Shown here: one piece after another, positions 1-64,000 of the stretch | How the letters are laid out: each line of letters opens with the position of its first letter | Position numbering within the stretch: position 1 is the stretch's first letter | From: Allosphingosinicella vermicomposti | GTDB lineage: Bacteria > Pseudomonadota > Alphaproteobacteria > Sphingomonadales > Sphingomonadaceae | Length of the DNA stretch: 64,000 nucleotides | Assembly (NCBI RefSeq): GCF_003012815.1 | Contig: NZ_PXYJ01000003.1 | Location: 248,001-312,000 of the forward strand | Reading direction: 5' to 3' | Translations under genes and position numbers: made by a program | The notes under the pieces: model-generated | Told to the model about the DNA's origin: nothing | Database searches by the model: none | The model's input: the letters and a program-made list of their open reading frames with translations, nothing else

Positions 1-914
1 TGTCGCAGGCGAAGGCGGCTTGATAGGCATCGATCAGCGTGTTGGCGGAGGCGACACCGCAAGGGTTGGCGTGCTTAACGATCACCACGGTGGGTGGGCC
101 ATCGCGAAACTCGCTGACCAGTTCGAGGGCCGCGTCGGCATCGTTGTAATTGTTGTAGGAGAGCTCCTTGCCCTGCAGCTGCCGGGCCTGGGCGATGCCG
201 TTCACTCCGCCGTCCGCTTGCGTATAAAGCGCCGCGATCTGGTGCGGATTTTCGCCGTAGCGAAGCTCGGACTGCTTCACCATCGGGACGGCGACGCGGT
301 CGGGGAAACGTTCGCCCTGATCGACATGGGCGAACCATCCGGCGATGGCGGAATCGTAAGCGGAGGTGGCGGCATATGCCTTGGCGGCGAGACGCTTGCG
401 GAAGGCGAGCGAGGTCGCGCCGCCATTGCCCTCCAGCTCGCCGATCAATTCGGCATAATCGGACGGATCGGTGACGATCGCGACATGGGCGTGGTTCTTC
501 GCGGCCGAGCGGACCATGGACGGGCCGCCAATGTCGATATTCTCGATAATCTCGTCCCGCTCCGCGCCCTTCGCGACGGTCTGCGCAAAGGGGTAGAGAT
601 TGACGACGACTAGGTCGATGGTGCCGATCCCGTGCTCTTCCATCGCGGTGACATGTTCGGGATTGTCGCGGACAGCGAGGAGGCCGCCATGGACTTTCGG
701 GTGGAGCGTCTTCACCCGGCCGTCCATCATTTCCGGAAAGCCGGTGAGGTCCGAAATGTCGCGAACATCGAGACCCGCATCCCGCAATGCTTTTGCGGTG
801 CCGCCGGTGGAGACGAGGTCGACGCCTTGTGCGGCCAGCACCCGGCCAAGCTCGACGAGCCCCGTCTTGTCCGAAACCGAAAGAAGGGCGCGCCTGACCT
901 TGACCTGATCCATG
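1..914 (-). CDS. purH: Bifunctional AICAR transformylase / IMP cyclohydrolase, partial
   Basis: Catalyses the last two steps of purine synthesis (AICAR formylation, then closure to IMP) in the cytosol. The reading frame opens with [18 protein letters not shown] and continues through [24 protein letters not shown] and [11 protein letters not shown], the hallmark of the N-terminal MGS-like IMP cyclohydrolase domain. Only about 304 codons of the usual 520-530 are present; the gene runs off the left edge, so most of the transformylase domain is missing from view. It lies 24 bp after rpe on the same strand, probably in one transcript. Confidence 0.95.
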
Positions 915-938
915 TGTGTCCTCGTGTGTGGGCGGCCT

Positions 939-1598
939 TTAGCCGCGCAGGTTTCTGATATTCTCTGCGTATCTGTCTGGCCCGCCCTTGAAGGTGGCGG
1001 TGCCCGCGACGAGCGCATCGGCGCCCGCGTCGACGATGCGGCGGCAATTGCCCTGATCGACGCCGCCGTCGACTTCCAGGTCGATGGGCCTGCCGATCTT
1101 GTCGATCTGCTTGCGGATCGCCTCGACCTTGCGGAGCTGGCTTTCGATGAAGCTCTGCCCGCCAAAACCCGGATTGACGCTCATGACGAGGATGAGATCG
1201 ACCTCTTCCAGCACATAATCGAGCATCTTGGCGGGCGTGGCGGGATTGAGCGAGACGCCGGCCTTCTTGCCCAAAGCCTTGATTGCCTGGATCGTGCGGT
1301 GGAGGTGCGGCCCAGCCTCGGGATGGACGGTGATGATGTCGGCGCCCGCTTCCGCAAAGGCTTCCAGAAACGAGTCCACGGGCGAAATCATCAGGTGGAC
1401 GTCGAAAGGTTTGGTCGTGTGTGGGCGGAGGGCCTTCACGACGGCGGGGCCAATGGTGAGGTTCGGCACGAAATGGCCGTCCATCACATCGATATGGATC
1501 CAGTCCGCGCCCGCGGCATCAATCGCCCGGACCTCTTCCCCCAATTTCGAAAAATCGGCGGAAAGGATGGAGGGCGAGATGCGGACCGGTTGCTGCAT
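939..1598 (-). CDS. rpe: Ribulose-phosphate 3-epimerase
   Basis: Interconverts ribulose 5-phosphate and xylulose 5-phosphate in the pentose phosphate pathway. The 219-residue TIM-barrel has the family signatures [10 protein letters not shown] at the N-terminus, [12 protein letters not shown] (metal-binding His and Asp), [10 protein letters not shown] in the middle and EVDGGV near the C-terminus. Length is normal. AAAGG lies 7 nt before the ATG. It is followed by purH in the same direction, linking ribose phosphate supply with purine synthesis. Confidence 0.97.
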
Positions 1599-1890
1599 GG
1601 CTGGCCTTTACCGGGCGGGGACGCCGGGGGCAACCGGCGGGCTTGTTATGCGGGCAGTGCGGACAAAGCTGTAGAAACTTTACGCCGGAAGTTGATGAAG
1701 TTGATGCTCTGGCAATGTTTCATAATCCGGGGATCGAACCCGCGCCGGCCAAAAGCTGCAATGAGAAAGAGCGTCCGAAAGTCGGTCGGTGTCCATCTTA
1801 AAGCGTGGCAAGCGGTGTAGGAAAGATTGTAATACCATTCCGGCCCGATTGTGGCCGACCGGCATCCATCACGGCGTGGAAGGACAGGAT
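1599..1890. other. Intergenic stretch without a supported gene
   Basis: About 290 bases between rpe and a divergent acetyltransferase. Open frames here are short and lack family signatures. On the minus strand around 1726-1750 there is a tRNA T-arm-like string (GGGTTCGATCCCC), but no matching D-arm, anticodon arm or acceptor stem could be folded around it. It probably holds the rpe promoter. Confidence 0.5.
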
Positions 1891-2337
1891 ATGCTGCGCA
1901 CCGTTCGCGAGGACGATTTGCAGATGTTTTTCGAACATCAATGCGATCCTGTGGCAGTAGAACTTGCCGCCTTTGCACCGCGCGACCGGGACGCATTTGA
2001 TACGCATTGGGCCAAGATCCTGAGCAATACCGGATCATGGGTGCGGACGGTAGAGATCGGCGGCGCAGTCGCCGGTTATATCTGCGCCTTTCAACAGGGC
2101 GGCCGGTGGGAAATCGCCTATTGGATCGGCCGTGATCATTGGGGACAGGGCATCGGCGCCAAGGCGGTGGCCGAATTCCTGACGCTATTTACCACGCGCC
2201 CGGTTTTCGCGACGGTCGCGGCACATAATCGGCCCTCGCTTCGCATCTTGGAGAAAGCGGGTTTCCGCTTCGCCGGGCGACGGCGAGAGGAAGATGGGAT
2301 TGTGGAGATTATAATGAAGCTTGAGGCCGACACTTAA
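1891..2337 (+). CDS. GNAT family N-acetyltransferase (RimJ/RimL type)
   Basis: A 148-residue acyltransferase predicted to move an acetyl group from acetyl-CoA to an amine; the substrate cannot be read from sequence. MLRTVREDDLQMFFEHQ is a typical GNAT start, WEIAYWIGRDHWGQGIGAKAV holds the acetyl-CoA pyrophosphate-binding loop (Q/RxxGxG/A), and HNRPSLRILEKAGFRFAG is the conserved C-terminal block. I chose the ATG at 1891 because AGGACAGG lies just before it and the homologous region begins there; upstream in-frame codons have no family similarity. It stands alone in the accessory stretch between rpe and rsmB. Confidence 0.88.
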   Translation: MLRTVREDDLQMFFEHQCDPVAVELAAFAPRDRDAFDTHWAKILSNTGSWVRTVEIGGAVAGYICAFQQGGRWEIAYWIGRDHWGQGIGAKAVAEFLTLFTTRPVFATVAAHNRPSLRILEKAGFRFAGRRREEDGIVEIIMKLEADT

Positions 2338-2439
2338 CGCCGTTCGACGGGATGCTCGATATGGCTTTCCAGCAGACCCCGAAAGCGTATAACCGTCTGA
2401 TAAAGCTGGATCGTTCCGGGTCTAATGAAGGAAATGCCG

Positions 2440-3363
2440 ATGCTCTTCGCTGCCATATCCGCTCTGCTTGCCGTTCAGACGCCGCCCCCCGCATCGGATG
2501 ATATCGTAGTGACCGGCCAACGCCTCACGGCTGACAGTGCCCGGCGTTATGTGACCGAGATAACCCGCCCCGTGGATGGTCAGCTTCCCCGTTTCCGCCA
2601 GCCTGTCTGCCCGGCGGTAATCGGACTTCCGGACGAACATGCCGCGGCTTTGGTTGCGCGGGTCCGCAAGGTCGCCAGCCATGTGCGCATTCCCGTTGCC
2701 CCGGAAGGATGCGGGGCGAATCTCCGCGTCATCGTGGTGGATGATGCGCCGCAATTCATGTCCGAACTGAAGCGGCAGAAGCCGGAATTCTTTGCCGGCA
2801 TGCTGAACGCCGATGTCGATCGCCTGATGGCCGATCAAGGTCCGGTCCGCGCCTGGACGGTGACGCAGGTTCAGAATGAAGATGGGCACGTATTTGCCGC
2901 CACCAAATCGGGGCAGAGCGTATTCGACAGGGCATCCAAGGACCGGGTGAGCAGCGGCGACGAGCCGGCAGGCAGCGCGTCCAACATGCCTCGCCCGGAC
3001 GGGGGCAGCGGCACGATGCGTATCCGGTCCGCTTCGATCATCAAGGAAACGACGCTTCAGGCGATGCTCGATTCCTATGTCGTCATCGAAAGCGGCGCCG
3101 TTACCGGCAAATCCACCACCCAGTTGGCGGATTATGTAACCATGCGTGCGATCGGCGGCGCGATCCCGCCGGGGAAGGATATGGTCGTCGACACGATCCT
3201 CACCCTGTTCGAAGATGCGCGGGAAACGCCGATCAGCCTCCGCGCGTCCGACCTTGCCTACCTTAAATCTCTTTATAGCGGATCGGGCACGATGCGCGGC
3301 GCGCAACAGCTGAACCGGATCACCAAGGCCGTCCTGAAAACCTCACCGTCCCAAGGGGAATGA
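2440..3363 (+). CDS. Secreted protein of unknown function (DIVVTGQR N-terminus)
   Basis: About 307 residues. A hydrophobic signal segment (MLFAAISALLAVQ) is followed by PPPASDDIVVTGQR, a mature N-terminus common in exported sphingomonad proteins. Two Cys (in QPVCPAVIG and APEGCGANLR) could form a disulfide. The rest is soluble alpha/beta with no catalytic motif I recognise. In-frame ATGs lie at 2425, 2434 and 2440; AAGGAA at 2428-2433 sits 6 nt before the third, which I prefer, though 2425 cannot be excluded. Function unknown; probably periplasmic. Confidence 0.75.
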   Translation: MLFAAISALLAVQTPPPASDDIVVTGQRLTADSARRYVTEITRPVDGQLPRFRQPVCPAVIGLPDEHAAALVARVRKVASHVRIPVAPEGCGANLRVIVVDDAPQFMSELKRQKPEFFAGMLNADVDRLMADQGPVRAWTVTQVQNEDGHVFAATKSGQSVFDRASKDRVSSGDEPAGSASNMPRPDGGSGTMRIRSASIIKETTLQAMLDSYVVIESGAVTGKSTTQLADYVTMRAIGGAIPPGKDMVVDTILTLFEDARETPISLRASDLAYLKSLYSGSGTMRGAQQLNRITKAVLKTSPSQGE

Positions 3364-3364
3364 T

Positions 3365-3703
3365 TTACGCCTTTACATAGACGAAAGCGGTACCGCCGGA
3401 GGCGAGCGGGGTTTTGATGCGGATGTAAGCATCGACTTCATAAGCGTCCGACGCGGCCAGTTCCTCCGCCGTAATCTGAAAGACGGTTCCTGGCACTTGG
3501 TCGGCTGGATCGCCCGTGGCTACGGCGATGTGGTGGACTGCAAGCCCGCTCGTCGCGATGACCACCGGATCGTCGACCGCAACCGCATCGAGACGAAAAC
3601 CAACCAGGGCGTCGGCCCGCCCCTCCAGAACGCGACCGAAGTTAGCGAGCTGGACGTTCTCCTGCTGAAGCGTGCCGTAGGAGAAGAGAGGGATGGAAGG
3701 CAT
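3365..3703 (-). CDS. AIG2/GGCT-like gamma-glutamylcyclotransferase family protein
   Basis: A 112-residue protein starting MPSIPLFSYGTLQQENVQ. The FSYGTL motif is the substrate-binding signature of the AIG2/gamma-glutamylcyclotransferase fold; VPGTVFQITAEELAASDAYE contains the PGTV turn and the segment carrying the usual catalytic Glu. Family members release 5-oxoproline from gamma-glutamyl amines or peptides, but the exact substrate is not predictable. The ATG at 3703 begins the homologous region; 42 in-frame upstream codons look non-coding. It converges with the secreted protein ending at 3363. Confidence 0.85.
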   Translation of the reverse strand: MPSIPLFSYGTLQQENVQLANFGRVLEGRADALVGFRLDAVAVDDPVVIATSGLAVHHIAVATGDPADQVPGTVFQITAEELAASDAYEVDAYIRIKTPLASGGTAFVYVKA

Positions 3704-3747
3704 GATATTGCTTTCGGAAGAGTGGTGCCACATACGTAGCACGTTAA

Positions 3748-4617
3748 ATGATGAGGGAGAGGCCGTTGAAATCGATCGCTCTGTTAATCGCAAGCCTTGT
3801 TTCAGCACCGGCGGCACAGGCCTTGCCATCTCCCGTGGAAGCGAAGCTCAGCCCATGGATACAGCGGCTGAAGACGGTCGAGGTTATGATCGACGGACAT
3901 CCCGCGAAAATGCTTTTCGATTCCGGCGGCGCGGTGACATTGGTCACGCCTGCTTTTGCCAAGAAGATCGGCTGCGATCCCTATGGGCGGCTGACCGGGT
4001 TCAACATGGCAGGTACGCCGGGTTATCCGAAGAAATGCGGTCAACGCGAGATCAGGATCGGTGCCTACAAGACTCGTATCGACCTTCTCTCCGGCGACAA
4101 TTTGGGCCCGCCCGGAGCGCCGGAGATTGACGGTATATTATCGCTTGATGCCTTTGCGGACCAAAAGCTGACCATCGATTTGAGCGGGGACCGGATTGTC
4201 ATCGAAACCGAGGCCTCTCTTCAAAAAAGGGTCGGAAACAGGCCGCCCGTTCCCATCCGCATCATGCGCGCGATGGGCGGTTTGGGCCTCACAACCTTCG
4301 CAAAGGTCCAGGGCCCGAAAGGGGATTTGTGGTTTCTGATCGATTCGAACAATCAAGCGCGGACGCGCGTTTCCCCGGGCGCGTTGGAAGAATTCGGCAT
4401 CGCCGGCAATGTCGTCAGCGAGGCCGTCGCAAATGTCAAGACCATCCCGCTCGACATCAGGATCGAGGGCGTCGAGGAAGGGCCGACGGACGTGGCGCCC
4501 AAGGACATCATCTATGATGGCGTACTGAACGAACGTTTTGTCTACTGGCACAACGTGACGCTCGACCTGAAAGAGAAAAGGGCCTGGTACGTCTTCGATC
4601 CCAAATCCGAACTGTAG
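3748..4617 (+). CDS. Secreted retropepsin-like (clan AA) aspartic protease family protein
   Basis: A 289-residue protein with a signal peptide (KSIALLIASLVSAPAAQA). MLFDSGGAVTLV (residues 55-66, Asp58) resembles the catalytic DTG loop of retropepsin-like proteases, and IDGILSLDAF (128-136) matches the second conserved block of that fold. A second lobe has LWFLIDSNNQARTRVS (Asp199), where the Gly after Asp-Ser is replaced by Asn, so this half may be inactive. The start is uncertain: no ribosome site precedes the ATG at 3748, whereas AGGGAGAGG lies just before an in-frame TTG at 3766. Likely periplasmic; substrate unknown. Confidence 0.72.
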   Translation: MMRERPLKSIALLIASLVSAPAAQALPSPVEAKLSPWIQRLKTVEVMIDGHPAKMLFDSGGAVTLVTPAFAKKIGCDPYGRLTGFNMAGTPGYPKKCGQREIRIGAYKTRIDLLSGDNLGPPGAPEIDGILSLDAFADQKLTIDLSGDRIVIETEASLQKRVGNRPPVPIRIMRAMGGLGLTTFAKVQGPKGDLWFLIDSNNQARTRVSPGALEEFGIAGNVVSEAVANVKTIPLDIRIEGVEEGPTDVAPKDIIYDGVLNERFVYWHNVTLDLKEKRAWYVFDPKSEL

Positions 4618-4644
4618 TCGTTCGCTGAGACGCAGCCTCAGCGT

Positions 4645-5931
4645 CTAGCTTCGGCGCATTCGGACCATGAAAAAGCCGTCGGCGCCACCATGGTCGGCTA
4701 GGATGCCGGGAAGGATGCGAAGATACCCCTCGGATGAGGGCGTCATTCCTTCTGCAATTTCTCCCGAGCGAATGGGGAGGATTTGGAAGTCGAGGTGATC
4801 GGCGAGGAAAGCTTCGACAACTTGTTCGCCTTCTTCGGGCTCAAGCGAGCAGACCGAATAGACGAGGGTTCCGCCGGGTTCGAGCCACCCTGCGGTGCGG
4901 TCGAGCATCGCTTTCTGGCCTTCGGCGAGTGCGGCGATGATGCGGGGGCGGGCGCGGTAGAGGACGTCGGGGTGGCGGCGGAAGATGCCGGTCGCCGAGC
5001 AGGGGGCGTCCAGGAGGATGGCATCGACCTTCTCCTTCGGTTCCCATTTCATCACGTCGACGGCGATGGTTTTTGCGTTGAGTTTCGTGCGGGCGAGGTT
5101 TTCGGCGAGGCGTTCGAGCCGCTTTTCGGAGGCGTCGACTGCCGTCACGTCATAACCGGCGGCGGCGAGCTGCATCGTCTTCCCGCCCGGAGCGGCGCAA
5201 AGATCGAGGGCGGTCTTGCCTTTGCCCTCGCCCAGCAGGCGGGCGGGCATGGAGGCGGAGATGTCCTGCACCCACCAGTCGCCTTCGACATAGCCGGGGA
5301 GGCCGGGCACATGGGTGTCCCTCGGCAAGCGGAGGTGACGGGGCATGAGGGAGAGGGGGTGTGCCTCCCCGTGCTCCTGCGGAAGCAGGAGCCCAGTTTC
5401 GTCGTTCGGCGCCGCTGGGTTCCTGCTTTCGCAGGAACACTGGAGGCGATCGAGGGCGGCATCGTCCTTGAAGATGAGATCGAGCGGCGGGGGCGTGGCG
5501 AGGGCGCGAGAGGCGGCTTCGACGACAAGGCCGCCCCAGGCTTGCTGCCAGCGGTGGCGGACATTGCCGGGGAGGCTCGGCAGTTCGGGAAGCGCGGCGC
5601 CCTTCTTCGTCAAGGTACTGAATACGCCGTGGACGAGGCGGCGGGGGCCGCCGTCGACGAGCGGGAGCACGGTCGAGATGGCGGCGTGGTGGGGCGTGTC
5701 CATCGCAAGGGCTTGGACAAGTGCGATGCGGAGCGCGGCGCGGGCCTTGCTATCGTCGGGCAGCGGCTTTTTCGTCGCGCTGTCGATGAGCGCGTCGAGA
5801 TCGGTGAGGCGGCGGAGCGCCTCGGCAACCATAGCGTGGGCGAAAGCGCGATCGTCCGGGCGCTTCAAGTCGCGCGCGGCGGTGTCGAGCGCGGCTTCCA
5901 GCGGCAGGCCCTTGCGAAGCACCGCGTCCAT
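4645..5931 (-). CDS. rsmB: RsmB-type rRNA cytosine-C5 methyltransferase with repeat-encoded insertion
   Basis: S-adenosylmethionine-dependent m5C methyltransferase for 16S rRNA. The N-terminus is NusB-like; the Rossmann domain carries LDLCAAPGGKT (SAM binding), LLDAPCSATG with the PC Cys, and YSVCSLEPEE with the catalytic Cys. Residues about 165-188 (CSCESRNPAAPNDETGLLLP...) are encoded by a palindromic repeat at 5371-5441 lying in frame in the linker before the catalytic domain. Conserved residues (ASRRAALRL) are encoded upstream of the first ATG; the only initiator-like codon there is CTG at 5985, overlapping the htpX stop, so the true start may be 5985. Follows htpX on the same strand. Confidence 0.93.
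   Translation of the reverse strand: MDAVLRKGLPLEAALDTAARDLKRPDDRAFAHAMVAEALRRLTDLDALIDSATKKPLPDDSKARAALRIALVQALAMDTPHHAAISTVLPLVDGGPRRLVHGVFSTLTKKGAALPELPSLPGNVRHRWQQAWGGLVVEAASRALATPPPLDLIFKDDAALDRLQCSCESRNPAAPNDETGLLLPQEHGEAHPLSLMPRHLRLPRDTHVPGLPGYVEGDWWVQDISASMPARLLGEGKGKTALDLCAAPGGKTMQLAAAGYDVTAVDASEKRLERLAENLARTKLNAKTIAVDVMKWEPKEKVDAILLDAPCSATGIFRRHPDVLYRARPRIIAALAEGQKAMLDRTAGWLEPGGTLVYSVCSLEPEEGEQVVEAFLADHLDFQILPIRSGEIAEGMTPSSEGYLRILPGILADHGGADGFFMVRMRRS
5371..5441. repeat. Palindromic element inside rsmB (GCAGGA subtype)
   Basis: Two hairpins face each other: GTGCTCCTGC/GCAGGAGC at the left and GTTCCTGC/GCAGGAAC at the right, with CCCAG and CTGGG also complementary. Architecture matches the CCGG-core elements found between genes in this window, but this copy is read in frame within rsmB. 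Confidence 0.88.
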
Positions 5932-5981
5932 AAGGCGCAGGGCCGCGCGGCGCGAGGCCGTGCCTTGAGGCTCCTTCGCGT

Positions 5982-6914
5982 TCAGCGGTTTTCACCGTGC
6001 GGATCGAGCGCGCTCGACTTGCGGCGGCTGGTTGGGACTGCGGTCATGCGCGCCGCTGTGGCGACAGGCGGGGGCGAGGACAAGCCCATTTCGTCCGCAA
6101 TGGCGTGGAGCGCGGCGATGCGGTTCCCTGTATCCGGGTGCGTCGAGAACAGGCTGTCGCGGGCGCCCGGCACGATATAGAGGGCGGCGGCCGCGGGATT
6201 ACGGGCGGTAACCGGATTGGGAACGCGGGCGGCGCCCTGGGCGAGCTTTGCCAGCGCGGAGGCGAGGGCGCGGGGGTTGCCGCTGATTTCCGCGCCGCCC
6301 CTATCCGCCGAATATTCGCGCGTGCGGCTAATCGCCATCTGCACGATCATCGCGGCGAAGGGCGCGACGATCACCGCGAGGATCATGGCGAGCGCACTGC
6401 CGCGATTGTCGCCGCCGCCGCCACGGAAGAATAGGCCGAAATTGGCGAGGAAGGAGATGGCGCCCGCGATGGTCGCGGTCATCGTCATGATCAGCGTGTC
6501 GCGATTCTTCACATGGGCAAGCTCGTGCGCCATCACGGCCGCGACTTCTTCGCGGTCGAGGATGGCGAGGAGGCCGGTGGTCGCGGCGACGGCGGCATTG
6601 TCCGGATTGCGGCCCGTCGCGAAGGCATTGGGGTGGGGCGAGTCGATCAAATAGACGCGCGGCATCGGGAGGCTGGCGCGGGTGGCGAGGCCGGTCACGA
6701 TGCCGTGGAATTGGGGGGCGCTACGGGCATCGACCTCGTGCGCGTCGTGCATCTTCAGCACGATTTTGTCGGCATTCCAGAAGGTGAAGAGGTTCATCAA
6801 CGCCGCGAAGCCGAGCGCCATCAGCGCGCCGCCCGAGCCGCCGAGCGTGTAGCCCAAAGCCATGAACAACGCCGTCAGTGCCGAGAGTAGCAGGACTGTC
6901 TTGAAACCGTTCAT
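5982..6914 (-). CDS. htpX: Membrane zinc metalloprotease HtpX
   Basis: Integral-membrane M48 protease for quality control of misfolded membrane proteins. The 310-residue protein opens with two hydrophobic segments ([21 protein letters not shown] and [17 protein letters not shown]), has the zinc motif HELAH ([13 protein letters not shown]), two further transmembrane segments, and the third zinc ligand in [20 protein letters not shown] is also typical. I chose the ATG at 6914 (MNGFKTV) because upstream codons lack membrane character. Its stop codon lies next to rsmB with which it is probably co-transcribed; it diverges from the DUF1674 gene. Confidence 0.95.
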
Positions 6915-6982
6915 CTTGTCATAGTGCCTTTCGTCCCCGAAATGTGGGGGCGACGACACGCCTTATCAACGGAAAAAGACCC

Positions 6983-7153
6983 ATGCCCGGCCCGCGCCCA
7001 CCCCATGTGAAACCGCCCGCTCATCTTTCGGAGAGCCCGCCCGTGCCAGAGCCGGAGAAGGCGGCGGACGCGGAGGAACATGGCGGGCCCAAGGGCGAGG
7101 AGCCCACGCGCTATGGCGACTGGGAGAATAAGGGGATTTGCTGGGATTTCTAA
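6983..7153 (+). CDS. DUF1674 protein (SDHAF4-like)
   Basis: A 56-residue protein ending EEPTRYGDWENKGICWDF, the diagnostic C-terminus of DUF1674, the family of the mitochondrial succinate dehydrogenase assembly factor SDHAF4. By homology it may help load flavinylated SdhA, but this has not been shown for this protein. The Pro-rich N-terminus is probably disordered. GGAAAAAG precedes the ATG at 6983. The gene diverges from htpX with 68 bp between the start codons. Confidence 0.85.
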   Translation: MPGPRPPHVKPPAHLSESPPVPEPEKAADAEEHGGPKGEEPTRYGDWENKGICWDF

Positions 7154-7188
7154 TTGATCCAAAAGCGGTTGCGTCCGCCGCGTTTTGC

Positions 7189-7208
7189 TGTATTAAATCC
7201 ATAATACA
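7189..7208. promoter_or_regulatory. Perfect inverted repeat before the serine hydrolase gene
   Basis: TGTATTA, six bases, TAATACA: a perfect 7-bp dyad ending 11 bp before the ATG at 7220 and just upstream of the GAGG ribosome site. Its position is right for an operator overlapping the promoter. The cognate regulator is unknown. Confidence 0.5.
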
Positions 7209-7219
7209 CGAGGTGGCGC

Positions 7220-8581
7220 ATGACTTCTCTTAAACATCTTGCATTTCTGGCACTGAGCTTCGCTTCATCGACACCGGCCGTTGCCGACAGCGGCATCGAG
7301 ACGCGTATCGACATGGCCGTCCGGCCGTTTCTCGACCTCCCGATTACCGGCATGTCCGTTGCTGTGTCCCGCGAAGGGGAAATCATTGCGCGCCGGGACT
7401 ATGGCATTGCCGACATCGCCGCCAATCGGCCGGTCCAGCCGAATACCAGCTTCGAAATCGGTTCGATCACCAAACAATTTACGGCGGCGGTCGTGCTGCG
7501 TCTTGCCGAGGCCGGCAAGATCGACATTGATGGCCACATCGATGCCTATTTGCCGGAGCTGAAGGGCGCTGCCGATGGCGTCACCGTCCGCCACCTTCTG
7601 TCCCACCTATCCGGCCTTTATGACGGCCCGGTCACCGATGACCTGACAAAGCCGATCGCATCGGAGCAGGTGATTGCCACGCTTCGAGAAAAAGGGCCAG
7701 TCAACGCGCCGGGGGAGCGTTTCCGCTACAACAATAATGGATATTACCTTCTCGGATTGCTGATCGAGCGGGTAACGGGCGATGGCTACGGCGACCATTT
7801 GAAGCGCGTATTCTTTGAGCCACTGGGAATGGACCATATGGCGATCTGCGCCAGCCCGCGTGGCCCGAATGCCTCAGCGGGATACGATCATCCGGCGCGC
7901 GGCCCGGCCACGCCGGTGCCGTTCGCAATCCACCACCCGAGCGTCAACTTTTCCGCCGGAGCCATCTGCGGAACGTCGGCTGACCTGGTGCGCTGGCAAG
8001 TCGCGCTGACCGGCGGCCATGTCGTCTCACCGGCAAGCTATAACCAGATGACGACGCCGGCGACGCTCACGAATGGACAAAAAACCCGCTACGGGATGGG
8101 CATGGAAATTGGCGAGCGCGATGGCGAGACCGTGCTGTATCACGGCGGCGCGTCGTCCGGCTTCATCACCGAACTTGCCTATCGCCCCGCAGACCGGCTG
8201 GGCATCGCGATCCTGACCAATGGCATCTATTCGGGCGATATGGTCGAACAGGTTGAGAGCGCCGTCGCACGCGCCGTCCGGGGCGACGCGCCTCAGACGT
8301 ACCCCGATCTTCCAACGGACGCCACGACGCGGGCCCGTTTCGCCGGAACCTATTCGCTCGGTCCTGTGACGATGGATGTTTACGAGCAAGGCGCATATCT
8401 GCGCGCTCAGCCGCCGGGGCAGGTGGCCGCGCGGCTTCTTTATCAAGGCCAGGGCCGCTTTTTAGTGCAACACGATCCGGAAATGAGCATCCGCTTCCAG
8501 CCCGATGCGGCCGGCGTAATGGAGATGATCATAAGCAAGGGCGGCCGCGACATGCCCCCCGGGCGCCGCGTCGGGCCGTAG
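7220..8581 (+). CDS. Secreted serine hydrolase, beta-lactamase / penicillin-binding class C fold
   Basis: A 453-residue exported hydrolase. The signal peptide is MTSLKHLAFLALSFASSTPAVA. Catalytic elements of the class C fold are present: Ser82-I-T-Lys85 in GSITKQF, Tyr170-Asn-Asn in FRYNNNGYY, and a YHGGASSGF block in place of the KTG triad. The C-terminal 100 residues form a beta-rich extension typical of EstB or D-aminopeptidase-like relatives. Substrate unknown (ester, peptide or beta-lactam). GAGG precedes the ATG, and a palindrome lies at 7189-7208. Confidence 0.9.
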   Translation: MTSLKHLAFLALSFASSTPAVADSGIETRIDMAVRPFLDLPITGMSVAVSREGEIIARRDYGIADIAANRPVQPNTSFEIGSITKQFTAAVVLRLAEAGKIDIDGHIDAYLPELKGAADGVTVRHLLSHLSGLYDGPVTDDLTKPIASEQVIATLREKGPVNAPGERFRYNNNGYYLLGLLIERVTGDGYGDHLKRVFFEPLGMDHMAICASPRGPNASAGYDHPARGPATPVPFAIHHPSVNFSAGAICGTSADLVRWQVALTGGHVVSPASYNQMTTPATLTNGQKTRYGMGMEIGERDGETVLYHGGASSGFITELAYRPADRLGIAILTNGIYSGDMVEQVESAVARAVRGDAPQTYPDLPTDATTRARFAGTYSLGPVTMDVYEQGAYLRAQPPGQVAARLLYQGQGRFLVQHDPEMSIRFQPDAAGVMEMIISKGGRDMPPGRRVGP

Positions 8582-8744
8582 CGACGAATCGCGTCATCGC
8601 CCGGCCCGTTTCAGGGTGTGAGGGGGAGAAACAGGCTGCCGTCATTGGGTAAAAGCCACACGGGAAAATGCGGACTGATCCGGCGGGCGGAGACGGGCAT
8701 GATGCGCACTGCCAACGCTCAAGACCAAGAAGAAGGAACGTCCG

Positions 8745-8981
8745 ATGCGCTTCAAATCCGCCCTCGTCGCGGCGAGTCTTGCCGCTGTCCTGCCCGCGAC
8801 GGCGCCGGCCAATCCCGCCGACGCATTGTCGCTGACCCGCGCCGGACCGGCGATGGAGGACGACAATCGCCTGACGAAGGGTGAGCTTTACCCGCTGCTC
8901 GGCCTCATCGCCGTGGCGGTGCTTGCTCTCGCCTTGCTCGATGGCACCACCGAGCCGCAGGAAGAGCCGGTCAGCTCCTGA
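8745..8981 (+). CDS. Small exported membrane protein, hypothetical
   Basis: A 78-residue protein: signal-like N-terminus (MRFKSALVAASLAAVLPATAPANPADA), a short acidic middle and one transmembrane segment (YPLLGLIAVAVLALALLDG), then an acidic tail. AAGAAGGAAC lies upstream at ribosome-site spacing. The pattern LSLTRAGPAME plus a single C-terminal membrane span recurs in small uncharacterised sphingomonad proteins. No function can be assigned. Its stop codon abuts the convergent gpsA gene. Confidence 0.7.
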   Translation: MRFKSALVAASLAAVLPATAPANPADALSLTRAGPAMEDDNRLTKGELYPLLGLIAVAVLALALLDGTTEPQEEPVSS

Positions 8982-9962
8982 TCACACGCCTTCGCTGCGG
9001 AGGGGACGGGCCAAGAGGGTCTCGACCGCCGCATCGGCTGATACTGCGCCGTCGAGAAGCGCGCAAACGGCGTCGACGATCGGCATGTCGACGCCCGCCG
9101 CATCGGCGACCCGCTTGAGGACAGGAGCGGTGAAGGCGCCTTCCGCCACCGTGCGGCGGTCGGCCATCAATTCCGCCGCGCTCCGCCCCTCGCCAAGGCC
9201 CTTGCCAAGGCTGAAATTGCGCGAGCTTGTCGACGAGCAGGTGAGGACGAGGTCGCCGAGGCCGGAAAGGCCCGCCAGCGTTTCGGCGCGAGCGCCGTGC
9301 GAGACGCCGAAACGCGTCATTTCCGCAAAGCCGCGCGCGATGAGGGCGGCGCGGGCATTCTGGCCGAGACCCTTTCCCTCCACGACGCCACAAGCGATGG
9401 CGAGAACGTTCTTCACCGCGCCGCCAATTTCCGCGCCGGTCACATCATCGGAAAGATAGGGGCGGAAGCTCGGGCCAGCGAGGCGATCGCGAAGGAGGGC
9501 GCCGAGTGTTTGATTGTGAATCGCGAGCGTGACGGCAGTGGGAAGCCCGGCGGCAACCTCATGCGCGAATGTGGGGCCGGACAGGACGGCGATCGGGGCA
9601 TCGGGCTGCACTTGATGGGCAACGTGATTGAGGAGAAGGCCAGTGCCGTCCTCGATCCCCTTCGAGCAGAGAATGAGCGGCGCGGCGCGGGACGGCAGGC
9701 GGTCGAGAACCTTGCGCATATGCTGGGCGGGCGTGACAACGAGGAGCGCGTCGCAGGCGGCAAGATGGTCCAAGGCCGTGGTCGCGCGTATCGCGGGATG
9801 GAGCGGGGTGCCCGGGAGATAGAGGCGGTTTTCGTGGTCCGCGTTGATCGTTTCGACCACCTCCGCTTCCAGCGCCCAGAGCAGGGTTTCATCGCCCTTG
9901 GCTGCGGCGACCTGTGCCAGAGCCGTTCCCCAGGCGCCGCCGCCGATCACGCCAAGCTTCAT
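8982..9962 (-). CDS. gpsA: NAD(P)-dependent glycerol-3-phosphate dehydrogenase
   Basis: Makes sn-glycerol 3-phosphate from dihydroxyacetone phosphate for phospholipid synthesis. The 326-residue protein starts [16 protein letters not shown] (NAD-binding GxGxxG), has [16 protein letters not shown], the catalytic-lysine region [17 protein letters not shown], and [20 protein letters not shown] near the C-terminus. Its ATG overlaps the tsaD stop codon by 4 bp (ATGA), so the two are translationally coupled. Confidence 0.97.
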
Positions 9963-10993
9963 GCCTTTACCCCCGCGCCGCGCGCTTTTTCCGCATGTGG
10001 ATCCAACGGCCAGCGCGCCCGCGCCGCCACATCGAGATCGTCCACCAGTCCCGCTTCGAAGCGAAGTGCCCCCGCCCAGGCTATCATTGCCGCATTGTCC
10101 GTGCAGAGCCAGAGCGGGGGCGCGACGAAGGGGAGGTCATGGCTGGCGGCAAGCTGCTGAAGAGCGCCGCGCACCGCCTGATTGGCGGCGACCCCGCCCG
10201 CGACGACCAAGGCTGTTGCGCCAGCTGCATGCATCAAGGCGCGTTTCGTTCGGTCGATCAGGCAATCGACGACCGCCTTCTGGAAGGAGGCCGCGATGTC
10301 CGGAACAGTGTAGCGTCCGGATTCGCGAGCGCGCAGGACCGCGCTCTTGAGACCGGCAAAGGAGAAGTGCGGCTCGGCGGTGCCGACGAGTGGGCGCGGG
10401 AGGGGCACTGCCCTCGAGTCGCCTTCCTGCGCCGTCTTCTCGACCGCCGGGCCGCCGGGGAAGCCGAGGCCGAGCAGCTTCGCACTCTTGTCAAAGGCTT
10501 CGCCCGCCGCATCGTCGATGGTGGTGGCGAGGCGGCGGTATCGGCCGACGCCTTCGACGAACAGCAATTGGCAATGGCCGCCCGATACGAGGAGCAGGAG
10601 ATAGGGGAAAGCGAGATCTGGATCGGTCAGCATCGGCGAAAGGGCATGGCCTTCGAGATGGTTGACCGCGACCAGCGGCTTGTTCGCAGACAGGGAGAGG
10701 CCCTTTGCAGTCATGAGGCCGACCATCACGCCGCCGATGAGGCCCGGGCCAGCCGTCGCCGCAATGGCATCGACCTGGCCGAGCGGAATATTTGCTTCGG
10801 CCAGGACCTCTTCGATCAGCGAGGGCAGGATTTCGACATGGGCGCGGGCGGCGATTTCAGGGACGACGCCGCCAAACGGGCGATGCGCGCTTTCCTGCCC
10901 CGCAACGCGATGGGCGAGGATGCGGCGGTCGGCGGTGACGAGCGCCGCCGCCGTTTCATCGCAGCTCGATTCAATGCCGAGGATAAGGCTCAT
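9959..10993 (-). CDS. tsaD: tRNA N6-threonylcarbamoyladenosine transferase TsaD
   Basis: Catalytic subunit for the t6A37 modification of ANN-decoding tRNAs. The 344-residue ASKHA-fold protein begins [17 protein letters not shown] and carries the metal-binding region [11 protein letters not shown], the ATP-binding motifs [24 protein letters not shown] and [14 protein letters not shown], and [12 protein letters not shown] near the C-terminus. Length is normal. It is the first gene of the coupled tsaD-gpsA pair. Confidence 0.97.
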
Positions 10994-11044
10994 GCCCCGT
11001 CCCTGCCATCAGATGCGCGGATCAACAACCTTTGCCGCGTGGGC

Positions 11045-11083
11045 AAAAAGAAAAGGCGCGGACGGTTTCCCATCCGCGCCTTT
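11045..11083 (-). terminator. Rho-independent terminator of rpmI-rplT
   Basis: Read on the minus strand, AAAGGCGCGGA and TCCGCGCCTTT form an 11-bp stem with a 10-nt loop, followed by TTTTCTTTTT. It lies 24 bp after the rplT stop codon. Confidence 0.85.
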
Positions 11084-11106
11084 AATCTTCGTGTCGCTTG
11101 TGGCGC

Positions 11107-11472
11107 TCAGGCCTGCTTGGGCAGGGCCGCTTGCGCCTGGGCAACGATCGCCTTGAACGCATCGCCTTCGTGCATCGCGATATCGGCCAGGACCTTGCGG
11201 TCGAGATCGACGCCAGCGAGCTTCAGGCCGTGCATGAACTGGCCATAGGTCAGGCCTTCCATGCGGACGGCGGCGTTGATGCGCTGGATCCAAAGGGCGC
11301 GGAAGCTCCGCTTCTTCACCTTGCGGTCGCGATAGGCGTACTGGCCAGCCTTTTCGACGGCCTGACGCGCGATACGGATCGTGTTCTTGCGACGGCCATA
11401 ATAGCCCTTCGCCTGATCCAAAATCCTCTTATGCTTCGCCTTGGTGGTTACACCGCGTTTCACACGTGCCAT
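11107..11472 (-). CDS. rplT: 50S ribosomal protein L20
   Basis: Early-assembly protein of the large ribosomal subunit. The 121-residue basic protein starts [28 protein letters not shown] and has [13 protein letters not shown], both diagnostic of bL20. It is 12 bp after rpmI and followed by a strong terminator. The family often represses its own operon through a leader structure; I could not identify one here. Confidence 0.98.
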
Positions 11473-11484
11473 GCTCTAATCTCC

Positions 11485-11688
11485 TTAACGCAGGCCGTAG
11501 GGCGCCCAAAGCTTCACGCGCGCCGTATCGGCGTCGGCGAGAACTTCGGTGCCGCGGTTCTGGCGGATATACTTGGCATTGTGGCTGATCAGGCGGTGGC
11601 GCTTGCCGGCGACCCCATGCTTCACCTTGCCGGTGGCGGTGAGCTTGAAGCGCTTCTTCACGCCGCTCTTCGTCTTCAGTTTGGGCAT
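11485..11688 (-). CDS. rpmI: 50S ribosomal protein L35
   Basis: A 67-residue basic ribosomal protein beginning [23 protein letters not shown] and ending with the [17 protein letters not shown] block typical of bL35. The ATG at 11688 gives the canonical N-terminus and is preceded by an AAGGAGA ribosome site; the longer upstream reading frame is not coding. First gene of rpmI-rplT; infC and thrS, often linked to it in other bacteria, lie about 27 kb away. Confidence 0.97.
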
Positions 11689-11834
11689 TTTCGTCTCCTT
11701 TGCCGCTTTTGGCGGACGGTTATGAACAGCCACGGCAGCCCTAGTCGCCGGGCGGTTCGATTCTTCCAATATAACTTGGAAAGGCGCGCCTATACGGGGG
11801 AAGGGGCGAGGGCGCAAGGGCGGAGGCAGCTGCC

Positions 11835-12341
11835 TTATTGGTCGTATTTCAGTCCCGCGACCGGCACCGCCTTATCAAACGCTTCGGGCGGTGTGTCCGA
11901 ATCCGCGTCGCTGACGATCGCCCAATTGCCGTCCGGCTGCTTGGCGAGAACGGTCATGAACTTGCCGTTGCTGATGATCGGCGCGCCGCCCTTTTCCAAA
12001 ATATAGGTCGTGCGGACGAAGCCGTGATCGATATAGACGTCGCCAAGACGCTTCCGCTCGGCAACCCGGAAACGGATGTCGACATGTCCGCCCTTGTCCT
12101 TCACCTGCCTTTGAAAGCCCGACAGTCCGGTCATCAACCGTTGGTAATCGTCGATCCCTGCCTTGGCGTTGCGCGGATTATAGGTCGCGCCGGGAGCATA
12201 AACCTTATCGAGGCTCGCAGGATCGAGAGCGCGATAGGATGCCGCCATTCGCTCATAGACGGCATTGGCGGCCTCGTCATTCGCGGCGGCCGGCGACCCG
12301 AGCGCAACTGCAAGCGAGATCGCTGCAAAGACAGGTTTCAT
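11835..12341 (-). CDS. Secreted NTF2-like (SnoaL/DUF4440-type) protein
   Basis: A 168-residue protein with a signal peptide ([20 protein letters not shown]) and a cone-shaped NTF2-like fold suggested by [30 protein letters not shown], the mid-protein helix region and the C-terminal strands ([23 protein letters not shown]). Such domains bind small ligands or catalyse simple reactions; no conserved active site is visible. It sits between rpmI and prs on the same strand, 15 bp from prs. Confidence 0.75.
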
Positions 12342-12356
12342 GATTACCCCCCACTT

Positions 12357-13292
12357 TTAATCGAAGAGGCTGGAGACCGAGCTTTCCTGCGAGATGCGGC
12401 GGATCGCTTCGGCGAGCAGCGGGGCGACGGTGAGGATGCGGATCTTGTCCGATCCCTTCACGATGTCATGGAGACCAATGGAATCGGTGACGACAAGTTC
12501 CCGAAGCTCGGACTTCTCGACGCGGGCGACGGCGCCGCCCGACAGCACGCCGTGGGTGCAATAAGCGACGACATCTTCGGCGCCCGCTTGCTTCAAGGCG
12601 GCGGCGGCATTGCAGAGCGTGCCCGCCGAATCGACGATATCGTCGATGAGGATGCAGAAGCGACCGCGCACGTCGCCGATAATGTTCATCACCTCCGATT
12701 CGCCGGCGCGTTCGCGGCGCTTGTCGACGATGGCGAGCGGGGCGTTGTTGAGGCGCTTGGCAAGGGCGCGGGCGCGGACCACGCCGCCGACGTCGGGCGA
12801 CACCACCGTGATATTCTCACCCGCAAAGCGCGCCTGGATGTCGGCCGACATGACGGGCGCCGCATAGAGATTATCGGTCGGAATATCGAAAAAGCCCTGG
12901 ATCTGACCGGCGTGGAGATCGATCGACAGGACGCGATTGGCGCCCGCAACGGTGATGAGATTGGCGACGAGCTTGGCGGAAATCGGCGTCCGGGGCCCGG
13001 GCTTCCGGTCTTGCCGCGCATAGCCGAAATAAGGGAGGACGGCGGTAATGCGCTTGGCCGACGAACGGCGGAGCGCGTCGATGCAGATGAGCAGCTCCAT
13101 GAGATTGTCGTTGGCCGGATAAGCGGTCGGCTGGATGACGAACACATCTTCGCCGCGCACATTCTCGTTGATCTCGACGAACACTTCCTCGTCGGCGAAG
13201 CGCTTCACGGCCGCATCGGTCATCGGGATTTCAAGGTATTTGGCGATGTCCTTCGCGAGCGGAAGGTTCGCATTGCCCGACATCAATTTCAT
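12357..13292 (-). CDS. prs: Ribose-phosphate pyrophosphokinase
   Basis: Makes PRPP from ribose 5-phosphate and ATP for nucleotide, histidine and tryptophan synthesis. The 311-residue protein starts [17 protein letters not shown], has [21 protein letters not shown], the ATP-binding [10 protein letters not shown] segment, [13 protein letters not shown], the flexible loop [13 protein letters not shown] and the PRPP loop [17 protein letters not shown] chose the ATG at 13292, which gives the normal family length; an in-frame upstream extension is not conserved. Divergent from gltX. Confidence 0.97.
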
Positions 13293-13393
13293 GATTGGTC
13301 CCCGTGCGGCTGGCTTGATGCCCTTTAAGCGGCGGAAGGGCCGCGCGGCAAGGGGCGTTGCCGATGCGCCAACCGCCAAGTAGAGGCTGGGTG

Positions 13394-14731
13394 ATGGACG
13401 TCATCACCCGCTTCGCACCTTCCCCGACCGGCACGCTTCATGTCGGCAATATCCGCACCGCGCTCCACAATTGGCTGTGGGCGAAGCGGCACGGCGGACG
13501 CTTCATCCTTCGCCTCGACGATACCGACAAAGAGCGGTCGCGGGAGGAATATGCCGATTCGATCAAGGCGGACCTCCAATGGCTGGGCCTCGACTGGGAC
13601 GAAGAGCATCGCCAGTCGCAGCGCTTCCACCGCTATGAAGAGGCGCTCGACCGGCTGCGCGAGGCGGGGCGCGTATATCCCTGCTACGAGACCGCGCAGG
13701 AACTGGATCTGAAGCGCAAGGTGCAATTGAGCCGGGGCAAGCCGCCGGTTTACGATCGCGCCGCTCTGGACCTCACCGACGCTGATTTCGTGCGCTACGA
13801 GAATGAGGGACGGCAGCCGCACTGGCGCTTCAAGCTCGATCATTCGAAGGCGATCGAATGGCATGACGGCATTCGCGGTCCGCAGCATTTCGATCCGGCG
13901 CTGCTGTCCGATCCCGTGATCCGGCGTGAGGATGGCAGCTGGCTCTACATGCTGCCGAGCGTCGTTGACGATATCGACATGGGGGTCACCCACGTCGTGC
14001 GTGGCGAAGATCACGTCACCAACACCGGCCTTCAGCTCCAGATGTTCGAGGCGCTCGGCGCGCCGGTTCCAGCCTTTGCGCATGAGGCTTTGCTCGTGGG
14101 CTCGGAAGGGAAGTTGTCGAAGCGGCTGGGATCGCTCGGCGTCGAGGCGATGCGCGAGACGGGGATCGAGCCGATGGCGCTGATCGCCAAGCTCGCCCGC
14201 ATCGGGACCAGCCAGCCGGTCGAGGCTGTAACGACGCCGCAGCCGCTGATCGCGCATTTCTGCTTCGACACATTCGGCCGCGCACCGGCCCGGTTCGACA
14301 TGGAGGAGCTTGAAAGCCTCAATGCCCGGATCATCCACCAGCTCGATTTTGACCAGGTCGCGGACGGCCTGCCCAATGGCATGGACCGCGCCGGGTGGGA
14401 GGTCGTTCGCCCGAACCTCCACACCGTCGCGGAGGCAGCCGATTGGTGGCATATCGTCGAAGGGCCTGTGACGGTTACAGCCGATCCCGCCGACACGGAT
14501 TTGCTGGCCGCCGCCGTTGCGGTTGCAGATGGGACGGACTGGACGGATGGGCCCTGGCAGGCACTGACCAGCGCCCTGAAAGCCCAGACAGGGCGGACGG
14601 GCAAGGCCCTGTTCCTGCCGCTCCGCCGCGCCCTCACCGGACGGGACAGCGGCCCCGAAATGGGGGCGCTCGTCAAGCTGATCGGCAAGGAGCGCAGCAT
14701 TCAGCGGTTGAAGGCGGCGGCGGGCCTGTAA
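13394..14731 (+). CDS. gltX: Glutamyl-tRNA synthetase
   Basis: Class I synthetase charging tRNA with glutamate. The 445-residue protein begins [27 protein letters not shown] (HIGH-type motif LHVGN) and carries GKLSKRLGS, the KMSKS counterpart. The length is on the short side but the anticodon-binding region is present. The start at 13394 is set by the family N-terminus. Alphaproteobacteria often hold two gltX-type genes, one able to act on tRNA-Gln; which one this is cannot be told here. Confidence 0.95.
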
Positions 14732-14738
14732 GTTTCCT

Positions 14739-14823
14739 CGTCATTGCGAGGAGCGGAGCGGGACGGCAATCCATTTTGCCCTTATGTGCGGCACTGGATT
14801 GCTTCGCTTCGATTCCAATGACG
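14739..14823. repeat. Palindromic repeat, CGTCATTGCGAG family
   Basis: CGTCATTGCGAGGAGCG and GGCAATCCA on the left are answered by TGGATTGC and an imperfect CAATGACGA on the right. It begins 8 bp after the gltX stop. Other copies are at 15993 and 22627. Confidence 0.85.
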
Positions 14824-14883
14824 AAAGGCTTTGCCAATTCTCGAGAATTCTTCCTCTAAACATAGAATCCTCTTGTCAAAGCA

Positions 14884-14908
14884 ACATTATATCATCACGA
14901 TATAATGT
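14884..14908. promoter_or_regulatory. Perfect 10-bp inverted repeat upstream of the tonB-like gene
   Basis: ACATTATATC, a 5-bp spacer (ATCAC), then GATATAATGT: a perfect dyad 40 bp before the ATG at 14949, in a locally AT-rich promoter region. The half-site spacing fits a dimeric repressor. No regulator gene is adjacent. Confidence 0.6.
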
Positions 14909-14948
14909 AACGTCATCGCGGAGAATGGCGTGAGCTAGGAGAGATGAG

Positions 14949-15617
14949 ATGGAAGGAGGATTTCTCGCCCCCCGAACCAGCAATGCCGCAAGCCTGCTGG
15001 TCGTCGTCGCGCTGCATGGCGCTGCTTTGACGGCCTTGGCGCTGTCCAAGATGGACATGCCGATCAAGGCCTTCATTCCCCGGCTGACGGTTGAAAATAT
15101 CCCCTTGCCGAAAGATCCGCCGGAAGTGGTGCCCGACCCGCAGCCCGAAGCGCGCAAGCCGACGGCGCCCTCGGAGCTTCTTGCGTTGAAGCCACCCGTC
15201 GAATTGCCGAGACATTCGGAAGTTGAGGGCAAAACCGATCCATTGCCGACGCCGAACATCGAGAGCCAGCCGGGCCGAGAGGTCGTCATTCCCGAAGATA
15301 AGGGGACGGCCGTGCAGATCCCCAATCCGGTCCGGATCGCCGCCGCCATCGACCCCCGCCATGCCGGTGCGCTTCAGCCGCCTTACCCGGCGTCCGAACA
15401 GCGTATGGGCAACGAAGGCAAGGTGTCGGTGCGGGTGACGATCGGCACGGACGGCCGAGTGAAGGCGGTGAGCCGGGTGTCCGCGACGAGCGACGCTTTT
15501 TGGAAGGCCACCGAACGACAGGCTCTGAGCCGCTGGCGCTTCCGCCCCGCAACCGTGGACGGCAAGCCGGTGGAAAGCGAAAAGGTGATGAGCGTCACGT
15601 TCCGACTGGATAGCTGA
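14949..15617 (+). CDS. TonB-like energy transducer
   Basis: Inner-membrane-anchored periplasmic protein that couples the proton motive force to outer-membrane transport. The 222-residue protein has an N-terminal anchor (ASLLVVVALHGAALTALALS), a Pro-rich stretch (IPLPKDPPEVVPDPQPEARKP) and a C-terminal TonB domain (PPYPASEQRMGNEGKVSVRVTIGTDGRV ... ALSRWRFRPATVDGKPV). AGGAGAGATGAG precedes the ATG. No exbB/exbD is adjacent. It may serve TonB-dependent receptors such as the one at 35760-38636. Confidence 0.9.
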   Translation: MEGGFLAPRTSNAASLLVVVALHGAALTALALSKMDMPIKAFIPRLTVENIPLPKDPPEVVPDPQPEARKPTAPSELLALKPPVELPRHSEVEGKTDPLPTPNIESQPGREVVIPEDKGTAVQIPNPVRIAAAIDPRHAGALQPPYPASEQRMGNEGKVSVRVTIGTDGRVKAVSRVSATSDAFWKATERQALSRWRFRPATVDGKPVESEKVMSVTFRLDS

Positions 15618-15628
15618 CGCCGCGAAGG

Positions 15629-15655
15629 GGCTGGCCTAAATGCCGGGCCAGCCCT
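15629..15655 (+). terminator. Probable terminator after the tonB-like gene
   Basis: GGGCTGGCC and GGCCAGCCC form a 9-bp stem with a 9-nt loop, 12 bp past the stop codon, followed by a pyrimidine-rich run (TATCTTCCCTCTT). The T-tract is imperfect. Confidence 0.55.
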
Positions 15656-15667
15656 ATCTTCCCTCTT

Positions 15668-15985
15668 ATGGCTCTGCCCAAACCCTCGTCGCCCAAGGTG
15701 CTGCTCGCGGACCTCAAGGCATTCATGCGGGAGCGCAGCCGCCATCAGTGGATCGCAGCTTTCTTTGCCGTCGTTATGCCGGTCGTGATCCTGGTCGGCT
15801 TCTACTACGACTCGCAAACCAATATCGCGCCGGGCGAGCAAGTGATTTACGTCGAAAACTGGAAGGCTGACCGCACGGACGCGGAAATCATCGCCCAGCA
15901 GAAGATCGACCAGGCCGAAAAGGAAAAACGCGCGGCCGCCCGCCAGCGCGAATTCCAGAAACTCGAAAAGCGTCTTGGCATCTAA
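15668..15985 (+). CDS. Single-span membrane protein, hypothetical
   Basis: A 105-residue protein with one hydrophobic segment (WIAAFFAVVMPVVILVGFYY) after a basic N-terminus, an extracytoplasmic middle (NIAPGEQVIYVENWKADRTDAEI) and a charged helical tail (QQKIDQAEKEKRAAARQREFQKLEKRL), probably coiled-coil. It resembles uncharacterised short membrane proteins of sphingomonads; no function can be assigned. It lies between the tonB-like gene and ribD. Confidence 0.75.
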   Translation: MALPKPSSPKVLLADLKAFMRERSRHQWIAAFFAVVMPVVILVGFYYDSQTNIAPGEQVIYVENWKADRTDAEIIAQQKIDQAEKEKRAAARQREFQKLEKRLGI

Positions 15986-15992
15986 TCTCCCT

Positions 15993-16080
15993 CGTCATTG
16001 CGAGCATAGCGAAGCAATCCAGCGGCTCGGGGTTGGCCGCAGGGTGGATTGCTTCGTCGCTACGCCCCTCGCGATGACGA
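15993..16080. repeat. Palindromic repeat, CGTCATTGCGAG family
   Basis: CGTCATTGCGAGCATAGCGAAGCAATCCA on the left mirrors TGGATTGCTTCGTCGC...CTCGCGATGACG on the right. It lies between the membrane protein gene and ribD. Confidence 0.87.
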
Positions 16081-16095
16081 AGTGAGGGTTGGCCT

Positions 16096-17076
16096 GTGAT
16101 GGATGATGAAGGCTGGATGAAGTCCGCCATAGCGCTTGGGGCGGAAGCGCGGGGGACGACGGCGCCCAATCCCAATGTCGGCTGCGTGATCGTGAAGGAC
16201 GGGCGGGCCGTTGGTCATGGCCGCACCCAGCCCGGCGGCCGCCCTCATGCCGAAGCGGTGGCGCTGGAGCGGGCGGGCGTCGAGGCGGAAGGCGCCACGA
16301 TCTATGTCTCACTCGAACCGTGCGCGCATGACAGCGCGCGGGGCCCGGCCTGTGCCGACCTGCTTGTCGCGGCGCGACCGGCGCGCGTGGTGATCGCGGC
16401 GACGGACCCCGATCCGCGCACCAACGGCAGGGGCGCCGCACGGCTTCGCGAGGCCGGTATCGAGGTTGAAACCGGCATCCTAGCCGATGAGGCCAAAGCG
16501 GGGATGGAAGGCTTCTTTTCCCGCATCATTCAGGGGCGGCCCTTCGTCACCCTGAAGCTTGCCATGTCATTGGACGGCAAGATCGCACTGCCCTCGGGCG
16601 AGAGTAAATGGATTACCGGGGAGGATGCGCGGCGCCACGTCCATGAGGTGCGCGCGCAGAGCGACATGATCCTCGTCGGGCGCGGCACATTGCTTGCAGA
16701 CGACCCGAAATTGAACGTGCGCCTGCCGGGCCTCGAAGACCGCTCGCCGCGCAAGGCGCTGCTGACGCGTGGCGAGGCGCCGGAGGGCTGGACCGGCCTT
16801 TCCGGTCCCGAGGCGATATTCGATCTTGGCGACGTCAACGATCTGCTCGTCGAGGGCGGATCGGGCGCGGCGTCGGCTTTCCTCGCCGCCGATCTCGTCG
16901 ATCGCCTGCTTCTCTACCGCGCGCCGATCCTGATCGGGGAGGGCAAGTCGGCGCTGGGCTATATCGGCCTCACCAGCCTTGCCGACGCGCACCAGCGCTG
17001 GCGCTTCGACCATGCGGAGACGCTTGGCATCGACCGGCTGGAAGTCTACGAGCGCGACAGGCTTGGCCCGAGTTAG
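16096..17076 (+). CDS. ribD: Bifunctional riboflavin deaminase/reductase RibD
   Basis: Second and third steps of riboflavin synthesis. The N-terminal cytidine-deaminase-like domain has the zinc motif HAEAVAL with YVSLEPCAHDSARGPACADLL; the C-terminal reductase domain has KLAMSLDGKIALPSGESKWITGEDAR, ILVGRGTLLADDPKLNVR and LLVEGGSGAASAFL. The 326 residues are slightly shorter than the usual 360-370. First gene of the ribD-ribE-ribBX-ribH cluster. Confidence 0.96.
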   Translation: MMDDEGWMKSAIALGAEARGTTAPNPNVGCVIVKDGRAVGHGRTQPGGRPHAEAVALERAGVEAEGATIYVSLEPCAHDSARGPACADLLVAARPARVVIAATDPDPRTNGRGAARLREAGIEVETGILADEAKAGMEGFFSRIIQGRPFVTLKLAMSLDGKIALPSGESKWITGEDARRHVHEVRAQSDMILVGRGTLLADDPKLNVRLPGLEDRSPRKALLTRGEAPEGWTGLSGPEAIFDLGDVNDLLVEGGSGAASAFLAADLVDRLLLYRAPILIGEGKSALGYIGLTSLADAHQRWRFDHAETLGIDRLEVYERDRLGPS

Positions 17077-17087
17077 AATTCACGATC

Positions 17088-17156
17088 GTTCCCCGGCAAA
17101 CGCCGGGGTCCAGTTTCACAGATCTGCGCCACTGGGCTCCGGCCTTCGCCGGAGCA
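17088..17156. repeat. Palindromic repeat, CCGG-core family
   Basis: Left hairpin CCCCGGCAAACGCCGGGG, then CCAG, and right hairpin CTCCGGCCTTCGCCGGAG, with CCAG and CTGG complementary. It fills much of the ribD-ribE gap. Confidence 0.87.
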
Positions 17157-17185
17157 CTGCTTCCATAACCCAAGGTTGGTAAGAC

Positions 17186-17791
17186 ATGTTCACCGGCATC
17201 ATCACCAGCATCGGCACGATCACCGCCGCCGAGCAGAAAGGCGACCTGCGCCTGCGCATCGCCTGTTCTTATGACATGGACAGCGTCGATCTCGGCGCAT
17301 CGATCGCATGTTCGGGCGTGTGCCTGACGGTCGTGGACAAGGGGCCCGGCTGGTTCGACGTCGACCTCTCCGCCGAAACCGTATCGCGCAGCGCGCCGGG
17401 CCTGTGGACGGCCGGCAATCGCCTCAACCTGGAACGCGCGCTGAAGGTGGGTGACGAGCTTGGCGGCCATATCGTCACCGGCCATGTCGACGGCATCGGC
17501 ACCGTCGAAGGCGCGGTTGCGGTCGGCGATTCGCTGCGCATGACCGTGATCGCCGACGAAGCGCTCGCCCAATATATCGCACCGAAGGGCTCGATCACGC
17601 TGGACGGCGTCTCGCTGACCATCAACGAGGTTGAGGGGATCGCCGACGGCGTGCGCTTCGCAATCAACATCATTCCCCATACCGCGCAGCAGACGACGTT
17701 TACCGATGTAGCGCCGGGGCGAAAGCTTAATATCGAGATCGATATTCTCGCCCGGTATCTCGGCCGGATGATGGAGATGAGGGCGCAATGA
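17186..17791 (+). CDS. ribE: Riboflavin synthase, alpha chain
   Basis: Dismutates two 6,7-dimethyl-8-ribityllumazine molecules to riboflavin. The 201-residue protein has the two-fold repeat of the family: MFTGIITSIGTI ... SIACSGVCLTVVD in the first barrel and GGHIVTGHVDGIGTV ... GSITLDGVSLTINEV in the second. The symbol ribE follows Bacillus use (ribC in E. coli). Second gene of the riboflavin cluster. Confidence 0.97.
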   Translation: MFTGIITSIGTITAAEQKGDLRLRIACSYDMDSVDLGASIACSGVCLTVVDKGPGWFDVDLSAETVSRSAPGLWTAGNRLNLERALKVGDELGGHIVTGHVDGIGTVEGAVAVGDSLRMTVIADEALAQYIAPKGSITLDGVSLTINEVEGIADGVRFAINIIPHTAQQTTFTDVAPGRKLNIEIDILARYLGRMMEMRAQ

Positions 17792-17797
17792 CCCGTC

Positions 17798-17910
17798 CCG
17801 TTCGTGCTGAGTAGGGACTGAGCGAAGCCGAAGGCCCGTATCGAAGCATCTCGTGCTAAACCCTTCGATACGCCGTTTCGGCAAGCTCAACAGCTACTCA
17901 GGGCGAATGG
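17798..17910. repeat. Palindromic repeat, CCGTTCG...CGAACGG family (long form)
   Basis: CCGTTCGTGCTGAGTAGGG on the left against CTACTCAGGGCGAATGG on the right, with inner arms around CGTATCGAAG and CTTCGATACG. 113 bp, starting 7 bp past the ribE stop. The copy at 44738-44863 has the same long architecture. Confidence 0.87.
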
Positions 17911-17915
17911 ACAGA

Positions 17916-17956
17916 GTGATGTGATTAACTATTGTGTCATCACATTGCAATGTGAT
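17916..17956. promoter_or_regulatory. Putative operator upstream of the HTH-RibB gene
   Basis: ATCACATTGCAATGTGAT at 17939-17956 is a perfect 18-bp palindrome ending 11 bp before the ATG at 17968. A third copy of the half-site TGTGAT lies at 17920-17925, and GTGATG (17916) pairs with CATCAC (17938). No FMN riboswitch was recognised here. The downstream gene encodes an HTH domain, so self-binding is a reasonable hypothesis. Confidence 0.6.
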
Positions 17957-17967
17957 AGCGGGCTTCA

Positions 17968-19254
17968 ATGAGCACGATATTGATCGACAAGGTTCTCGAC
18001 CTCGTCACCAACGGCGGCATGTCCCGCTCGGGCCTTGCCCGGGCGGCGGGCCTTCACCCCAATTCGCTGCGCAAGCTCGGCGATTCCGACTGGAATCCGA
18101 CGGCCGACACCTTGTTGAAGCTGGAGAAATTCCTCGCCAGCGGCACCTATGGCGTGATGGCGACGCCCGAGCAGATTATCGACGAGGCGCGGAACGGGCG
18201 CATGTTCATCCTTGTCGACGATGACGACCGGGAAAATGAAGGCGACCTCGTCATCCCGGCGCAGATGGCGACGCCGGACGCGATCAACTTCATGGCGAAG
18301 CATGGCCGCGGCCTCATCTGCCTCGCCCTTTCCAAGGGCCGTGTCGATCAGCTCGGCCTTGGCCTCATGTCACGCAACAATGGCACGCGGCACGAAACCG
18401 CCTTCACCACATCGATCGAGGCGCGGGACGGCGTCACCACCGGCATTTCCGCCGCCGACCGCGCGCGGACCATCTCGGTCGCCATCGATGCGTCGAAGGG
18501 GCCGGAGCATATCGTGACACCCGGCCATGTCTTCCCGCTCGTCGCGCGCGAAGGCGGCGTGCTGGTCCGCGCGGGGCATACCGAAGCGGCGGTGGACGTG
18601 TCCCGCCTCGCGGGGCTCAATCCGTCGGGTGTGATCTGCGAGATCATGCGCGAGGACGGGACGATGGCGCGCATGGACGACCTCATCGAATTCGCACAGC
18701 TTCACGGCCTCAAGATCGGCACGATCCGCGATTTGATTGCCTATCGCCTCAAGAAGGATCACCTTGTCGAGCAGACCGCAGAGGCGCCGTTCGAAAGCCA
18801 GTGGGGCGGCACCTGGACGGCGAAGAGCTTCCTCAACAAGGCGACCGGCATCGAACAGATCGCGCTGGTCAAAGGCCGCATCGATCCTGACACGCCGACG
18901 CTCGTGCGCATGCACGCGCTCAGCATGTTCTCCGATGCTTTTGCCGAGAACGATCCGCGTTCGGGGCTGCTTCAGGGCGCGATGAAGGCGATTGCCGAGG
19001 AAGGCGCGGGCGTGATCGTCGTTATCAACCGTCCCTTGTCCAATGCCTTGTCGAACGAGCTCAACAAGCGCGCCGGTAAGGAGACGATACAGGATAGCGA
19101 GCAGCTGCGCGATTATGGCGTCGGCGCGCAGATCCTGTCCGCGCTCGGCGTGCATGAAATGGTGCTCCTCACCAACACCCATCATACGCCCGTGGCCCTT
19201 GGCGGCTACGGCCTCTCCATCATCGGCGAACGGCCGATTCCCCTGAAAGGCTGA
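17968..19254 (+). CDS. ribB: HTH-fused 3,4-dihydroxy-2-butanone 4-phosphate synthase with degenerate GTP cyclohydrolase II domain (RibBX)
   Basis: A three-part 428-residue protein. Residues about 8-58 form a helix-turn-helix of Cro/XRE appearance ([39 protein letters not shown]). Residues 64-265 are DHBP synthase with [12 protein letters not shown] (84-95), GLICLAL, and [14 protein letters not shown], all active-site regions. Residues about 268-428 align with GTP cyclohydrolase II but lack its zinc cysteines: HSECLTGD reads HALSMFSD and LRCDCG reads ENDPRSG. It should therefore supply the DHBP branch only; GTP cyclohydrolase II must be encoded elsewhere. RibB-RibX hybrids are known; the HTH fusion is the unusual part. 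Confidence 0.93.
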
Positions 19255-19258
19255 TCCC

Positions 19259-19678
19259 ATGGCGAAATTGCTCATCGTCGAAGCGCGCTTCTACGACCAT
19301 CTGAACGACATGCTGCTCGACGGCGCGCGTACCGCGATCGAGGAAGCTGGGCATGCTCACGATACGGTGACCGTCCCCGGCGCGCTCGAAGTGCCGGGCG
19401 CCATCGCGCTTGCTGCCGAAACCGGCCGCTATGACGGCTATGTCGCGCTTGGCGTCGTGATCCGCGGCGAAACCTATCATTTCGAAATTGTCGCGAACGA
19501 AAGCGCGCGCGGGATCATGGCGCTAACCATGGACGGCATCGCCATCGGCAATGGCATCCTGACGGTCGAAGACGAAGCCCAAGCCCTCGCCCGCGCCAGC
19601 CGCCAAGTGAAGGACAAGGGTGGCGAAGCGGCAAAGGCGGCGCTCGCGATGATGAAGCTAAAAGAGAAGTTCTCCTGA
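19259..19678 (+). CDS. ribH: 6,7-dimethyl-8-ribityllumazine synthase
   Basis: Condenses the RibB product with the RibD-branch pyrimidine. The 139-residue protein has [35 protein letters not shown] (with the catalytic His) and [21 protein letters not shown]. Length is typical. It starts 4 bp after the ribB stop, so the two are probably coupled. Last gene of the riboflavin cluster. Confidence 0.97.
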
Positions 19679-19680
19679 GT

Positions 19681-19749
19681 TGCTCCCCGGCGAAAGCCGG
19701 GGTCCAGCCGCTCGGACCGTACCGCTGGGCTCCGGCTTTCGCCGGAGCA
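19681..19749. repeat. Palindromic repeat, CCGG-core family
   Basis: CCCCGGCGAAAGCCGGGG and CTCCGGCTTTCGCCGGAG hairpins with GTCCAGC/GCTGGGC between them. It starts 2 bp after the ribH stop and separates it from the convergent Old Yellow Enzyme gene. Confidence 0.9.
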
Positions 19750-19759
19750 CAAAGGAGGT

Positions 19760-20851
19760 TTACGCAGCCACCGCCGCTTCGGCCTCCGGATAGTCGATAT
19801 AGCCTTCGGGCCCCTGAGTGTACCAGGTCGACTGATCGTCCTTCGCCCAGTCCGCGCCGCATTCGATCCGGCGGGGCAAGTCCGGATTGGAAATGAACGG
19901 ACGACCGAAGCTGATCGCATCGGCGACACCGTCATCCAGGGCCGCCTGCGCGCGCTCGGCATTATAATCCGAATTGAGGACGAGAGGGCCGTTGAAGACC
20001 TTACGGATTTCCGGCGCGATCGGCGGCAATTCGCCTTTGCCATAGGTGCCGTCGAGCGGCGGTTCGCGAAGCTCGAGGAAGGCGATGCCGATTTCGTTCA
20101 GCATCTCCGCCGCTGCGGTGAAGAGCGGCACCGGATCGCTGTCGTTCACGCCTTGTGATTCCCCATTTGGCGATAGGCGAACCGCCGTGCGCTCCGGCCC
20201 CACCACGTCGGCAATGGCGCGTGTTGCCTGGCGGAGCAGGCGGATGCGGTTTTCGATCGGGCCGCCATAATCGTCGTCGCGATGATTGCTGCCGTCGCGC
20301 AGGAACTGGTCGATCAGATAGCCATTGGCGGCGTGAAGCTGCACGCCGTCGAAGCCAGCGGCGATCGCGTAGCCCGCCGCCCGCGCATAATCGTCGAGGA
20401 GATCCGGGATTTCGTCCAATTCCAGCGCCCGCGCTTCTTCATAAGGTTGGCGGCCGTCATAGGTATGCGCCTTGTAAGGGGCTGTGGTCGCGGACGCCGA
20501 AACCGGCTTCTCGCCGTCGAGGAAGCTCGGATGGACAAGGCGGCCCATATGCCAGAGCTGGCTGAAGATGCGGCCGCCCGCTTCGTGCACGGCTTCCGTG
20601 ATCGGCTTCCACGCCTCCACCTGCTCCATCGTCCACAGGCCCGGCGCATAGGGCCAGCCAAGGCCTTGGCGGCTGATTCCCGTCGCCTCGCTGATGATGA
20701 GGCCCGCGCCCGCGCGCTGGGTGTAATAGGTTTTCATAATCTCGGTCGGCACATGTTCCCGCGTCGCCCGGGCGCGCGTCAGGGGGGCCATGACGATGCG
20801 GTTGGGCGCCGTCACCGCGCCGAAGGAAATGGGATCGAACAGCGAGGACAA
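19760..20851 (-). CDS. Old Yellow Enzyme family alkene reductase
   Basis: FMN-dependent ene-reductase of 363 residues, acting on activated alkenes such as enones or nitro compounds. Signatures: APNRIVMAPLTRARA at the N-terminus, LWHMGRLVHPS, FDGVQLHAANGYLIDQFLRDGSNHRDDDYGG with the substrate-binding His-Asn pair, RLSPNGESQG and ISFGRPFISNPDLPRRI. NemA, OYE and morphinone reductase are related; the physiological substrate is unclear. Convergent with ribH. Confidence 0.93.
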   Translation of the reverse strand: MSSLFDPISFGAVTAPNRIVMAPLTRARATREHVPTEIMKTYYTQRAGAGLIISEATGISRQGLGWPYAPGLWTMEQVEAWKPITEAVHEAGGRIFSQLWHMGRLVHPSFLDGEKPVSASATTAPYKAHTYDGRQPYEEARALELDEIPDLLDDYARAAGYAIAAGFDGVQLHAANGYLIDQFLRDGSNHRDDDYGGPIENRIRLLRQATRAIADVVGPERTAVRLSPNGESQGVNDSDPVPLFTAAAEMLNEIGIAFLELREPPLDGTYGKGELPPIAPEIRKVFNGPLVLNSDYNAERAQAALDDGVADAISFGRPFISNPDLPRRIECGADWAKDDQSTWYTQGPEGYIDYPEAEAAVAA

Positions 20852-20927
20852 AGCAGGTTTCCTTTCGAAACGGGAGACGGAGAGTTAGGAACGCGCGCGG
20901 TGGTTGAAAAGTCCCACCCACACATGT

Positions 20928-20991
20928 CCGTTCGGTTCGAGCGAAGTCGAGAACCATGCCCGCGCATCTCGACTTCGCTCGATGCGAACGG
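20928..20991. repeat. Palindromic repeat, CCGTTCG...CGAACGG family (short form)
   Basis: CCGTTCG, TCGAGCGAAGTCGAGA and the mirrored TCTCGACTTCGCTCGA, CGAACGG. It lies between two divergent genes rather than after a stop codon. Confidence 0.88.
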
Positions 20992-21034
20992 GTGAGAGGT
21001 GTTCGAGTTAGGCGATTTCCGCTAGCGCCTCCCC

Positions 21035-21904
21035 ATGCCCGTTTCCTCTCCCAACCGTGCCGCCTTCCCCGCGATGATCCTCGCCAATGTCGTGCTGGCG
21101 CTGGGGCCGTGGATGGTGCGGCTGGCCGATGTCGGGCCGATCGCGGCGGGCTTCTGGCGGCTGGCGCTGGCGGTGCCTTTCCTGATGATCCTTGCCTGGT
21201 TCTCGCCGGGAAAGTTGCGCACGCGTGGCGCCTTGCTGGCGATGATCGCGGTGGGCGGCCTGTTCTTCGCGGCCGACCTCGCCGCCTGGCATTATGGCAT
21301 CCACCATACGAAGCTCGCCAACGCCACTTTGTTCGGCAATATGAGCAGCCTGATCTTTGCCCTTTACGGCTTCATCTTGCTCCGTCGTTTGCCGAGCGGG
21401 GCGCAAGGGTTCGCGTTGGCATTGGCTCTCGTCGGCGCGATCCTGCTGATGGGCAGCAGCTACGAGCTTTCGCCCGACCATCTTGAAGGCGATCTTTTCG
21501 CTCTGCTCGCGGGTCTTTTCTACACCTTTTACCTGATCGCTGTGGACCGGGCGCGGCGCGAGATGGCGCCGATGCCGGTGCTCGCATTGTCGACGCTCGC
21601 GGGAACGCTGCCGCTCTTCCTCTTCGCCCGCATCATGGGTGAGGCGATCCTGCCGGGCGACTGGACCGCCTTGTTCCTGCTGGCGCTCAGCAGCCAGGTG
21701 ATCGGCCAGGGCCTGCTCGTCTACGCCATGGGGCACTTGTCGCCGGTGATCGTCGGCCTCGGCCTCCTCACCCAGCCGGTCGTCTCGGCACTGGTCGGCT
21801 GGCTGGCTTATGATGAGCACCTGTCGCTCGCCGACGGCGCGGGGGCGTTGCTCATTTCGGTGGCTTTGGTGCTGATCCGTCTGCCCGATCGACGCAAGGC
21901 TTGA
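21035..21904 (+). CDS. EamA-family (DMT) transporter
   Basis: A 289-residue inner-membrane protein with about ten hydrophobic helices in two repeats, beginning AMILANVVLALGPWMVRLADVGPIAAGFWRLALAVPFL and repeating with GDLFALLAGLFYTFYLIAV ... PVIVGLGLLTQPVVSALVGWLAYDE, the EamA fold. These proteins export small metabolites such as amino acids; the substrate is not predictable. Followed 48 bp later by a COQ9 family gene. Confidence 0.92.
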   Translation: MPVSSPNRAAFPAMILANVVLALGPWMVRLADVGPIAAGFWRLALAVPFLMILAWFSPGKLRTRGALLAMIAVGGLFFAADLAAWHYGIHHTKLANATLFGNMSSLIFALYGFILLRRLPSGAQGFALALALVGAILLMGSSYELSPDHLEGDLFALLAGLFYTFYLIAVDRARREMAPMPVLALSTLAGTLPLFLFARIMGEAILPGDWTALFLLALSSQVIGQGLLVYAMGHLSPVIVGLGLLTQPVVSALVGWLAYDEHLSLADGAGALLISVALVLIRLPDRRKA

Positions 21905-21952
21905 GCTTGCAACGCCGCCCGCGCGCCCTCATCTTGGGCGAAGGAGAGTGAT

Positions 21953-22624
21953 ATGACCGATCAGACCATTCCACCGGCCGAAATGACGCTGGACGAACTG
22001 CGCGTCGCGCTGGCGCCGCTCATCCCCGGCCATGCCGTGTTCGACGGATGGAATGACGCCGCGCTCGCCATGGCGGCGAACGAGCTTGGTGTTCCGGCCG
22101 ATCGCGCGAAGCTCGCCTTTCCTGGGGGCGCGATGGAGATGATCGATGCCTGGTTCGATGCGATCGATTTGGCGATGGCAAAGGCTTTTCCGCCCGAACG
22201 GATCGCGACGATGAAGATTCGCGCGCGGATCCGCGATCTCCTCCTCTACCGGATCGAAGTGACGCATCCGCACAAGGAGGCGCTGCGCCGCGCCTTCGCG
22301 ATCCTGTCTATGCCGCAAAATGCTTTGGCGGCGGCAAAGCTCGCCTGGCGCGCGGCGGACCGGATGTGGCGCCTTGCGGGCGACAGGGCGAGCGATTTCA
22401 ACCATTATTCGAAGCGCGGAATATTGTCGGCCCTCTATACCTCGACCCTGCTCGTCTATCTCGACGACGACACGCCCGACATCGCGGCAACAAAGGGCTT
22501 CCTGGATCGGCGCATCGACGATGTGATGCGGTTCGAGAAATTCAAAGCACAGTGGAAGGGCGGGAGCGAGCGGATGCCGAGCCTCAGCCGCTTCCTCGGG
22601 CGGCTCCGTTATCCGGCGGTATAA
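21953..22624 (+). CDS. COQ9 family protein
   Basis: A 223-residue protein of the COQ9 family, a TetR-like fold that binds isoprene lipids and assists COQ7-type hydroxylation in ubiquinone synthesis in eukaryotes; the bacterial role is inferred. Diagnostic stretches are GWNDAALAMAANELGVP, RIRDLLLYRIEVTHPHKEALRRAFAILSMP, ADRMWRLAGDRASDFNHYSKRGILSALYTSTLLVYLDD and FLDRRIDDVMRFEKFK. GAAGGAGAG precedes the ATG. Confidence 0.93.
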   Translation: MTDQTIPPAEMTLDELRVALAPLIPGHAVFDGWNDAALAMAANELGVPADRAKLAFPGGAMEMIDAWFDAIDLAMAKAFPPERIATMKIRARIRDLLLYRIEVTHPHKEALRRAFAILSMPQNALAAAKLAWRAADRMWRLAGDRASDFNHYSKRGILSALYTSTLLVYLDDDTPDIAATKGFLDRRIDDVMRFEKFKAQWKGGSERMPSLSRFLGRLRYPAV

Positions 22625-22626
22625 TT

Positions 22627-22712
22627 CGTCATTGCGAGGAGCGTAGCGGCGGCAATCCAACTTGCGGCAGGCTCAGCGCGGCTGAATTGCTTCGCCCCGC
22701 TCGCAATGGCGA
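22627..22712. repeat. Palindromic repeat, CGTCATTGCGAG family
   Basis: CGTCATTGCGAGGAGCG with GGCAATCCA on the left; GAATTGCTTCGCC and CTCGCAATGGCGA on the right. It begins 3 bp after the COQ9 stop. Confidence 0.85.
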
Positions 22713-22719
22713 AGAAAAA

Positions 22720-22941
22720 TCACCCTGCCATTTGCAGGCGCGGCGCTGCGGCGGCCGGGCGCTGATAGAAGGAGACGAAGCGCTTGATGCGGCGACCCTG
22801 CGACCACAGATCGCCCGTTTCCATACCGCGCAACTCTTCGGCCAAGGCGATCGCTTGCGCATCGTTCGCCGCGTCGAATTCCTTGTAAGACCGGATTTCG
22901 CGGTGGCGTTCGCCGAGGAGATAGAGGCGGTAGGTCTTCAT
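22720..22941 (-). CDS. Small conserved protein, hypothetical
   Basis: A 73-residue protein, MKTYRLYLLGERHREIRSYKEF, with a DDAxA-like helix (AANDAQAIALAEEL) and a basic C-terminal half (WSQGRRIKRFVSFYQR). The pattern of a strand, a nucleating helix and a WxxxR/K segment recurs in short sphingomonad proteins of unknown role. Codon use matches its neighbours. It is divergent from feoAB. Confidence 0.7.
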   Translation of the reverse strand: MKTYRLYLLGERHREIRSYKEFDAANDAQAIALAEELRGMETGDLWSQGRRIKRFVSFYQRPAAAAPRLQMAG

Positions 22942-23125
22942 GGCACATCCTTCACTTCACCCTCACATGAGCGAGGTTAAATCGGTTGCCGGCCCGCTTG
23001 GTTCCATAGAAAGGCATGCGCCCTGCGCTGCAATTGACATGGATCAATTGTTTCGGCGCTGTGCGATGAAATGCGGCCCGAATGCCCTGAAGCGATGCGA
23101 AATTGGCAGTGGCCATGAGCCGCTC

Positions 23126-23144
23126 TTATTGATAATCACTCGCA
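23126..23144 (+). promoter_or_regulatory. Fur-box-like site before feoA
   Basis: TTATTGATAATCACTCGCA resembles the Fur consensus (GATAATCATT half-sites) and ends 5 bp before the feoA ATG at 23150. Iron-responsive repression of feoAB is the expected use. Confidence 0.6.
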
Positions 23145-23149
23145 GCAAT

Positions 23150-23401
23150 ATGACTCAGCCTCTCAGCCTCGACCGATTGCCGTTCCGGACCCCGGCCCGC
23201 ATCACCGCCATCGATTGGCTGCGGATGAGTGAGGGCGACGCGCGGCGCCTGCGCAATCTCGGCTTCGATGAAGGCGTATCGGTCGAATCGCTCCACGCCG
23301 CGCCGTTCGGCGGCGATCCATTAGCGGTGCGGGTTGGGCGGATGACCGTGGCAATGCGCCGCGCCCTTGCAAATGCCGTCGCGGTGGAGACAGGCCAGTG
23401 A
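23150..23401 (+). CDS. feoA: Ferrous iron transport protein A
   Basis: An 83-residue cytosolic SH3-like protein needed for FeoB activity. MTQPLSLDRLPFRTPARITAIDW is followed by RRLRNLGFDEGVSVESLHAAPFGGDPLAVRVGRMTVAMRRALANAVAVE, the FeoA core. The ATG at 23150 gives family length. Its stop overlaps the feoB GTG start (GTGA). A Fur-box-like site lies immediately upstream. Confidence 0.92.
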   Translation: MTQPLSLDRLPFRTPARITAIDWLRMSEGDARRLRNLGFDEGVSVESLHAAPFGGDPLAVRVGRMTVAMRRALANAVAVETGQ

Positions 23402-25239
23402 CGACCGTCCCGCTCATCGCCGTCGTCGGCAATCCCAATGCGGGCAAGAGCGCGCTGTTCAACATGCTCACCGGCGCGCGGCAGAAGGTCGGCAATTATC
23501 CGGGCGTCACCGTGGAGCGGAAATCAGGGCGGCTGTCCCTGGCTGATGGCCGTCCGGTCGAATTGGTCGATCTCCCCGGCGCCTATAGCCTCGAACCGTC
23601 GAGCCCGGACGAAGCGGTGACCCGCGATGTCGTGATCGGCCGCCAGCAGGGTGAGCGCCTGCCCGACGCATTGTTGATCGTCCTCGACGCGACGAACCTC
23701 GACAACCATTTGCGCTTTGCGTTGCAGCTCATCAATCTCGGCCTGCCGACGGTCGTCGCCTTGAACATGGTCGACATGGCGGCGCGCGACGGCCTCGTCA
23801 TCGACAGCGCGCGTCTTTCGGAAGAACTTGGCGTGCCGGTGATCGAGACGGTGGCGGTCCGTCGCCGCGGGCTCGGCAGCTTGAAGGAGGCCCTCAGTCT
23901 CGCCGTTACGGCCGAGAAGAGAGCACCGGTGCCCGACGAGCCGTTCGCCGCCGTCCAACGCCGCGCACGGGCGATCGCCGATGCGGCGGTTGCCGGAGAT
24001 GCGACCATTCACCGCACGTCGAGCGTGATCGACCGCATCGTTCTCAATCCCGTCGCGGGGCCATTCCTGTTCGCGCTCATCATGTTCCTGATGTTCCAGG
24101 CGGTGTTCGCCTGGTCCGAAGCGCCTATCGGCTGGATCGAGGGGGCGATCACCGGGCTTCAGGGCGCCGTCACGGATGCGATGCCGGACGGCTTCATCCG
24201 CTCACTGCTTGTCGACGGCGTGTTGGGCGGGGTGGGGGCGGTGGTCGTCTTCCTGCCGCAGATCCTGATCCTGTTCCTGTTCATCCTGCTTCTGGAAGCG
24301 ACCGGATATATGGTCCGCGCCGCCTTCCTGATGGACCGGCTGATGGCGAAGGTCGGCCTCTCCGGCCACGCCTTCATTCCGCTCCTCTCATCCTTTGCCT
24401 GCGCCATTCCCGGCATCATGGCGACGCGGACGATCGAAGATCCCAAGCATCGCCTGACGACCATTCTCATCGCGCCGCTGATGACCTGTTCGGCACGCCT
24501 CCCGGTTTATGCAGTGATCATCGGCGCCTTCATCCCGGCGACGTCGGTCGGCTGGGGCATTGGCCTCCAGGGACTGGTGATGTTCGGCCTTTACCTTCTG
24601 GGCATTGCGGGCGCGCTGCTTGCGGCCCTCGTCCTGCGCCGCACGGTGGCCAAGGGCAGCCATCAGGGTTTCATGATGGAAATGCCCAAATATCAGGTGC
24701 CGATTCCGCGCGACGTGCTGCTTGGCCTCTGGCAGCGCGCGGCGATCTTTTTGAAGCGCGCGGGTTCGATCATCCTCGTTTCGACGATCGTGCTTTGGGC
24801 CTTGCTCTCCTTCCCGCAGCCAAGGCCCGGCGAAAGCGCGCTCGACGCCTCCATCGCAGGCAAGATTGCGGGCGGCCTCGAAACGGTGGTGCGCCCGATC
24901 GGGTTCAACCACGAAATCGCGCTCGCGCTCATCCCCGCCATGGCGGCGCGCGAGGTTGCGGTGTCGGCGCTTGCTACCGCTTATTCGATCGAGGCGGATG
25001 ACGAGGCGCAGGCCGAACAGTCGCTGGTGGAACGCTTGCAGGGCCGCTGGACCTTGCCGACCGCTTTGGCCTTCCTCGCTTGGTTCGTCTTCGCGCCGCA
25101 ATGCCTGTCTACGGTCGCGGTCGTCCGGCGGGAAACGAACGGGTGGAAATGGCCCGCCTTCATGCTAGCCTATCTGTTCGGTCTCGCCTATCTGGCCGCA
25201 GGCGCAACTTACTGGGCGGCAATAGCCCTCGGGCTTTAG
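23398..25239 (+). CDS. feoB: Ferrous iron transporter B
   Basis: G-protein-coupled Fe(II) importer of the inner membrane, 613 residues. The N-terminal GTPase has AVVGNPNAGKSALFN (G1), NYPGVTVERKSG, DLPGAYSL (G3) and NMVD (G4). The membrane part has two Gate repeats, including PLLSSFACAIPGIMATRTI and PLMTCSARLPVYAVI, with the conserved Cys. It starts with GTG, overlapping feoA by 4 bp. No feoC follows. The short tail after the last membrane segments is normal for alphaproteobacteria. Confidence 0.97.
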   Translation: MTTVPLIAVVGNPNAGKSALFNMLTGARQKVGNYPGVTVERKSGRLSLADGRPVELVDLPGAYSLEPSSPDEAVTRDVVIGRQQGERLPDALLIVLDATNLDNHLRFALQLINLGLPTVVALNMVDMAARDGLVIDSARLSEELGVPVIETVAVRRRGLGSLKEALSLAVTAEKRAPVPDEPFAAVQRRARAIADAAVAGDATIHRTSSVIDRIVLNPVAGPFLFALIMFLMFQAVFAWSEAPIGWIEGAITGLQGAVTDAMPDGFIRSLLVDGVLGGVGAVVVFLPQILILFLFILLLEATGYMVRAAFLMDRLMAKVGLSGHAFIPLLSSFACAIPGIMATRTIEDPKHRLTTILIAPLMTCSARLPVYAVIIGAFIPATSVGWGIGLQGLVMFGLYLLGIAGALLAALVLRRTVAKGSHQGFMMEMPKYQVPIPRDVLLGLWQRAAIFLKRAGSIILVSTIVLWALLSFPQPRPGESALDASIAGKIAGGLETVVRPIGFNHEIALALIPAMAAREVAVSALATAYSIEADDEAQAEQSLVERLQGRWTLPTALAFLAWFVFAPQCLSTVAVVRRETNGWKWPAFMLAYLFGLAYLAAGATYWAAIALGL

Positions 25240-25250
25240 GAGTTTTTTAA

Positions 25251-25772
<522 letters not shown>

Positions 25773-25779
25773 CGGGAAA

Positions 25780-25864
25780 CGTCATGCTGAACTTGTTTCA
25801 GCATCCATGCCGATGACGATCGCGACTGTCGGACAGATGGACCCTGAAACAAGTTCAGGGTGAC
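25780..25864. repeat. Palindromic repeat, CTGAACTTGTTTCAG family
   Basis: CGTCATGCTGAACTTGTTTCAGCATCCAT on the left and ATGGACCCTGAAACAAGTTCAGGGTGACG on the right: two TTGAAC-type hairpins with outer CGTCA/TGACG complementarity. It lies 8 bp after the ssb stop. Confidence 0.9.
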
Positions 25865-25870
25865 GGGCTA

Positions 25871-26404
25871 TTATTTCTTCTTGAGCGCAGCCAATCCCGC
25901 AAAGGGCGAGGATTCCCGCTTGGCCTCCTCCTCGCTTTTCACACCCGCCGCGCGTAGGGCATCCTCGGCGCCCGGCGCGCGTGGCCAGGGGTCGAGGTTC
26001 AGCGACAATGTCTCGGCGACCGCTTCGCCGATATCGATCATCGCGCCTTCGTAAAAAACGACATCGCATTCCGCTTCGCTGAGCTCGATCTCTTCATCCG
26101 GCGCGCCATCCTGCGGCTCCGGGCGGAAAAGGATGGTGAAATCCTCAGCGACATGTGCGGGTATCGGAACGCCGGTCGCGACGCAGCTTTGCGTCACCTC
26201 GGCCTCCATCCGGCCCTTGGCTGTCACCGTTTCTCCGTCCCGTTGCAGCGTCAGCGTCGCGGCAAGCCGGTCGATAGCGACAAGGTCGAAGCGGGCGGCG
26301 AGCGCGGCGCGTTCCTCCGCCGACGCCTCCACCGTCATCGGCTTTGCGACCGACGGCAACGTGTCGAGGCGGGCGGGGCGGCTGAATTCGGGAGCCATGA
26401 TCAT
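25871..26404 (-). CDS. DUF177 (YceD-like) protein
   Basis: A 177-residue protein of the DUF177/YceD family, often beside rpmF and linked to 23S rRNA or large-subunit maturation; rpmF is not adjacent here. Evidence is the family pattern TVEASAEERAALAARFDLVAIDRLAATLTLQRDG, the CVATGVPIPAHVAEDFTILF region and the acidic EEIELSEAECDVVFYEGAMIDIGEAVAETLSLNLDPWPR. Its start overlaps the stop of the upstream chaperone gene (ATGA), so they are translationally coupled. Confidence 0.85.
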   Translation of the reverse strand: MIMAPEFSRPARLDTLPSVAKPMTVEASAEERAALAARFDLVAIDRLAATLTLQRDGETVTAKGRMEAEVTQSCVATGVPIPAHVAEDFTILFRPEPQDGAPDEEIELSEAECDVVFYEGAMIDIGEAVAETLSLNLDPWPRAPGAEDALRAAGVKSEEEAKRESSPFAGLAALKKK

Positions 26405-26925
26405 GCCCGGGGAAGATCGCCGGACAGGATGGCCGGCATCAGCCGTTCGGCAAGCGCCGCGTGGAAGCGCCCGATCCTGGCCGCCACGAAAGCGTTCGCG
26501 TCGGGCGAGGGCGGTGCGCCCCGGAAGATGTTGCGGCTGACGGCTTCCTCGAGCCCTTCGCCCATATCAAACGCGGCGCGGAATGCGCCGATCCGGCCGC
26601 CCAATGTTCCCATCATCTTGCCGATGCGCTTGCCAACGACCAGGTCGCCGGTGCCGAGCTGGCGGATATTGCCGTCCATGTCGGCGATGAACAATTCGGC
26701 GAGCAATGCGGAATCGGCCCGCGTTTCCGCCCCGCCTTGTTCAACCCGGATTAAGACGAGGGCGAGGATGGTGGCGATCATGTCGAACCGTCCGTCGATC
26801 GTGTCCGGAACCTGGCCATCGCGATACCAGATGGGATCGCGGCCGATTGCGACCACCGCTTCGTAAAGCGGCCGCAATTTTTCCGTGTCCCGCCGGCGTC
26901 CGAAAAGTCGTGAGAGAAAAGACAA
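26401..26925 (-). CDS. Ubiquinol-cytochrome c chaperone family protein
   Basis: A 174-residue homologue of Cbp3/UQCC1, which assists cytochrome b assembly into complex III. MSFLSRLFGRRRDTEKLRPLYEAVVAIGRDPIWYRDGQVPDTIDGRFDMIATILALVLIR is the family N-terminus, followed by LLAELFIADMDGNIRQLGTGDLVVGKRIGKMMGTLGGRIGAFRAAF. It precedes the DUF177 gene with a 4-bp overlap and diverges from bamE. Confidence 0.9.
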   Translation of the reverse strand: MSFLSRLFGRRRDTEKLRPLYEAVVAIGRDPIWYRDGQVPDTIDGRFDMIATILALVLIRVEQGGAETRADSALLAELFIADMDGNIRQLGTGDLVVGKRIGKMMGTLGGRIGAFRAAFDMGEGLEEAVSRNIFRGAPPSPDANAFVAARIGRFHAALAERLMPAILSGDLPRA

Positions 26926-27055
26926 TGGTTTTCCTTGGCTGCGTCCCCGGGCTTGCGCCCGGCGTTGTGGAGCGCATATTGGGGCTTCACGTCGCGGCCT
27001 GCAAGGCGGACACCGGCGTCATATCGGCGATGGTGTGTTCAGGAGAATGATTAAG

Positions 27056-27529
27056 ATGACCGTCCGGACGGCAAAAAGCTTTGCCTTGGCCTCACTCCTC
27101 GCCGCGAGCGCGCTCGTGTCCGGCTGCGGCCAGATCGTCGACCGGCAGGGCTATATTCAGGATCCCGTGCTGACCGCCGCGATCCAGCCCGGCATCGACA
27201 ATCGCGATTCCGTCGCCGGGACGCTCGGCCGCCCGACCTTCGTTGGCCAGTTCGACCAGCGCGACTGGTATTATGTGACGCGCACAACGAAGCAGTTCGG
27301 CTTCAACCTGCCGCGCGTCGCGGACCAGAGCGTGCTTCACATCCGCTTCGACGATGCCGGCAATGTGACGACCGTCGAGCGGAGCGGCGTCGACAAGGTC
27401 GCCTCGATCGAGCCTTATGCGGACAAGACCCCGACTTTGGGCCGCGACCGCAGCTTCTTCGAGGAACTGTTCGGCAATATCGGCACCGTCGGCGCCCCGG
27501 GCGCGGGCACGAACCCAACGCCTCAATAA
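27056..27529 (+). CDS. bamE: Outer-membrane assembly lipoprotein BamE (SmpA/OmlA)
   Basis: A 157-residue lipoprotein subunit of the Bam complex for beta-barrel insertion. The signal ends in a lipobox (LLAASALVSGCG). The BamE domain follows: GIDNRDSVAGTLGRPTFVGQFDQRDWYYVTRTTKQFGF ... VLHIRFDDAGNVTTVE. AGGAG at 27041-27045 favours the ATG at 27056 over one at 27047 with no spacing. The C-terminus is a short GAPGAG-rich tail. Confidence 0.9.
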   Translation: MTVRTAKSFALASLLAASALVSGCGQIVDRQGYIQDPVLTAAIQPGIDNRDSVAGTLGRPTFVGQFDQRDWYYVTRTTKQFGFNLPRVADQSVLHIRFDDAGNVTTVERSGVDKVASIEPYADKTPTLGRDRSFFEELFGNIGTVGAPGAGTNPTPQ

Positions 27530-27538
27530 CACCCACCC

Positions 27539-27617
27539 GTCATTCCCGCGAAAGCCGGAATCTCGTGTCGAAAGGGTGCTTTTCCCTCCTGAGACCCCGG
27601 CTTTCGCCGGGGTGACG
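27539..27617. repeat. Palindromic repeat, CCGG-core family with CGTCA ends
   Basis: CGTCATTCCCGCGAAAGCCGGAATCTC on the left and GAGACCCCGGCTTTCGCCGGGGTGACG on the right; 9 bp after the bamE stop. The loop segment differs from copies at 46493 and 53321. Confidence 0.85.
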
Positions 27618-27665
27618 TTCAAGAGGCGAGGGCGCGGGCCAATTCGCCCAGGGTAACGACCAGGC

Positions 27666-29927
27666 TCAGCGCGCGATGCCGCCCGCCGACAGCACGGCGA
27701 GCGTCACGAGTTCCGAAGCCGTCGCCGACATGGACGCGATCTGCACCGGCTGATCCATGCCGACCAAGATCGGCCCAATCACCGAATCGCCGCCAAGCTC
27801 ACGCAGCAATTTCGCCGACAAGTTCGCCGACTGAAGCCCCGGCATGACGAGAATGTTCGCAGGACCCGACAGCCGCATGAACGGATATTTTTCCGCCATA
27901 GCCGGGTTGAGCGCCACGTCCGGTGACATTTCGCCTTCATATTCGAAATCGGTCTGGCGCGCGTCGAGCAGGGTCACGGCGTCGCGGACATTATCGAGCC
28001 ACTTACCTTCCGGATTCCCGAAGTTCGAATAGGAAAGGAACGCGACACGCGGTTCGTGCCCCATGCGGCGGGCGACGGCGGCGGCCTGCACCGCGATATC
28101 GGCAAGCTGGGCCGCGGTCGGCCGCTCCGTCACCGTCGTATCGGCCATGAACACCGTGTGGCTCTGCCCGACGAGGATGTGCATGCCAAAGGGCGTGCTG
28201 CCCTCCGCCGCGTCGATCACGCGGCGCAGCTGGCTGTAGGTCTGGGCATAGGGACGGGTCACGCCGCTAATCAGCGCATCGCCCGCGCCGAGAGCGAGAA
28301 GGGCGGCGGCAAAGACGTTGCGGTCCTGCTTCACGTTCCGCTCGACTTCGCGGGCGAGATAGCCGCGCCGCTGCAGCCGGGCGTAGAGATGGTCGATCAT
28401 GCGCGGCACGAGCGGCGAATTGCGGCTGTTATGCACTTCGTAGCTTTCAGCGTCCGCAACGCCCATGGCGCGCAGGCGGTCGTGCACGTCGTCACGGCCG
28501 ACCAGCACCGGAATGCCGTAGCCGCCTTCCTTGAAGGCGACGGCGGCGCGCAGCACCACTTCCTCCTCGCCCTCCGCGAAGATCACGCGGCGCGGATTGG
28601 CGCGGGCGGCTTCGTAAGCCAATGTCAGGACCGAGGTGGTGGGATTCATCCGCGCGCGCAGGGAATGGCGATAGGCGGCCATATCCTCGATCGGCTTTTG
28701 CGCGACATTGCTGTCCATCGCGGCCTGGGCGACGGCGGCGGGCACCATTTCCATGAGGCGCGGGTCGAAGGGCGCGGGAATGATATAGTCTGGGCCGAAG
28801 CTGTGCGCCTTGCCGCCATAGGCCGCCGCCACTTCCTCGGGCACCTGCTGGCGGGCGAGTTCGGCGATGGCATTGGCGGCGGCTATCTTCATTTCATCGT
28901 TGATCGTCGTCGCCCGCACGTCGAGCGCGCCACGGAAGATGAAGGGGAAGCCAAGCACATTGTTGACCTGGTTCGGATAATCGGAACGCCCCGTCGCGAC
29001 GATGGCGTCGGGCCGCGCGGCCTTGGCTTCGGTCGGCAGGATTTCGGGATCCGGATTGGCCATGGCGAAGATGATCGGCTGGGCCGCCATATCCATCACC
29101 ATGTCGGGCTTGAGCGCGCCAGCGGCGGACAGGCCGAGGAAGATGTCGGCGCCGACGAGCGCCTCCTTCAGCGTCCGCGCGTCCGTCGCGGCGGCATGGG
29201 CGGACTTCCACTGATCCATACTGTCGGTGCGGCCTTGATAGATGACGCCGGTGCGGTCGCACATGATGACATTGTCATGCGCCACGCCCATCGCCTTGAT
29301 GAGTTCGGTGCAGGCGATCGCCGCCGCGCCCGCGCCGTTCACCACGACCTTTACGTTCTTCAAATCGCGGCCGGTGAGGCGGCAGGCGTTGATGATCCCG
29401 GCGGCGGTGATGATCGCCGTGCCGTGCTGATCGTCGTGGAAGACCGGAATGTTCATCCGCTCGCGCAAGGCCTGTTCGATGATGAAGCAGGATGGGGCGG
29501 CGATGTCTTCGAGGTTGATGCCGCCGAAAGACGGCTCAAGCAGCGCGACCGCATTCACGAACGCGTCGACATCCTCGGTCGCAAGTTCGAGATCGATCGA
29601 ATCGACGTCGGCGAAGCGTTTGAAGAGGACAGCCTTTCCTTCCATCACCGGCTTCGACGCCAGCGCGCCGAGATTGCCAAGGCCGAGGATCGCCGTGCCG
29701 TTGGAGATGACCGCGACCAGATTGCCCTTGGCGGTATAATCATAAGCGCAGGCCGGATTTTCTGCGATGGCGCGCACTGGCACCGCGACGCCGGGCGAGT
29801 AAGCGAGGGAGAGGTCGCGCTGCGTCGCCATCGGCTTCGACGCCACGATCTCGATCTTTCCGGGCCGGCCCTTGGAATGGAAATGCAGCGCTTCGGCTTC
29901 GGAAAATTTGATGTTGCTATCGCTCAT
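27666..29927 (-). CDS. maeB: NADP-dependent malic enzyme with phosphotransacetylase-like domain
   Basis: Oxidatively decarboxylates malate to pyruvate. The 753-residue protein has a malic-enzyme part (residues 1-430): [69 protein letters not shown] and [16 protein letters not shown] for NAD(P). From about 450 a phosphate acetyl/butyryltransferase-like domain follows ([37 protein letters not shown]). In hybrid malic enzymes this part is usually non-catalytic and regulatory (acetyl-CoA). No operon partners. Confidence 0.96.
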
Positions 29928-29982
29928 GCGGGGCTCCTCGTTGCAAGCTCACTAGAGCGCAACGCCGGGGAGTTGAACCCCA

Positions 29983-30077
29983 TTGTGCTCCGGCGAAAGC
30001 CGGAGCTCAGCGGCACCGGTCGAGCGGCTGGGTTCCGGCCGTAGTTTATCCTGAGCTTCGCCGAAGGGCCGGAACAC
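29983..30077. repeat. Composite palindromic repeat: CCGG-core element with a second repeat nested in it
   Basis: Outer ends ATTGTGCTCCGG and CCGGAACACAAT are complementary. The left hairpin is CTCCGGCGAAAGCCGGAG. In the right arm the usual CTTTCG loop is replaced by GTAGTTTATCCTGAGCTTCGCCGAAG, which resembles the CCTGAG...GTCGAAG family. It separates divergent maeB and mutS. Confidence 0.75.
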
Positions 30078-30120
30078 AATGCACCTTGTCTCAAACTATC
30101 GAGCCTTTATCGCTGCTCCC

Positions 30121-32742
30121 ATGGCAACGAAGGCGAAGACGGACAGCGGGCCGACCCCGATGATGGCGCAATATCTGGCGCTGAAGGCCGAGGCGTCCGA
30201 TTGCCTGCTTTTCTACCGCATGGGCGATTTCTTCGAATTGTTCTTCGATGACGCGAAGGCGGCCGCCCAGTGCCTCGACATTGCATTGACCGCGCGCGGT
30301 GAGCATGATGGGGAGCCCGTGCCGATGTGCGGCGTACCCGTCCACGCCGCTGAAGCCTATCTCGCCCGCCTCATCAAGGGCGGCTTCCGCGTCGCCATCG
30401 CCGAACAGACCGAAAGCCCCGCCGAAGCCAAGAAGCGCGGTGGCAAGGCCTTGGTATCCCGCGCCATCGTCCGCGTGGTGACGGCGGGCACGCTCACCGA
30501 AGAGGCGCTGCTCGACAGCCGCGCCGCCAATTGGCTCGCCGCAGTCGTGAAGGTCGGCGAGCGCTACGGCATTGCCGCCGCCGACGTGTCGACCGGCACG
30601 TTCGAGCTGTTCTCGGTAGAGCCCGGCGCGATCGATGCCGAACTCGCGCGTCTTGGCGCGTCGGAAATCGTCGCCCCCGAATGCTACGAGGCACTCGCCG
30701 GGCAGGACGTGCGCGAGCGCCGCGGGGGCTTTGACAGCGTCGCGGCCGAACGGCGCCTCAAGGAGCGGTTCGAAGTCGCGACCCTCGACGGCTTCGGCCA
30801 GTTCGACCGTGCGGCCCTCTGCGCGGCGGGCGGCCTCCTCGCCTATCTCGACGAAGTCGCACGCGATTCGCTGCCCTTCCTCCGCCCGCCCGCGCCGCGC
30901 CTTGCCGATGGGCATATGATGATCGACGCGGCAACGCGCGAAAGCCTGGAGCTTTGCGTGTCACAGGGCGGCACCCGCGCCGGAAGCATGCTCGCCGCCA
31001 TCGACCGCACGGTGACGGGTGCTGGCGCCCGCCTCCTTGCTGCCGACATCGGAGCGCCCTTGCTCGACCCGGCCCGGATCGGCGAGCGGCTCGATCTTGT
31101 CGCCTTGTTCGAAGGCGATGGCGGCCTCCGCGACAGCCTCCGTCGACAGCTGAAAGCCCTCCCCGATATTGGCCGCGCGCTCGGGCGCCTCGTCGCGGGC
31201 CGGGGCAGCCCGCGAGATTTGGGGCAACTCCGCGACGGCCTCAGCGAAGCGCGGCGCCTGCACGACAGGCTCGCCGCCCTGCCCGAGGCGCCCGCTCTGC
31301 TCACCGCCTTGCTCCCGGCCCTGCGCGGCCATGGCGCGCTCGTCGATCACCTGTCCCGCGCCCTCGTCCCCTCGCCGCCGATCGATACGGCGCAGGGCGG
31401 ATACATCGCGGAAGGCTATGATCCCGCGCTCGACGCCCTGCGCAGCACCGGCGGGGAAGGGCGCCGCGCCATCGCCTCATTGGAAGCGCGCTACAAGCAG
31501 CAGACCGGCATCACCGCATTGAAGATCCGCCACAATGCGGTGCTCGGCTATCATATCGAAGTGCCCGCCCGGCATGGCGATGCGCTGATGGCCGCTGATT
31601 CCGGCTTCACCCATCGCCAGACGCTCGCCGGAGTCGTCCGCTTCAATGCGCCCGAACTTCACGATGAAGCGATGCGCGTCGGACAGGCGGGCGCCCATGC
31701 GCTTGCCGCCGAAGCCGCGCATCTCGAAGAACTGATCGACGAGGCGCTGAAGCGCGTCCACCCGATTGCCGCCGCCGCCGATGCCCTCGCCCGGCTCGAC
31801 GTCGCCGCCGCTCTCGCCGAACGCGCCGCGGAAGGGGGCTGGTGCCGTCCGCACTTCGAAGACCGCAATTGCTTCGAGATCGAGGGCGGCCGCCATCCGG
31901 TGGTAGAAGAGGCGCTGAAGAGCAGCGGCGCCCGCTTCGTCGCCAATGATTGCGGCCTTTCCGAAGCCTCGCGCCTGTGGCTCGTCACCGGCCCGAACAT
32001 GGGCGGTAAGTCGACCTTCTTGCGCCAGAATGCGCTGATCGCCGTGCTCGCCCAGGCGGGCTCCTATGTGCCTGCATCGAAGGCGGTGCTCGGGCCAGTC
32101 GACCGCCTGTTCAGCCGCGTCGGCGCCTCGGACAATCTCGCGCGCGGGCGTTCGACCTTCATGGTCGAAATGGTCGAAACCGCAGCCATCCTCGCGCAGG
32201 CGACGGAGAAGAGCTTCGTCATCCTCGACGAAGTCGGGCGCGGCACGTCCACTTATGACGGCCTCGCCATCGCCTGGGCGGTGGTGGAGGGCATTCACGA
32301 CCGCAACCAGTGCCGCTGCCTGTTCGCGACCCATTATCACGAATTGACGCGCCTTTCGGAGCGATTGGACGCCCTCTCCCTCCACCATGTCCGGGCTCGC
32401 GAGTGGAAGGGTGAGCTCGTCTTCCTCCACGAACTCGCCGACGGCCCCGCCGACCGCAGCTACGGCCTTGCTGTTGCCAAGCTCGCCGGAATGCCGCCGC
32501 CCGTCCTCGCCCGCGCCAAGGCGGTGCTGGCGAAGCTTGAAGAGGGAAAGGCAGCCACCGGCGGCATAGCGGCGGGCCTGGACGATCTCCCCCTCTTCGC
32601 CGCCACCGCCGCGCAGGAGGAAGAGGCGCCCGATCCGCTCGTCGACATGCTCGCCGGGATCGACGCGGATGCCTTGAGTCCGCGCGATGCGCTCGACCTC
32701 ATCTATCAGTTGAAGCGGCTGGCGGCAGAGCAAAGCGTGTAA
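30121..32742 (+). CDS. mutS: DNA mismatch repair protein MutS
   Basis: Mismatch-recognition ATPase, 873 residues. The mismatch-binding domain I opens with [34 protein letters not shown] (including the conserved FYRMGDFYE-like motif); the ATPase domain has the Walker A segment [39 protein letters not shown] and the Walker [17 protein letters not shown], then [11 protein letters not shown] chose the ATG at 30121 for family agreement; in-frame codons continue to 30079 and the ribosome site is weak. Downstream is glnD, 38 bp on. Confidence 0.95.
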
Positions 32743-32744
32743 GT

Positions 32745-32764
32745 GTTCCTGCTTTCGCGGGAAC
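32745..32764. repeat. Single hairpin of a palindromic repeat (half element)
   Basis: GTTCCTGCTTTCGCGGGAAC between mutS and glnD has the loop and sequence of the right arm of the CCGG/GCAGGA elements, without the left arm. It could act as an attenuator between the two genes. Confidence 0.6.
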
Positions 32765-32780
32765 GCACTACATTCCCCTT

Positions 32781-35537
32781 ATGCCGATCCGCGACACAGC
32801 GATTCCCAGCCGCCGCTCTATCATCGACCGCCGTTCGCTCGCCGAGCAGCTGGACGCGATCGGCGGCGAGGGCGAAGGGCGGCGGCAGAAGGCCGTTTGT
32901 CTCCTGAAAGACGCGCTCGCCGCAGGGCGCGCCGAAATCGCCCGCCGCCTTGCCGATGCGCCTTATGCGGGCACGGAAATCGCTGCGGCCTACGCCTTTC
33001 TCACCGACCAGATCCTCCGCCTTGTCCACGACTTCACCGTGGCGCACCTCCACCCGCTCTCCAATCCCACCGATAGCGAGCGGCTGCTGCTGCTCGCTGT
33101 CGGCGGCTATGGGCGCGGCGAAATGGCGCTCCATTCGGACGTCGACATCGCCTTCATCACGCCGTGGAAGCCCAATGGCTGGCCGGAGCAGGCGATCGAA
33201 TCGATGCTCTATCTGCTCTGGGATCTGGGCCTGAAGGTCGGCCATTCGAGCCGCAGCCTCGACGAGACGATCGGCGTCGCGATGAACGACCATACGGTCC
33301 GCACCGCGATCCTTGAATCCCGCTATCTCTGGGGCGACGAGCGGCTGCATGACGAAATCACCGCCCGCTTCTGGCGCGAAGTGGTGGGCGACAAAGCGGG
33401 CGCATTCGTCAATGAGAAGCTGGAAGAGCGCGACGCCCGCCACCGCAAGCTTGGCGACAGCCGCTATGTCGTCGAACCCAATGTGAAGGACGGCAAGGGC
33501 GGTCTTCGCGATCTCCACACCCTCTACTGGATCGGCAAATATGCCTATCGCGTAACGTCGGTGCCGGACCTCGTCGAAAAGGGCCTGCTCACTCCCGAAG
33601 AGCTCCGTCTTTTCCAGAAAGCGGAGCGCTTCCTGTGGGCGGTGCGCTGCCATCTCCATATCCTCGCCGGGCGGCCCGAGGAGCGCCTCACCTTCGACGT
33701 CCAGCCCGAAATCGCCGCGCGCATGCATTATGCCAATCGCCCGGGGCGTTCGGCGGTCGAGCGGTTCATGCAGCATTATTTTCTCAACGCCAAAGCGGTG
33801 GGGGATCTGACCGGCCTCTTCCTCGCGCATCTCGACGAAAAATTCGCGCAGAAGGAGCGTCGCTTCGGCCTGCCCACCTTGCGCCGCCGCCCGCGCAAGC
33901 TGGAAGGCTTCGTGCTCGACAAGGGCCGCCTCGCTCTCCCGTCCGACGATTTCCTCGAGCGCGATCCGGTCCGCCTTATCCAGATGTTCGCGCTTGCCGA
34001 CCGTCACGAACTCGATATCCACCCGCTCGCCATGCGGGCGGCGGCGCGCGACGCGAAGCTGATCGACGCAGCCGTACGCGAGAACAAAATCGCCAACGCC
34101 CTCTTCCTGGAAGTCCTCACTTCCCCGCGCGATCCGGAAAAGGTGCTGCGCTGGATGAATGAGGCTGGCGTGTTCGGCCGCTTCGTTCCCGATTTCGGCC
34201 GCGTCGTCGCGCAGATGCAGTTCGACATGTATCATCATTATACGGTCGACGAACATTCGATCCGCGCCATCGGCCTCCTCTCCCGCATCGAGAAAGGCGA
34301 GCTGAAGGAGGACCACCCCCTTTCCACCGGCCTGTTCAAGCGCATCGCCTCGCGCCGGGCCCTCTATGTCGCCGTCCTCCTCCACGACATCGCCAAGGGC
34401 CGGGGCGGCGATCACAGCATCTTGGGCGCCGAAGTCGCGGACCAGCTCTGCCCGCGCCTCGGCCTCGACGAAGCGGAAACGCAGACCGTCGCCTGGCTGG
34501 TGCGCTGGCACCTCCTCATGTCCGCAACCGCCTTCAAGCGCGACCTATCCGATCCGGAAACGATCGCTGACTTTGCCGAGCGGGTGAAAAGCCCGGAGCG
34601 GCTGCGCCTGCTGCTTCTCCTCACCGTCGTCGACATCCGGGCCGTAGGTCCGGGTGTGTGGAACGGCTGGAAGCGGCAGCTCCTGCGCACCCTGTTCGAA
34701 GGCGCCGAAGAATTGCTGCGCCTCGGCCACAAGCAGAAAGGCCGGAGCGAGCGGATCGCGGCGATTCAGGACGATCTTGCCGCCCGCCTCGATTGGGAGG
34801 AGAGCCGCTTCGCCCGTCACATGACGCGCCTCGCCGATTCCTATTGGCTCGCCGAACCGGTCGAGGTGCTGGAGTGCAACGCCCGGCTGATGGACGCGGC
34901 GGACCGCGTGCCCGACGGCGGCCCCGCGCTTGCGATGAATGAGGAGGAACGCGGCGCGACCCTCGTCACCCTCTATGCCAAGGATCAGCCCGGCCTCTTC
35001 TACCGCACCGCCGCCGCGATCAGCATGGCGGGCGGCAACATCATCGACGCACGCATCCACACGACCTTGGACGGCATGGCGCTCGACAATTTCCTCGTTC
35101 AGGGCGCGGACGGCGCGCCCTGCTGCGACCGCTATCAGCTCGAACGGTTGGAAAAGGCCGTGCTTGCGGCGGCCAATGGCGAAGAGCCCGAAATGGCCCG
35201 GCTCGAAGCGCGCGCATTGCCTTTGCCGCGCGCCAATGCCTTCCCGATCCAGCCCGCCGTCTTCATCGATAATGGCGCGTCGAGCCGCTACACGATCGTC
35301 GAGGTGAATGCCCGCGACCGCGCCGCACTGCTGAGCGGCCTCGCGGGCGCGATCCTGCACGCGAAGATGGATATCCACTCTGCCCATATCGCCACTTATG
35401 GTGAACGCGCGGTCGACGTCTTCTATCTAACCGACGCCAAGGGCGCGAAGATCGAAAGCCCGGCCAAGCTCAAGACCCTGAAATCGCGCCTCACCTCAGC
35501 GGCTGCCGGAATGCGAAAGGTGAAAACGGCGGCCTGA
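32781..35537 (+). CDS. glnD: Bifunctional PII uridylyltransferase / uridylyl-removing enzyme
   Basis: Senses glutamine and modifies the PII proteins GlnB/GlnK, controlling nitrogen assimilation. The 918-residue protein has the nucleotidyltransferase motif GGYGRGEMALHSDVDIAF near residue 112, the GlnD linker domain, an HD domain (LLHDIAKGRGGDHSILG), and two C-terminal ACT domains (TLVTLYAKDQPGLFYRTAAAIS and YTIVEVNARDRAALLSGLAGAI). Domain order is canonical. Probably co-transcribed with mutS. Confidence 0.97.
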   Translation: MPIRDTAIPSRRSIIDRRSLAEQLDAIGGEGEGRRQKAVCLLKDALAAGRAEIARRLADAPYAGTEIAAAYAFLTDQILRLVHDFTVAHLHPLSNPTDSERLLLLAVGGYGRGEMALHSDVDIAFITPWKPNGWPEQAIESMLYLLWDLGLKVGHSSRSLDETIGVAMNDHTVRTAILESRYLWGDERLHDEITARFWREVVGDKAGAFVNEKLEERDARHRKLGDSRYVVEPNVKDGKGGLRDLHTLYWIGKYAYRVTSVPDLVEKGLLTPEELRLFQKAERFLWAVRCHLHILAGRPEERLTFDVQPEIAARMHYANRPGRSAVERFMQHYFLNAKAVGDLTGLFLAHLDEKFAQKERRFGLPTLRRRPRKLEGFVLDKGRLALPSDDFLERDPVRLIQMFALADRHELDIHPLAMRAAARDAKLIDAAVRENKIANALFLEVLTSPRDPEKVLRWMNEAGVFGRFVPDFGRVVAQMQFDMYHHYTVDEHSIRAIGLLSRIEKGELKEDHPLSTGLFKRIASRRALYVAVLLHDIAKGRGGDHSILGAEVADQLCPRLGLDEAETQTVAWLVRWHLLMSATAFKRDLSDPETIADFAERVKSPERLRLLLLLTVVDIRAVGPGVWNGWKRQLLRTLFEGAEELLRLGHKQKGRSERIAAIQDDLAARLDWEESRFARHMTRLADSYWLAEPVEVLECNARLMDAADRVPDGGPALAMNEEERGATLVTLYAKDQPGLFYRTAAAISMAGGNIIDARIHTTLDGMALDNFLVQGADGAPCCDRYQLERLEKAVLAAANGEEPEMARLEARALPLPRANAFPIQPAVFIDNGASSRYTIVEVNARDRAALLSGLAGAILHAKMDIHSAHIATYGERAVDVFYLTDAKGAKIESPAKLKTLKSRLTSAAAGMRKVKTAA

Positions 35538-35589
35538 TTGGCGGCGGAGCGGTGGTTTGTAAGCGCCCTCGAAATCTTGAATCCAACCT

Positions 35590-35665
35590 CCGCTAGCCCT
35601 GAGCCTGTCGAAGGGCGTGTGAATCGCGCGTTGCCCACGCCCTTCGACAAGCTCAGGGCTAGCAG
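35590..35665. repeat. Palindromic repeat, GCTAGCCCTGAGCCTGTCGAAGG family
   Basis: CGCTAGCCCTGAGCCTGTCGAAGGGCG on the left and CGCCCTTCGACAAGCTCAGGGCTAGCAG on the right are near-perfect complements. It follows glnD and precedes the receptor gene terminator. Confidence 0.9.
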
Positions 35666-35702
35666 TTGTGGGGAGGGTGCGGCTGAAGCTTTCAACCCAG
35701 AA

Positions 35703-35733
35703 GAAAAGCCTCCCGCCCGAAGGCGGGAGGCTC
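35703..35733 (-). terminator. Rho-independent terminator of the TonB-dependent receptor gene
   Basis: On the minus strand AGCCTCCCGCC, loop TTCG, GGCGGGAGGCT is an 11-bp stem followed by TTTCTTC. It lies 27 bp past the receptor stop codon; the reverse orientation also has some T residues and could serve glnD. Confidence 0.82.
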
Positions 35734-35759
35734 TCTTATTTCATAAATGCGTGCCCCGC

Positions 35760-38636
35760 TCAGAAGCGGCCGCGCACCGTGACGCCGTAGGTCCGCGGTT
35801 CGGCGAGATAGCTCGAGAAGAGCTGGTTCGCAGCCGCGAAGGACGGGGCACCGAAGGCCGCGACATGCGCCCGGCTGTTTGCGCCCTGGAACGGCGAGTT
35901 GAACGCGACCTGCTGGTAATCTTCGCCAAGCAGGTTCTGCGCCCAAAGTTCGACCGCCCAACGCTCGTCCCGGCCGCGAACGCCGATGCGGGCGTTGACC
36001 AGGGCATAGCCATCCTGTTCCTTCTCAGGGAACAGGTCGGAGCCGGTATTATAGTCCGACGTCAGGCGGCTATCGACGTAGACAAGGCCGGTCAGACCCG
36101 AATTGCCGAGCTCCGGCGTCCAGGAGAAGGACGTCGTCACCACATGTTCCGGCGCGTTCGAGACATTGTCGCCCGGCAACAGGAACAGGAACGGATCCAG
36201 CGGATCTTCGCCCGCGCCGGTCAGGTTGTTCCGATATTTGGTCTGGGCGTAGGTGTAGCCGATATTGACGTTGATATCGCGGTGCGGACGAAGCGAGGCT
36301 TCAACCTCGACGCCGCGCGAGCGCACGCCCGGCTTCTTGTCGCCGGTGCAGGCGCCGGTCGCCGCCGAAGCATCGCCATCGCCGCCGCCCAGATCGTCCG
36401 AGCAGGATCCGATATTCTGGACGATGAAGACCGATCCGTTGAAAGTGTTCAGCTGGAAGTTGCTGAACTCCTGCCAGAAGCCAGCGACGTTGAGCGTGAA
36501 GCCACGGCCCGAATATTTGAAGCCAAGCTCATAGGCATCCACCTTCTCTGCGTCGAAGCGCAGGTCGGTGACATCGTCATTGTCGCGCAGGCCAAGGGTG
36601 GGGTTCGCGCCCACCGGACGGGTGCCGAGCGCGGAGCGGTCGAGATTGTAGCCGCCCGCCTTGTAACCCTTCGAATAGCTCGCATAGGTCATCAGATTGT
36701 CGGTCGGCTTGAACGAGATGATGCCGGTGCCGGTCAATTCGCCATCGTCAAATTCGTCGGCGAGATCGAGGCCATTGAGGGATGGCGATGAATTGCCCTG
36801 ACAAGTCAAGGTTATGATGCCCCCCACAACCTGCTGGAGCTGCGCGCGAGCGGCAGCGGCCAAGAGCGGATCGGTGGAAATATCTTGCAGGACCGGCAAG
36901 AGCGCCGCTTGCTGCGCCGGGCAGGCGGCATTGTCGTTGTTGAAGTCCGCAGAGAACTTCTTGTTCTCGTTGGTGTAGCGCAGGCCGAGCGTCAGGCTGA
37001 GCTGATCGGTGATGTTGAAGATGTTGTGCGTGAAGAAGGCGTAGTTCGTGCTGTCCTGATAATAATTGGCACGAATGTCGCCCGCATCGCTGATGTCGCT
37101 CAGGCGATCGAGACCGGCAAGGATCGTACCCGCGCGGGCCAGGCCGGTTGCGCCACCGCCGGCAAGGCCGACCAGCTGGCCGGTCAGCGCTTGGCGGAAG
37201 TTGACCGGAAGGCCGGGCACCGGCGCCGTGCTGACGCAGCCCGGATCGTTGATGCCGATGAGAAGCGGATTGTTGAGCCCCGCGACCACGCGGCACGATG
37301 CGAACGTGCCATAATCCGTGCCGAAGCGGGTATTGTCCGCGACGTGCAAATCTTCCTTGGCGTAATAAGCGCCGACCAGCCAGTCGAGGCGGTCTTCGAA
37401 CGCGGAGCCCTGAAGACGAAGCTCTTGGCTGAACGTCTCGAACTTCCGGAAGTTGTTTCCATCATCGGGTCTGTAGGCGATGTCGGCGCGGCCATAATCG
37501 ACGTCGGCTGCGCCCCCGGCCTTATAGCCGCGATAGGCGGTGATAGAGGTCAGGGTGCCGAAACCCGCATCCCAATCGATCTGGCCGGAAATGCCGTAAT
37601 CTTCCGTTTCGTTGCGATAGGTCCGGCCCGGGCTGATCGATACGTTGCGGCGATAGGGATTCTGATCGTAGGCGTTCGGGCCGTTGGGGAAGGTTTCGCC
37701 CAGCGCCTGAAGAATGTTCACGATCGGATTGGCGGCCGAATAGGCATAGTCGCCCGGAGCGCCCGGCGTCGGATCGAACGTCTGGCGCGTCTCGATATAG
37801 ACGGCGCCGCAGCAGCTTTCGTCGCGCTTCGAATAATCGCCGATCAGGCGGACTTCGAGGTCATTCCCGGGTTCATAAAGCAGCTGGCCGCGCACGAAAT
37901 AGCGGTCGCGATCATTGACGCGGCTTTCGGTGCCCTCGGCGGGATCTTCCACGCGATAATAGCCGTCACGCGTCACATAGACGCCGTCGAGCCTGTAGCC
38001 GAGGCCGCTGTCGCCGATCGGGCCGGTGATACCGCCGCCAAGGCGCAGCAGGTCATAATTGCCGAGCGTCGCCTCGCCATAGCCTTCCATCTGGTTGAGG
38101 TTCGGCTTTTTTGAGACGATGTTGAGGATGCCGGCCGATGCGTTGCGGCCGAAGAGGGTGCCCTGCGGACCGCGCAACACTTCGACGCGGTCGATTTCGC
38201 CGAGTTCGTTGAGGCCGATGCCGGTGCGCGAGCGATAGACGCCGTCGATGAACACCGCGACCGAGCTTTCAAGGCCGGGATTGTCGCCGACCGTGCCGAT
38301 GCCGCGGATACGCGCGGAGCCATTCGACTCCGAACCGGTCGAAGAAACGAGGAGCGAGGGCGCGAGCTGATTGAGCGCGCGAATGTCGGTGGCACCCGAA
38401 TTTTGGAGCGCTGCGGCATCGACGACGTTCACCGCGAGCGGCACATCCTGCAGAATCTGCTCGCGCCCTTGCGCGGTGACGATGATGTCGGCGTTCATGT
38501 CGAGATCCTGATCCTGCTGAACCGCCGCTGCTTCGGTAGCGGTGTTGTCCGCAGTCTCGCTCGTATTATCCTGCGCGAAGGCCGGCGTGGAAATCGCAAG
38601 CGCGCCAGCCGACAGCAACCAGATGGATTTCGTCAT
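35760..38636 (-). CDS. TonB-dependent outer-membrane receptor
   Basis: A 958-residue ligand-gated outer-membrane barrel. Signal peptide MTKSIWLLSAGALAISTPAFAQ, a TonB-box-like DIIVTAQGRE, and a plug domain (DVPLAVNVVDAAALQNSGATDIRALNQLAPSLLV ... VEVLRGPQGTLFGRNASAGILNIVSKKP). The barrel ends in the aromatic C-terminus TYGVTVRGRF. Length and sequence fit the iron-complex/vitamin or carbohydrate receptors common in sphingomonads; the ligand is unknown. GAGAGGGGA precedes the ATG at 38636. A terminator follows at 35703-35733. Confidence 0.95.
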   Translation of the reverse strand: MTKSIWLLSAGALAISTPAFAQDNTSETADNTATEAAAVQQDQDLDMNADIIVTAQGREQILQDVPLAVNVVDAAALQNSGATDIRALNQLAPSLLVSSTGSESNGSARIRGIGTVGDNPGLESSVAVFIDGVYRSRTGIGLNELGEIDRVEVLRGPQGTLFGRNASAGILNIVSKKPNLNQMEGYGEATLGNYDLLRLGGGITGPIGDSGLGYRLDGVYVTRDGYYRVEDPAEGTESRVNDRDRYFVRGQLLYEPGNDLEVRLIGDYSKRDESCCGAVYIETRQTFDPTPGAPGDYAYSAANPIVNILQALGETFPNGPNAYDQNPYRRNVSISPGRTYRNETEDYGISGQIDWDAGFGTLTSITAYRGYKAGGAADVDYGRADIAYRPDDGNNFRKFETFSQELRLQGSAFEDRLDWLVGAYYAKEDLHVADNTRFGTDYGTFASCRVVAGLNNPLLIGINDPGCVSTAPVPGLPVNFRQALTGQLVGLAGGGATGLARAGTILAGLDRLSDISDAGDIRANYYQDSTNYAFFTHNIFNITDQLSLTLGLRYTNENKKFSADFNNDNAACPAQQAALLPVLQDISTDPLLAAAARAQLQQVVGGIITLTCQGNSSPSLNGLDLADEFDDGELTGTGIISFKPTDNLMTYASYSKGYKAGGYNLDRSALGTRPVGANPTLGLRDNDDVTDLRFDAEKVDAYELGFKYSGRGFTLNVAGFWQEFSNFQLNTFNGSVFIVQNIGSCSDDLGGGDGDASAATGACTGDKKPGVRSRGVEVEASLRPHRDINVNIGYTYAQTKYRNNLTGAGEDPLDPFLFLLPGDNVSNAPEHVVTTSFSWTPELGNSGLTGLVYVDSRLTSDYNTGSDLFPEKEQDGYALVNARIGVRGRDERWAVELWAQNLLGEDYQQVAFNSPFQGANSRAHVAAFGAPSFAAANQLFSSYLAEPRTYGVTVRGRF

Positions 38637-38863
38637 TCCCCTCTCCAATTCTTATTGGTTCAACCTTATGGGCCGAGCGTATCGGAAAGGTTGGGGGGCA
38701 GCTAGCGGGAAAATGGCGGATTCCCGCGCGTATCGGCAACGTCATTGCAAAATCGCAACAAGCCGGTTTCAAATAAAAACTGTGCAGATAAACGCCGCGT
38801 CGCTTGACCCTACGGCAAGCTCAATTCTCCACTGTTGCGACGCAGCAAATAATTTCGCGAGTG

Positions 38864-38899
38864 CAGCATATCCGCAGCGATATTACTGCGGATATGCTG
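38864..38899. other. Perfect 14-bp hairpin between the receptor gene and infC
   Basis: CAGCATATCCGCAG, loop CGATATTA, CTGCGGATATGCTG. It lies 15 bp downstream of the infC stop (minus strand) without a T-run, so it may be an imperfect terminator, an mRNA 3'-end stabiliser or an operator-like site. Confidence 0.6.
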
Positions 38900-38914
38900 T
38901 TTCGAACTGAGCTA

Positions 38915-39430
38915 TTATTTGGGCGCAAGCACCATCAGCATCTGGCGGCCTTCCATGCGCGGATGCTGTTCGACCTTCGCGGTTTCCACGGTGTCGGCCT
39001 GAACGCGTTGGAGAAGCTGCATGCCGAGCTGCCCGTGGGCGAGTTCGCGGCCGCGGAAGCGCAGGGTGACCTTCACCTTGTCGCCTTCGCCGATGAATTT
39101 GTGGATCGCCTTCATCTTCACGTCATAATCGTGATCGTCGATGTTCGGACGCATTTTGATCTCCTTGATCTCCTGCGTCCTCTGCGATTTACGCGCGAGG
39201 TTCGCCTTCTTCTGCGCCTCGTACTTATATTTGCCTACGTCCAGGAACTTGGCCACGGGCGGATCGGCGTTCGGCGACACTTCGACAAGGTCGAGACCGA
39301 CCTCGGCTGCCTGCTCGATCGCTTCGCGGGTGAACATCACCCCCAGATTTTCGCCTTCTTCATCGATCACCCGCACCTTGGGCGACTGAATGAATTCGTT
39401 ATAACGAGGGCCGTTCATGGGCGGCGCCAT
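38915..39430 (-). CDS. infC: Translation initiation factor IF-3
   Basis: Checks initiator tRNA and prevents premature subunit joining. The 171-residue protein has [56 protein letters not shown] and, in the C-terminal domain, [26 protein letters not shown] and [20 protein letters not shown]. The start at 39430 gives family length though the ribosome site is poor, which is common for infC, often autoregulated through its start codon. Downstream of thrS with a repeat between them. Confidence 0.96.
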
Positions 39431-39588
39431 CGGGCGCCGGTTCAGAGGGGGACGTATAGCTCAATCTCCTTCGAGCCTGTTGAAGGCCGCTTATCTAGTG
39501 ATTTGCGCGGCGAAAGGGAAGACGGGACAGGCGGCCCGCTTCCATTTCACGCCGCAATGTTGCCGCACGGTCGCGGGTTTCCCTCGTT

Positions 39589-39673
39589 CGTCATGCTGAA
39601 CTTGTTTCAGCATCCATCCTGCGGGCAGGCAGACTGTCTCCGGCATGGACCCTGAAACAAGTTCAGGGTGACG
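39589..39673. repeat. Palindromic repeat, CTGAACTTGTTTCAG family
   Basis: CGTCATGCTGAACTTGTTTCAGCATCCAT on the left, ATGGACCCTGAAACAAGTTCAGGGTGACG on the right. It lies 8 bp past the thrS stop, between thrS and infC. Confidence 0.9.
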
Positions 39674-39681
39674 AAATGGGC

Positions 39682-41673
39682 TTAGCGCAGATCCGGCGGT
39701 GTTGCTTCGTCCTTGAGCATGGCGATGAGGTCTTCCACCTTTACCACTTGCTGCCCTTCCTGGCCAAGGCGGCGGACGGCTACGGTGCCTTCTTCTGCCT
39801 CGCGCTTGCCGACGACGAGCAGGGCCGGAACCTTGGCGAGGCTATGTTCGCGGACCTTGTAGTTGATCTTCTCGTTGCGCGTGTCGGTTTCAACGCGCAG
39901 GCCTGCGGCGGCGAGCGTGGCGCGCACCTCTTCGGCATAGCCGTCCGCATCCGACACGATCGTCGCGACCACCGCTTGTACTGGCGCGAGCCACAGTGGG
40001 AAGCGGCCGGCATGATGCTCGATCAAAATGCCAATGAAGCGCTCGAACGTGCCCAGGATCGCGCGGTGAAGCATGATCGGGCGGTGGCGCTGGCCATCCT
40101 CGCCGACATAGCTTGCGTCGAGGCGTTCGGGCAGCACCGTGTCGGTCTGCAGCGTGCCGCACTGCCAGGTCCGGCCGATCGCATCGGTCAGGTGGAATTC
40201 GAGCTTCGGTGCATAGAAAGCACCTTCGCCCTCTAGTTCCTCCCAGCCGAATTCGGGAGTTGCACGGCCCGTCGCGGCGACGGCATCGCGCAAGGATTGC
40301 TCGGCCCAATCCCACATTTCGTCGGAGCCGAAGCGCTTTTCCGGGCGCAGCGCCAGCTTGATCGCGTAATTTTCGAAACCGAGATCCTTGTAGATCCCGT
40401 CAAGCAGATCGCAGAAAATCCGCACTTCCTCGACCAACTGGTCCGCGCGGCAGAAAATGTGCGCGTCGTCCTGCGTGAACTGGCGTACGCGCATGATGCC
40501 GTGCAGCGCGCCATGCGGCTCGTTGCGGTGACAGCAGCCGAATTCCGCAAGGCGCATCGGCAGGTCGCGATAGGAGGTGATGCCCTGGCGGAACACCTGG
40601 ACGTGTGCCGGACAGTTCATCGGCTTCAGCGCCATCCAGGCGGCGTCGCCGCTAATGACCGGTCCTTGCTCTTCCGTATTCGGCACTTCGTCCGGCACCA
40701 CGAACATATTCTCGCGATATTTGCCCCAGTGCCCGGACTGCTCCCACAGCCGCGCGTCCATCAGCTGCGGCGTCTTGATCTCCTGATAGCCGGCCGCGTC
40801 CAGTTTGCGCCGCATATAGGCTTCAAGCTGGCGCCAGATCATCCAGCCTTTCGGATGCCAGAAGACGCTGCCATGCGCTTCCTGCTGGAGGTGGAAGAGG
40901 TCCATCTCCTGCCCGATCTTGCGATGATCGCGCTTGGCCGCTTCCTCAAGCCGCGTCAGATGCTCCTGCAGCTGCTTCTTGTTGAGCCAGCCGGTGCCGT
41001 AGATGCGCGAAAGCATCGCATTCTTCTGGTCGCCCCGCCAATAAGCGCCGGACACGCGGGTGAGCTTGAACGCCTGCGGGTCGAGCTTGCCGGTCGAAGC
41101 CAGATGCGGCCCACGGCACATATCGAGCCAGTCGCCCGCGCGGTAGACGGTCAGTTCCTCGCCCTCGGGAAGCTCGGCCGCCCACTCCCCCTTGAACGTC
41201 TCGCCCTGCGCTTTGAAATAGGCAATGAGATCGTCGCGCGTCCAAACCTCGCGTACCAATGGCGCGTCCTTGGCGATGACGCGGCGCATCTCCTCCTCGA
41301 TCGCGGGGAGATCCTCTTCGGTGAACGGCCGGTCCTTCGGCGCGAAATCGTAATAGAAGCCGTCGTCCGTCGCCGGACCGAAAGTGATCTGCGTGCCGGG
41401 GAAGAGGTTCTGCACCGCTTCGGCCAGCACGTGGGCGTAATCGTGCCGCGCTAAATCCAGCGCGTCCGCCTCGTCCCGGCTCGTGACGAGCGCAAGCTGC
41501 GCGTCGCCTTCGAACGGCCGGCCGATGTCGCGAAGCTCGCCATTCACCCGTGCCGCGATCGCCGCCTTGGCGAGCCCCGGCCCGATCGCCGCCGCCACGT
41601 CGCCCGGAGTGGTGCCGGGCGCCACTTCGCGCACGGAACCGTCGGGAAGGGCGATCTTGAACATTTCGGACAT
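39682..41673 (-). CDS. thrS: Threonyl-tRNA synthetase
   Basis: Class II synthetase with editing, 663 residues. A TGS domain ([31 protein letters not shown]) leads, then the editing domain with [16 protein letters not shown], the catalytic core with [43 protein letters not shown] (motif 2) and [34 protein letters not shown] (motif 3), and the anticodon-binding domain. I chose the ATG at 41673; MFKIALPDG at 41664 is an alternative. Upstream of infC on the same strand. Confidence 0.96.
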
Positions 41674-41936
41674 GGGAAACCTGCGCTCCGGCAATAAAAT
41701 CAGCGTTCCGCCATATAAGGGGACTTCAACCTGTCAAGCCAAGGCCTCCCCGCTTAACCTTCGCCTTTTCGTCCTTCGATCCGGCACCGAAGTATCCCCA
41801 ATCAGGACGAGCGGAGTTGGGAGTGGCCTTTGGATCAGCCTACCGCGCTTGCGCCGCTGCCTATCCAGCATCCTTTAGCTTGACCTCGCGCCCGCAATGG
41901 CTTTGTTGACCCCAACAACAAGCGAGGGGCTGCCTG

Positions 41937-43253
41937 GTGGCGAAGCGTTTAACTTATTTCATCTTGGCTGGCTTGGTGCTCGGCATCATCGTCGGTTGGG
42001 CGATCAACGCCGGGGTCGGCAGCGACACGCCGGAAAGCCAGGCGCTGCTGACGGATATCGCCGGCTATTTCTCCATCGTCACGACGCTGTTCCTGCGCCT
42101 CATCAAAATGATCATCGCGCCTTTGGTCTTCGCGACCCTGGTGTCGGGCATCGCTCATATGGGCGACACGGCGGCTCTCGGGCGCGTCGGCTTCCGCTCG
42201 GTCGCATGGTTCATCTGCGCAAGTCTTGTTTCGCTGACCCTCGGCCTCATCCTCGTCAACCTGCTCCAGCCCGGTGTCGGTCTCAACTTCCCGATCCCCG
42301 ACGCGACCGCGGCGAGCGGCGTTGAAAAGGCCGCCTTCAATTTGAAGGATTTCATCACCCACCTTGTCCCGGCTTCGATGATCGCGGCGATGGCGGACAA
42401 TGAAATCCTGCAGATCGTCGTCTTCTCGATCTTCGTCGGCGTCGCGCTGACCGCTGTCGGCGAAAAGGCCGCGCCGCTCGTCAAGGCGGTCGAGGCGCTC
42501 GTCCACGTCATGCTGCAGATCACCGATTATGTGATGCGCGTGGCGCCGATCGCGGTGTTTGCCGCCGTCGCGGGCACGATCGCCGAGCGCGGTCCGGCGA
42601 TCCTTGGCACCTTCGGCTATTTCATGGGCAGCTTCTATGTTGGCCTCGTGCTCCTCTGGGTGTTGCTCATTGCCGTCTGCTTCCTGATCGTCGGCCCGCG
42701 CACGAAACTGCTCGTCCGCTATATTCGCGATCCGCTGATCCTCGCTTTCTCGACGGCCTCCTCGGAGGCAGCCTATCCGCGCACGCTCGAAGCTTTGGAC
42801 AAGTTCGGCGTGCCGCCGCGCATCGCGAGCTTCGTGCTGCCACTCGGCTATTCGTTCAACCTCGATGGCTCGATGATGTACATGACCTTCGCGACGATCT
42901 TCATCGCGCAGGCTTATGGCATCGATCTGACTTTGGGACAGGAGATCACCATGCTCCTCGTCCTCATGGTGACGTCGAAGGGGATTGCGGGCGTGCCACG
43001 CGCCAGCCTCGTCATCATCGCGGCGACGCTGGCTTTTTTCGACATTCCGGAAGCAGGCCTGCTCCTCATCATCGCGGTTGACCATTTCCTCGACATGGGC
43101 CGCTCGGCGACCAACGTCGTCGGCAACGCGGTGGCGAGCGCGGTCGTGGCGAAGTGGGAAGGCCATCTCGACCCAATCGAACCGTCCGAGATCGTGCCGC
43201 CCAAGGCGCCCTCGCACATGCCGCCGCCGGCCGGGGATGAAAGTTTTCGCTGA
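41937..43253 (+). CDS. Dicarboxylate/amino acid:cation symporter (SDF family)
   Basis: A 438-residue secondary transporter of the DctA/GltP family with eight membrane segments and two hairpins. The family features are ILAFSTASSEAAYPRTLEALDKFGVP (serine-rich hairpin) and PLGYSFNLDGSMMYMTFATIFIAQ (substrate-binding motif), then GIAGVPRASLVIIAATL and VDHFLDMGRSATNVVGN. Substrate may be C4-dicarboxylate or glutamate. It begins with GTG; GAGGGG lies upstream. The hydrolase that follows overlaps its stop. Confidence 0.94.
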   Translation: MAKRLTYFILAGLVLGIIVGWAINAGVGSDTPESQALLTDIAGYFSIVTTLFLRLIKMIIAPLVFATLVSGIAHMGDTAALGRVGFRSVAWFICASLVSLTLGLILVNLLQPGVGLNFPIPDATAASGVEKAAFNLKDFITHLVPASMIAAMADNEILQIVVFSIFVGVALTAVGEKAAPLVKAVEALVHVMLQITDYVMRVAPIAVFAAVAGTIAERGPAILGTFGYFMGSFYVGLVLLWVLLIAVCFLIVGPRTKLLVRYIRDPLILAFSTASSEAAYPRTLEALDKFGVPPRIASFVLPLGYSFNLDGSMMYMTFATIFIAQAYGIDLTLGQEITMLLVLMVTSKGIAGVPRASLVIIAATLAFFDIPEAGLLLIIAVDHFLDMGRSATNVVGNAVASAVVAKWEGHLDPIEPSEIVPPKAPSHMPPPAGDESFR

Positions 43254-43990
43254 TGCCGGAATTGAAGTTCCTCGACCGCGACGGTCGGCGCCTCGCTTAC
43301 CGGTTCCGCGAAGGAGACGGCCCCGCCATCATCTTCCTGCCCGGCTACATGTCGGACATGGATGGGACGAAGGCCCTCGCGCTCGATGCCTGGGCGGAGG
43401 CGCAGGGCCGCGCGATGCTGCGCTTCGACTATGGCGGCTGCGGGCAGAGCGAAGGCGCGTTCGAGGATCAGGCGCTGTCGGACTGGTGGGATGACACCCT
43501 GCATGTAATCGACACGGTCGTGCGCGGCCCATGTGTCATAGTGGGATCGTCGATGGGCGGCTGGCTGATGCTGCTCACCGCGCTCGCTCGCTCGACCCAA
43601 GTGAAGGGCCTCGTCGGCATCGCGGCCGCCCCCGATTTTACGAGCTGGGGTTTTAGCGATTCTGAAAAGGCGACGATCCGCGGCATGGGGCGCCTGGAAG
43701 AAGCCTCGCCTCATGGCGACCAGCCCTACGTCACCACCCGCACCTTCTGGGAGAGCGGTGAAAAGTTGAAGCTGCTCGAAGGGCCGATCGACATTCGATG
43801 CCCGGTGCGGCTGCTCCACGGCCTCAATGACGATGATGTGCCTTTCGCCATATCTCTCAACATCATGGACCGCGTGCGTTCATCGGACGTGCAGGCGACA
43901 TTGATCAAGGACGGCGATCATCGCCTGTCGCGGGATTCGGATATCGCGCTGTTGATCCGGACGGTTGGCGGGCTGCTGGAGGCCCTGTGA
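43253..43990 (+). CDS. Alpha/beta hydrolase (ABHD10-like)
   Basis: A 245-residue serine hydrolase. Nucleophile elbow VGSSMGGWLMLL (Ser in GSSMG), oxyanion-side FLPGYMSDMDGTKA, FDYGGCGQSEG, an acid residue in LLHGLNDDDVPF and the catalytic His in KDGDHRLS. The closest recognisable group is ABHD10-type mitochondrial depalmitoylases and acyl-glucuronide esterases, but the substrate here is unknown. It overlaps the symporter by 1 bp and the TPR gene by 4 bp, so the three are co-transcribed. Confidence 0.88.
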   Translation: MPELKFLDRDGRRLAYRFREGDGPAIIFLPGYMSDMDGTKALALDAWAEAQGRAMLRFDYGGCGQSEGAFEDQALSDWWDDTLHVIDTVVRGPCVIVGSSMGGWLMLLTALARSTQVKGLVGIAAAPDFTSWGFSDSEKATIRGMGRLEEASPHGDQPYVTTRTFWESGEKLKLLEGPIDIRCPVRLLHGLNDDDVPFAISLNIMDRVRSSDVQATLIKDGDHRLSRDSDIALLIRTVGGLLEAL

Positions 43991-44736
43991 TCCTTTCCCT
44001 GCTTTTGGCTGCCGCCCAGTCCGCTGCCGCGCCCGCCCTCGTCGCCCCGCCGGAGGATCCGGCCTACAAAAATTGCATCGCGAAGGTGCAGACCGCGCCC
44101 GAACAGGCGGTGGAGCATGCAAGCGACTGGCGCGTCCAGGGCGGCGGCCTCGCCGCCCGCCAATGCCTCGGCCTTGCTTATGTCGCGCTCGAACGCTGGC
44201 AGGACGCCGCGCTCGCTTACGAGCAGGGTGCGCGCGATGCGGCGGCGATGAAGAATCCGGCAGCGGCTGATTTCTGGGCGCAGTCCGGCAATGCCTGGCT
44301 CGCCATGAACGATGCCGCCCGCGCCAAGACCGCCTTCGACGCGGCGCTGACAGTGGAAGGCACCGTGCCCGCGCTTCGCGGCGAAATCCATCTCGACCGC
44401 GCGCGTGCCGACGTCGCCCGCGGCGATCTCGTCGCGGCGCGCGTTGACGTCGATCAGGCGCTCACCCTCGTCGCGGAAGACCCCTTCGCCTGGTACCTCT
44501 CCGCAGCCCTCGCCGACCGGCAGAATGACGCGGTCCGCGCCGCCAGCGACATCGCCAAGGCCGTGGAACTCGCCCCCGACGATGCCGACGTCCTCCTCCA
44601 GGCCGGAACGATCGCCGGCAAGGCGGGCAAGGAAGATGAAGCCCGCGCTTATTACGAACGCGCCGCCAAGGCCGATCCGAACGGCCCGGCCGGACGCGCG
44701 GCGGCAGCGGCTCTGGGCGGTCCCGGAGAGGAGTGA
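43987..44736 (+). CDS. Exported TPR repeat protein
   Basis: A 249-residue protein starting at a GTG codon. The signal peptide-like MILSLLLAAAQSAAA is followed by tandem 34-residue helical repeats, for example ARQCLGLAYVALERWQDAALAYEQGARDA, DFWAQSGNAWLAMNDAARAKTAFDAAL and DVLLQAGTIAGKAGKEDEARAYYERAAKADPNGP. These form a protein-binding solenoid, probably in the periplasm. No partner can be named. Overlaps the hydrolase gene by 4 bp. Confidence 0.85.
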   Translation: MILSLLLAAAQSAAAPALVAPPEDPAYKNCIAKVQTAPEQAVEHASDWRVQGGGLAARQCLGLAYVALERWQDAALAYEQGARDAAAMKNPAAADFWAQSGNAWLAMNDAARAKTAFDAALTVEGTVPALRGEIHLDRARADVARGDLVAARVDVDQALTLVAEDPFAWYLSAALADRQNDAVRAASDIAKAVELAPDDADVLLQAGTIAGKAGKEDEARAYYERAAKADPNGPAGRAAAAALGGPGEE

Positions 44737-44737
44737 A

Positions 44738-44863
44738 CCGTTCGCCCTGAGTAGCCGCTGATCCTGAGCCTGTCGAAGGATCGAAGCGGCGTATCGAAGG
44801 GTTCTGTGCAGGCGCTTCGATACGGGTCTTCGGCTTCGCTCAGCCCCTACTCAGCACGAACGG
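44738..44863. repeat. Palindromic repeat, CCGTTCG...CGAACGG family (long form)
   Basis: CCGTTCGCCCTGAGTAGC on the left and GAGTAGGGGC-type complement ending CGAACGG on the right, with inner arms CGTATCGAAG and CTTCGATACG. 126 bp, starting 1 bp after the TPR stop. Confidence 0.88.
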
Positions 44864-44928
44864 TCCGGCTGGAATAGTTGGGATTCGCCTCCCATATGGC
44901 GGCCACGCCAGCGAAGAAGGGAAAGTCC

Positions 44929-45342
44929 GTGAAATATCTCCACACGATGATCCGCGTGTCCGATCCCAAGGAGACGATCCGCTTTCTCGAACTCGTCGGC
45001 CTCAAGGAAGTCCGCCGGATGGAGAATGAGAAGGCGCGCTATACGCTGATCTTCCTCTCCGCGCCGGGCGATGAAGGGGCGGAGGTCGAGCTCACCCACA
45101 ATTGGGACGAAAAAGGCTATGATGGCGGCCGCAATTTCGGCCACCTCGCCTATCGCGTCGAGAACATCTACGCGGTCTGCCAGCGGCTGATGGACGCGGG
45201 CTATACGATCAACCGCCCGCCACGCGACGGCCACATGGCCTTCGTTCGGACGCCCGACAATATCTCCATCGAACTCCTCCAGGACGGCTATCTGGAACCC
45301 GCCGAACCTTGGGCGTCGATGCCGAACACCGGCACATGGTAG
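44929..45342 (+). CDS. gloA: Lactoylglutathione lyase (glyoxalase I)
   Basis: Detoxifies methylglyoxal as its glutathione hemithioacetal. The 137-residue protein starts [29 protein letters not shown], has LELTHNW-type metal-site strand ([15 protein letters not shown]), [21 protein letters not shown] and a final metal-ligand Glu in [12 protein letters not shown] prefer the GTG at 44929 because AGAAGGGA lies 8 nt before it; an in-frame ATG at 44896 adds 11 residues. It overlaps gloB by 7 bp. Confidence 0.9.
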
Positions 45343-46064
45343 ACATCGCCCGCATCCCCGTCCTCAGCGACAATTATATCTGGCTGATGCACGATGCGGG
45401 ATCGGGCGAGACGGTGGTGGTTGACCCCGCCGTCGCCGATCCGGTGCTGGCGGAAGCGGCGGCGCGCGGCTGGCACATCACCCAGATCTGGAACACGCAC
45501 TGGCACCCGGATCACACCGGCGGTAATGAAGCGATCAAGGCTACGACCGGCTGCACGATCACCGGTCCCGCCGCCGAAGCGCACCGCATCCCGACGCTGG
45601 ATGTGCTGGTGAAGGAGGGCGATCGGGTCGCGATTGGAGGGGTCACGGCTGACGTGCTCGACGTGCCCGCGCACACCGCCGGACACATTGCCTATCACCT
45701 CCCCTCGGAGAAGGCCGCCTTCGTCGGCGACACGCTCTTCGCCATGGGCTGCGGGCGGTTGTTCGAGGGAACAGCGGAGCAGATGCACGCCAATATGCAG
45801 CGCCTCGCCGCTTTGCCCGAAGACACGTCCATCTATTGCGCGCACGAATATACGCTGTCCAACGGGCGGTTCGCGCTCAGCGTGGACCCGGGCAATACCG
45901 CCCTTGTTGAGCGTATGAAGGCTGTAGAAAATGCCCGTGCGCGCGGAGAAGCGACGGTGCCGACGACAATCGCCCTGGAGCGGGCTACCAACCCGTTCAT
46001 GCGGGCTTCTTCGGCGGAAGAGCTTGCGCAGCGGCGTCAGGCCAAGGATAATTACGCCGGATAG
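45336..46064 (+). CDS. gloB: Hydroxyacylglutathione hydrolase (glyoxalase II)
   Basis: Hydrolyses S-lactoylglutathione to lactate and glutathione. The 242-residue metallo-beta-lactamase protein begins [18 protein letters not shown] and has the metal motif [50 protein letters not shown] and the C-terminal CAHEYTLSN with a metal-ligand His. The ATG at 45336 overlaps the gloA stop, forming a methylglyoxal detoxification operon. Confidence 0.95.
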
Positions 46065-46080
46065 ACAAGGGAGAAGAACG

Positions 46081-46485
46081 ATGCGCCTGCTGACCGTCCC
46101 CGCACTCCTCCTCGGCCTTGGTGCCTGCGCCCAGACGCCCCCGACCGATCCCGATGCCCCGCCCGGCCCGGAACTCGCCGCCGCCATCAGCGGCCACACG
46201 CCCGGCAAGCCCGCCAGCTGTGTGCTCCAGCGCGACCTGCGCGGCAATCGATCGGTCGATAATGGCGCCGCGATCATCTTCGACGGGCCCGGCAATCTCA
46301 TTTACGTCAACCGCGCTCCGGGCGGCTGCCCCTCGCTGCGTTTCGGGCGAACCCTGGTCACGAAGACGACCACCGGCTCGCTGTGCCGGGGCGATATCGT
46401 CGACATTGTCGATCTATCCACCCGCGCTCATTACGGCAGCTGCAGCCTCGGCGATTTCGAACCGTATCGGAAGGTGGAGCAATAA
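46081..46485 (+). CDS. Putative lipoprotein, hypothetical
   Basis: A 134-residue secreted protein with a lipoprotein signal (MRLLTVPALLLGLGAC, lipobox LGAC). Mature residues include four more Cys (ASCVLQRD, GGCPSLRF, SLCRGDIVD, GSCSLGDF) in two probable disulfides, and a repeated strand pattern. It resembles uncharacterised cysteine-rich envelope proteins of sphingomonads; function unknown. AAGGGAGAAG precedes the ATG. It follows gloB by 16 bp. Confidence 0.72.
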   Translation: MRLLTVPALLLGLGACAQTPPTDPDAPPGPELAAAISGHTPGKPASCVLQRDLRGNRSVDNGAAIIFDGPGNLIYVNRAPGGCPSLRFGRTLVTKTTTGSLCRGDIVDIVDLSTRAHYGSCSLGDFEPYRKVEQ

Positions 46486-46492
46486 ACCGATG

Positions 46493-46572
46493 CGTCACCC
46501 CGGCGGAAGCCGGGGTCTCCTGCCAGGCAAGGCGCCTTGCTGTCCCGAGATCCCGGCTTCCGCCGGGATGAC
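46493..46572. repeat. Palindromic repeat, CCGG-core family with CGTCA ends
   Basis: CGTCACCCCGGCGGAAGCCGGGGTCTC on the left and GAGATCCCGGCTTCCGCCGGGATGACG on the right; 7 bp past the lipoprotein stop. Confidence 0.9.
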
Positions 46573-46620
46573 GGTGCGGGGTTGGAGTGCATCGTCACAT
46601 CGCAGCCACGCCCCCCGCTC

Positions 46621-46648
46621 CCGCTAGTCCTGAGCCTGTCGAAGGACG
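46621..46648. repeat. Single arm of a GCTAGTCCTGAGCCTGTCGAAGG repeat
   Basis: CCGCTAGTCCTGAGCCTGTCGAAGGACG matches the left arm of the elements at 35590 and 48569, but no right arm follows. A degraded or half copy. Confidence 0.7.
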
Positions 46649-46677
46649 TTCCAGCGCGTTCCGGCTACGATTATAGA

Positions 46678-48465
46678 TCAGCGCTTGTACAAAGCGTCCA
46701 GCCGCGCGCCGTACACATCCTTCACCACGTGACGCCGCACTTTAAGCGATGGCGTCATCTGCTCGTTCGCCGTAGTGAACGGCTCATCGGCAATGATGAA
46801 GCTGCGCACCTTTTCGATCACCGAAAGCTCAGCGCTCACCCGATTGACCGCCGCGCCCACCGCCTTCACGAAATCGGGATCGCTCTTCAGCACCGACAGG
46901 TCGCTCGCCTTGCCATTGGCCTTCGCCCATTCCGCCATCCACTCGGCTTCGGGCACCATCAGGCCGACCAGATAGGGGTGACGGTCCCCCACCACCATCG
47001 CCTGCGCGATTTCGGGCTGCAGGGTCAGCATGCCTTCCACACGCTGCGGCGCGACATTATCGCCCTTGTCGAGGACGATGATGTCCTTCTTGCGATCGGT
47101 GATGACGATGCGGCCCTTGTCGTCGATATGGCCGACATCGCCCGTATGCAGCCAGCCGTCGACGATCGTCGCGGCGGTATGCGACTCATTGCGCCAATAG
47201 CCCTTCATGACGAGCTCCCCCTTCACCAGGATTTCGCCATCCTCGGCGATCCTGACTTGGGTATTTTTGAGCGGCGGGCCCACCGTATCCATCTTGAGGC
47301 CGAATTTCGGGCGATTGGCGCTGATCACCGGCCCGGCCTCGGTCTGGCCATAGCCCTGAAGCAAAGTGAGGCCGATCGAATGGAAGAAGATGCCGACGTC
47401 CGGATTCAAGGGCGCGCCGCCTGAAATCATCGCCTTCATCCGCCCGCCGAATTTGGCGAAGATCTTGGGCCGGAACGTCTTGTCGAGGATGAAATCCATC
47501 GGCCGGTCTTTGAGCGGCACACTTCCCGCATAATCCTTGGCGCCGATCTCCAGCGCGCGCTTCAATAGATATTGCGTGGCTTTCCCCTGCTTCTCGATAT
47601 TTTTCAGGATGCGGGTGCGCAGCACTTCGAACAAGCGTGGCAGCACCATCATGATGGTGGGCCGCACTTCCTCGATATTGGCCGCGAGCTTCTCGAGGCT
47701 CTCGGCATAGTAAATCTGCCCGCCAAGGCTCGTCGGGAACATCTGCCCGCCGCTATGCTCATAAGCATGGCTGGCGGGGAGAAAGGAGAGGAACACCTCG
47801 TCGTCCCAGCCGAAATCCTCGGAAATGACAGCTGCCGCGCCCTCGCAATTGTGGAGGATCGCGCCGTGATGCTGCATCACCCCGCGCGGCGCGCCGCCCG
47901 TGCCGGACGTATAGATGATGCAGGCAAGGTCGTCGCGGGCGATCACTTTGGCTTCCTCCGCGCAAGCCGCGACATCATTGCTCCCCGCGTCGATCAGCGC
48001 ATCCCAATCGTGGAAGCGCAGGTTGGATGCCTGGTTGCGGATCGGCTCCATGCCGATGATATGCTCGCAGCCCGAACGGACGGCGGCGGGAAGCAGGGTC
48101 TTGGCGAGCTTCTCGCTCGACACGAAGATCGCCCGCGCGCCGCTATCGTCGATGATATGCTGGTGATCGCGCGTCGTATTGGTGATGTAGGTGGGAACCG
48201 AAACGCAGCCCGCCGCCATGATCGCCAGGTCCGCGATCAGCCATTCGGGCCGGTTTTCCGAAACAATCATCACCCGGTCGCCGCGCTGAAGGCCGAGCTT
48301 CCTGAGGCTCGACGCGAGCGCCGTGACGCGGGCCGCGGCCTCCGCCCAGGTCGTCGTCTGCCACGTCCCGTTCTTCTTCGCCCAAAGGTAGGGCGCATCG
48401 CCTTTCTCGCTGGCGCGCGTGAAGAACATGGTGACGAGATTGTTGAAATGTTCGAGTTGCCGCAT
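46678..48465 (-). CDS. AMP-dependent long-chain acyl-CoA synthetase
   Basis: A 595-residue ANL superfamily ligase. The P-loop-like CIIYTSGTGGAPRGVMQHHGAI has an atypical GGAPRG in place of the more usual GTxxPKG; other motifs include QGYGQTEAGPVI, WLHTGDVGHIDDKGRIVITDRKKDII and the C-terminal DKGDNVAPQRVEGML. It should activate fatty acids for degradation or lipid synthesis (FadD-like); the substrate chain length is unknown. No partners adjacent. Confidence 0.93.
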   Translation of the reverse strand: MRQLEHFNNLVTMFFTRASEKGDAPYLWAKKNGTWQTTTWAEAAARVTALASSLRKLGLQRGDRVMIVSENRPEWLIADLAIMAAGCVSVPTYITNTTRDHQHIIDDSGARAIFVSSEKLAKTLLPAAVRSGCEHIIGMEPIRNQASNLRFHDWDALIDAGSNDVAACAEEAKVIARDDLACIIYTSGTGGAPRGVMQHHGAILHNCEGAAAVISEDFGWDDEVFLSFLPASHAYEHSGGQMFPTSLGGQIYYAESLEKLAANIEEVRPTIMMVLPRLFEVLRTRILKNIEKQGKATQYLLKRALEIGAKDYAGSVPLKDRPMDFILDKTFRPKIFAKFGGRMKAMISGGAPLNPDVGIFFHSIGLTLLQGYGQTEAGPVISANRPKFGLKMDTVGPPLKNTQVRIAEDGEILVKGELVMKGYWRNESHTAATIVDGWLHTGDVGHIDDKGRIVITDRKKDIIVLDKGDNVAPQRVEGMLTLQPEIAQAMVVGDRHPYLVGLMVPEAEWMAEWAKANGKASDLSVLKSDPDFVKAVGAAVNRVSAELSVIEKVRSFIIADEPFTTANEQMTPSLKVRRHVVKDVYGARLDALYKR

Positions 48466-48568
48466 CGCTCTCCCCAGCGCGGTTTGACCGCGTCTGCTGC
48501 TCTAGTCCTAAGCGAACGATGTGAGGGAGCAAGCCCCTATGACGTCAAACTCCTCTCTCATCCCCACC

Positions 48569-48641
48569 CCGCTAGCCCTGAGCCTGTCGAAGGACGGATC
48601 CAGTACGCGCGAACGCCCTTCGACAAGCCCAGGAGTAGCGG
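48569..48641. repeat. Palindromic repeat, GCTAGCCCTGAGCCTGTCGAAGG family
   Basis: CCGCTAGCCCTGAGCCTGTCGAAGGACG on the left and CGCCCTTCGACAAGCCCAGGAGTAGCGG on the right, imperfect. It ends 8 bp before the ggt stop (minus strand). Confidence 0.88.
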
Positions 48642-48649
48642 TAGAGTGG

Positions 48650-50317
48650 CTATTCTGAGAGCGCGGTTCCCTCGCTGCGCGGGTCAGCGGCCCCCCGCCA
48701 TGCCCCATCCACATATTCGGCGGCATTCACCTTGGAGCCAAGATCGCTCGAGCTGACGAGGCCGTTATAGCGCGTCAGATCGGCCTGCATTTCGCTCAGG
48801 AACGTATCCTTTTCGACCAATGTCGCGTCGCCGCCAAAATAGATATTGGGAAGTGCGATCGCCTCGGCGGCCGGCAGGCCGAAGTCGATCCAGCCGATCA
48901 GGGTTTTGGCCACGTGCATGATGATGCGCGGTCCGCCCGCCGATCCCAGCGCGAAGACCGGCCTGCCTTTCGCGTCGTAGACGATGGTCGGCGACATGGA
49001 CGAACGCGGGCGCTTCCCCGCCTCGACCCGGTTGGCAAGTGGCGCGCCGTTCTTCTCCGGCGCGAAGCTGAAATCGGTCAACTCATTGTTGAGGAAGAAG
49101 CCGTCGGCGACCAGCTGGCTTCCGAAAATCCCCTCGATGGTCGACGTCATGCTTGCGACGTTCCCCGCCGCGTCGACGGCGACGAAATGGGTTGTGCTCG
49201 GCACTTCACCGGACGCGGCAGCGGTGCGCGGCTCGGCGCCCGGCGGCGTGCCCGCTTCATAAGTGCCGAGCGGCCGGGTGAGCGAAATCCTCCCCGCACG
49301 TTTTTTCAAATAAGCGGGATCGATCAGGCCCGCGACCGGCACCGACACGAAATCGGAATCGCCGATCCATTTATCGCGATCGGCATAAGCGAGCTTCATG
49401 GCTTCGGCGATGACATGCCAGGAGCGCGGATCGTCCTTCCCCAAGCGCTTCAGGTTGAACCGCTCGACGAGCTTCAGGATCTGCAAGACGGTGACCCCGC
49501 CCGACGATGGCGGCCCCATACCGCAAATCTTGTAGGTCCGGTACGGTGCGCAAACCGGGGCACGCTCCTTTGCTCGGTAGGCGGCCAGATCCGCGAGGGT
49601 TAACGGCGCGGGATTAAGCTCCGCGCCGGCGACGGCCTTCTCAATGTCGGCTGCCACCGGTCCGGCATAGAAGCCTTCCGGTCCTTTAAGCGCGATGGTG
49701 GACAAGGTGACGGCAAGGTCCGGATTGCGAACAAGCGCGCCTTCGGCCAGAGGCGCGCCGTCCTTCCAGTAAATAGCCTGCGCGGCCGGAAAATCCTTCC
49801 ACAAGGGCGCGACCTGACGCAGGAAACCGGCGGTGGATTTGCTGACCGTAAAGCCTTGTTCGGCAAGGCGGATGGCAGGTTGGAACAGCCGTTCCCACGG
49901 CAATTTGCCCCAGCGGCGATGGGTTTCGGCCATCAATGCGATATTGCCTGGCACGCCCACAGACAGGCCGCCCGGAAACGCATCGCGGAACGGCACGGGC
50001 TTGCCGTCCGGTCCAACGAAGCGATCCGGCGTCGCCGCTGCCGGGGCCGTCTCCCGCCCGTCAATCGTCTGCGTGCGCTTGTTCGATGCGTCGTGGTGGA
50101 CCAGGAAGCCGCCGCCGCCAATGCCGGACGATTGCGGTTCGACCACGGTCAGCGCCAGCATCATCGCCATCGCCGCGTCCGCCGCGCTCCCGCCCTCGCG
50201 CAATATCTCCTGTCCCGCTTGCGTCGCGCGCGGATCGGCGGAGGAGACGACGCCCTGCGCCGAAACGGCGGCCGGGGCGACAAAGAGGGCGATGATGAGG
50301 AAGAGGCGGGTTAACAT
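48650..50317 (-). CDS. ggt: Gamma-glutamyltranspeptidase
   Basis: Periplasmic Ntn-hydrolase cleaving gamma-glutamyl bonds of glutathione. The 555-residue protein has a signal peptide (MLTRLFLIIALFVAPAAVSA), SSADPRATQAGQEILREGGSAADAAMAMMLALTVVEPQSSGIGGGGFLVHHD, and the autoprocessing site VPSTTHFVAVDAAGNVASMTSTIEGIFGSQLV, where the second Thr becomes the nucleophile. The mature small subunit follows. I chose the ATG at 50317; no clear ribosome site. Downstream of pyrD on the same strand. Confidence 0.94.
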   Translation of the reverse strand: MLTRLFLIIALFVAPAAVSAQGVVSSADPRATQAGQEILREGGSAADAAMAMMLALTVVEPQSSGIGGGGFLVHHDASNKRTQTIDGRETAPAAATPDRFVGPDGKPVPFRDAFPGGLSVGVPGNIALMAETHRRWGKLPWERLFQPAIRLAEQGFTVSKSTAGFLRQVAPLWKDFPAAQAIYWKDGAPLAEGALVRNPDLAVTLSTIALKGPEGFYAGPVAADIEKAVAGAELNPAPLTLADLAAYRAKERAPVCAPYRTYKICGMGPPSSGGVTVLQILKLVERFNLKRLGKDDPRSWHVIAEAMKLAYADRDKWIGDSDFVSVPVAGLIDPAYLKKRAGRISLTRPLGTYEAGTPPGAEPRTAAASGEVPSTTHFVAVDAAGNVASMTSTIEGIFGSQLVADGFFLNNELTDFSFAPEKNGAPLANRVEAGKRPRSSMSPTIVYDAKGRPVFALGSAGGPRIIMHVAKTLIGWIDFGLPAAEAIALPNIYFGGDATLVEKDTFLSEMQADLTRYNGLVSSSDLGSKVNAAEYVDGAWRGAADPRSEGTALSE

Positions 50318-50357
50318 GGCCGCAAGTCTTAACGCGCCCGGCAGGCGCCGCAAAGCG

Positions 50358-51389
50358 TTAGCGCAAATCTGCTCCCACCGCTTCGCTGACATTCGCGAAG
50401 CCGTCGCGGCGCAGCAGGGCTTTCAATTCCCGATTGATCCGCCGCGCCAATCCCGGCCCTTCATAAACCAGCGCCGAGTATAGCTGGACGAGACATGCCC
50501 CCGCCCGAATGCGGGCATAAGCATCCGCGCCGCTCGCAATACCGCCCGCTGCGATCAGGGGAATGGCGCCGCCCGACGCGGCACGAAATTGCTGCAGGGC
50601 GTCGAGCGCTATGGCTTTTAGCGGCGCTCCGGAAAGCCCGCCCTGCTCGCGGCAGTGGAGTGAATGGAGATGCGGCCGGGCGAGCGTAGTGTTGGACACG
50701 ATCAAGGCGTCCATCCCGCGCGCCATCGCCACCGCGACGATATCGTCAATCTCGCTCCGCTCCAGATCGGGCGCGAGCTTGAGGAAGACAGGCGGCCCGC
50801 CCGGCCCCCGCGCCTCGGCCACTGCGGCGAGCAGGTCGTCCAGCGCCTGCCGGTCCTGCAGCGCCCGCAGTCCCGGCGTGTTGGGTGACGAGATGTTGAC
50901 GGTCAGATAGTCGGCAACCGGCGCCATCTCCCGCACGCCAATTGCATAATCCGCGATCCGGTCGGCAGCGTCCTTGTTGGCGCCGATATTCACGCCGACG
51001 ATGCCCAGCCCCCGCGCGGCGAGGCGCGGTTTGGCCGTCGCCTGCCCGTCATTATTAAAGCCCATGCGGTTGATCACCGCCTGATCCTCGACAAGGCGGA
51101 ACAGGCGCGGCCGGGGATTGCCCGCTTGAGCGCGCGGCGTCAGCGTGCCCACTTCCGCAAAGCCGAAGCCCAGCCGCAGCATCTGCCCGAACACCTCGGC
51201 ATTTTTGTCGAAGCCTGGAGCGAGGCCCACCGGATTGGGGAAGTCGAGGCCAAACAGCTGGGTGTGCAGCATCGGATCGGGCGCGGTGACGCCTGCGGGC
51301 ATCATCTTCAGCGCCGTCAGCGTCAGGCCATGGGCGCGTTCGGCATCGACCTTGAAGACGATCGGGCGGAGGGCGGCATAGAGCGTCAT
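50358..51389 (-). CDS. pyrD: Dihydroorotate dehydrogenase (quinone), class 2
   Basis: Membrane-associated enzyme oxidising dihydroorotate in pyrimidine synthesis with quinone as acceptor. The 343-residue protein starts MTLYAALRPIVFKVDAERAHGLTLTALK (membrane-binding N-terminus), and has NPVGLAPGFDKNAE, AEVGTLTPRAQAGNPRPRLFRL, INRMGFNNDG, VNISSPNTPGLRALQ, FLKLAPDL, LIVSNTTL and GAPLKAIALDALQQF. Divergent from the DUF885 gene. Confidence 0.96.
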   Translation of the reverse strand: MTLYAALRPIVFKVDAERAHGLTLTALKMMPAGVTAPDPMLHTQLFGLDFPNPVGLAPGFDKNAEVFGQMLRLGFGFAEVGTLTPRAQAGNPRPRLFRLVEDQAVINRMGFNNDGQATAKPRLAARGLGIVGVNIGANKDAADRIADYAIGVREMAPVADYLTVNISSPNTPGLRALQDRQALDDLLAAVAEARGPGGPPVFLKLAPDLERSEIDDIVAVAMARGMDALIVSNTTLARPHLHSLHCREQGGLSGAPLKAIALDALQQFRAASGGAIPLIAAGGIASGADAYARIRAGACLVQLYSALVYEGPGLARRINRELKALLRRDGFANVSEAVGADLR

Positions 51390-51482
51390 GGGCGATAGCC
51401 TATGGCAGTGCGGGGGAGGCTGGTCAAAAGCCGCGATACCGTTAGGTTGACGCTCAATATAACCATCCGGGGAGGCCCAACC

Positions 51483-53309
51483 ATGATCCGCGCTCTTCTG
51501 CTCGCTTCGACAATCCTGCTCGTCCCCGCTGCAGCGAGTGGGCAGACCACGCCCGCCCCAGCCGCGGCGGCGACTGTGCAGAAGAACGCCGATCTCGCCG
51601 CCTTGTTCGAAGCCTATGACAAGGCCGAACTTGCGCTCTCCCCTCTGTCCAAGGCTTATCGCGGCATCAAGGACGCCGATTATGGCAAGTGGGACGAGAT
51701 CAGCGATGTCGCCGACGCGCGGAGCCGCGCGCTCGACCTACAAACGCTCGCCGGCATGCGTGCCCTCTTCCCTCGCGCCTCCCTCTCACCCGAAGATCAG
51801 CTGAGTTTCGACATTTTCGAGAACCGGGTCGCGCGGGGCGAGGCGCTCCACCCCTATCGCGACTATGGCTATGTCTTCGATCAGATGAACGGCGCGCAGA
51901 GTGATGGGCCGGCCTTCCTCATCAACATTCACCGCGTCGACACGCTGACGGACGCTGAGGCCTATGTGTCGCGTTTGCGCACGCTCGACACCTTCCTCGA
52001 TCAGGCGGTGACCGAGGCGAAGAAGCGCGCGGCTCTGGGCGTCCTGCCGCCCAAATGGGTCTTCCCATATGTGATCGATGATGCGCGCAACGTCATTTCC
52101 GGCGCGCCGTTCGAAGCAGGCGAAGACAATGACGTCTTCGCGGACTTCAAGGCCAAAGTCGCCAAGCTCTCCATCGCCGATACCGAAAAATCCAGGCTCG
52201 TTGAGGATGCGCGCAAGGCGTTGGTCGACGAGGTGAAGCCCGCTTATGAGCGCGTCATCGCGCTGATGCAGGATCAGGAAAAGCAGGCAGGCACCGACGA
52301 CGGCATCTGGCGCTTCGAAAATGGCGCGGCCCAGTACAAGGCGCTCCTTGGCTACTATACGACCACCGATATGACGCCCGATCAGGTGCACGACCTCGGT
52401 CTCGCGCAGGTCGCGCGCATCCATGACGAGATGCGTGGGATCATGAAACAAGTCGGCTTCACCGGCACGCTGCAGCAATTTTTCGAGAAGATGCGGACGG
52501 ATCCGCAATTCTATTTCGCGAACACCGACGCGGGGCGGCGGCAATATCTGGACAAGACCCAGGCCTTCAATGTCGAGATGGAAAGGCTGCTGCCGACATA
52601 TTTCGGCACGACGCCCAAATCGCCGCTGCAGGTGAAGCGTGTGGAGGCCTTCCGCGAGAAATCGGCGGGCAAGGCCTTTTACAATAGCCCGGCGCCCGAC
52701 GGCTCACGTCCCGGGACTTATTATGTGAACCTGTTCAGCATGGCCGATATGCCCGCGACCGAGGTCGAGGCGCTTTTCTATCATGAAGGCATTCCCGGCC
52801 ACCATCTGCAGCGCGCCGTGCAGACCGAGCTTGGCGGCAGCGTCCCGCCTTTCCGTCAGTTCGGCGGCTTTACGGCTTATTCCGAAGGCTGGGGCCTTTA
52901 TGCCGAGCGGCTCGGCAAGGATATGGGCCAGTATAAGGATCCCTATAGCGACTTTGGCCGCCTGCAGCTCGAACTCCACCGCGCCATCCGCCTCGCCGTG
53001 GATTCCGGGCTCCACCACAAGCGCTGGACCCGCGAACAGGCGATCAAATATGTCGAGGATAATAGCGCGGATGCCAAGGGCGGCATCGTCAAGGCGATCG
53101 AACGCTACATCGTCTATCCGGGCCAGGCGACCGCTTACATGGTCGGCAAATTGAAGATCGAGGAACTGCGCGACCGCGCGCAAAAGGCGCTCGGGGACCG
53201 CTTCGACTATAAGGGCTTCCATGACGCCGTTCTGCTCTCGGGTCCGGTGCCGCTCGACATCCTCGAGCGCAATGTCGATCAGTGGATCGCCAGCAAGAAG
53301 GTCAGCTAA
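51483..53309 (+). CDS. DUF885 family exported metallopeptidase
   Basis: A 608-residue secreted protein. Signal peptide MIRALLLASTILLVPAAASGQ. The HExxxGH metal-binding motif occurs in FYHEGIPGHHLQRAVQTEL, followed by FGGFTAYSEGWGLYAERLGKDMG with the metal-ligand Glu. GGGAGG precedes the ATG at 51483. DUF885 proteins are M3-like metallopeptidase folds; the substrate is probably an oligopeptide. Divergent from pyrD. Confidence 0.92.
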   Translation: MIRALLLASTILLVPAAASGQTTPAPAAAATVQKNADLAALFEAYDKAELALSPLSKAYRGIKDADYGKWDEISDVADARSRALDLQTLAGMRALFPRASLSPEDQLSFDIFENRVARGEALHPYRDYGYVFDQMNGAQSDGPAFLINIHRVDTLTDAEAYVSRLRTLDTFLDQAVTEAKKRAALGVLPPKWVFPYVIDDARNVISGAPFEAGEDNDVFADFKAKVAKLSIADTEKSRLVEDARKALVDEVKPAYERVIALMQDQEKQAGTDDGIWRFENGAAQYKALLGYYTTTDMTPDQVHDLGLAQVARIHDEMRGIMKQVGFTGTLQQFFEKMRTDPQFYFANTDAGRRQYLDKTQAFNVEMERLLPTYFGTTPKSPLQVKRVEAFREKSAGKAFYNSPAPDGSRPGTYYVNLFSMADMPATEVEALFYHEGIPGHHLQRAVQTELGGSVPPFRQFGGFTAYSEGWGLYAERLGKDMGQYKDPYSDFGRLQLELHRAIRLAVDSGLHHKRWTREQAIKYVEDNSADAKGGIVKAIERYIVYPGQATAYMVGKLKIEELRDRAQKALGDRFDYKGFHDAVLLSGPVPLDILERNVDQWIASKKVS

Positions 53310-53320
53310 CCGCCGCCTCA

Positions 53321-53347
53321 CGTCACCCCGGCGAAAGCCGGGGTCTT
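53321..53347. repeat. Single CCGG-core hairpin (half element)
   Basis: CGTCACCCCGGCGAAAGCCGGGGTC, the left arm of the family at 46493, without the right arm. It lies 11 bp past the DUF885 stop and just before the convergent exonuclease stop. Confidence 0.75.
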
Positions 53348-53352
53348 ATGCC

Positions 53353-53808
53353 TTAATGCCCACCTTCGAGCACGAAATCCCGCAATGCCCGCGCGTCGTG
53401 CAGGGCATTGTGGGGCACCTTACTGTTGCGAGCCGTGGAAAAGCCCGGCGTGCGGAGCAATTCGAACTTCAGACGGTAGACGTCCGCGATATCGCCCGGT
53501 CCGGTGACGAGCAGCTGGCAGAAAAGCGCGATATCCTCCGGCCAATCCGCGACGATCAACGTATCGTGATCGTGCGACAAATAGCGCGCCACCTCATGCG
53601 GCGCCGATTCCCGGCTTGTCCGTCCACCGGGAAAATCGGCCGGGATCATATCGAGATAGGGGACGACATTCTTCTGCACCCATTCGTGCACCGTCTCGGG
53701 CAGCGGCAGGACGAGATACAATTCCTCGCCGCCATCTTCCGGCACCAGAGCAAGGCTGATCAGCTCACCGCCCGTGCCATTATATTCGGTGTCGAGGAAA
53801 TAGCGCAT
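53353..53808 (-). CDS. DEDDh-type 3'-5' exonuclease
   Basis: A 151-residue exonuclease-fold protein. FLDTE (Asp6, Glu8) is motif ExoI, VADWPEDIALFCQLL supplies a later acid, and PHNALHDARALRDF near the C-terminus is the HxAxxD motif III. It resembles the short polyadenylate-specific-type exoribonucleases seen in alphaproteobacteria. Substrate (RNA or DNA 3' ends) is unproven. Convergent with the DUF885 gene. Confidence 0.85.
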   Translation of the reverse strand: MRYFLDTEYNGTGGELISLALVPEDGGEELYLVLPLPETVHEWVQKNVVPYLDMIPADFPGGRTSRESAPHEVARYLSHDHDTLIVADWPEDIALFCQLLVTGPGDIADVYRLKFELLRTPGFSTARNSKVPHNALHDARALRDFVLEGGH

Positions 53809-53846
53809 GGGGGCGCCCTACAACCTTCCCGCCCCAACCTCCACCA

Positions 53847-53914
53847 CCGTTCGCTTCGAGCGAAGTCGAGAAGCGTTGGCGCAAGCGTGTCTCGACTTCG
53901 CTCGACACGAACGG
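53847..53914. repeat. Palindromic repeat, CCGTTCG...CGAACGG family (short form)
   Basis: CCGTTCGCTTCGAGCGAAGTCGAGA on the left and TCTCGACTTCGCTCGACACGAACGG on the right. It lies between the divergent exonuclease gene and the suf regulator. Confidence 0.9.
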
Positions 53915-53956
53915 AATGTGAGTGGTTGATTTCCTGGAGCTACGCGACCACATGGC

Positions 53957-53979
53957 AATCGGAACGAATCAGTCCGATT
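53957..53979 (+). promoter_or_regulatory. Probable Rrf2-type operator before the suf operon
   Basis: AATCGGA, nine bases, TCCGATT: a perfect 7-bp dyad ending 4 bp before the ATG of the Rrf2 gene at 53984. The spacing suits IscR/SufR-class dimers. Self-repression by the following regulator is the likely use. Confidence 0.65.
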
Positions 53980-53983
53980 AGCT

Positions 53984-54397
53984 ATGAAACTCACCTCCCT
54001 TGCCGATTATGCCGTCGTGATGATGGCCGCAGCCGCCCGACACGGGCCGGGCGCGCGCCTCAACGCGACCATGCTGGCGGACGAGACGGGCGTGCCGCTT
54101 CCCACCGCGCAGAAACTGGTGGGCCGCTTGGCCTCCGCAGGCCTGCTCGCTTCGGCGCGCGGCGCGGGCGGTGGCTTCCAGCTCCTCAAGGCCGCCAGCG
54201 AAATCACCCTTGCGGATATCATCGAAGCGGTGGAAGGGCCCATCGCGATGACCGCCTGTGCCGAAACGGCGCGCCACGATTGCGCGCTGGAACGGAATTG
54301 CCAGGTCAAACCCCATATGAGCGCCGTTTCGGGCGCGGTGCGCGGCGCGCTTGCAAGCGTCAGCCTCGCCACCCTCAGCCAAGGTGAACCAGCGTGA
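53984..54397 (+). CDS. Rrf2 family transcriptional regulator (SufR/IscR-like)
   Basis: A 137-residue iron-sulfur-sensing regulator. The winged HTH is [65 protein letters not shown]. Cys92, Cys100 and Cys106 ([19 protein letters not shown]) are the expected [2Fe-2S] cluster ligands. It heads the suf operon; its stop overlaps the sufB GTG start, so it is coupled with sufB. It probably reports cluster sufficiency and represses the operon via 53957-53979. Confidence 0.93.
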
Positions 54398-55866
54398 CAG
54401 ACGTGCGTAACCGCGAAGCCCAGGAGGCGGCCGACAAGGCCTCGACCTACGAATGGGGTTTCTCGTCCGACATCGAACAGGAATTCGCGCCCAAGGGCCT
54501 GAACGAAGACACCGTCCGCTACATTTCGGCGAAGAAAGGTGAGCCGGAATGGCTGCTCGACTGGCGCCTCAAGGCCTATCGCGCTTGGCTCACTATGGAA
54601 GAAGTCGACTGGGCGAAGCTCGACATCCCGGCGATCGACTATCAGGACGCATATTATTACGCCGAGCCCAAGAAGAAGCCGACGCTGGCGTCGCTGGACG
54701 AGCTCGACCCCGAAATCCGCCGCACCTACGAAAAGCTCGGCATTCCGATCGAGGAGCAGAAGGTGCTGGCTGGCGTCGAAGGCGCGCGCAAGGTCGCGGT
54801 CGACGCCGTGTTCGACAGCGTCTCGGTCGCCACCACCTTCCGCAAGGAACTGGAAGCCGCCGGCGTCATCTTCCGCTCCATATCCGAAGCGGTGAAGGAA
54901 TATCCCGACCTCGTCCGCAAATATCTCGGCAGCGTCGTTCCGCAGCGCGACAATTATTTCGCCTGTTTGAACAGCGCGGTCTTCTCCGACGGCACCTTCG
55001 TCTACATTCCCGAAGGCGTCCGCTGCCCGATGGAGCTTTCCACCTATTTCCGCATCAACGCCGAAAATACCGGCCAGTTCGAGCGCACTTTGATCGTCGC
55101 CGACAAGGGCAGCTACGTCTCCTATCTCGAAGGGTGCACCGCCCCGATGCGCGACGAAAACCAGCTCCACGCCGCAGTCGTCGAAATCTTCGCGCACGAG
55201 GATGCGGAGGTGAAATATAGCACCGTCCAGAATTGGTATCCGGGCGACGCGGAAGGCAAAGGCGGCATCTACAATTTCGTCACCAAGCGCGCTTTGTGCG
55301 CGGGCGACCGATCGAAAGTGTCGTGGACGCAGGTCGAAACCGGCTCCGCCATCACTTGGAAATATCCGTCCTGCATCTTGAAGGGCGAAGGCAGCGTCGG
55401 CGAATTCTATTCCGTCGCCCTCACCAACAATTATCAGCAAGCCGATACCGGCACCAAGATGATCCACATCGGCAAGAACAGCCGATCGACCATCGTGTCG
55501 AAGGGCATTTCAGCGGGCCGCTCCAACAACACCTATCGCGGCCTCGTCCGGGTGAATGCGGGCGCGGAAAATGTCCGCAACTTCACCCAATGCGACAGCC
55601 TTCTCCTAGGCGATCAATGCGGCGCCCACACCGTCCCCTATATAGAGGTGAAGAACCCCTCGGCGCAGATCGAGCATGAGGCGACCACCAGCAAGATCAG
55701 CGACGACCAGCTCTTCTACGCCATGCAGCGCGGTTTGAACGCGGAAGACTCCGTCGCCCTCATCGTCAACGGCTTCGCCAAGGAAGTCCTCCAGCAGCTC
55801 CCCATGGAGTTCGCCGTGGAAGCGCAGAAGCTGCTGGGCATTTCGCTGGAAGGCTCAGTCGGATGA
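54394..55866 (+). CDS. sufB: Fe-S assembly scaffold protein SufB
   Basis: Core of the SufBC2D scaffold that builds [Fe-S] clusters. The 490-residue protein is normal in length. Recognisable pieces: [159 protein letters not shown]. Starts with GTG overlapping the regulator gene. A divergent copy of its last 16 codons lies at 55983-56030. Confidence 0.97.
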
Positions 55867-55880
55867 CGGACCTCCTCTCC

Positions 55881-55964
55881 CGTCATGCTGAACTTGTTTC
55901 AGCATCCATGCCGGTGACAATCGGACAGTCGTACGGATGGACCCTGAAACAAGTTCAGGGTGAC
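55881..55964. repeat. Palindromic repeat, CTGAACTTGTTTCAG family
   Basis: CGTCATGCTGAACTTGTTTCAGCATCCAT on the left and GATGGACCCTGAAACAAGTTCAGGGTGAC on the right. It lies between the real sufB end and the sufB tail copy. Confidence 0.92.
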
Positions 55965-55982
55965 AATGTGCGGGTTGCGAAG

Positions 55983-56030
55983 GAGGCCCAGAAGCTGTTG
56001 GGAACCAACCTCGAGGGGAGCGTGGGATGA
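55983..56030 (+). pseudogene. Duplicated, divergent 3' end of sufB
   Basis: 16 codons reading EAQKLLGTNLEGSVG-stop, against [15 protein letters not shown]-stop at the end of sufB (13 of 15 residues identical). Synonymous codons differ at many positions (for example CTG GGC ATT TCG CTG against TTG GGA ACC AAC CTC), so it is not a recent tandem duplication. Its TGA overlaps the ATG of the following orphan gene. Probably a scar of recombination with another sufB allele. Confidence 0.75.
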
Positions 56031-56350
56031 TCACTTTGTGGGGCGCCGTCGGTATTGCGTTCGGACTATGGTTCGCAACTGGTTGGTATCTAAATGAGCG
56101 CCTGCAGTTAGTTCACGCAAAGCTAGATAGGCTTTTAGAAAACTTCGACGGTCTTCGAGAGTATCTCTACGAAATTGACCCTCAGTTCGATGATGAGCGC
56201 CGACTTTTGACTGAACTGTTCTCGGATAAGCCCGGAACGATGTTCTCGGGCATGGACCACATGGAGCTTGAAAAACGGAAGAGAGAAGAGGGTTATCGTA
56301 CTTTGAACGCTCATTTTTTAGACGGAGGCTTCCGTGCTCCAAATCAATAA
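56027..56350 (+). CDS. AT-rich orphan membrane-anchored protein inside the suf operon
   Basis: A 107-residue protein with one N-terminal membrane segment (MITLWGAVGIAFGLWFATGWYLNERL) and a charged helical rest (LVHAKLDRLLENFDGLREYLYEID, MELEKRKREEGYRTLNAHF) likely to be coiled-coil. Base composition is visibly lower in GC than the neighbours, with TTA, CTA and AGA-type codons otherwise rare here. Its ATG overlaps the duplicated sufB tail stop, and it ends 17 bp inside sufC. No family is recognised; signs point to recent transfer. Confidence 0.75.
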   Translation: MITLWGAVGIAFGLWFATGWYLNERLQLVHAKLDRLLENFDGLREYLYEIDPQFDDERRLLTELFSDKPGTMFSGMDHMELEKRKREEGYRTLNAHFLDGGFRAPNQ

Positions 56351-57179
56351 CCTCCACGCCGAAGTTGACGGCAAGCAGATCCTGAACGGCCTCAGCCTCG
56401 AGGTGAAGGCGGGCGAGGTCCATGCGATCATGGGCCCCAATGGCGCGGGCAAATCGACGCTCGGCTATGTGCTCGGCGGCCGCCCCGGCTATGAGGTGAC
56501 GAAAGGATCCGTCCTTTTCCGCCCCAACACCGTTCGGGCTGAGCTTGTCGAAGCCCTGCCTTCTTCTTCAAATACCGAAGAAGGGAAGGACAGCCCTTCG
56601 ACAAGCTCAGGGCGAACGGACGGGTGGGTCGATTTGCTCGACCTCGATCCCGACGAACGCGCCGCCGCGGGCCTGTTCTTGGGCTTCCAATATCCGGTCG
56701 AAATTCCCGGCGTGTCGAACGTCCAGTTCCTGCGCACCGCGCTCAATGCCCAGCGCCGCGCGCGCGGTGAGGCGGAGATCAGCGCGGGCGATTTCCTCCG
56801 CCTCTCGCGCGAGCAGGCGGGCGGCCTCGGCCTCGACATGGAGATGCTGAAGCGCCCGGTGAATGTCGGCTTTTCGGGCGGCGAGAAGAAACGGAACGAG
56901 ATGGTCCAGATGGGCATACTCGATCCCACCTTCGCCGTGCTCGACGAAACCGACAGCGGCCTCGACATCGACGCCCTTCGCGTCGTCGGCGAAGGCATCA
57001 ACCGCATCATGCGCCGCCCGGACAAGGCCGTCCTCCTCATCACCCACTATCAACGCCTGCTCGACATCGTGCAGCCCGACGTCGTCCACGTCCTCGCTGC
57101 GGGGCGCATCGTGAAAACGGGCGGTCCCGAACTCGCGCTCGAACTCGAACGCGAAGGCTACGGAGCGATCGCGGCGTGA
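56334..57179 (+). CDS. sufC: Fe-S assembly ATPase SufC with 30-residue repeat-encoded insertion
   Basis: ABC-type ATPase of the SufBC2D scaffold. Walker A GPNGAGKST (residues 34-42), the Q-loop FQYPVEIPGVSNVQFLRTALN, the signature NVGFSGGEKKRNEMVQMGIL, Walker B FAVLDETDSGLDIDALRVV and the H-loop LLITHYQRLLDIV are all intact. At 281 residues it is about 30 longer than usual: residues 66-95 come from a 90-bp palindromic element at 56530-56619, between the KGSVLF strand and DLLDLDPDERA. It starts with GTG after GGAGG and overlaps the orphan gene. Confidence 0.95.
   Translation: MLQINNLHAEVDGKQILNGLSLEVKAGEVHAIMGPNGAGKSTLGYVLGGRPGYEVTKGSVLFRPNTVRAELVEALPSSSNTEEGKDSPSTSSGRTDGWVDLLDLDPDERAAAGLFLGFQYPVEIPGVSNVQFLRTALNAQRRARGEAEISAGDFLRLSREQAGGLGLDMEMLKRPVNVGFSGGEKKRNEMVQMGILDPTFAVLDETDSGLDIDALRVVGEGINRIMRRPDKAVLLITHYQRLLDIVQPDVVHVLAAGRIVKTGGPELALELEREGYGAIAA
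56530..56619. repeat. Palindromic element inside sufC, CCGTTCG...CGAACGG family
   Basis: CCGTTCGGGCTGAGCTTGTCGAAGCCCTG on the left mirrors CAGCCCTTCGACAAGCTCAGGGCGAACGG on the right. Exactly 90 bp, so it adds 30 codons without shifting frame, and its reading frame has no stop. Confidence 0.92.
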
Positions 57180-57193
57180 GTAACGTCCCCAAT

Positions 57194-57277
57194 CGTCACC
57201 CTGAACTTGTTTCAGGGTCCATCTGGACGACCGTTCCGTCGCTTCAGAGATGGATGCTGAAACAAGTTCAGCATGAC
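57194..57277. repeat. Palindromic repeat, CTGAACTTGTTTCAG family, opposite orientation
   Basis: CGTCACCCTGAACTTGTTTCAGGGTCCAT on the left and ATGGATGCTGAAACAAGTTCAGCATGACAG on the right, the reverse of the 55881 copy. It occupies the sufC-sufD gap. Confidence 0.92.
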
Positions 57278-57341
57278 AGAAGGGCTTTGGCTCTTTCAAC
57301 TTTCCTACACCCCCTCACCCGTGCTGAAAGGGAGGCGGCTC

Positions 57342-58481
57342 ATGCAGCTTGATCTCCCCTCCAACCGGGCGGAAGCCTGGCGCTGGAGCGACCTTTCGGC
57401 GCTCCCGGCTCTTGCCGGGGAGCCGAAATTTGCCGGGACGTACCCCGACTTTCATCAACTTCCGTGGCTTGGCGACGCCCCGGAAGGCCCGCGCCTCGTC
57501 TTCGTCGACGGCACGCTGGACGCGGACCGCAGCAATCCCGGCCCCATCCGATTCGGCCCGGTCGAAGCCCGCGCCGAGGATCACCCCCTCGCCCGCCTTG
57601 CCGGGCAGCAAGGCTGGTCGCTGCGCCTTGGCCCCGATCATGCCCCCACCGGCCCCGTCCAGATCGTCCACATCTCGACCGGCGCCGCCGATCATCTACC
57701 CGCCGAAATCGCGCTCGATACCGACGCGCAGGCGAGCATCGTCGAAACCTATATCGGCAGCGGCTGGACGAACCGCCTGACCGCCATCCGCCTCGCCAAG
57801 AGCGCTCGCCTGATGCTGAGCCGCCGCCTGATCGGCGACAGCGGCTTTGTCAGTCTCACCGACCGCGCTGAACTTGGCCAGGCCGCGAGCCTTATCTCGG
57901 TCACGCTCGCTGCGGGCGGCACCGACACCCGCCTCGACGGCCGCATCGACCTTCAGGGCGAAGAAGGCTTTGCCGAAGCGGGCGGCACCCTGCTCGCACG
58001 AGGGCGTCAACGCCATGACGCCAATCTCGTCCTTCGCCACAGCGCCGCGCACGGCATGAGCCGCCAGGTCTGGCGTTCGGTCGCGGACGACAAGGCAACC
58101 TGCTCGGTGGCCGCCCGCGTCGAAGTCGCGCGGGCTGCGCAGAAGACGGACGGCGAACAATCGCTGCGCGGGCTCCTCCTCCAGCGCTCGGCGACGATCA
58201 ACGCCAAGCCGGAACTGGAAATCTTCGCCGACGACGTCAAATGCGCCCATGGCGCGACCGTTGGCGAGATCGACCGCAACGCCCTCTTCTACCTCGCCAG
58301 CCGCGGCGTGCCGGTGGAGGAAGCGAAAGCCCTTCTCACCCAAGCCTTCGTTGCCGACGCCATCGACCGTATCGGCGAGGAAGCCGTGCGGGAAGCGTTC
58401 CACGCCGACGCGATGGCATGGTTCGGCTTTCCTCTCCCTTTGGGAGAGGAAGGGGCCCGCCGCGAAGCGGTGGGAAGGTGA
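57342..58481 (+). CDS. sufD: Fe-S assembly protein SufD
   Basis: Third scaffold subunit, 379 residues. QLDLPSNRAEAWRWSDLSALPAL is the usual SufD start, and the C-terminal beta-helix part has RLMLSRRLIGDSGFVSLTDRAELGQAASLISVTLAAGGTDTRLDGRIDLQGEEGFAEAGGTLLARGRQRHDANLVLRHSAAHGMSRQVWRSVADDKATCSVAARVEVARAAQKTDGEQSLRGLLLQRSATINAKPELEIFADDVKCAHGATVGEIDRNALFYLASRGVPVEEAKALLTQAF. The last 15 residues (PLPLGEEGARREAVGR) and the stop come from a palindromic repeat. The ATG at 57342 follows AGGGAGG. Confidence 0.92.
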   Translation: MQLDLPSNRAEAWRWSDLSALPALAGEPKFAGTYPDFHQLPWLGDAPEGPRLVFVDGTLDADRSNPGPIRFGPVEARAEDHPLARLAGQQGWSLRLGPDHAPTGPVQIVHISTGAADHLPAEIALDTDAQASIVETYIGSGWTNRLTAIRLAKSARLMLSRRLIGDSGFVSLTDRAELGQAASLISVTLAAGGTDTRLDGRIDLQGEEGFAEAGGTLLARGRQRHDANLVLRHSAAHGMSRQVWRSVADDKATCSVAARVEVARAAQKTDGEQSLRGLLLQRSATINAKPELEIFADDVKCAHGATVGEIDRNALFYLASRGVPVEEAKALLTQAFVADAIDRIGEEAVREAFHADAMAWFGFPLPLGEEGARREAVGR

Positions 58482-58567
58482 GGGCGATGAACAAGCCGGA
58501 TCACCTTCACCCTCCCATTGCTGGCACAATGGGCCCCTCCCTCTCCCAAGGGGAGAGGGAGGGGCCC
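58431..58567. repeat. Palindromic repeat pair spanning the sufD-sufS junction
   Basis: Left part: CCTCTCCCTTTGGGAGAGG, GGGGCCCGCC, GGTGAGGG. Right part, inverted: CACCTTCACCCTCCC, GGGCCCCTCC, CTCTCCCAAGGGGAGAGGG. The sufD stop (58479-58481) and the sufS ATG (58487) fall between and within the arms. A different family from the other suf elements. Confidence 0.88.
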
Positions 58568-59755
58568 CTCGACGTCGTCGCCGATTTCCCGGCGATCCCG
58601 GAAGGCTGGCACTATCTCGACACGGCGGTCAGCGCGCAGAAGCCCAGGCCGGTGATCGACGCGATCGACCGCGCTTATGCGGAAACCTACGCCTCCGTGC
58701 ATCGCGGCGTCTACACGCGCTCGGCCGACATGACGGTCGCTTATGAAAAGGCGCGGGAGCGGATCGCCCGCTTCATCAACGCGAAGAGTCCGTCCGAAAT
58801 CGTCTTCGTGCGCGGCGCGACGGAGGGCATCAATCTCGTCGCCCAAAGCTGGGGCGGGATCAGCCTGAAGCCCGGCGACCGCATCCTACTTTCCGTGCTG
58901 GAGCATCATTCCAATATCGTTCCGTGGCAGATGATCGCCGAGCGGACCGGCGCGGCGATCGACGTCGCGCCGCTGGCGCAGGATGGCCGCATCGACCTCG
59001 ACGCCGCCGAGGCGATGCTGACCGATCGTCACAAGATCGTCGCCTTCGCCCATGTCTCGAACGTTTTAGGCTCCATCCTCGACGCCAAGCGCGCGGCAAG
59101 GATCGCGCACAAGGTCGGCGCCAAATTGCTCCTCGACGGCTGCCAGGCCGTACCGCGCCTTCCGGTCGATGTGCAGGATCTGGATTGCGATTTCTACGTC
59201 TTTTCCAGCCACAAGCTTTATGGCCCGACCGGCATCGGTGTCCTCTGGGCGCGCGCGGAACTGCTGGAGGCCATGCCCCCGATGCAGGGCGGCGGCGCGA
59301 TGATCGACCGCGTCACCTTCGCAAAGACAACCTATGCCCCGCCGCCGATGCGGTTCGAGGCGGGGACGCCGCACATTGTCGGCGCGCTGGGCTTGGAAGC
59401 CGCGATCGATTATGTCGAAGGCATCGGCCTTGAGGCCATCCACGCCCATGAAACGGCTTTGGTCGCGCAGGCCCGCGAGGCGCTGTCGCGCATCAACAGC
59501 GTCCGCCTGCTCGGGCCGGAGGAAAGCGCGGGCATCGTCAGCTTCGTCATGGAGGGGGTTCATCCCCACGATATCGGCACCATATTGGATGAGGCCCAAG
59601 TGGCGATCCGCGCCGGGCATCATTGCGCCCAGCCTTTGATGGATCATTTCGGCGTCCCCGCCACCGCCCGGGCAAGCTTCGGCGTCTATAACGGCCCGCA
59701 AGATGTCGAGGCGCTGGTGAAGGGCATCGAACGCGTAGCGAGAATTTTCGGATGA
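58487..59755 (+). CDS. sufS: Cysteine desulfurase SufS
   Basis: PLP enzyme that releases sulfur from cysteine for cluster assembly, 422 residues. The conserved protein starts around FPAIPEGWHYLDTAVSAQKPRPVIDAI and includes VFVRGATEGINLVAQSWG, SVLEHHSNIVPWQ, DVQDLDCDFYVFSSHKLYGPTGIGVLWAR with the PLP Lys, and GHHCAQPLMDHFG with the active-site Cys. The first 27 residues (MNKPDHLHPPIAGTMGPSLS...) are encoded by repeat sequence, and the AAGGTGAGG ribosome site lies in the element too. The next ATG downstream is far inside the gene. Confidence 0.95.
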   Translation: MNKPDHLHPPIAGTMGPSLSQGEREGPLDVVADFPAIPEGWHYLDTAVSAQKPRPVIDAIDRAYAETYASVHRGVYTRSADMTVAYEKARERIARFINAKSPSEIVFVRGATEGINLVAQSWGGISLKPGDRILLSVLEHHSNIVPWQMIAERTGAAIDVAPLAQDGRIDLDAAEAMLTDRHKIVAFAHVSNVLGSILDAKRAARIAHKVGAKLLLDGCQAVPRLPVDVQDLDCDFYVFSSHKLYGPTGIGVLWARAELLEAMPPMQGGGAMIDRVTFAKTTYAPPPMRFEAGTPHIVGALGLEAAIDYVEGIGLEAIHAHETALVAQAREALSRINSVRLLGPEESAGIVSFVMEGVHPHDIGTILDEAQVAIRAGHHCAQPLMDHFGVPATARASFGVYNGPQDVEALVKGIERVARIFG

Positions 59756-60219
59756 ATCAGGAACGAAAAATCGAGGTCGAGGAAGTGACGGAGGCTACAA
59801 AGCCGCCCAAGGCGCGCGTCGACGACGCACCACGCGAAGGCTTCGAGCGCAAGCGCGATTATCTCGCCGGCTTCCTCGCGCAAAAACCGCAGGACGATCT
59901 GCCGACCGATCCCGGCGGCAACCTCTATGAAGCGGTGATCGAGGCGATCAAGGAAATTTACGATCCGGAAATCCCGGTGAACATCTACGATCTCGGCCTC
60001 ATCTACGATGTCCAGATCAGCGCGGACAATCACGCCAAGGTGTTGATGACGCTGACGACGCCGCACTGCCCAGTTGCCGAATCGATGCCCGGCGAAGTGG
60101 AACTGCGCGTCGGCTCCGTCCCCGGCGTCGGCCATGCCGAAGTCGAGCTCGTCTGGGATCCGCCCTGGGACCCGCAGAAGATGAGCGACGAGGCAAAGTT
60201 AGAATTGGGGATGCTCTAA
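59752..60219 (+). CDS. sufT: SUF system Fe-S assembly protein, MIP18/SufT-like
   Basis: A 155-residue protein of the MIP18 (DUF59) family. EAIKEIYDPEIPVNIYDLGLIYDVQISADNHAKVLMTLTTPHCPVAESMPGEVELRVGSVPGVGHAEVELVWDPPWDPQKMSDEAKLELGML contains the family DPEIPVNIYDLGLIY and LTTPHCPVAE motifs, with the conserved Cys. The N-terminal 50 residues look disordered. It overlaps the sufS stop by 4 bp. By homology it assists cluster maturation or transfer. Confidence 0.92.
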   Translation: MNQERKIEVEEVTEATKPPKARVDDAPREGFERKRDYLAGFLAQKPQDDLPTDPGGNLYEAVIEAIKEIYDPEIPVNIYDLGLIYDVQISADNHAKVLMTLTTPHCPVAESMPGEVELRVGSVPGVGHAEVELVWDPPWDPQKMSDEAKLELGML

Positions 60220-60238
60220 ACATGCCAAGCACCTCGGT

Positions 60239-60316
60239 CCGTTCGTCTCGAGCGAAGTCGAGAGGCGCATGTGGGATGATCGTGCCAGCGCCCCTCGACT
60301 ACGCTCGGGACGAACG
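60239..60316. repeat. Palindromic repeat, CCGTTCG...CGAACGG family (short form)
   Basis: CCGTTCGTCTCGAGCGAAGTCGAGAGGCGC on the left and GCGCCCCTCGACTACGCTCGGGACGAACG on the right, imperfect. It separates sufT from sufA. Confidence 0.88.
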
Positions 60317-60334
60317 ACAATCGGATGAATTGAA

Positions 60335-60688
60335 ATGACAACAACAACCCGCGCCCGTCCCGCAGCCCTGACGCTGACCCCGACCGCTGAACAGCGCATC
60401 ACTGACCTCATGGCCCGCGCGCCCGAAGGTGCGGTGGGCGTGAAGCTCTCGACGCCCCGTCGCGGCTGTTCGGGCCTCGCTTACTCGGTCGATTACGTCA
60501 CGGATGCCGATCCGTTCGATGAGCGGATCGACACACCAGGCGGCACCTTGTTCGTCGACGGCGCCTCGATCCTCTATCTGATCGGCAGCCGCATGGATTG
60601 GAAGGAAGACGATTTCACCGCCGGTTTCGTCTTCGACAATCCCAACGCCAAAGGCAGCTGCGGCTGCGGCGAAAGCTTTACAGTCTGA
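60335..60688 (+). CDS. sufA: HesB/IscA-type Fe-S carrier SufA
   Basis: A 117-residue A-type carrier that moves clusters from the scaffold to target proteins. MTTTTRARPAALTLTPTAEQRITDLMARAPEGAVGVKLSTPRRGCSGLAYSVDYV provides the first Cys, and the C-terminal KGSCGCGESFTV gives the CGCG pair. It closes the suf operon, separated by a repeat, and converges with the protease gene, whose stop is the next base. Confidence 0.93.
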   Translation: MTTTTRARPAALTLTPTAEQRITDLMARAPEGAVGVKLSTPRRGCSGLAYSVDYVTDADPFDERIDTPGGTLFVDGASILYLIGSRMDWKEDDFTAGFVFDNPNAKGSCGCGESFTV

Positions 60689-62974
60689 TCAGAGGCCGAG
60701 CGTAAACCGAACGGCCGCCCCCACATCCGCGCTCGCCGCCTGGATGTGGCCCGGCTGCATCCGATAGAAGGCATTGCCGCTCACATAGCCGCCGAACGCC
60801 GGAAGCCCGTAAGCCGCCTCGAAATCCAGCTCCCGTCCGGTCGGCGCGAGGTTGAACAGCTGCCGCTCGAACGTCGCGGTGCCTGTCTCGTAATCCCAGG
60901 CGATAGGTACATTCATCCCATAGCCGCCCGACCGCACCCGTAGCGGCTGGCTGATCCGCAGGGCAAGGTTGTCGCCCAGCGCCCAATTGCCCCGCCGCGA
61001 AAGATCGAAGGAAAAGGCATCGCTGACGACGCTTCCCCGATCCGTGAGCGCGCCCACATTCATGCTGGTCCAACCCCGGCGATAGGTGGCGAGTGCATTC
61101 CACCCCTTCGCGACCGGGAAGCCGATCGCCGCATCCACGAAACGCGTCCGCGATCCGCCGCCGCCAAAGGCTCCACTGAAGCGACCGCCGAGCACCGTGT
61201 CTGTCTCGGTCAGCTGCGACACACCCACCGACAAGCCGGCAGGCCCGGCCTTGCGATCGACCGTCACCCCGGCGATCCGGTACGAAGCATCGCTCGCATC
61301 GAAATCGGATCCGGAGCGATAGACATTCCCGGCCTCGTGCGTCGCCGTGACGCCAAAGCCCTTAACCTCCTGCCGCAAGCCAAGGCTCGTGCTGCCTTCC
61401 GCGAAGAAGCCGTTGCGGGCGCCCGGGTCGCGCGCGACGAGGAAGGCGTTGCCGCTCCGCCCCGCCAGCTTCTGCTGCAGGGCATGGCCGCCTTCGGAAA
61501 AACCGATCGCCGCCGCCGTCTGCGGGGTGAGGCGTGTGACCGCAATGCCCGCTATGGCCCGTGCTTCGCGGCTGTCGTCATAGGTGAGGCCCATCTGCGC
61601 GAAGCCGACATGCGCCCTGCCGGTAAAATCCTGCTTCATGGTGAGCGATACGGCGACCGGTCCGGCATCGACCGAGCGGGTCCGGGTGTTCGCGGCAAAG
61701 GCGGCGGACAAGGGCCGCTCCACCGGCGCCCGCGATATCGTCCGGGCGAGATCCAGCGCATAGGCGCGCGAATAGCCGTCGAGGATGATCGCGCCCTTCA
61801 TCGCGGGCCGCGCATCACCCATCGGGCCGGATGCCGTGCCGTTCGACGACGTGGAGACCGGAACGGCGGTCCCGGCCATCATCGTCTGCCCCTGCGGCTG
61901 GAAGGCGCGGGCTATGTTGAGGATGCCGCGTCCGTAAACGCCATCCTGCCCCGTCGCGCCCGCATCATCGGCGGTCGACAGGAGCAATTGCACGATCTGC
62001 TGACCGTTGAGGTTCGGGAAGGCGCTGGCGAGAAGCGCCGCCGCCCCGCTGATCACCGGCGCGGAAAAGGACGTGCCGCTCCAATAGAGCAAGGTGCCGT
62101 TCTCATCCGGCGCCACCACGCGGCTTCCCAAAGCGGTAAGATAGCTGCCTGCTCCATTTCCCGCCCGATTGGAAAAGGACGATAAGGCTCGTGCTCCATC
62201 ATGGGCGCCCGCGATGATGAGCAGGCCGTTGCCCTGCGCTGCCGACTGCAGCGCGAAGCCGCTCGGGTTGGCCTCCCCATCATTGCCGGCCGAGATGACG
62301 ACGACGACACCCGCGGCCGTCGCCCGGCTGATCGCGGAGGTGACGGTCGTGCCTGCGCCGTCGCCGCCAAGCGAGATATTGATAACGCGCGCGCCGTTCG
62401 TCCGCGCAATGTCGATCGCCCGCCCGATATCGCTGTCGCGATGGAGGCAGCCGTCGTCCGTGCTGCAATCATTGGGGTTGGAGGTGTTCAAGGACAGGAT
62501 CGTCGATTCAAAGGCGACGCCCATCATACCGCTCGCGTTGCGGTTCGCCGCAATTACCGCGGAAACGGCTGTGCCGTGCCCCTCGCTGTCTGAAACGCCG
62601 CGACTGGCGACGACGTCACGGCTCGCGGGATCGATGCGTCCCGAAAATTCGGCAAGGCCTGCGTTGATGCCGCTGTCGACCACGGCGACCTTAATGCCCT
62701 GTCCGCGCCCGCCCGCCTCATAAGCGCTGAGTGCGCCCGCCGCGACCGCGCCGTTCGAATTGCGATATTCCGCAGTGTCGTAATTGACGTTGGCGGGGGG
62801 AGGGGGAGGCGGCGGGGGTGGAGGCGGCGGTGTCGGCTCCGGGGCGCTCGGCGGCGCAGGCGTTGGCGCCGGGCGCGTGCCCGAGCTCCCCCCGCCGCCG
62901 CACGCGCTGAGTGCGAATGCAAGCCCGCCAACGGACAGGGCAAGTGCGACACGGCGGGAAGATATGTTGGCCAT
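60689..62974 (-). CDS. S8 (subtilisin-like) serine protease with C-terminal barrel-like domain
   Basis: A 761-residue secreted protease. A lipoprotein-type signal (GGLAFALSACGGGG, Cys25) is followed by a Pro-rich linker with twelve consecutive Pro. The S8 catalytic residues are Asp100 (KVAVVDSGI), His133 (SEGHGTAVS), Asn231 (SAGND) and Ser302 (SGTSFSAP). The last 300 residues (for example GFAQMGLTYDDSREARAIAGIAVTRL and FERQLFNLAPTGRELDFEAAYG) form a beta-strand-rich domain ending VRFTLGL, which looks like an outer-membrane or autotransporter-type region and is shared with the next gene. AGAGG lies 6 nt before the ATG at 62974. Confidence 0.88.
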   Translation of the reverse strand: MANISSRRVALALSVGGLAFALSACGGGGSSGTRPAPTPAPPSAPEPTPPPPPPPPPPPPANVNYDTAEYRNSNGAVAAGALSAYEAGGRGQGIKVAVVDSGINAGLAEFSGRIDPASRDVVASRGVSDSEGHGTAVSAVIAANRNASGMMGVAFESTILSLNTSNPNDCSTDDGCLHRDSDIGRAIDIARTNGARVINISLGGDGAGTTVTSAISRATAAGVVVVISAGNDGEANPSGFALQSAAQGNGLLIIAGAHDGARALSSFSNRAGNGAGSYLTALGSRVVAPDENGTLLYWSGTSFSAPVISGAAALLASAFPNLNGQQIVQLLLSTADDAGATGQDGVYGRGILNIARAFQPQGQTMMAGTAVPVSTSSNGTASGPMGDARPAMKGAIILDGYSRAYALDLARTISRAPVERPLSAAFAANTRTRSVDAGPVAVSLTMKQDFTGRAHVGFAQMGLTYDDSREARAIAGIAVTRLTPQTAAAIGFSEGGHALQQKLAGRSGNAFLVARDPGARNGFFAEGSTSLGLRQEVKGFGVTATHEAGNVYRSGSDFDASDASYRIAGVTVDRKAGPAGLSVGVSQLTETDTVLGGRFSGAFGGGGSRTRFVDAAIGFPVAKGWNALATYRRGWTSMNVGALTDRGSVVSDAFSFDLSRRGNWALGDNLALRISQPLRVRSGGYGMNVPIAWDYETGTATFERQLFNLAPTGRELDFEAAYGLPAFGGYVSGNAFYRMQPGHIQAASADVGAAVRFTLGL

Positions 62975-63086
62975 CAACAACCTCTGATTTGAAAGGCGCG
63001 GGCCAAAGGCGGCGTATCATCCGCCTCCACGTCCCGCCGCTCCCTTAATCGTATTTTCCTTTCAAGATGTTGAATATCAATGAAAA

Positions 63087-64000
63087 TCACAAACCTAAAA
63101 CGAAGCGCAGAGCCGCGCCGACATCCGCGTCGGCGGTGGCGATGTGACCAGGCTGGCGACGGTAAAAAGCATTGGCGCTGACATGCCCGCCAAAGGCCGC
63201 GACGCCATAAGCCGCCTCGAAATCCAGTTCGCGGCCGGTGGGCGCGAGGCTCAGATGCTGCCGTTCGTGGCCAACCGCGCCGGTTTTGTAGTCGTAAGAC
63301 ACCGGCACGTTCATGTCATAGCCCCCCGAACGGACGCGCAGTGGTTGGCTGACGCGCAGGGCAAAATTGTCCCCAGCGCGCCACAGATTGGGCCGCCCCA
63401 AGTCGAAGGAGAAAGCATCGCTGACAAGCCGGCCGCCTTCCACCAGCGTGCTGCCCGCGCCCATGCGCGTCCACCCCCGCCGATAGCTCGCCTCCAGCGC
63501 CCAACCCCCGGCAACCGGGAAGGCAGCCGCCACGTCGAGGAAGCTGGTTGACGAACCGCCGCTGCCGAACAGGCCGGCAAAGCGTCCCCCAAGCACCGTC
63601 TCGCTTTCGCGAAGGGTGTTGAGGCCAAGGCTCAACGTTGCACCTTCGACCGTGCGATCGATCGTTATCCCAGTCAGCCGATAGCGCGCCTGCTCGCCAT
63701 CAACCTCAAATCCGGACCGGTAGACGCCGCCGCTTTCGCTGGTCGCGGTGAGGCCGAAGCCAGCCATGTCCTGCCGCAACGCAAAGCTGCTGGCGTCCGT
63801 GGCATGAAAGCCATGCCGCGCCATCGGATCGCGAGCGACAAGGAAGGCCCCCTGCCCGCGCCCGGCAAGGCGTTGCTGGAGCGCCCGCCCGCTTTCCGAA
63901 AAGCCGTAAGCGGCAGCCATATTTGGTGTTAGGCGTGCAATCGCCATGCCGGCAATCGCCTTGGCTTCGCGATGATCGTCATAGGTAAGCCCCATCTGCG
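63087..64000 (-). CDS. Paralogous S8 protease barrel domain, partial
   Basis: Over 300 residues are in frame from the right edge to the stop at 63087. They align along their whole length with the last 300 residues of the neighbouring protease: LTYDDHREAKAIAGMAIARLTPNMAAAYGFSESGRALQQRLAG, VLGGRFAGLFGSGGSS, LRVSQPLRVRSGGYDMNVPVSYDYKTG and ELDFEAAYGVAAFGGHVSANAFYRRQPGHIATADADVGAALRFVLGL. The protease part, if present, lies beyond the window. A tandem duplicate of the preceding gene. Confidence 0.8.
   Translation of the reverse strand, partial: QMGLTYDDHREAKAIAGMAIARLTPNMAAAYGFSESGRALQQRLAGRGQGAFLVARDPMARHGFHATDASSFALRQDMAGFGLTATSESGGVYRSGFEVDGEQARYRLTGITIDRTVEGATLSLGLNTLRESETVLGGRFAGLFGSGGSSTSFLDVAAAFPVAGGWALEASYRRGWTRMGAGSTLVEGGRLVSDAFSFDLGRPNLWRAGDNFALRVSQPLRVRSGGYDMNVPVSYDYKTGAVGHERQHLSLAPTGRELDFEAAYGVAAFGGHVSANAFYRRQPGHIATADADVGAALRFVLGL

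Follow-up and report, generated by a model that had tools for sequence, protein, structure and literature searches.

The window analyzed here, a stretch of 64,000 nucleotides of the Allosphingosinicella vermicomposti genome, carries a cluster of riboflavin biosynthesis genes in the order ribD-ribE-[176 bp]-HTH-ribBX-ribH. The genes and the control elements proposed for them are as follows:

16096..17076, plus strand: ribD, first in the cluster, without a copy of the palindrome at up to three mismatches
17186..17791, plus strand: ribE (riboflavin synthase), upstream of ribBX
17908..17925, no strand: O2 position, putative operator, 31 bp upstream of O1
17932..17937, plus strand: candidate -35 element TTGTGT, proposed from base frequencies in 99 loci
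17939-17956, no strand: O1, putative operator, perfect 18-bp palindrome ATCACATTGCAATGTGAT, 11 bp before the ATG
17955..17961, plus strand: candidate -10 region, 17-18 bp after the -35 and weak in the window
17968-19254, plus strand: HTH-ribB-ribX gene, 428 aa
17968..18144, plus strand: Cro-like HTH domain, from profile matches and a model
19259..19678, plus strand: ribH (lumazine synthase), starting 4 bp after ribBX

The 176-bp gap between ribE and ribBX contains the promoter-like elements and the putative operators; ribH, which lies on the same strand within 1.5 kb of ribBX in 96 of the 110 loci with flanking sequence, is presumably under the same promoter. Two similar intergenic stretches with inverted repeats (17083-17170 and 19687-19755; CCCCGGC...GCCGGGG and GGCTCCGGC...GCCGGAGC) flank ribE-ribBX-ribH, and a different inverted repeat, GAAGCAATCC...GGATTGCTTC, is found at about 16010-16060; these look like dispersed extragenic palindromes. 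The end of the cluster adjoins an FMN-dependent Old Yellow Enzyme-type gene (19760-20851, minus strand; Oxidored_FMN, E 2.2e-71) that is convergent with ribH.

A reading made from the sequence only had described the gene at the ribB position as an HTH joined to DHBP synthase. This is borne out by the 428-aa frame, in which an HTH (residues about 1-59) precedes a DHBP synthase domain (residues 68-259; Pfam E 5.3e-83) and a degenerate GTP-cyclohydrolase-II-like RibX domain (residues 269-422); a full-length structure model, poor in the RibB domain (pLDDT <50 at 115-204), was set aside. RibBX was reportedly described by Brutinel et al. in 2013 as a fusion of RibB with a degenerate GCH II domain. 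In RibA, cysteines serve as zinc ligands. The window RibX has no cysteine among the residues shown at the three RibA cysteine columns, and across 152 aligned rows cysteine is absent from the six commonest residues of each of these columns, one of which consists mostly of gaps. A. vermicomposti encodes its own RibA elsewhere in the genome. The loss of the RibA cysteines and the separate RibA together mark the protein as a RibBX, which by its sequence combines RibB with a GCH II-like domain devoid of zinc ligands, to which an HTH has been added.

Individual profile and fold matches of this HTH are weak, with Pfam below the cut-off and Foldseek above E 0.001. HTH_3 matches the whole window protein at E 0.062 and a 66-aa piece of it at 0.0014, under the curated cut-off. 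Across 104 HTH-bearing relatives, 77 match HTH_3 (E up to 1; best 4.1e-7) and 96 match phrog_8, a phage regulator family (E up to 1; best 1.3e-6), and G28, L29, H30, N32, L34, R35, W42, N43, P44, and T48 are invariant. Over the set as a whole, the domain conforms to HTH_3-type profiles and is, by sequence, an XRE/Cro-C1 HTH. Its AlphaFold model (pLDDT 84) has three called helices, compared with the five of the XRE/Cro-C1 fold, the recognition helix not being among them. Nearly all of the structural matches, among the 50 of 318 listed, are Cro/C1-type regulators (TM about 0.6; best E 0.14), and none of those listed reaches E 0.001 or lower; the model thus resembles these regulators at low significance.

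RibBX-like proteins were found in 145 of 149 genomes in a search of the family. The HTH profile matches 117 of the 149, and in 115 of these the matching frame is 336 aa or longer and was counted as a fusion. In two genomes (G017 and G010) the HTH occurs in a short frame only, and in two others (G021 and G036) a short frame occurs besides the fusion. The best 80 of 585 candidate loci from named organisms show the fusion in Sphingomonas, Sphingobium, Sphingosinicella, Blastomonas, Novosphingobium, and others. The 15 strong HTH matches in a phylum sample of 398 genomes are all in the family, with 11 others at E 4.7e-4 or worse, and the four strong matches in a class sample of 385 genomes are likewise all in family genomes. 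Seven weaker matches in the class sample (7e-10 to 3e-5; L236-L242) lie outside the family, and none is an HTH-RibBX where readable: L236, L237, and L241 look Cro-like, L238, L240, and L242 resemble ordinary XRE proteins, and the frame of L239 is not clear. A plasmid collection gave no match.

Upstream of the gene, the sequence-only reading had noted a perfect palindrome ending 11 bp before the start and a third TGTGAT half-site further up. Both are present, at 17939-17956 and 17920-17925; from the half-site to the right half of the palindrome the distance is 31 bp. The O2 position to which this half-site belongs has 11 of 18 letters in common with O1 and is well kept only in its right half. 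At up to three mismatches the palindrome matches once in the window and not at all in 100 shuffles, and the genome of 2,507,679 bases holds a single copy.

The site goes with the HTH. Of the 145 genomes with a match, 128 supplied the 130 ribBX loci compared (two loci each from G085 and G133), comprising 104 with the HTH and 26 lacking it (the full-length set is without the truncated L092, and A2 draws on 50 of 103). The site is present in 104 of 104 HTH-bearing loci and in 0 of 26 HTH-less ones. Under a position weight matrix trained on the same HTH-bearing loci that it scores, the lowest score in the former is 10.5 bits and the highest in the latter 0.6 bits. Counted as letters shared with the window 18-mer, the two groups (12-18 of 18 and 9-12, respectively) touch at 12 and shuffles reach maxima of 11-15 of 18, so that six HTH-bearing loci at 12 are not separable by letter count alone. 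Each of the 80 named loci, the best 80 of 585 and in part from the same species as training loci, has a site of at least 16.8 bits within 300 bp. When 485 control positions were drawn at random in the same loci, 1 had a site. Of the matches outside the 130-locus count, those of G007, G082, and G124 carry the HTH, with sites scoring 28.0, 29.5, and 26.9 bits.

On a 152-row tree built without the HTH columns and taking in 23 of 28 outgroup loci, the HTH label changes eight times, with five of the changes required by well-supported branches, and no family row that lacks the HTH has the site. The history is best read as one gain followed by several losses, on a tree whose root is uncertain, with an HTH-less family row (L130) branching early and two outgroup rows falling among family rows. 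The five independent contrasts on well-supported branches are all concordant (sign test p 0.0625), which is suggestive only. On the same tree, the RibBX of G561, from another family of the class (L245), groups inside the sphingomonad rows with the HTH-less second copies of G085 and G133; it is likely to reflect horizontal transfer of an HTH-less ribBX.

The earlier proposal of a bifunctional enzyme-repressor acting at its own putative operator gains support from this distribution, which suggests that it is the fused HTH that binds the palindrome. It could be argued instead that the palindrome belongs to a separate transcription factor and that the HTH serves dimerization or nucleoid tethering. 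We regard this as very improbable: all that speaks for it is that XRE folds in general can mediate protein contacts, and it is countered by the joint presence or absence of site and HTH in 130 loci and by the related stand-alone phage HTH described below, whose own promoter carries this operator as well and whose relatives with other recognition helices have different operator letters.

The arrangement of the sites is informative as to how such a protein might act. They cluster at two places, 9-13 bp (O1) and 40-44 bp (O2) before the start; the 48 loci in which both can be scored have them at a spacing of 29-33 bp (30-32 bp in 43 of the 48), and a distance of 31-32 bp corresponds to three turns of DNA. 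O1 reaches at least 8 bits in 108 of 184 loci, and 52 of these 108 strong-O1 loci have an exact ATGTGA half-site at a distance of 31 or 32 bp upstream of O1's right half, whereas in shuffled upstream regions and in the stretch 400-550 bp upstream no position collects three or more loci. The copy at 31 bp is absent from one HTH-ribBX control locus (L009). Three of the 104 family loci and 7 of the named set (best 80 of 585) have no 8-bit site at either standard position and carry their sites elsewhere.

In 99 aligned loci, O1 is immediately preceded by TTG and followed by TA, as would suit a promoter whose 17-bp spacer contains the putative operator. Such a geometry predicts a transcript start at or next to the ATG, and Shine-Dalgarno-like words are present before 23 of the 104 starts of HTH-ribBX, compared with 44 of 61 for the first ATG that follows the ribBX stop; we infer that the ribBX transcript may be leaderless. 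The position of O1 in the presumed promoter spacer is the placement expected of a repressor site. Alternatively, the fused HTH could be an activator of ribBX, recruiting RNA polymerase from a site upstream of the -35 in a positive feedback or in a ligand-dependent manner. The location of O2 upstream of the -35, and the fact that it outscores O1 in 78 of 184 loci, would suit such a role. However, O1 overlaps the promoter spacer and is of at least 8 bits in the majority of loci noted above, activators rarely bind between -35 and -10, and the phage counterpart is laid out like a Cro autorepressor; hence we consider activation quite unlikely and favor repression.

The exact word TCACATNNNNATGTGA occurs at 64 sites in 62 of the 149 family genomes, while a reversed control pattern has no site in the same 149 genomes, and a coordinate comparison places 60 of the 64 before HTH-ribBX. 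The 3.5 kb around ribA in the A. vermicomposti genome (L142) has no site above 4.5 bits. Taken together, the concentration of exact sites at ribBX and the siteless ribA lead us to prefer a single-target autoregulator and to reject a wider regulon. We also rejected a CRP-like site, because the half-sites TCACA-N6-TGTGA stand in inverse order to those of the CRP consensus and the site tracks the HTH. The other four exact sites are in G103, G104, G101 (in a phage-like stretch), and G017. In G103 a 29.1-bit site lies about 1.1 kb beyond ribH, away from ribBX (L144, 1929-1946), and the site of its own ribBX scores 17.5 bits. In G101, operator-like sites on contig 21 (L145, 1985-2117; 27.1 bits at 1985 and two overlapping matches of ~22 bits at 2095-2117) stand just upstream of a gene that by eye reads like a phage terminase. 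As this genome also has an HTH-ribBX, its host enzyme might read a prophage operator.

A likely provenance for the domain is indicated by G017, in which the listed RibBX matches begin after the HTH and the HTH is encoded separately as a 68-aa protein. The gene of this small protein is divergent from that of an S24-domain protein, with the S24 peptidase over the Pfam cut-off and an HTH just under it, and it lies in a 38-kb IMG/VR contig (IMGVR_UViG_2718218194_000008). Here the cI-cro switch of lambda-like phages, which uses Cro repressors, offers the natural comparison. The provirus cro promoter reads half-site ATGTGAT, 13 bp, ATCACATTCAGATGTGTT, 12 bp, ATG; that of the window reads ATGTGAT, 13 bp, ATCACATTGCAATGTGAT, 11 bp, ATG. 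The Cro of the provirus (L281, which with L275 and L285 is one stretch) shares up to 62% identity with members of HTH-RibBX across 48 residues. The provirus has two putative operator pairs, at 1161-1209 and 3940-3988, each spaced by 31 bp and 2.8 kb from each other, one of them between the S24 repressor and cro; the presence of a second pair resembles the left and right operators of lambda. The regulatory layout of a Cro, with a seemingly autoregulated promoter and phased operators, is thus matched between window and phage relative at the level of sequence. A divergent cI-type repressor, which would mark a phage gene, does not accompany the window gene, whose locus is a rib cluster, and none was seen among the ribBX neighbors read.

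The same placement recurs among stand-alone relatives of the HTH. Nine stand-alone HTH relatives were tested, with starts picked by hand and leaving out L289 (stop in the match, no site) and L238-L242. In six of the nine (L281, L283, L284, L286, L287, and L288; each p <=0.02) an O1 palindrome lies 12-14 bp before the start, and for four of these six the upstream copy that matches best stands exactly 31 bp away; in L284 it is at 48 bp (the second at 32) and in L283 at 28 bp. An arm-based test with fixed gaps found no clear O1 in L282, L237, and L236, and the palindromic-pair count over 9 in the phage upstream regions was not significant, except for L236 (1 of 200 shuffles, site 58 bp up). Operator letters vary with the recognition segment: ATCACAT occurs where the segment ends N-S/T-LR (RibBX and L281), AGCATAT or GGCATAT where it ends NTL-L/Y/N-G (L286-L288), and CGCAT/CCCAT types where it ends TTLR (L283 and L284). 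From this covariation, HTH and operator appear to belong together.

The simplest origin suggested by these sequences is that a cro gene was captured together with its control region. The reverse, in which a phage took the HTH and operators from a host ribBX, seems unlikely, though several observations lend themselves to it: the TCACAT operator type with a Cro is found in one provirus lineage only (L275/L281/L285), the phage-like stretch of G101 has sites and lacks a strong HTH match, and the L281 Cro has the identity to HTH-RibBX members given above. Against it, relatives with other operators (L284, L286, L287, and L288) share the O1 placement, so that the layout looks older than the TCACAT type; no RibBX outside the family has a strong HTH match in the class sample of 385 genomes; and the provirus encodes the HTH as an ordinary Cro next to an S24 repressor. 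The second operator position and this phage link go beyond what the sequence-only reading had proposed.

We therefore picture, as a capture from phage to host, a temperate-phage cro with its promoter and two operators that would have become fused to the host ribBX early in the sphingomonad family. The product would remain a DHBP synthase, whose dimer would present two Cro-like N-terminal domains; these would bind O1, within the promoter spacer, and O2, three helical turns further up, perhaps cooperatively, and the bound enzyme would shut off transcription of its own ribBX-ribH in a homeostatic negative feedback. We hold it quite likely that a cro unit so fused represses ribBX-ribH as an O1/O2-bound dimer. 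The enzyme probably controls its own gene, and it is probably a conserved autoregulatory enzyme-repressor of likely phage ancestry. The feedback could stand in for the FMN riboswitch. No Rfam family, the FMN riboswitch included, has a match at the gathering score in the window, which agrees with the earlier observation that the cluster has no such element, and under strict filters the FMN riboswitch (RF00050) was found in 0 of 149 family genomes as against 7 of 14 control genomes (20 candidates scored in each of the 20 genomes listed); control by this riboswitch was accordingly rejected.

Plain concentration feedback would require no ligand. BirA and archaeal RbkR, whose DNA binding is changed by a ligand, raise the prospect, touched on by the sequence-only reading for flavin and ribulose 5-phosphate, that the HTH is a ligand-gated sensor, with the RibB site responding to ribulose 5-phosphate or DHBP, or the RibX site to flavin, which would add to autorepression rather than replace it. 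We see this as a possibility short of an even chance. The HTH is fused to an enzyme of the pathway, no flavin-sensing riboswitch was found in the 149 genomes, and in Shewanella the RibB activity of RibBX is reported to be under the control of its X domain through an unknown mechanism (PMC10012899), which leaves room for allostery. Yet simple concentration feedback accounts for the data, and a Cro-like ancestor would have had no need of a ligand. The furthest-reaching version, in which a complete cro unit with two phased operators, promoter, leaderless start, and HTH, captured once onto a core vitamin enzyme, replaces the riboswitch family-wide and couples the catalytic or flavin-bound state to DNA binding, is somewhat more doubtful still; were it true, it would define a new class of flavin-pathway sensor.

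Autorepression by the enzyme offers a concrete, testable answer to how riboflavin synthesis might be regulated in a large family in whose genomes no FMN riboswitch was found. More generally, a prophage control circuit, with promoter, operators, and repressor together, has apparently been built into a housekeeping enzyme in one fusion, and the phage relatives, whose recognition helices and operators vary, provide a ready specificity series.

Elsewhere among bacteria, the FMN riboswitch controls rib genes, often ribB, according to a 2026 riboflavin review (PMC13028884), in contrast to the 149 sphingomonad-family genomes; the terms 'sphingo' and 'helix-turn-helix' are absent from the main text of that review. 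Among the matches listed from the open-licence literature, no title or abstract start is about an HTH-RibB fusion. RibBX as known elsewhere shares with the window protein RibB, a RibX without the RibA cysteines (said in PMC10012899 to bind zinc), the ribD-ribE-ribBX-ribH cluster, and a separate ribA; the passages on it in PMC10012899 speak of neither an HTH at the N-terminus nor an operator. Transcription factors acting at a riboflavin gene are described in another alphaproteobacterium, Wolbachia (PMC3518464): wBmxR1 and wBmxR2 act at ribA, where, unlike the repression proposed for RibBX, these separate, unfused proteins are reported to have a positive effect on a ribA reporter. With the phage Cro of the provirus, the window protein has in common the HTH sequence, the operator letters, the 31-bp pair, and a start 11-12 bp after O1, although phage Cro is a free small protein opposing cI, whereas the window HTH is joined to an enzyme. 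An analogy in design may be drawn with the enzyme-repressors BirA, PutA, and NadR and with archaeal RbkR, which combines an HTH with riboflavin kinase. In each, as proposed here, a single polypeptide is both a pathway enzyme and the repressor of its own pathway; HTH-RibBX differs from them in its enzyme, in its HTH family, and in apparently having a single target.
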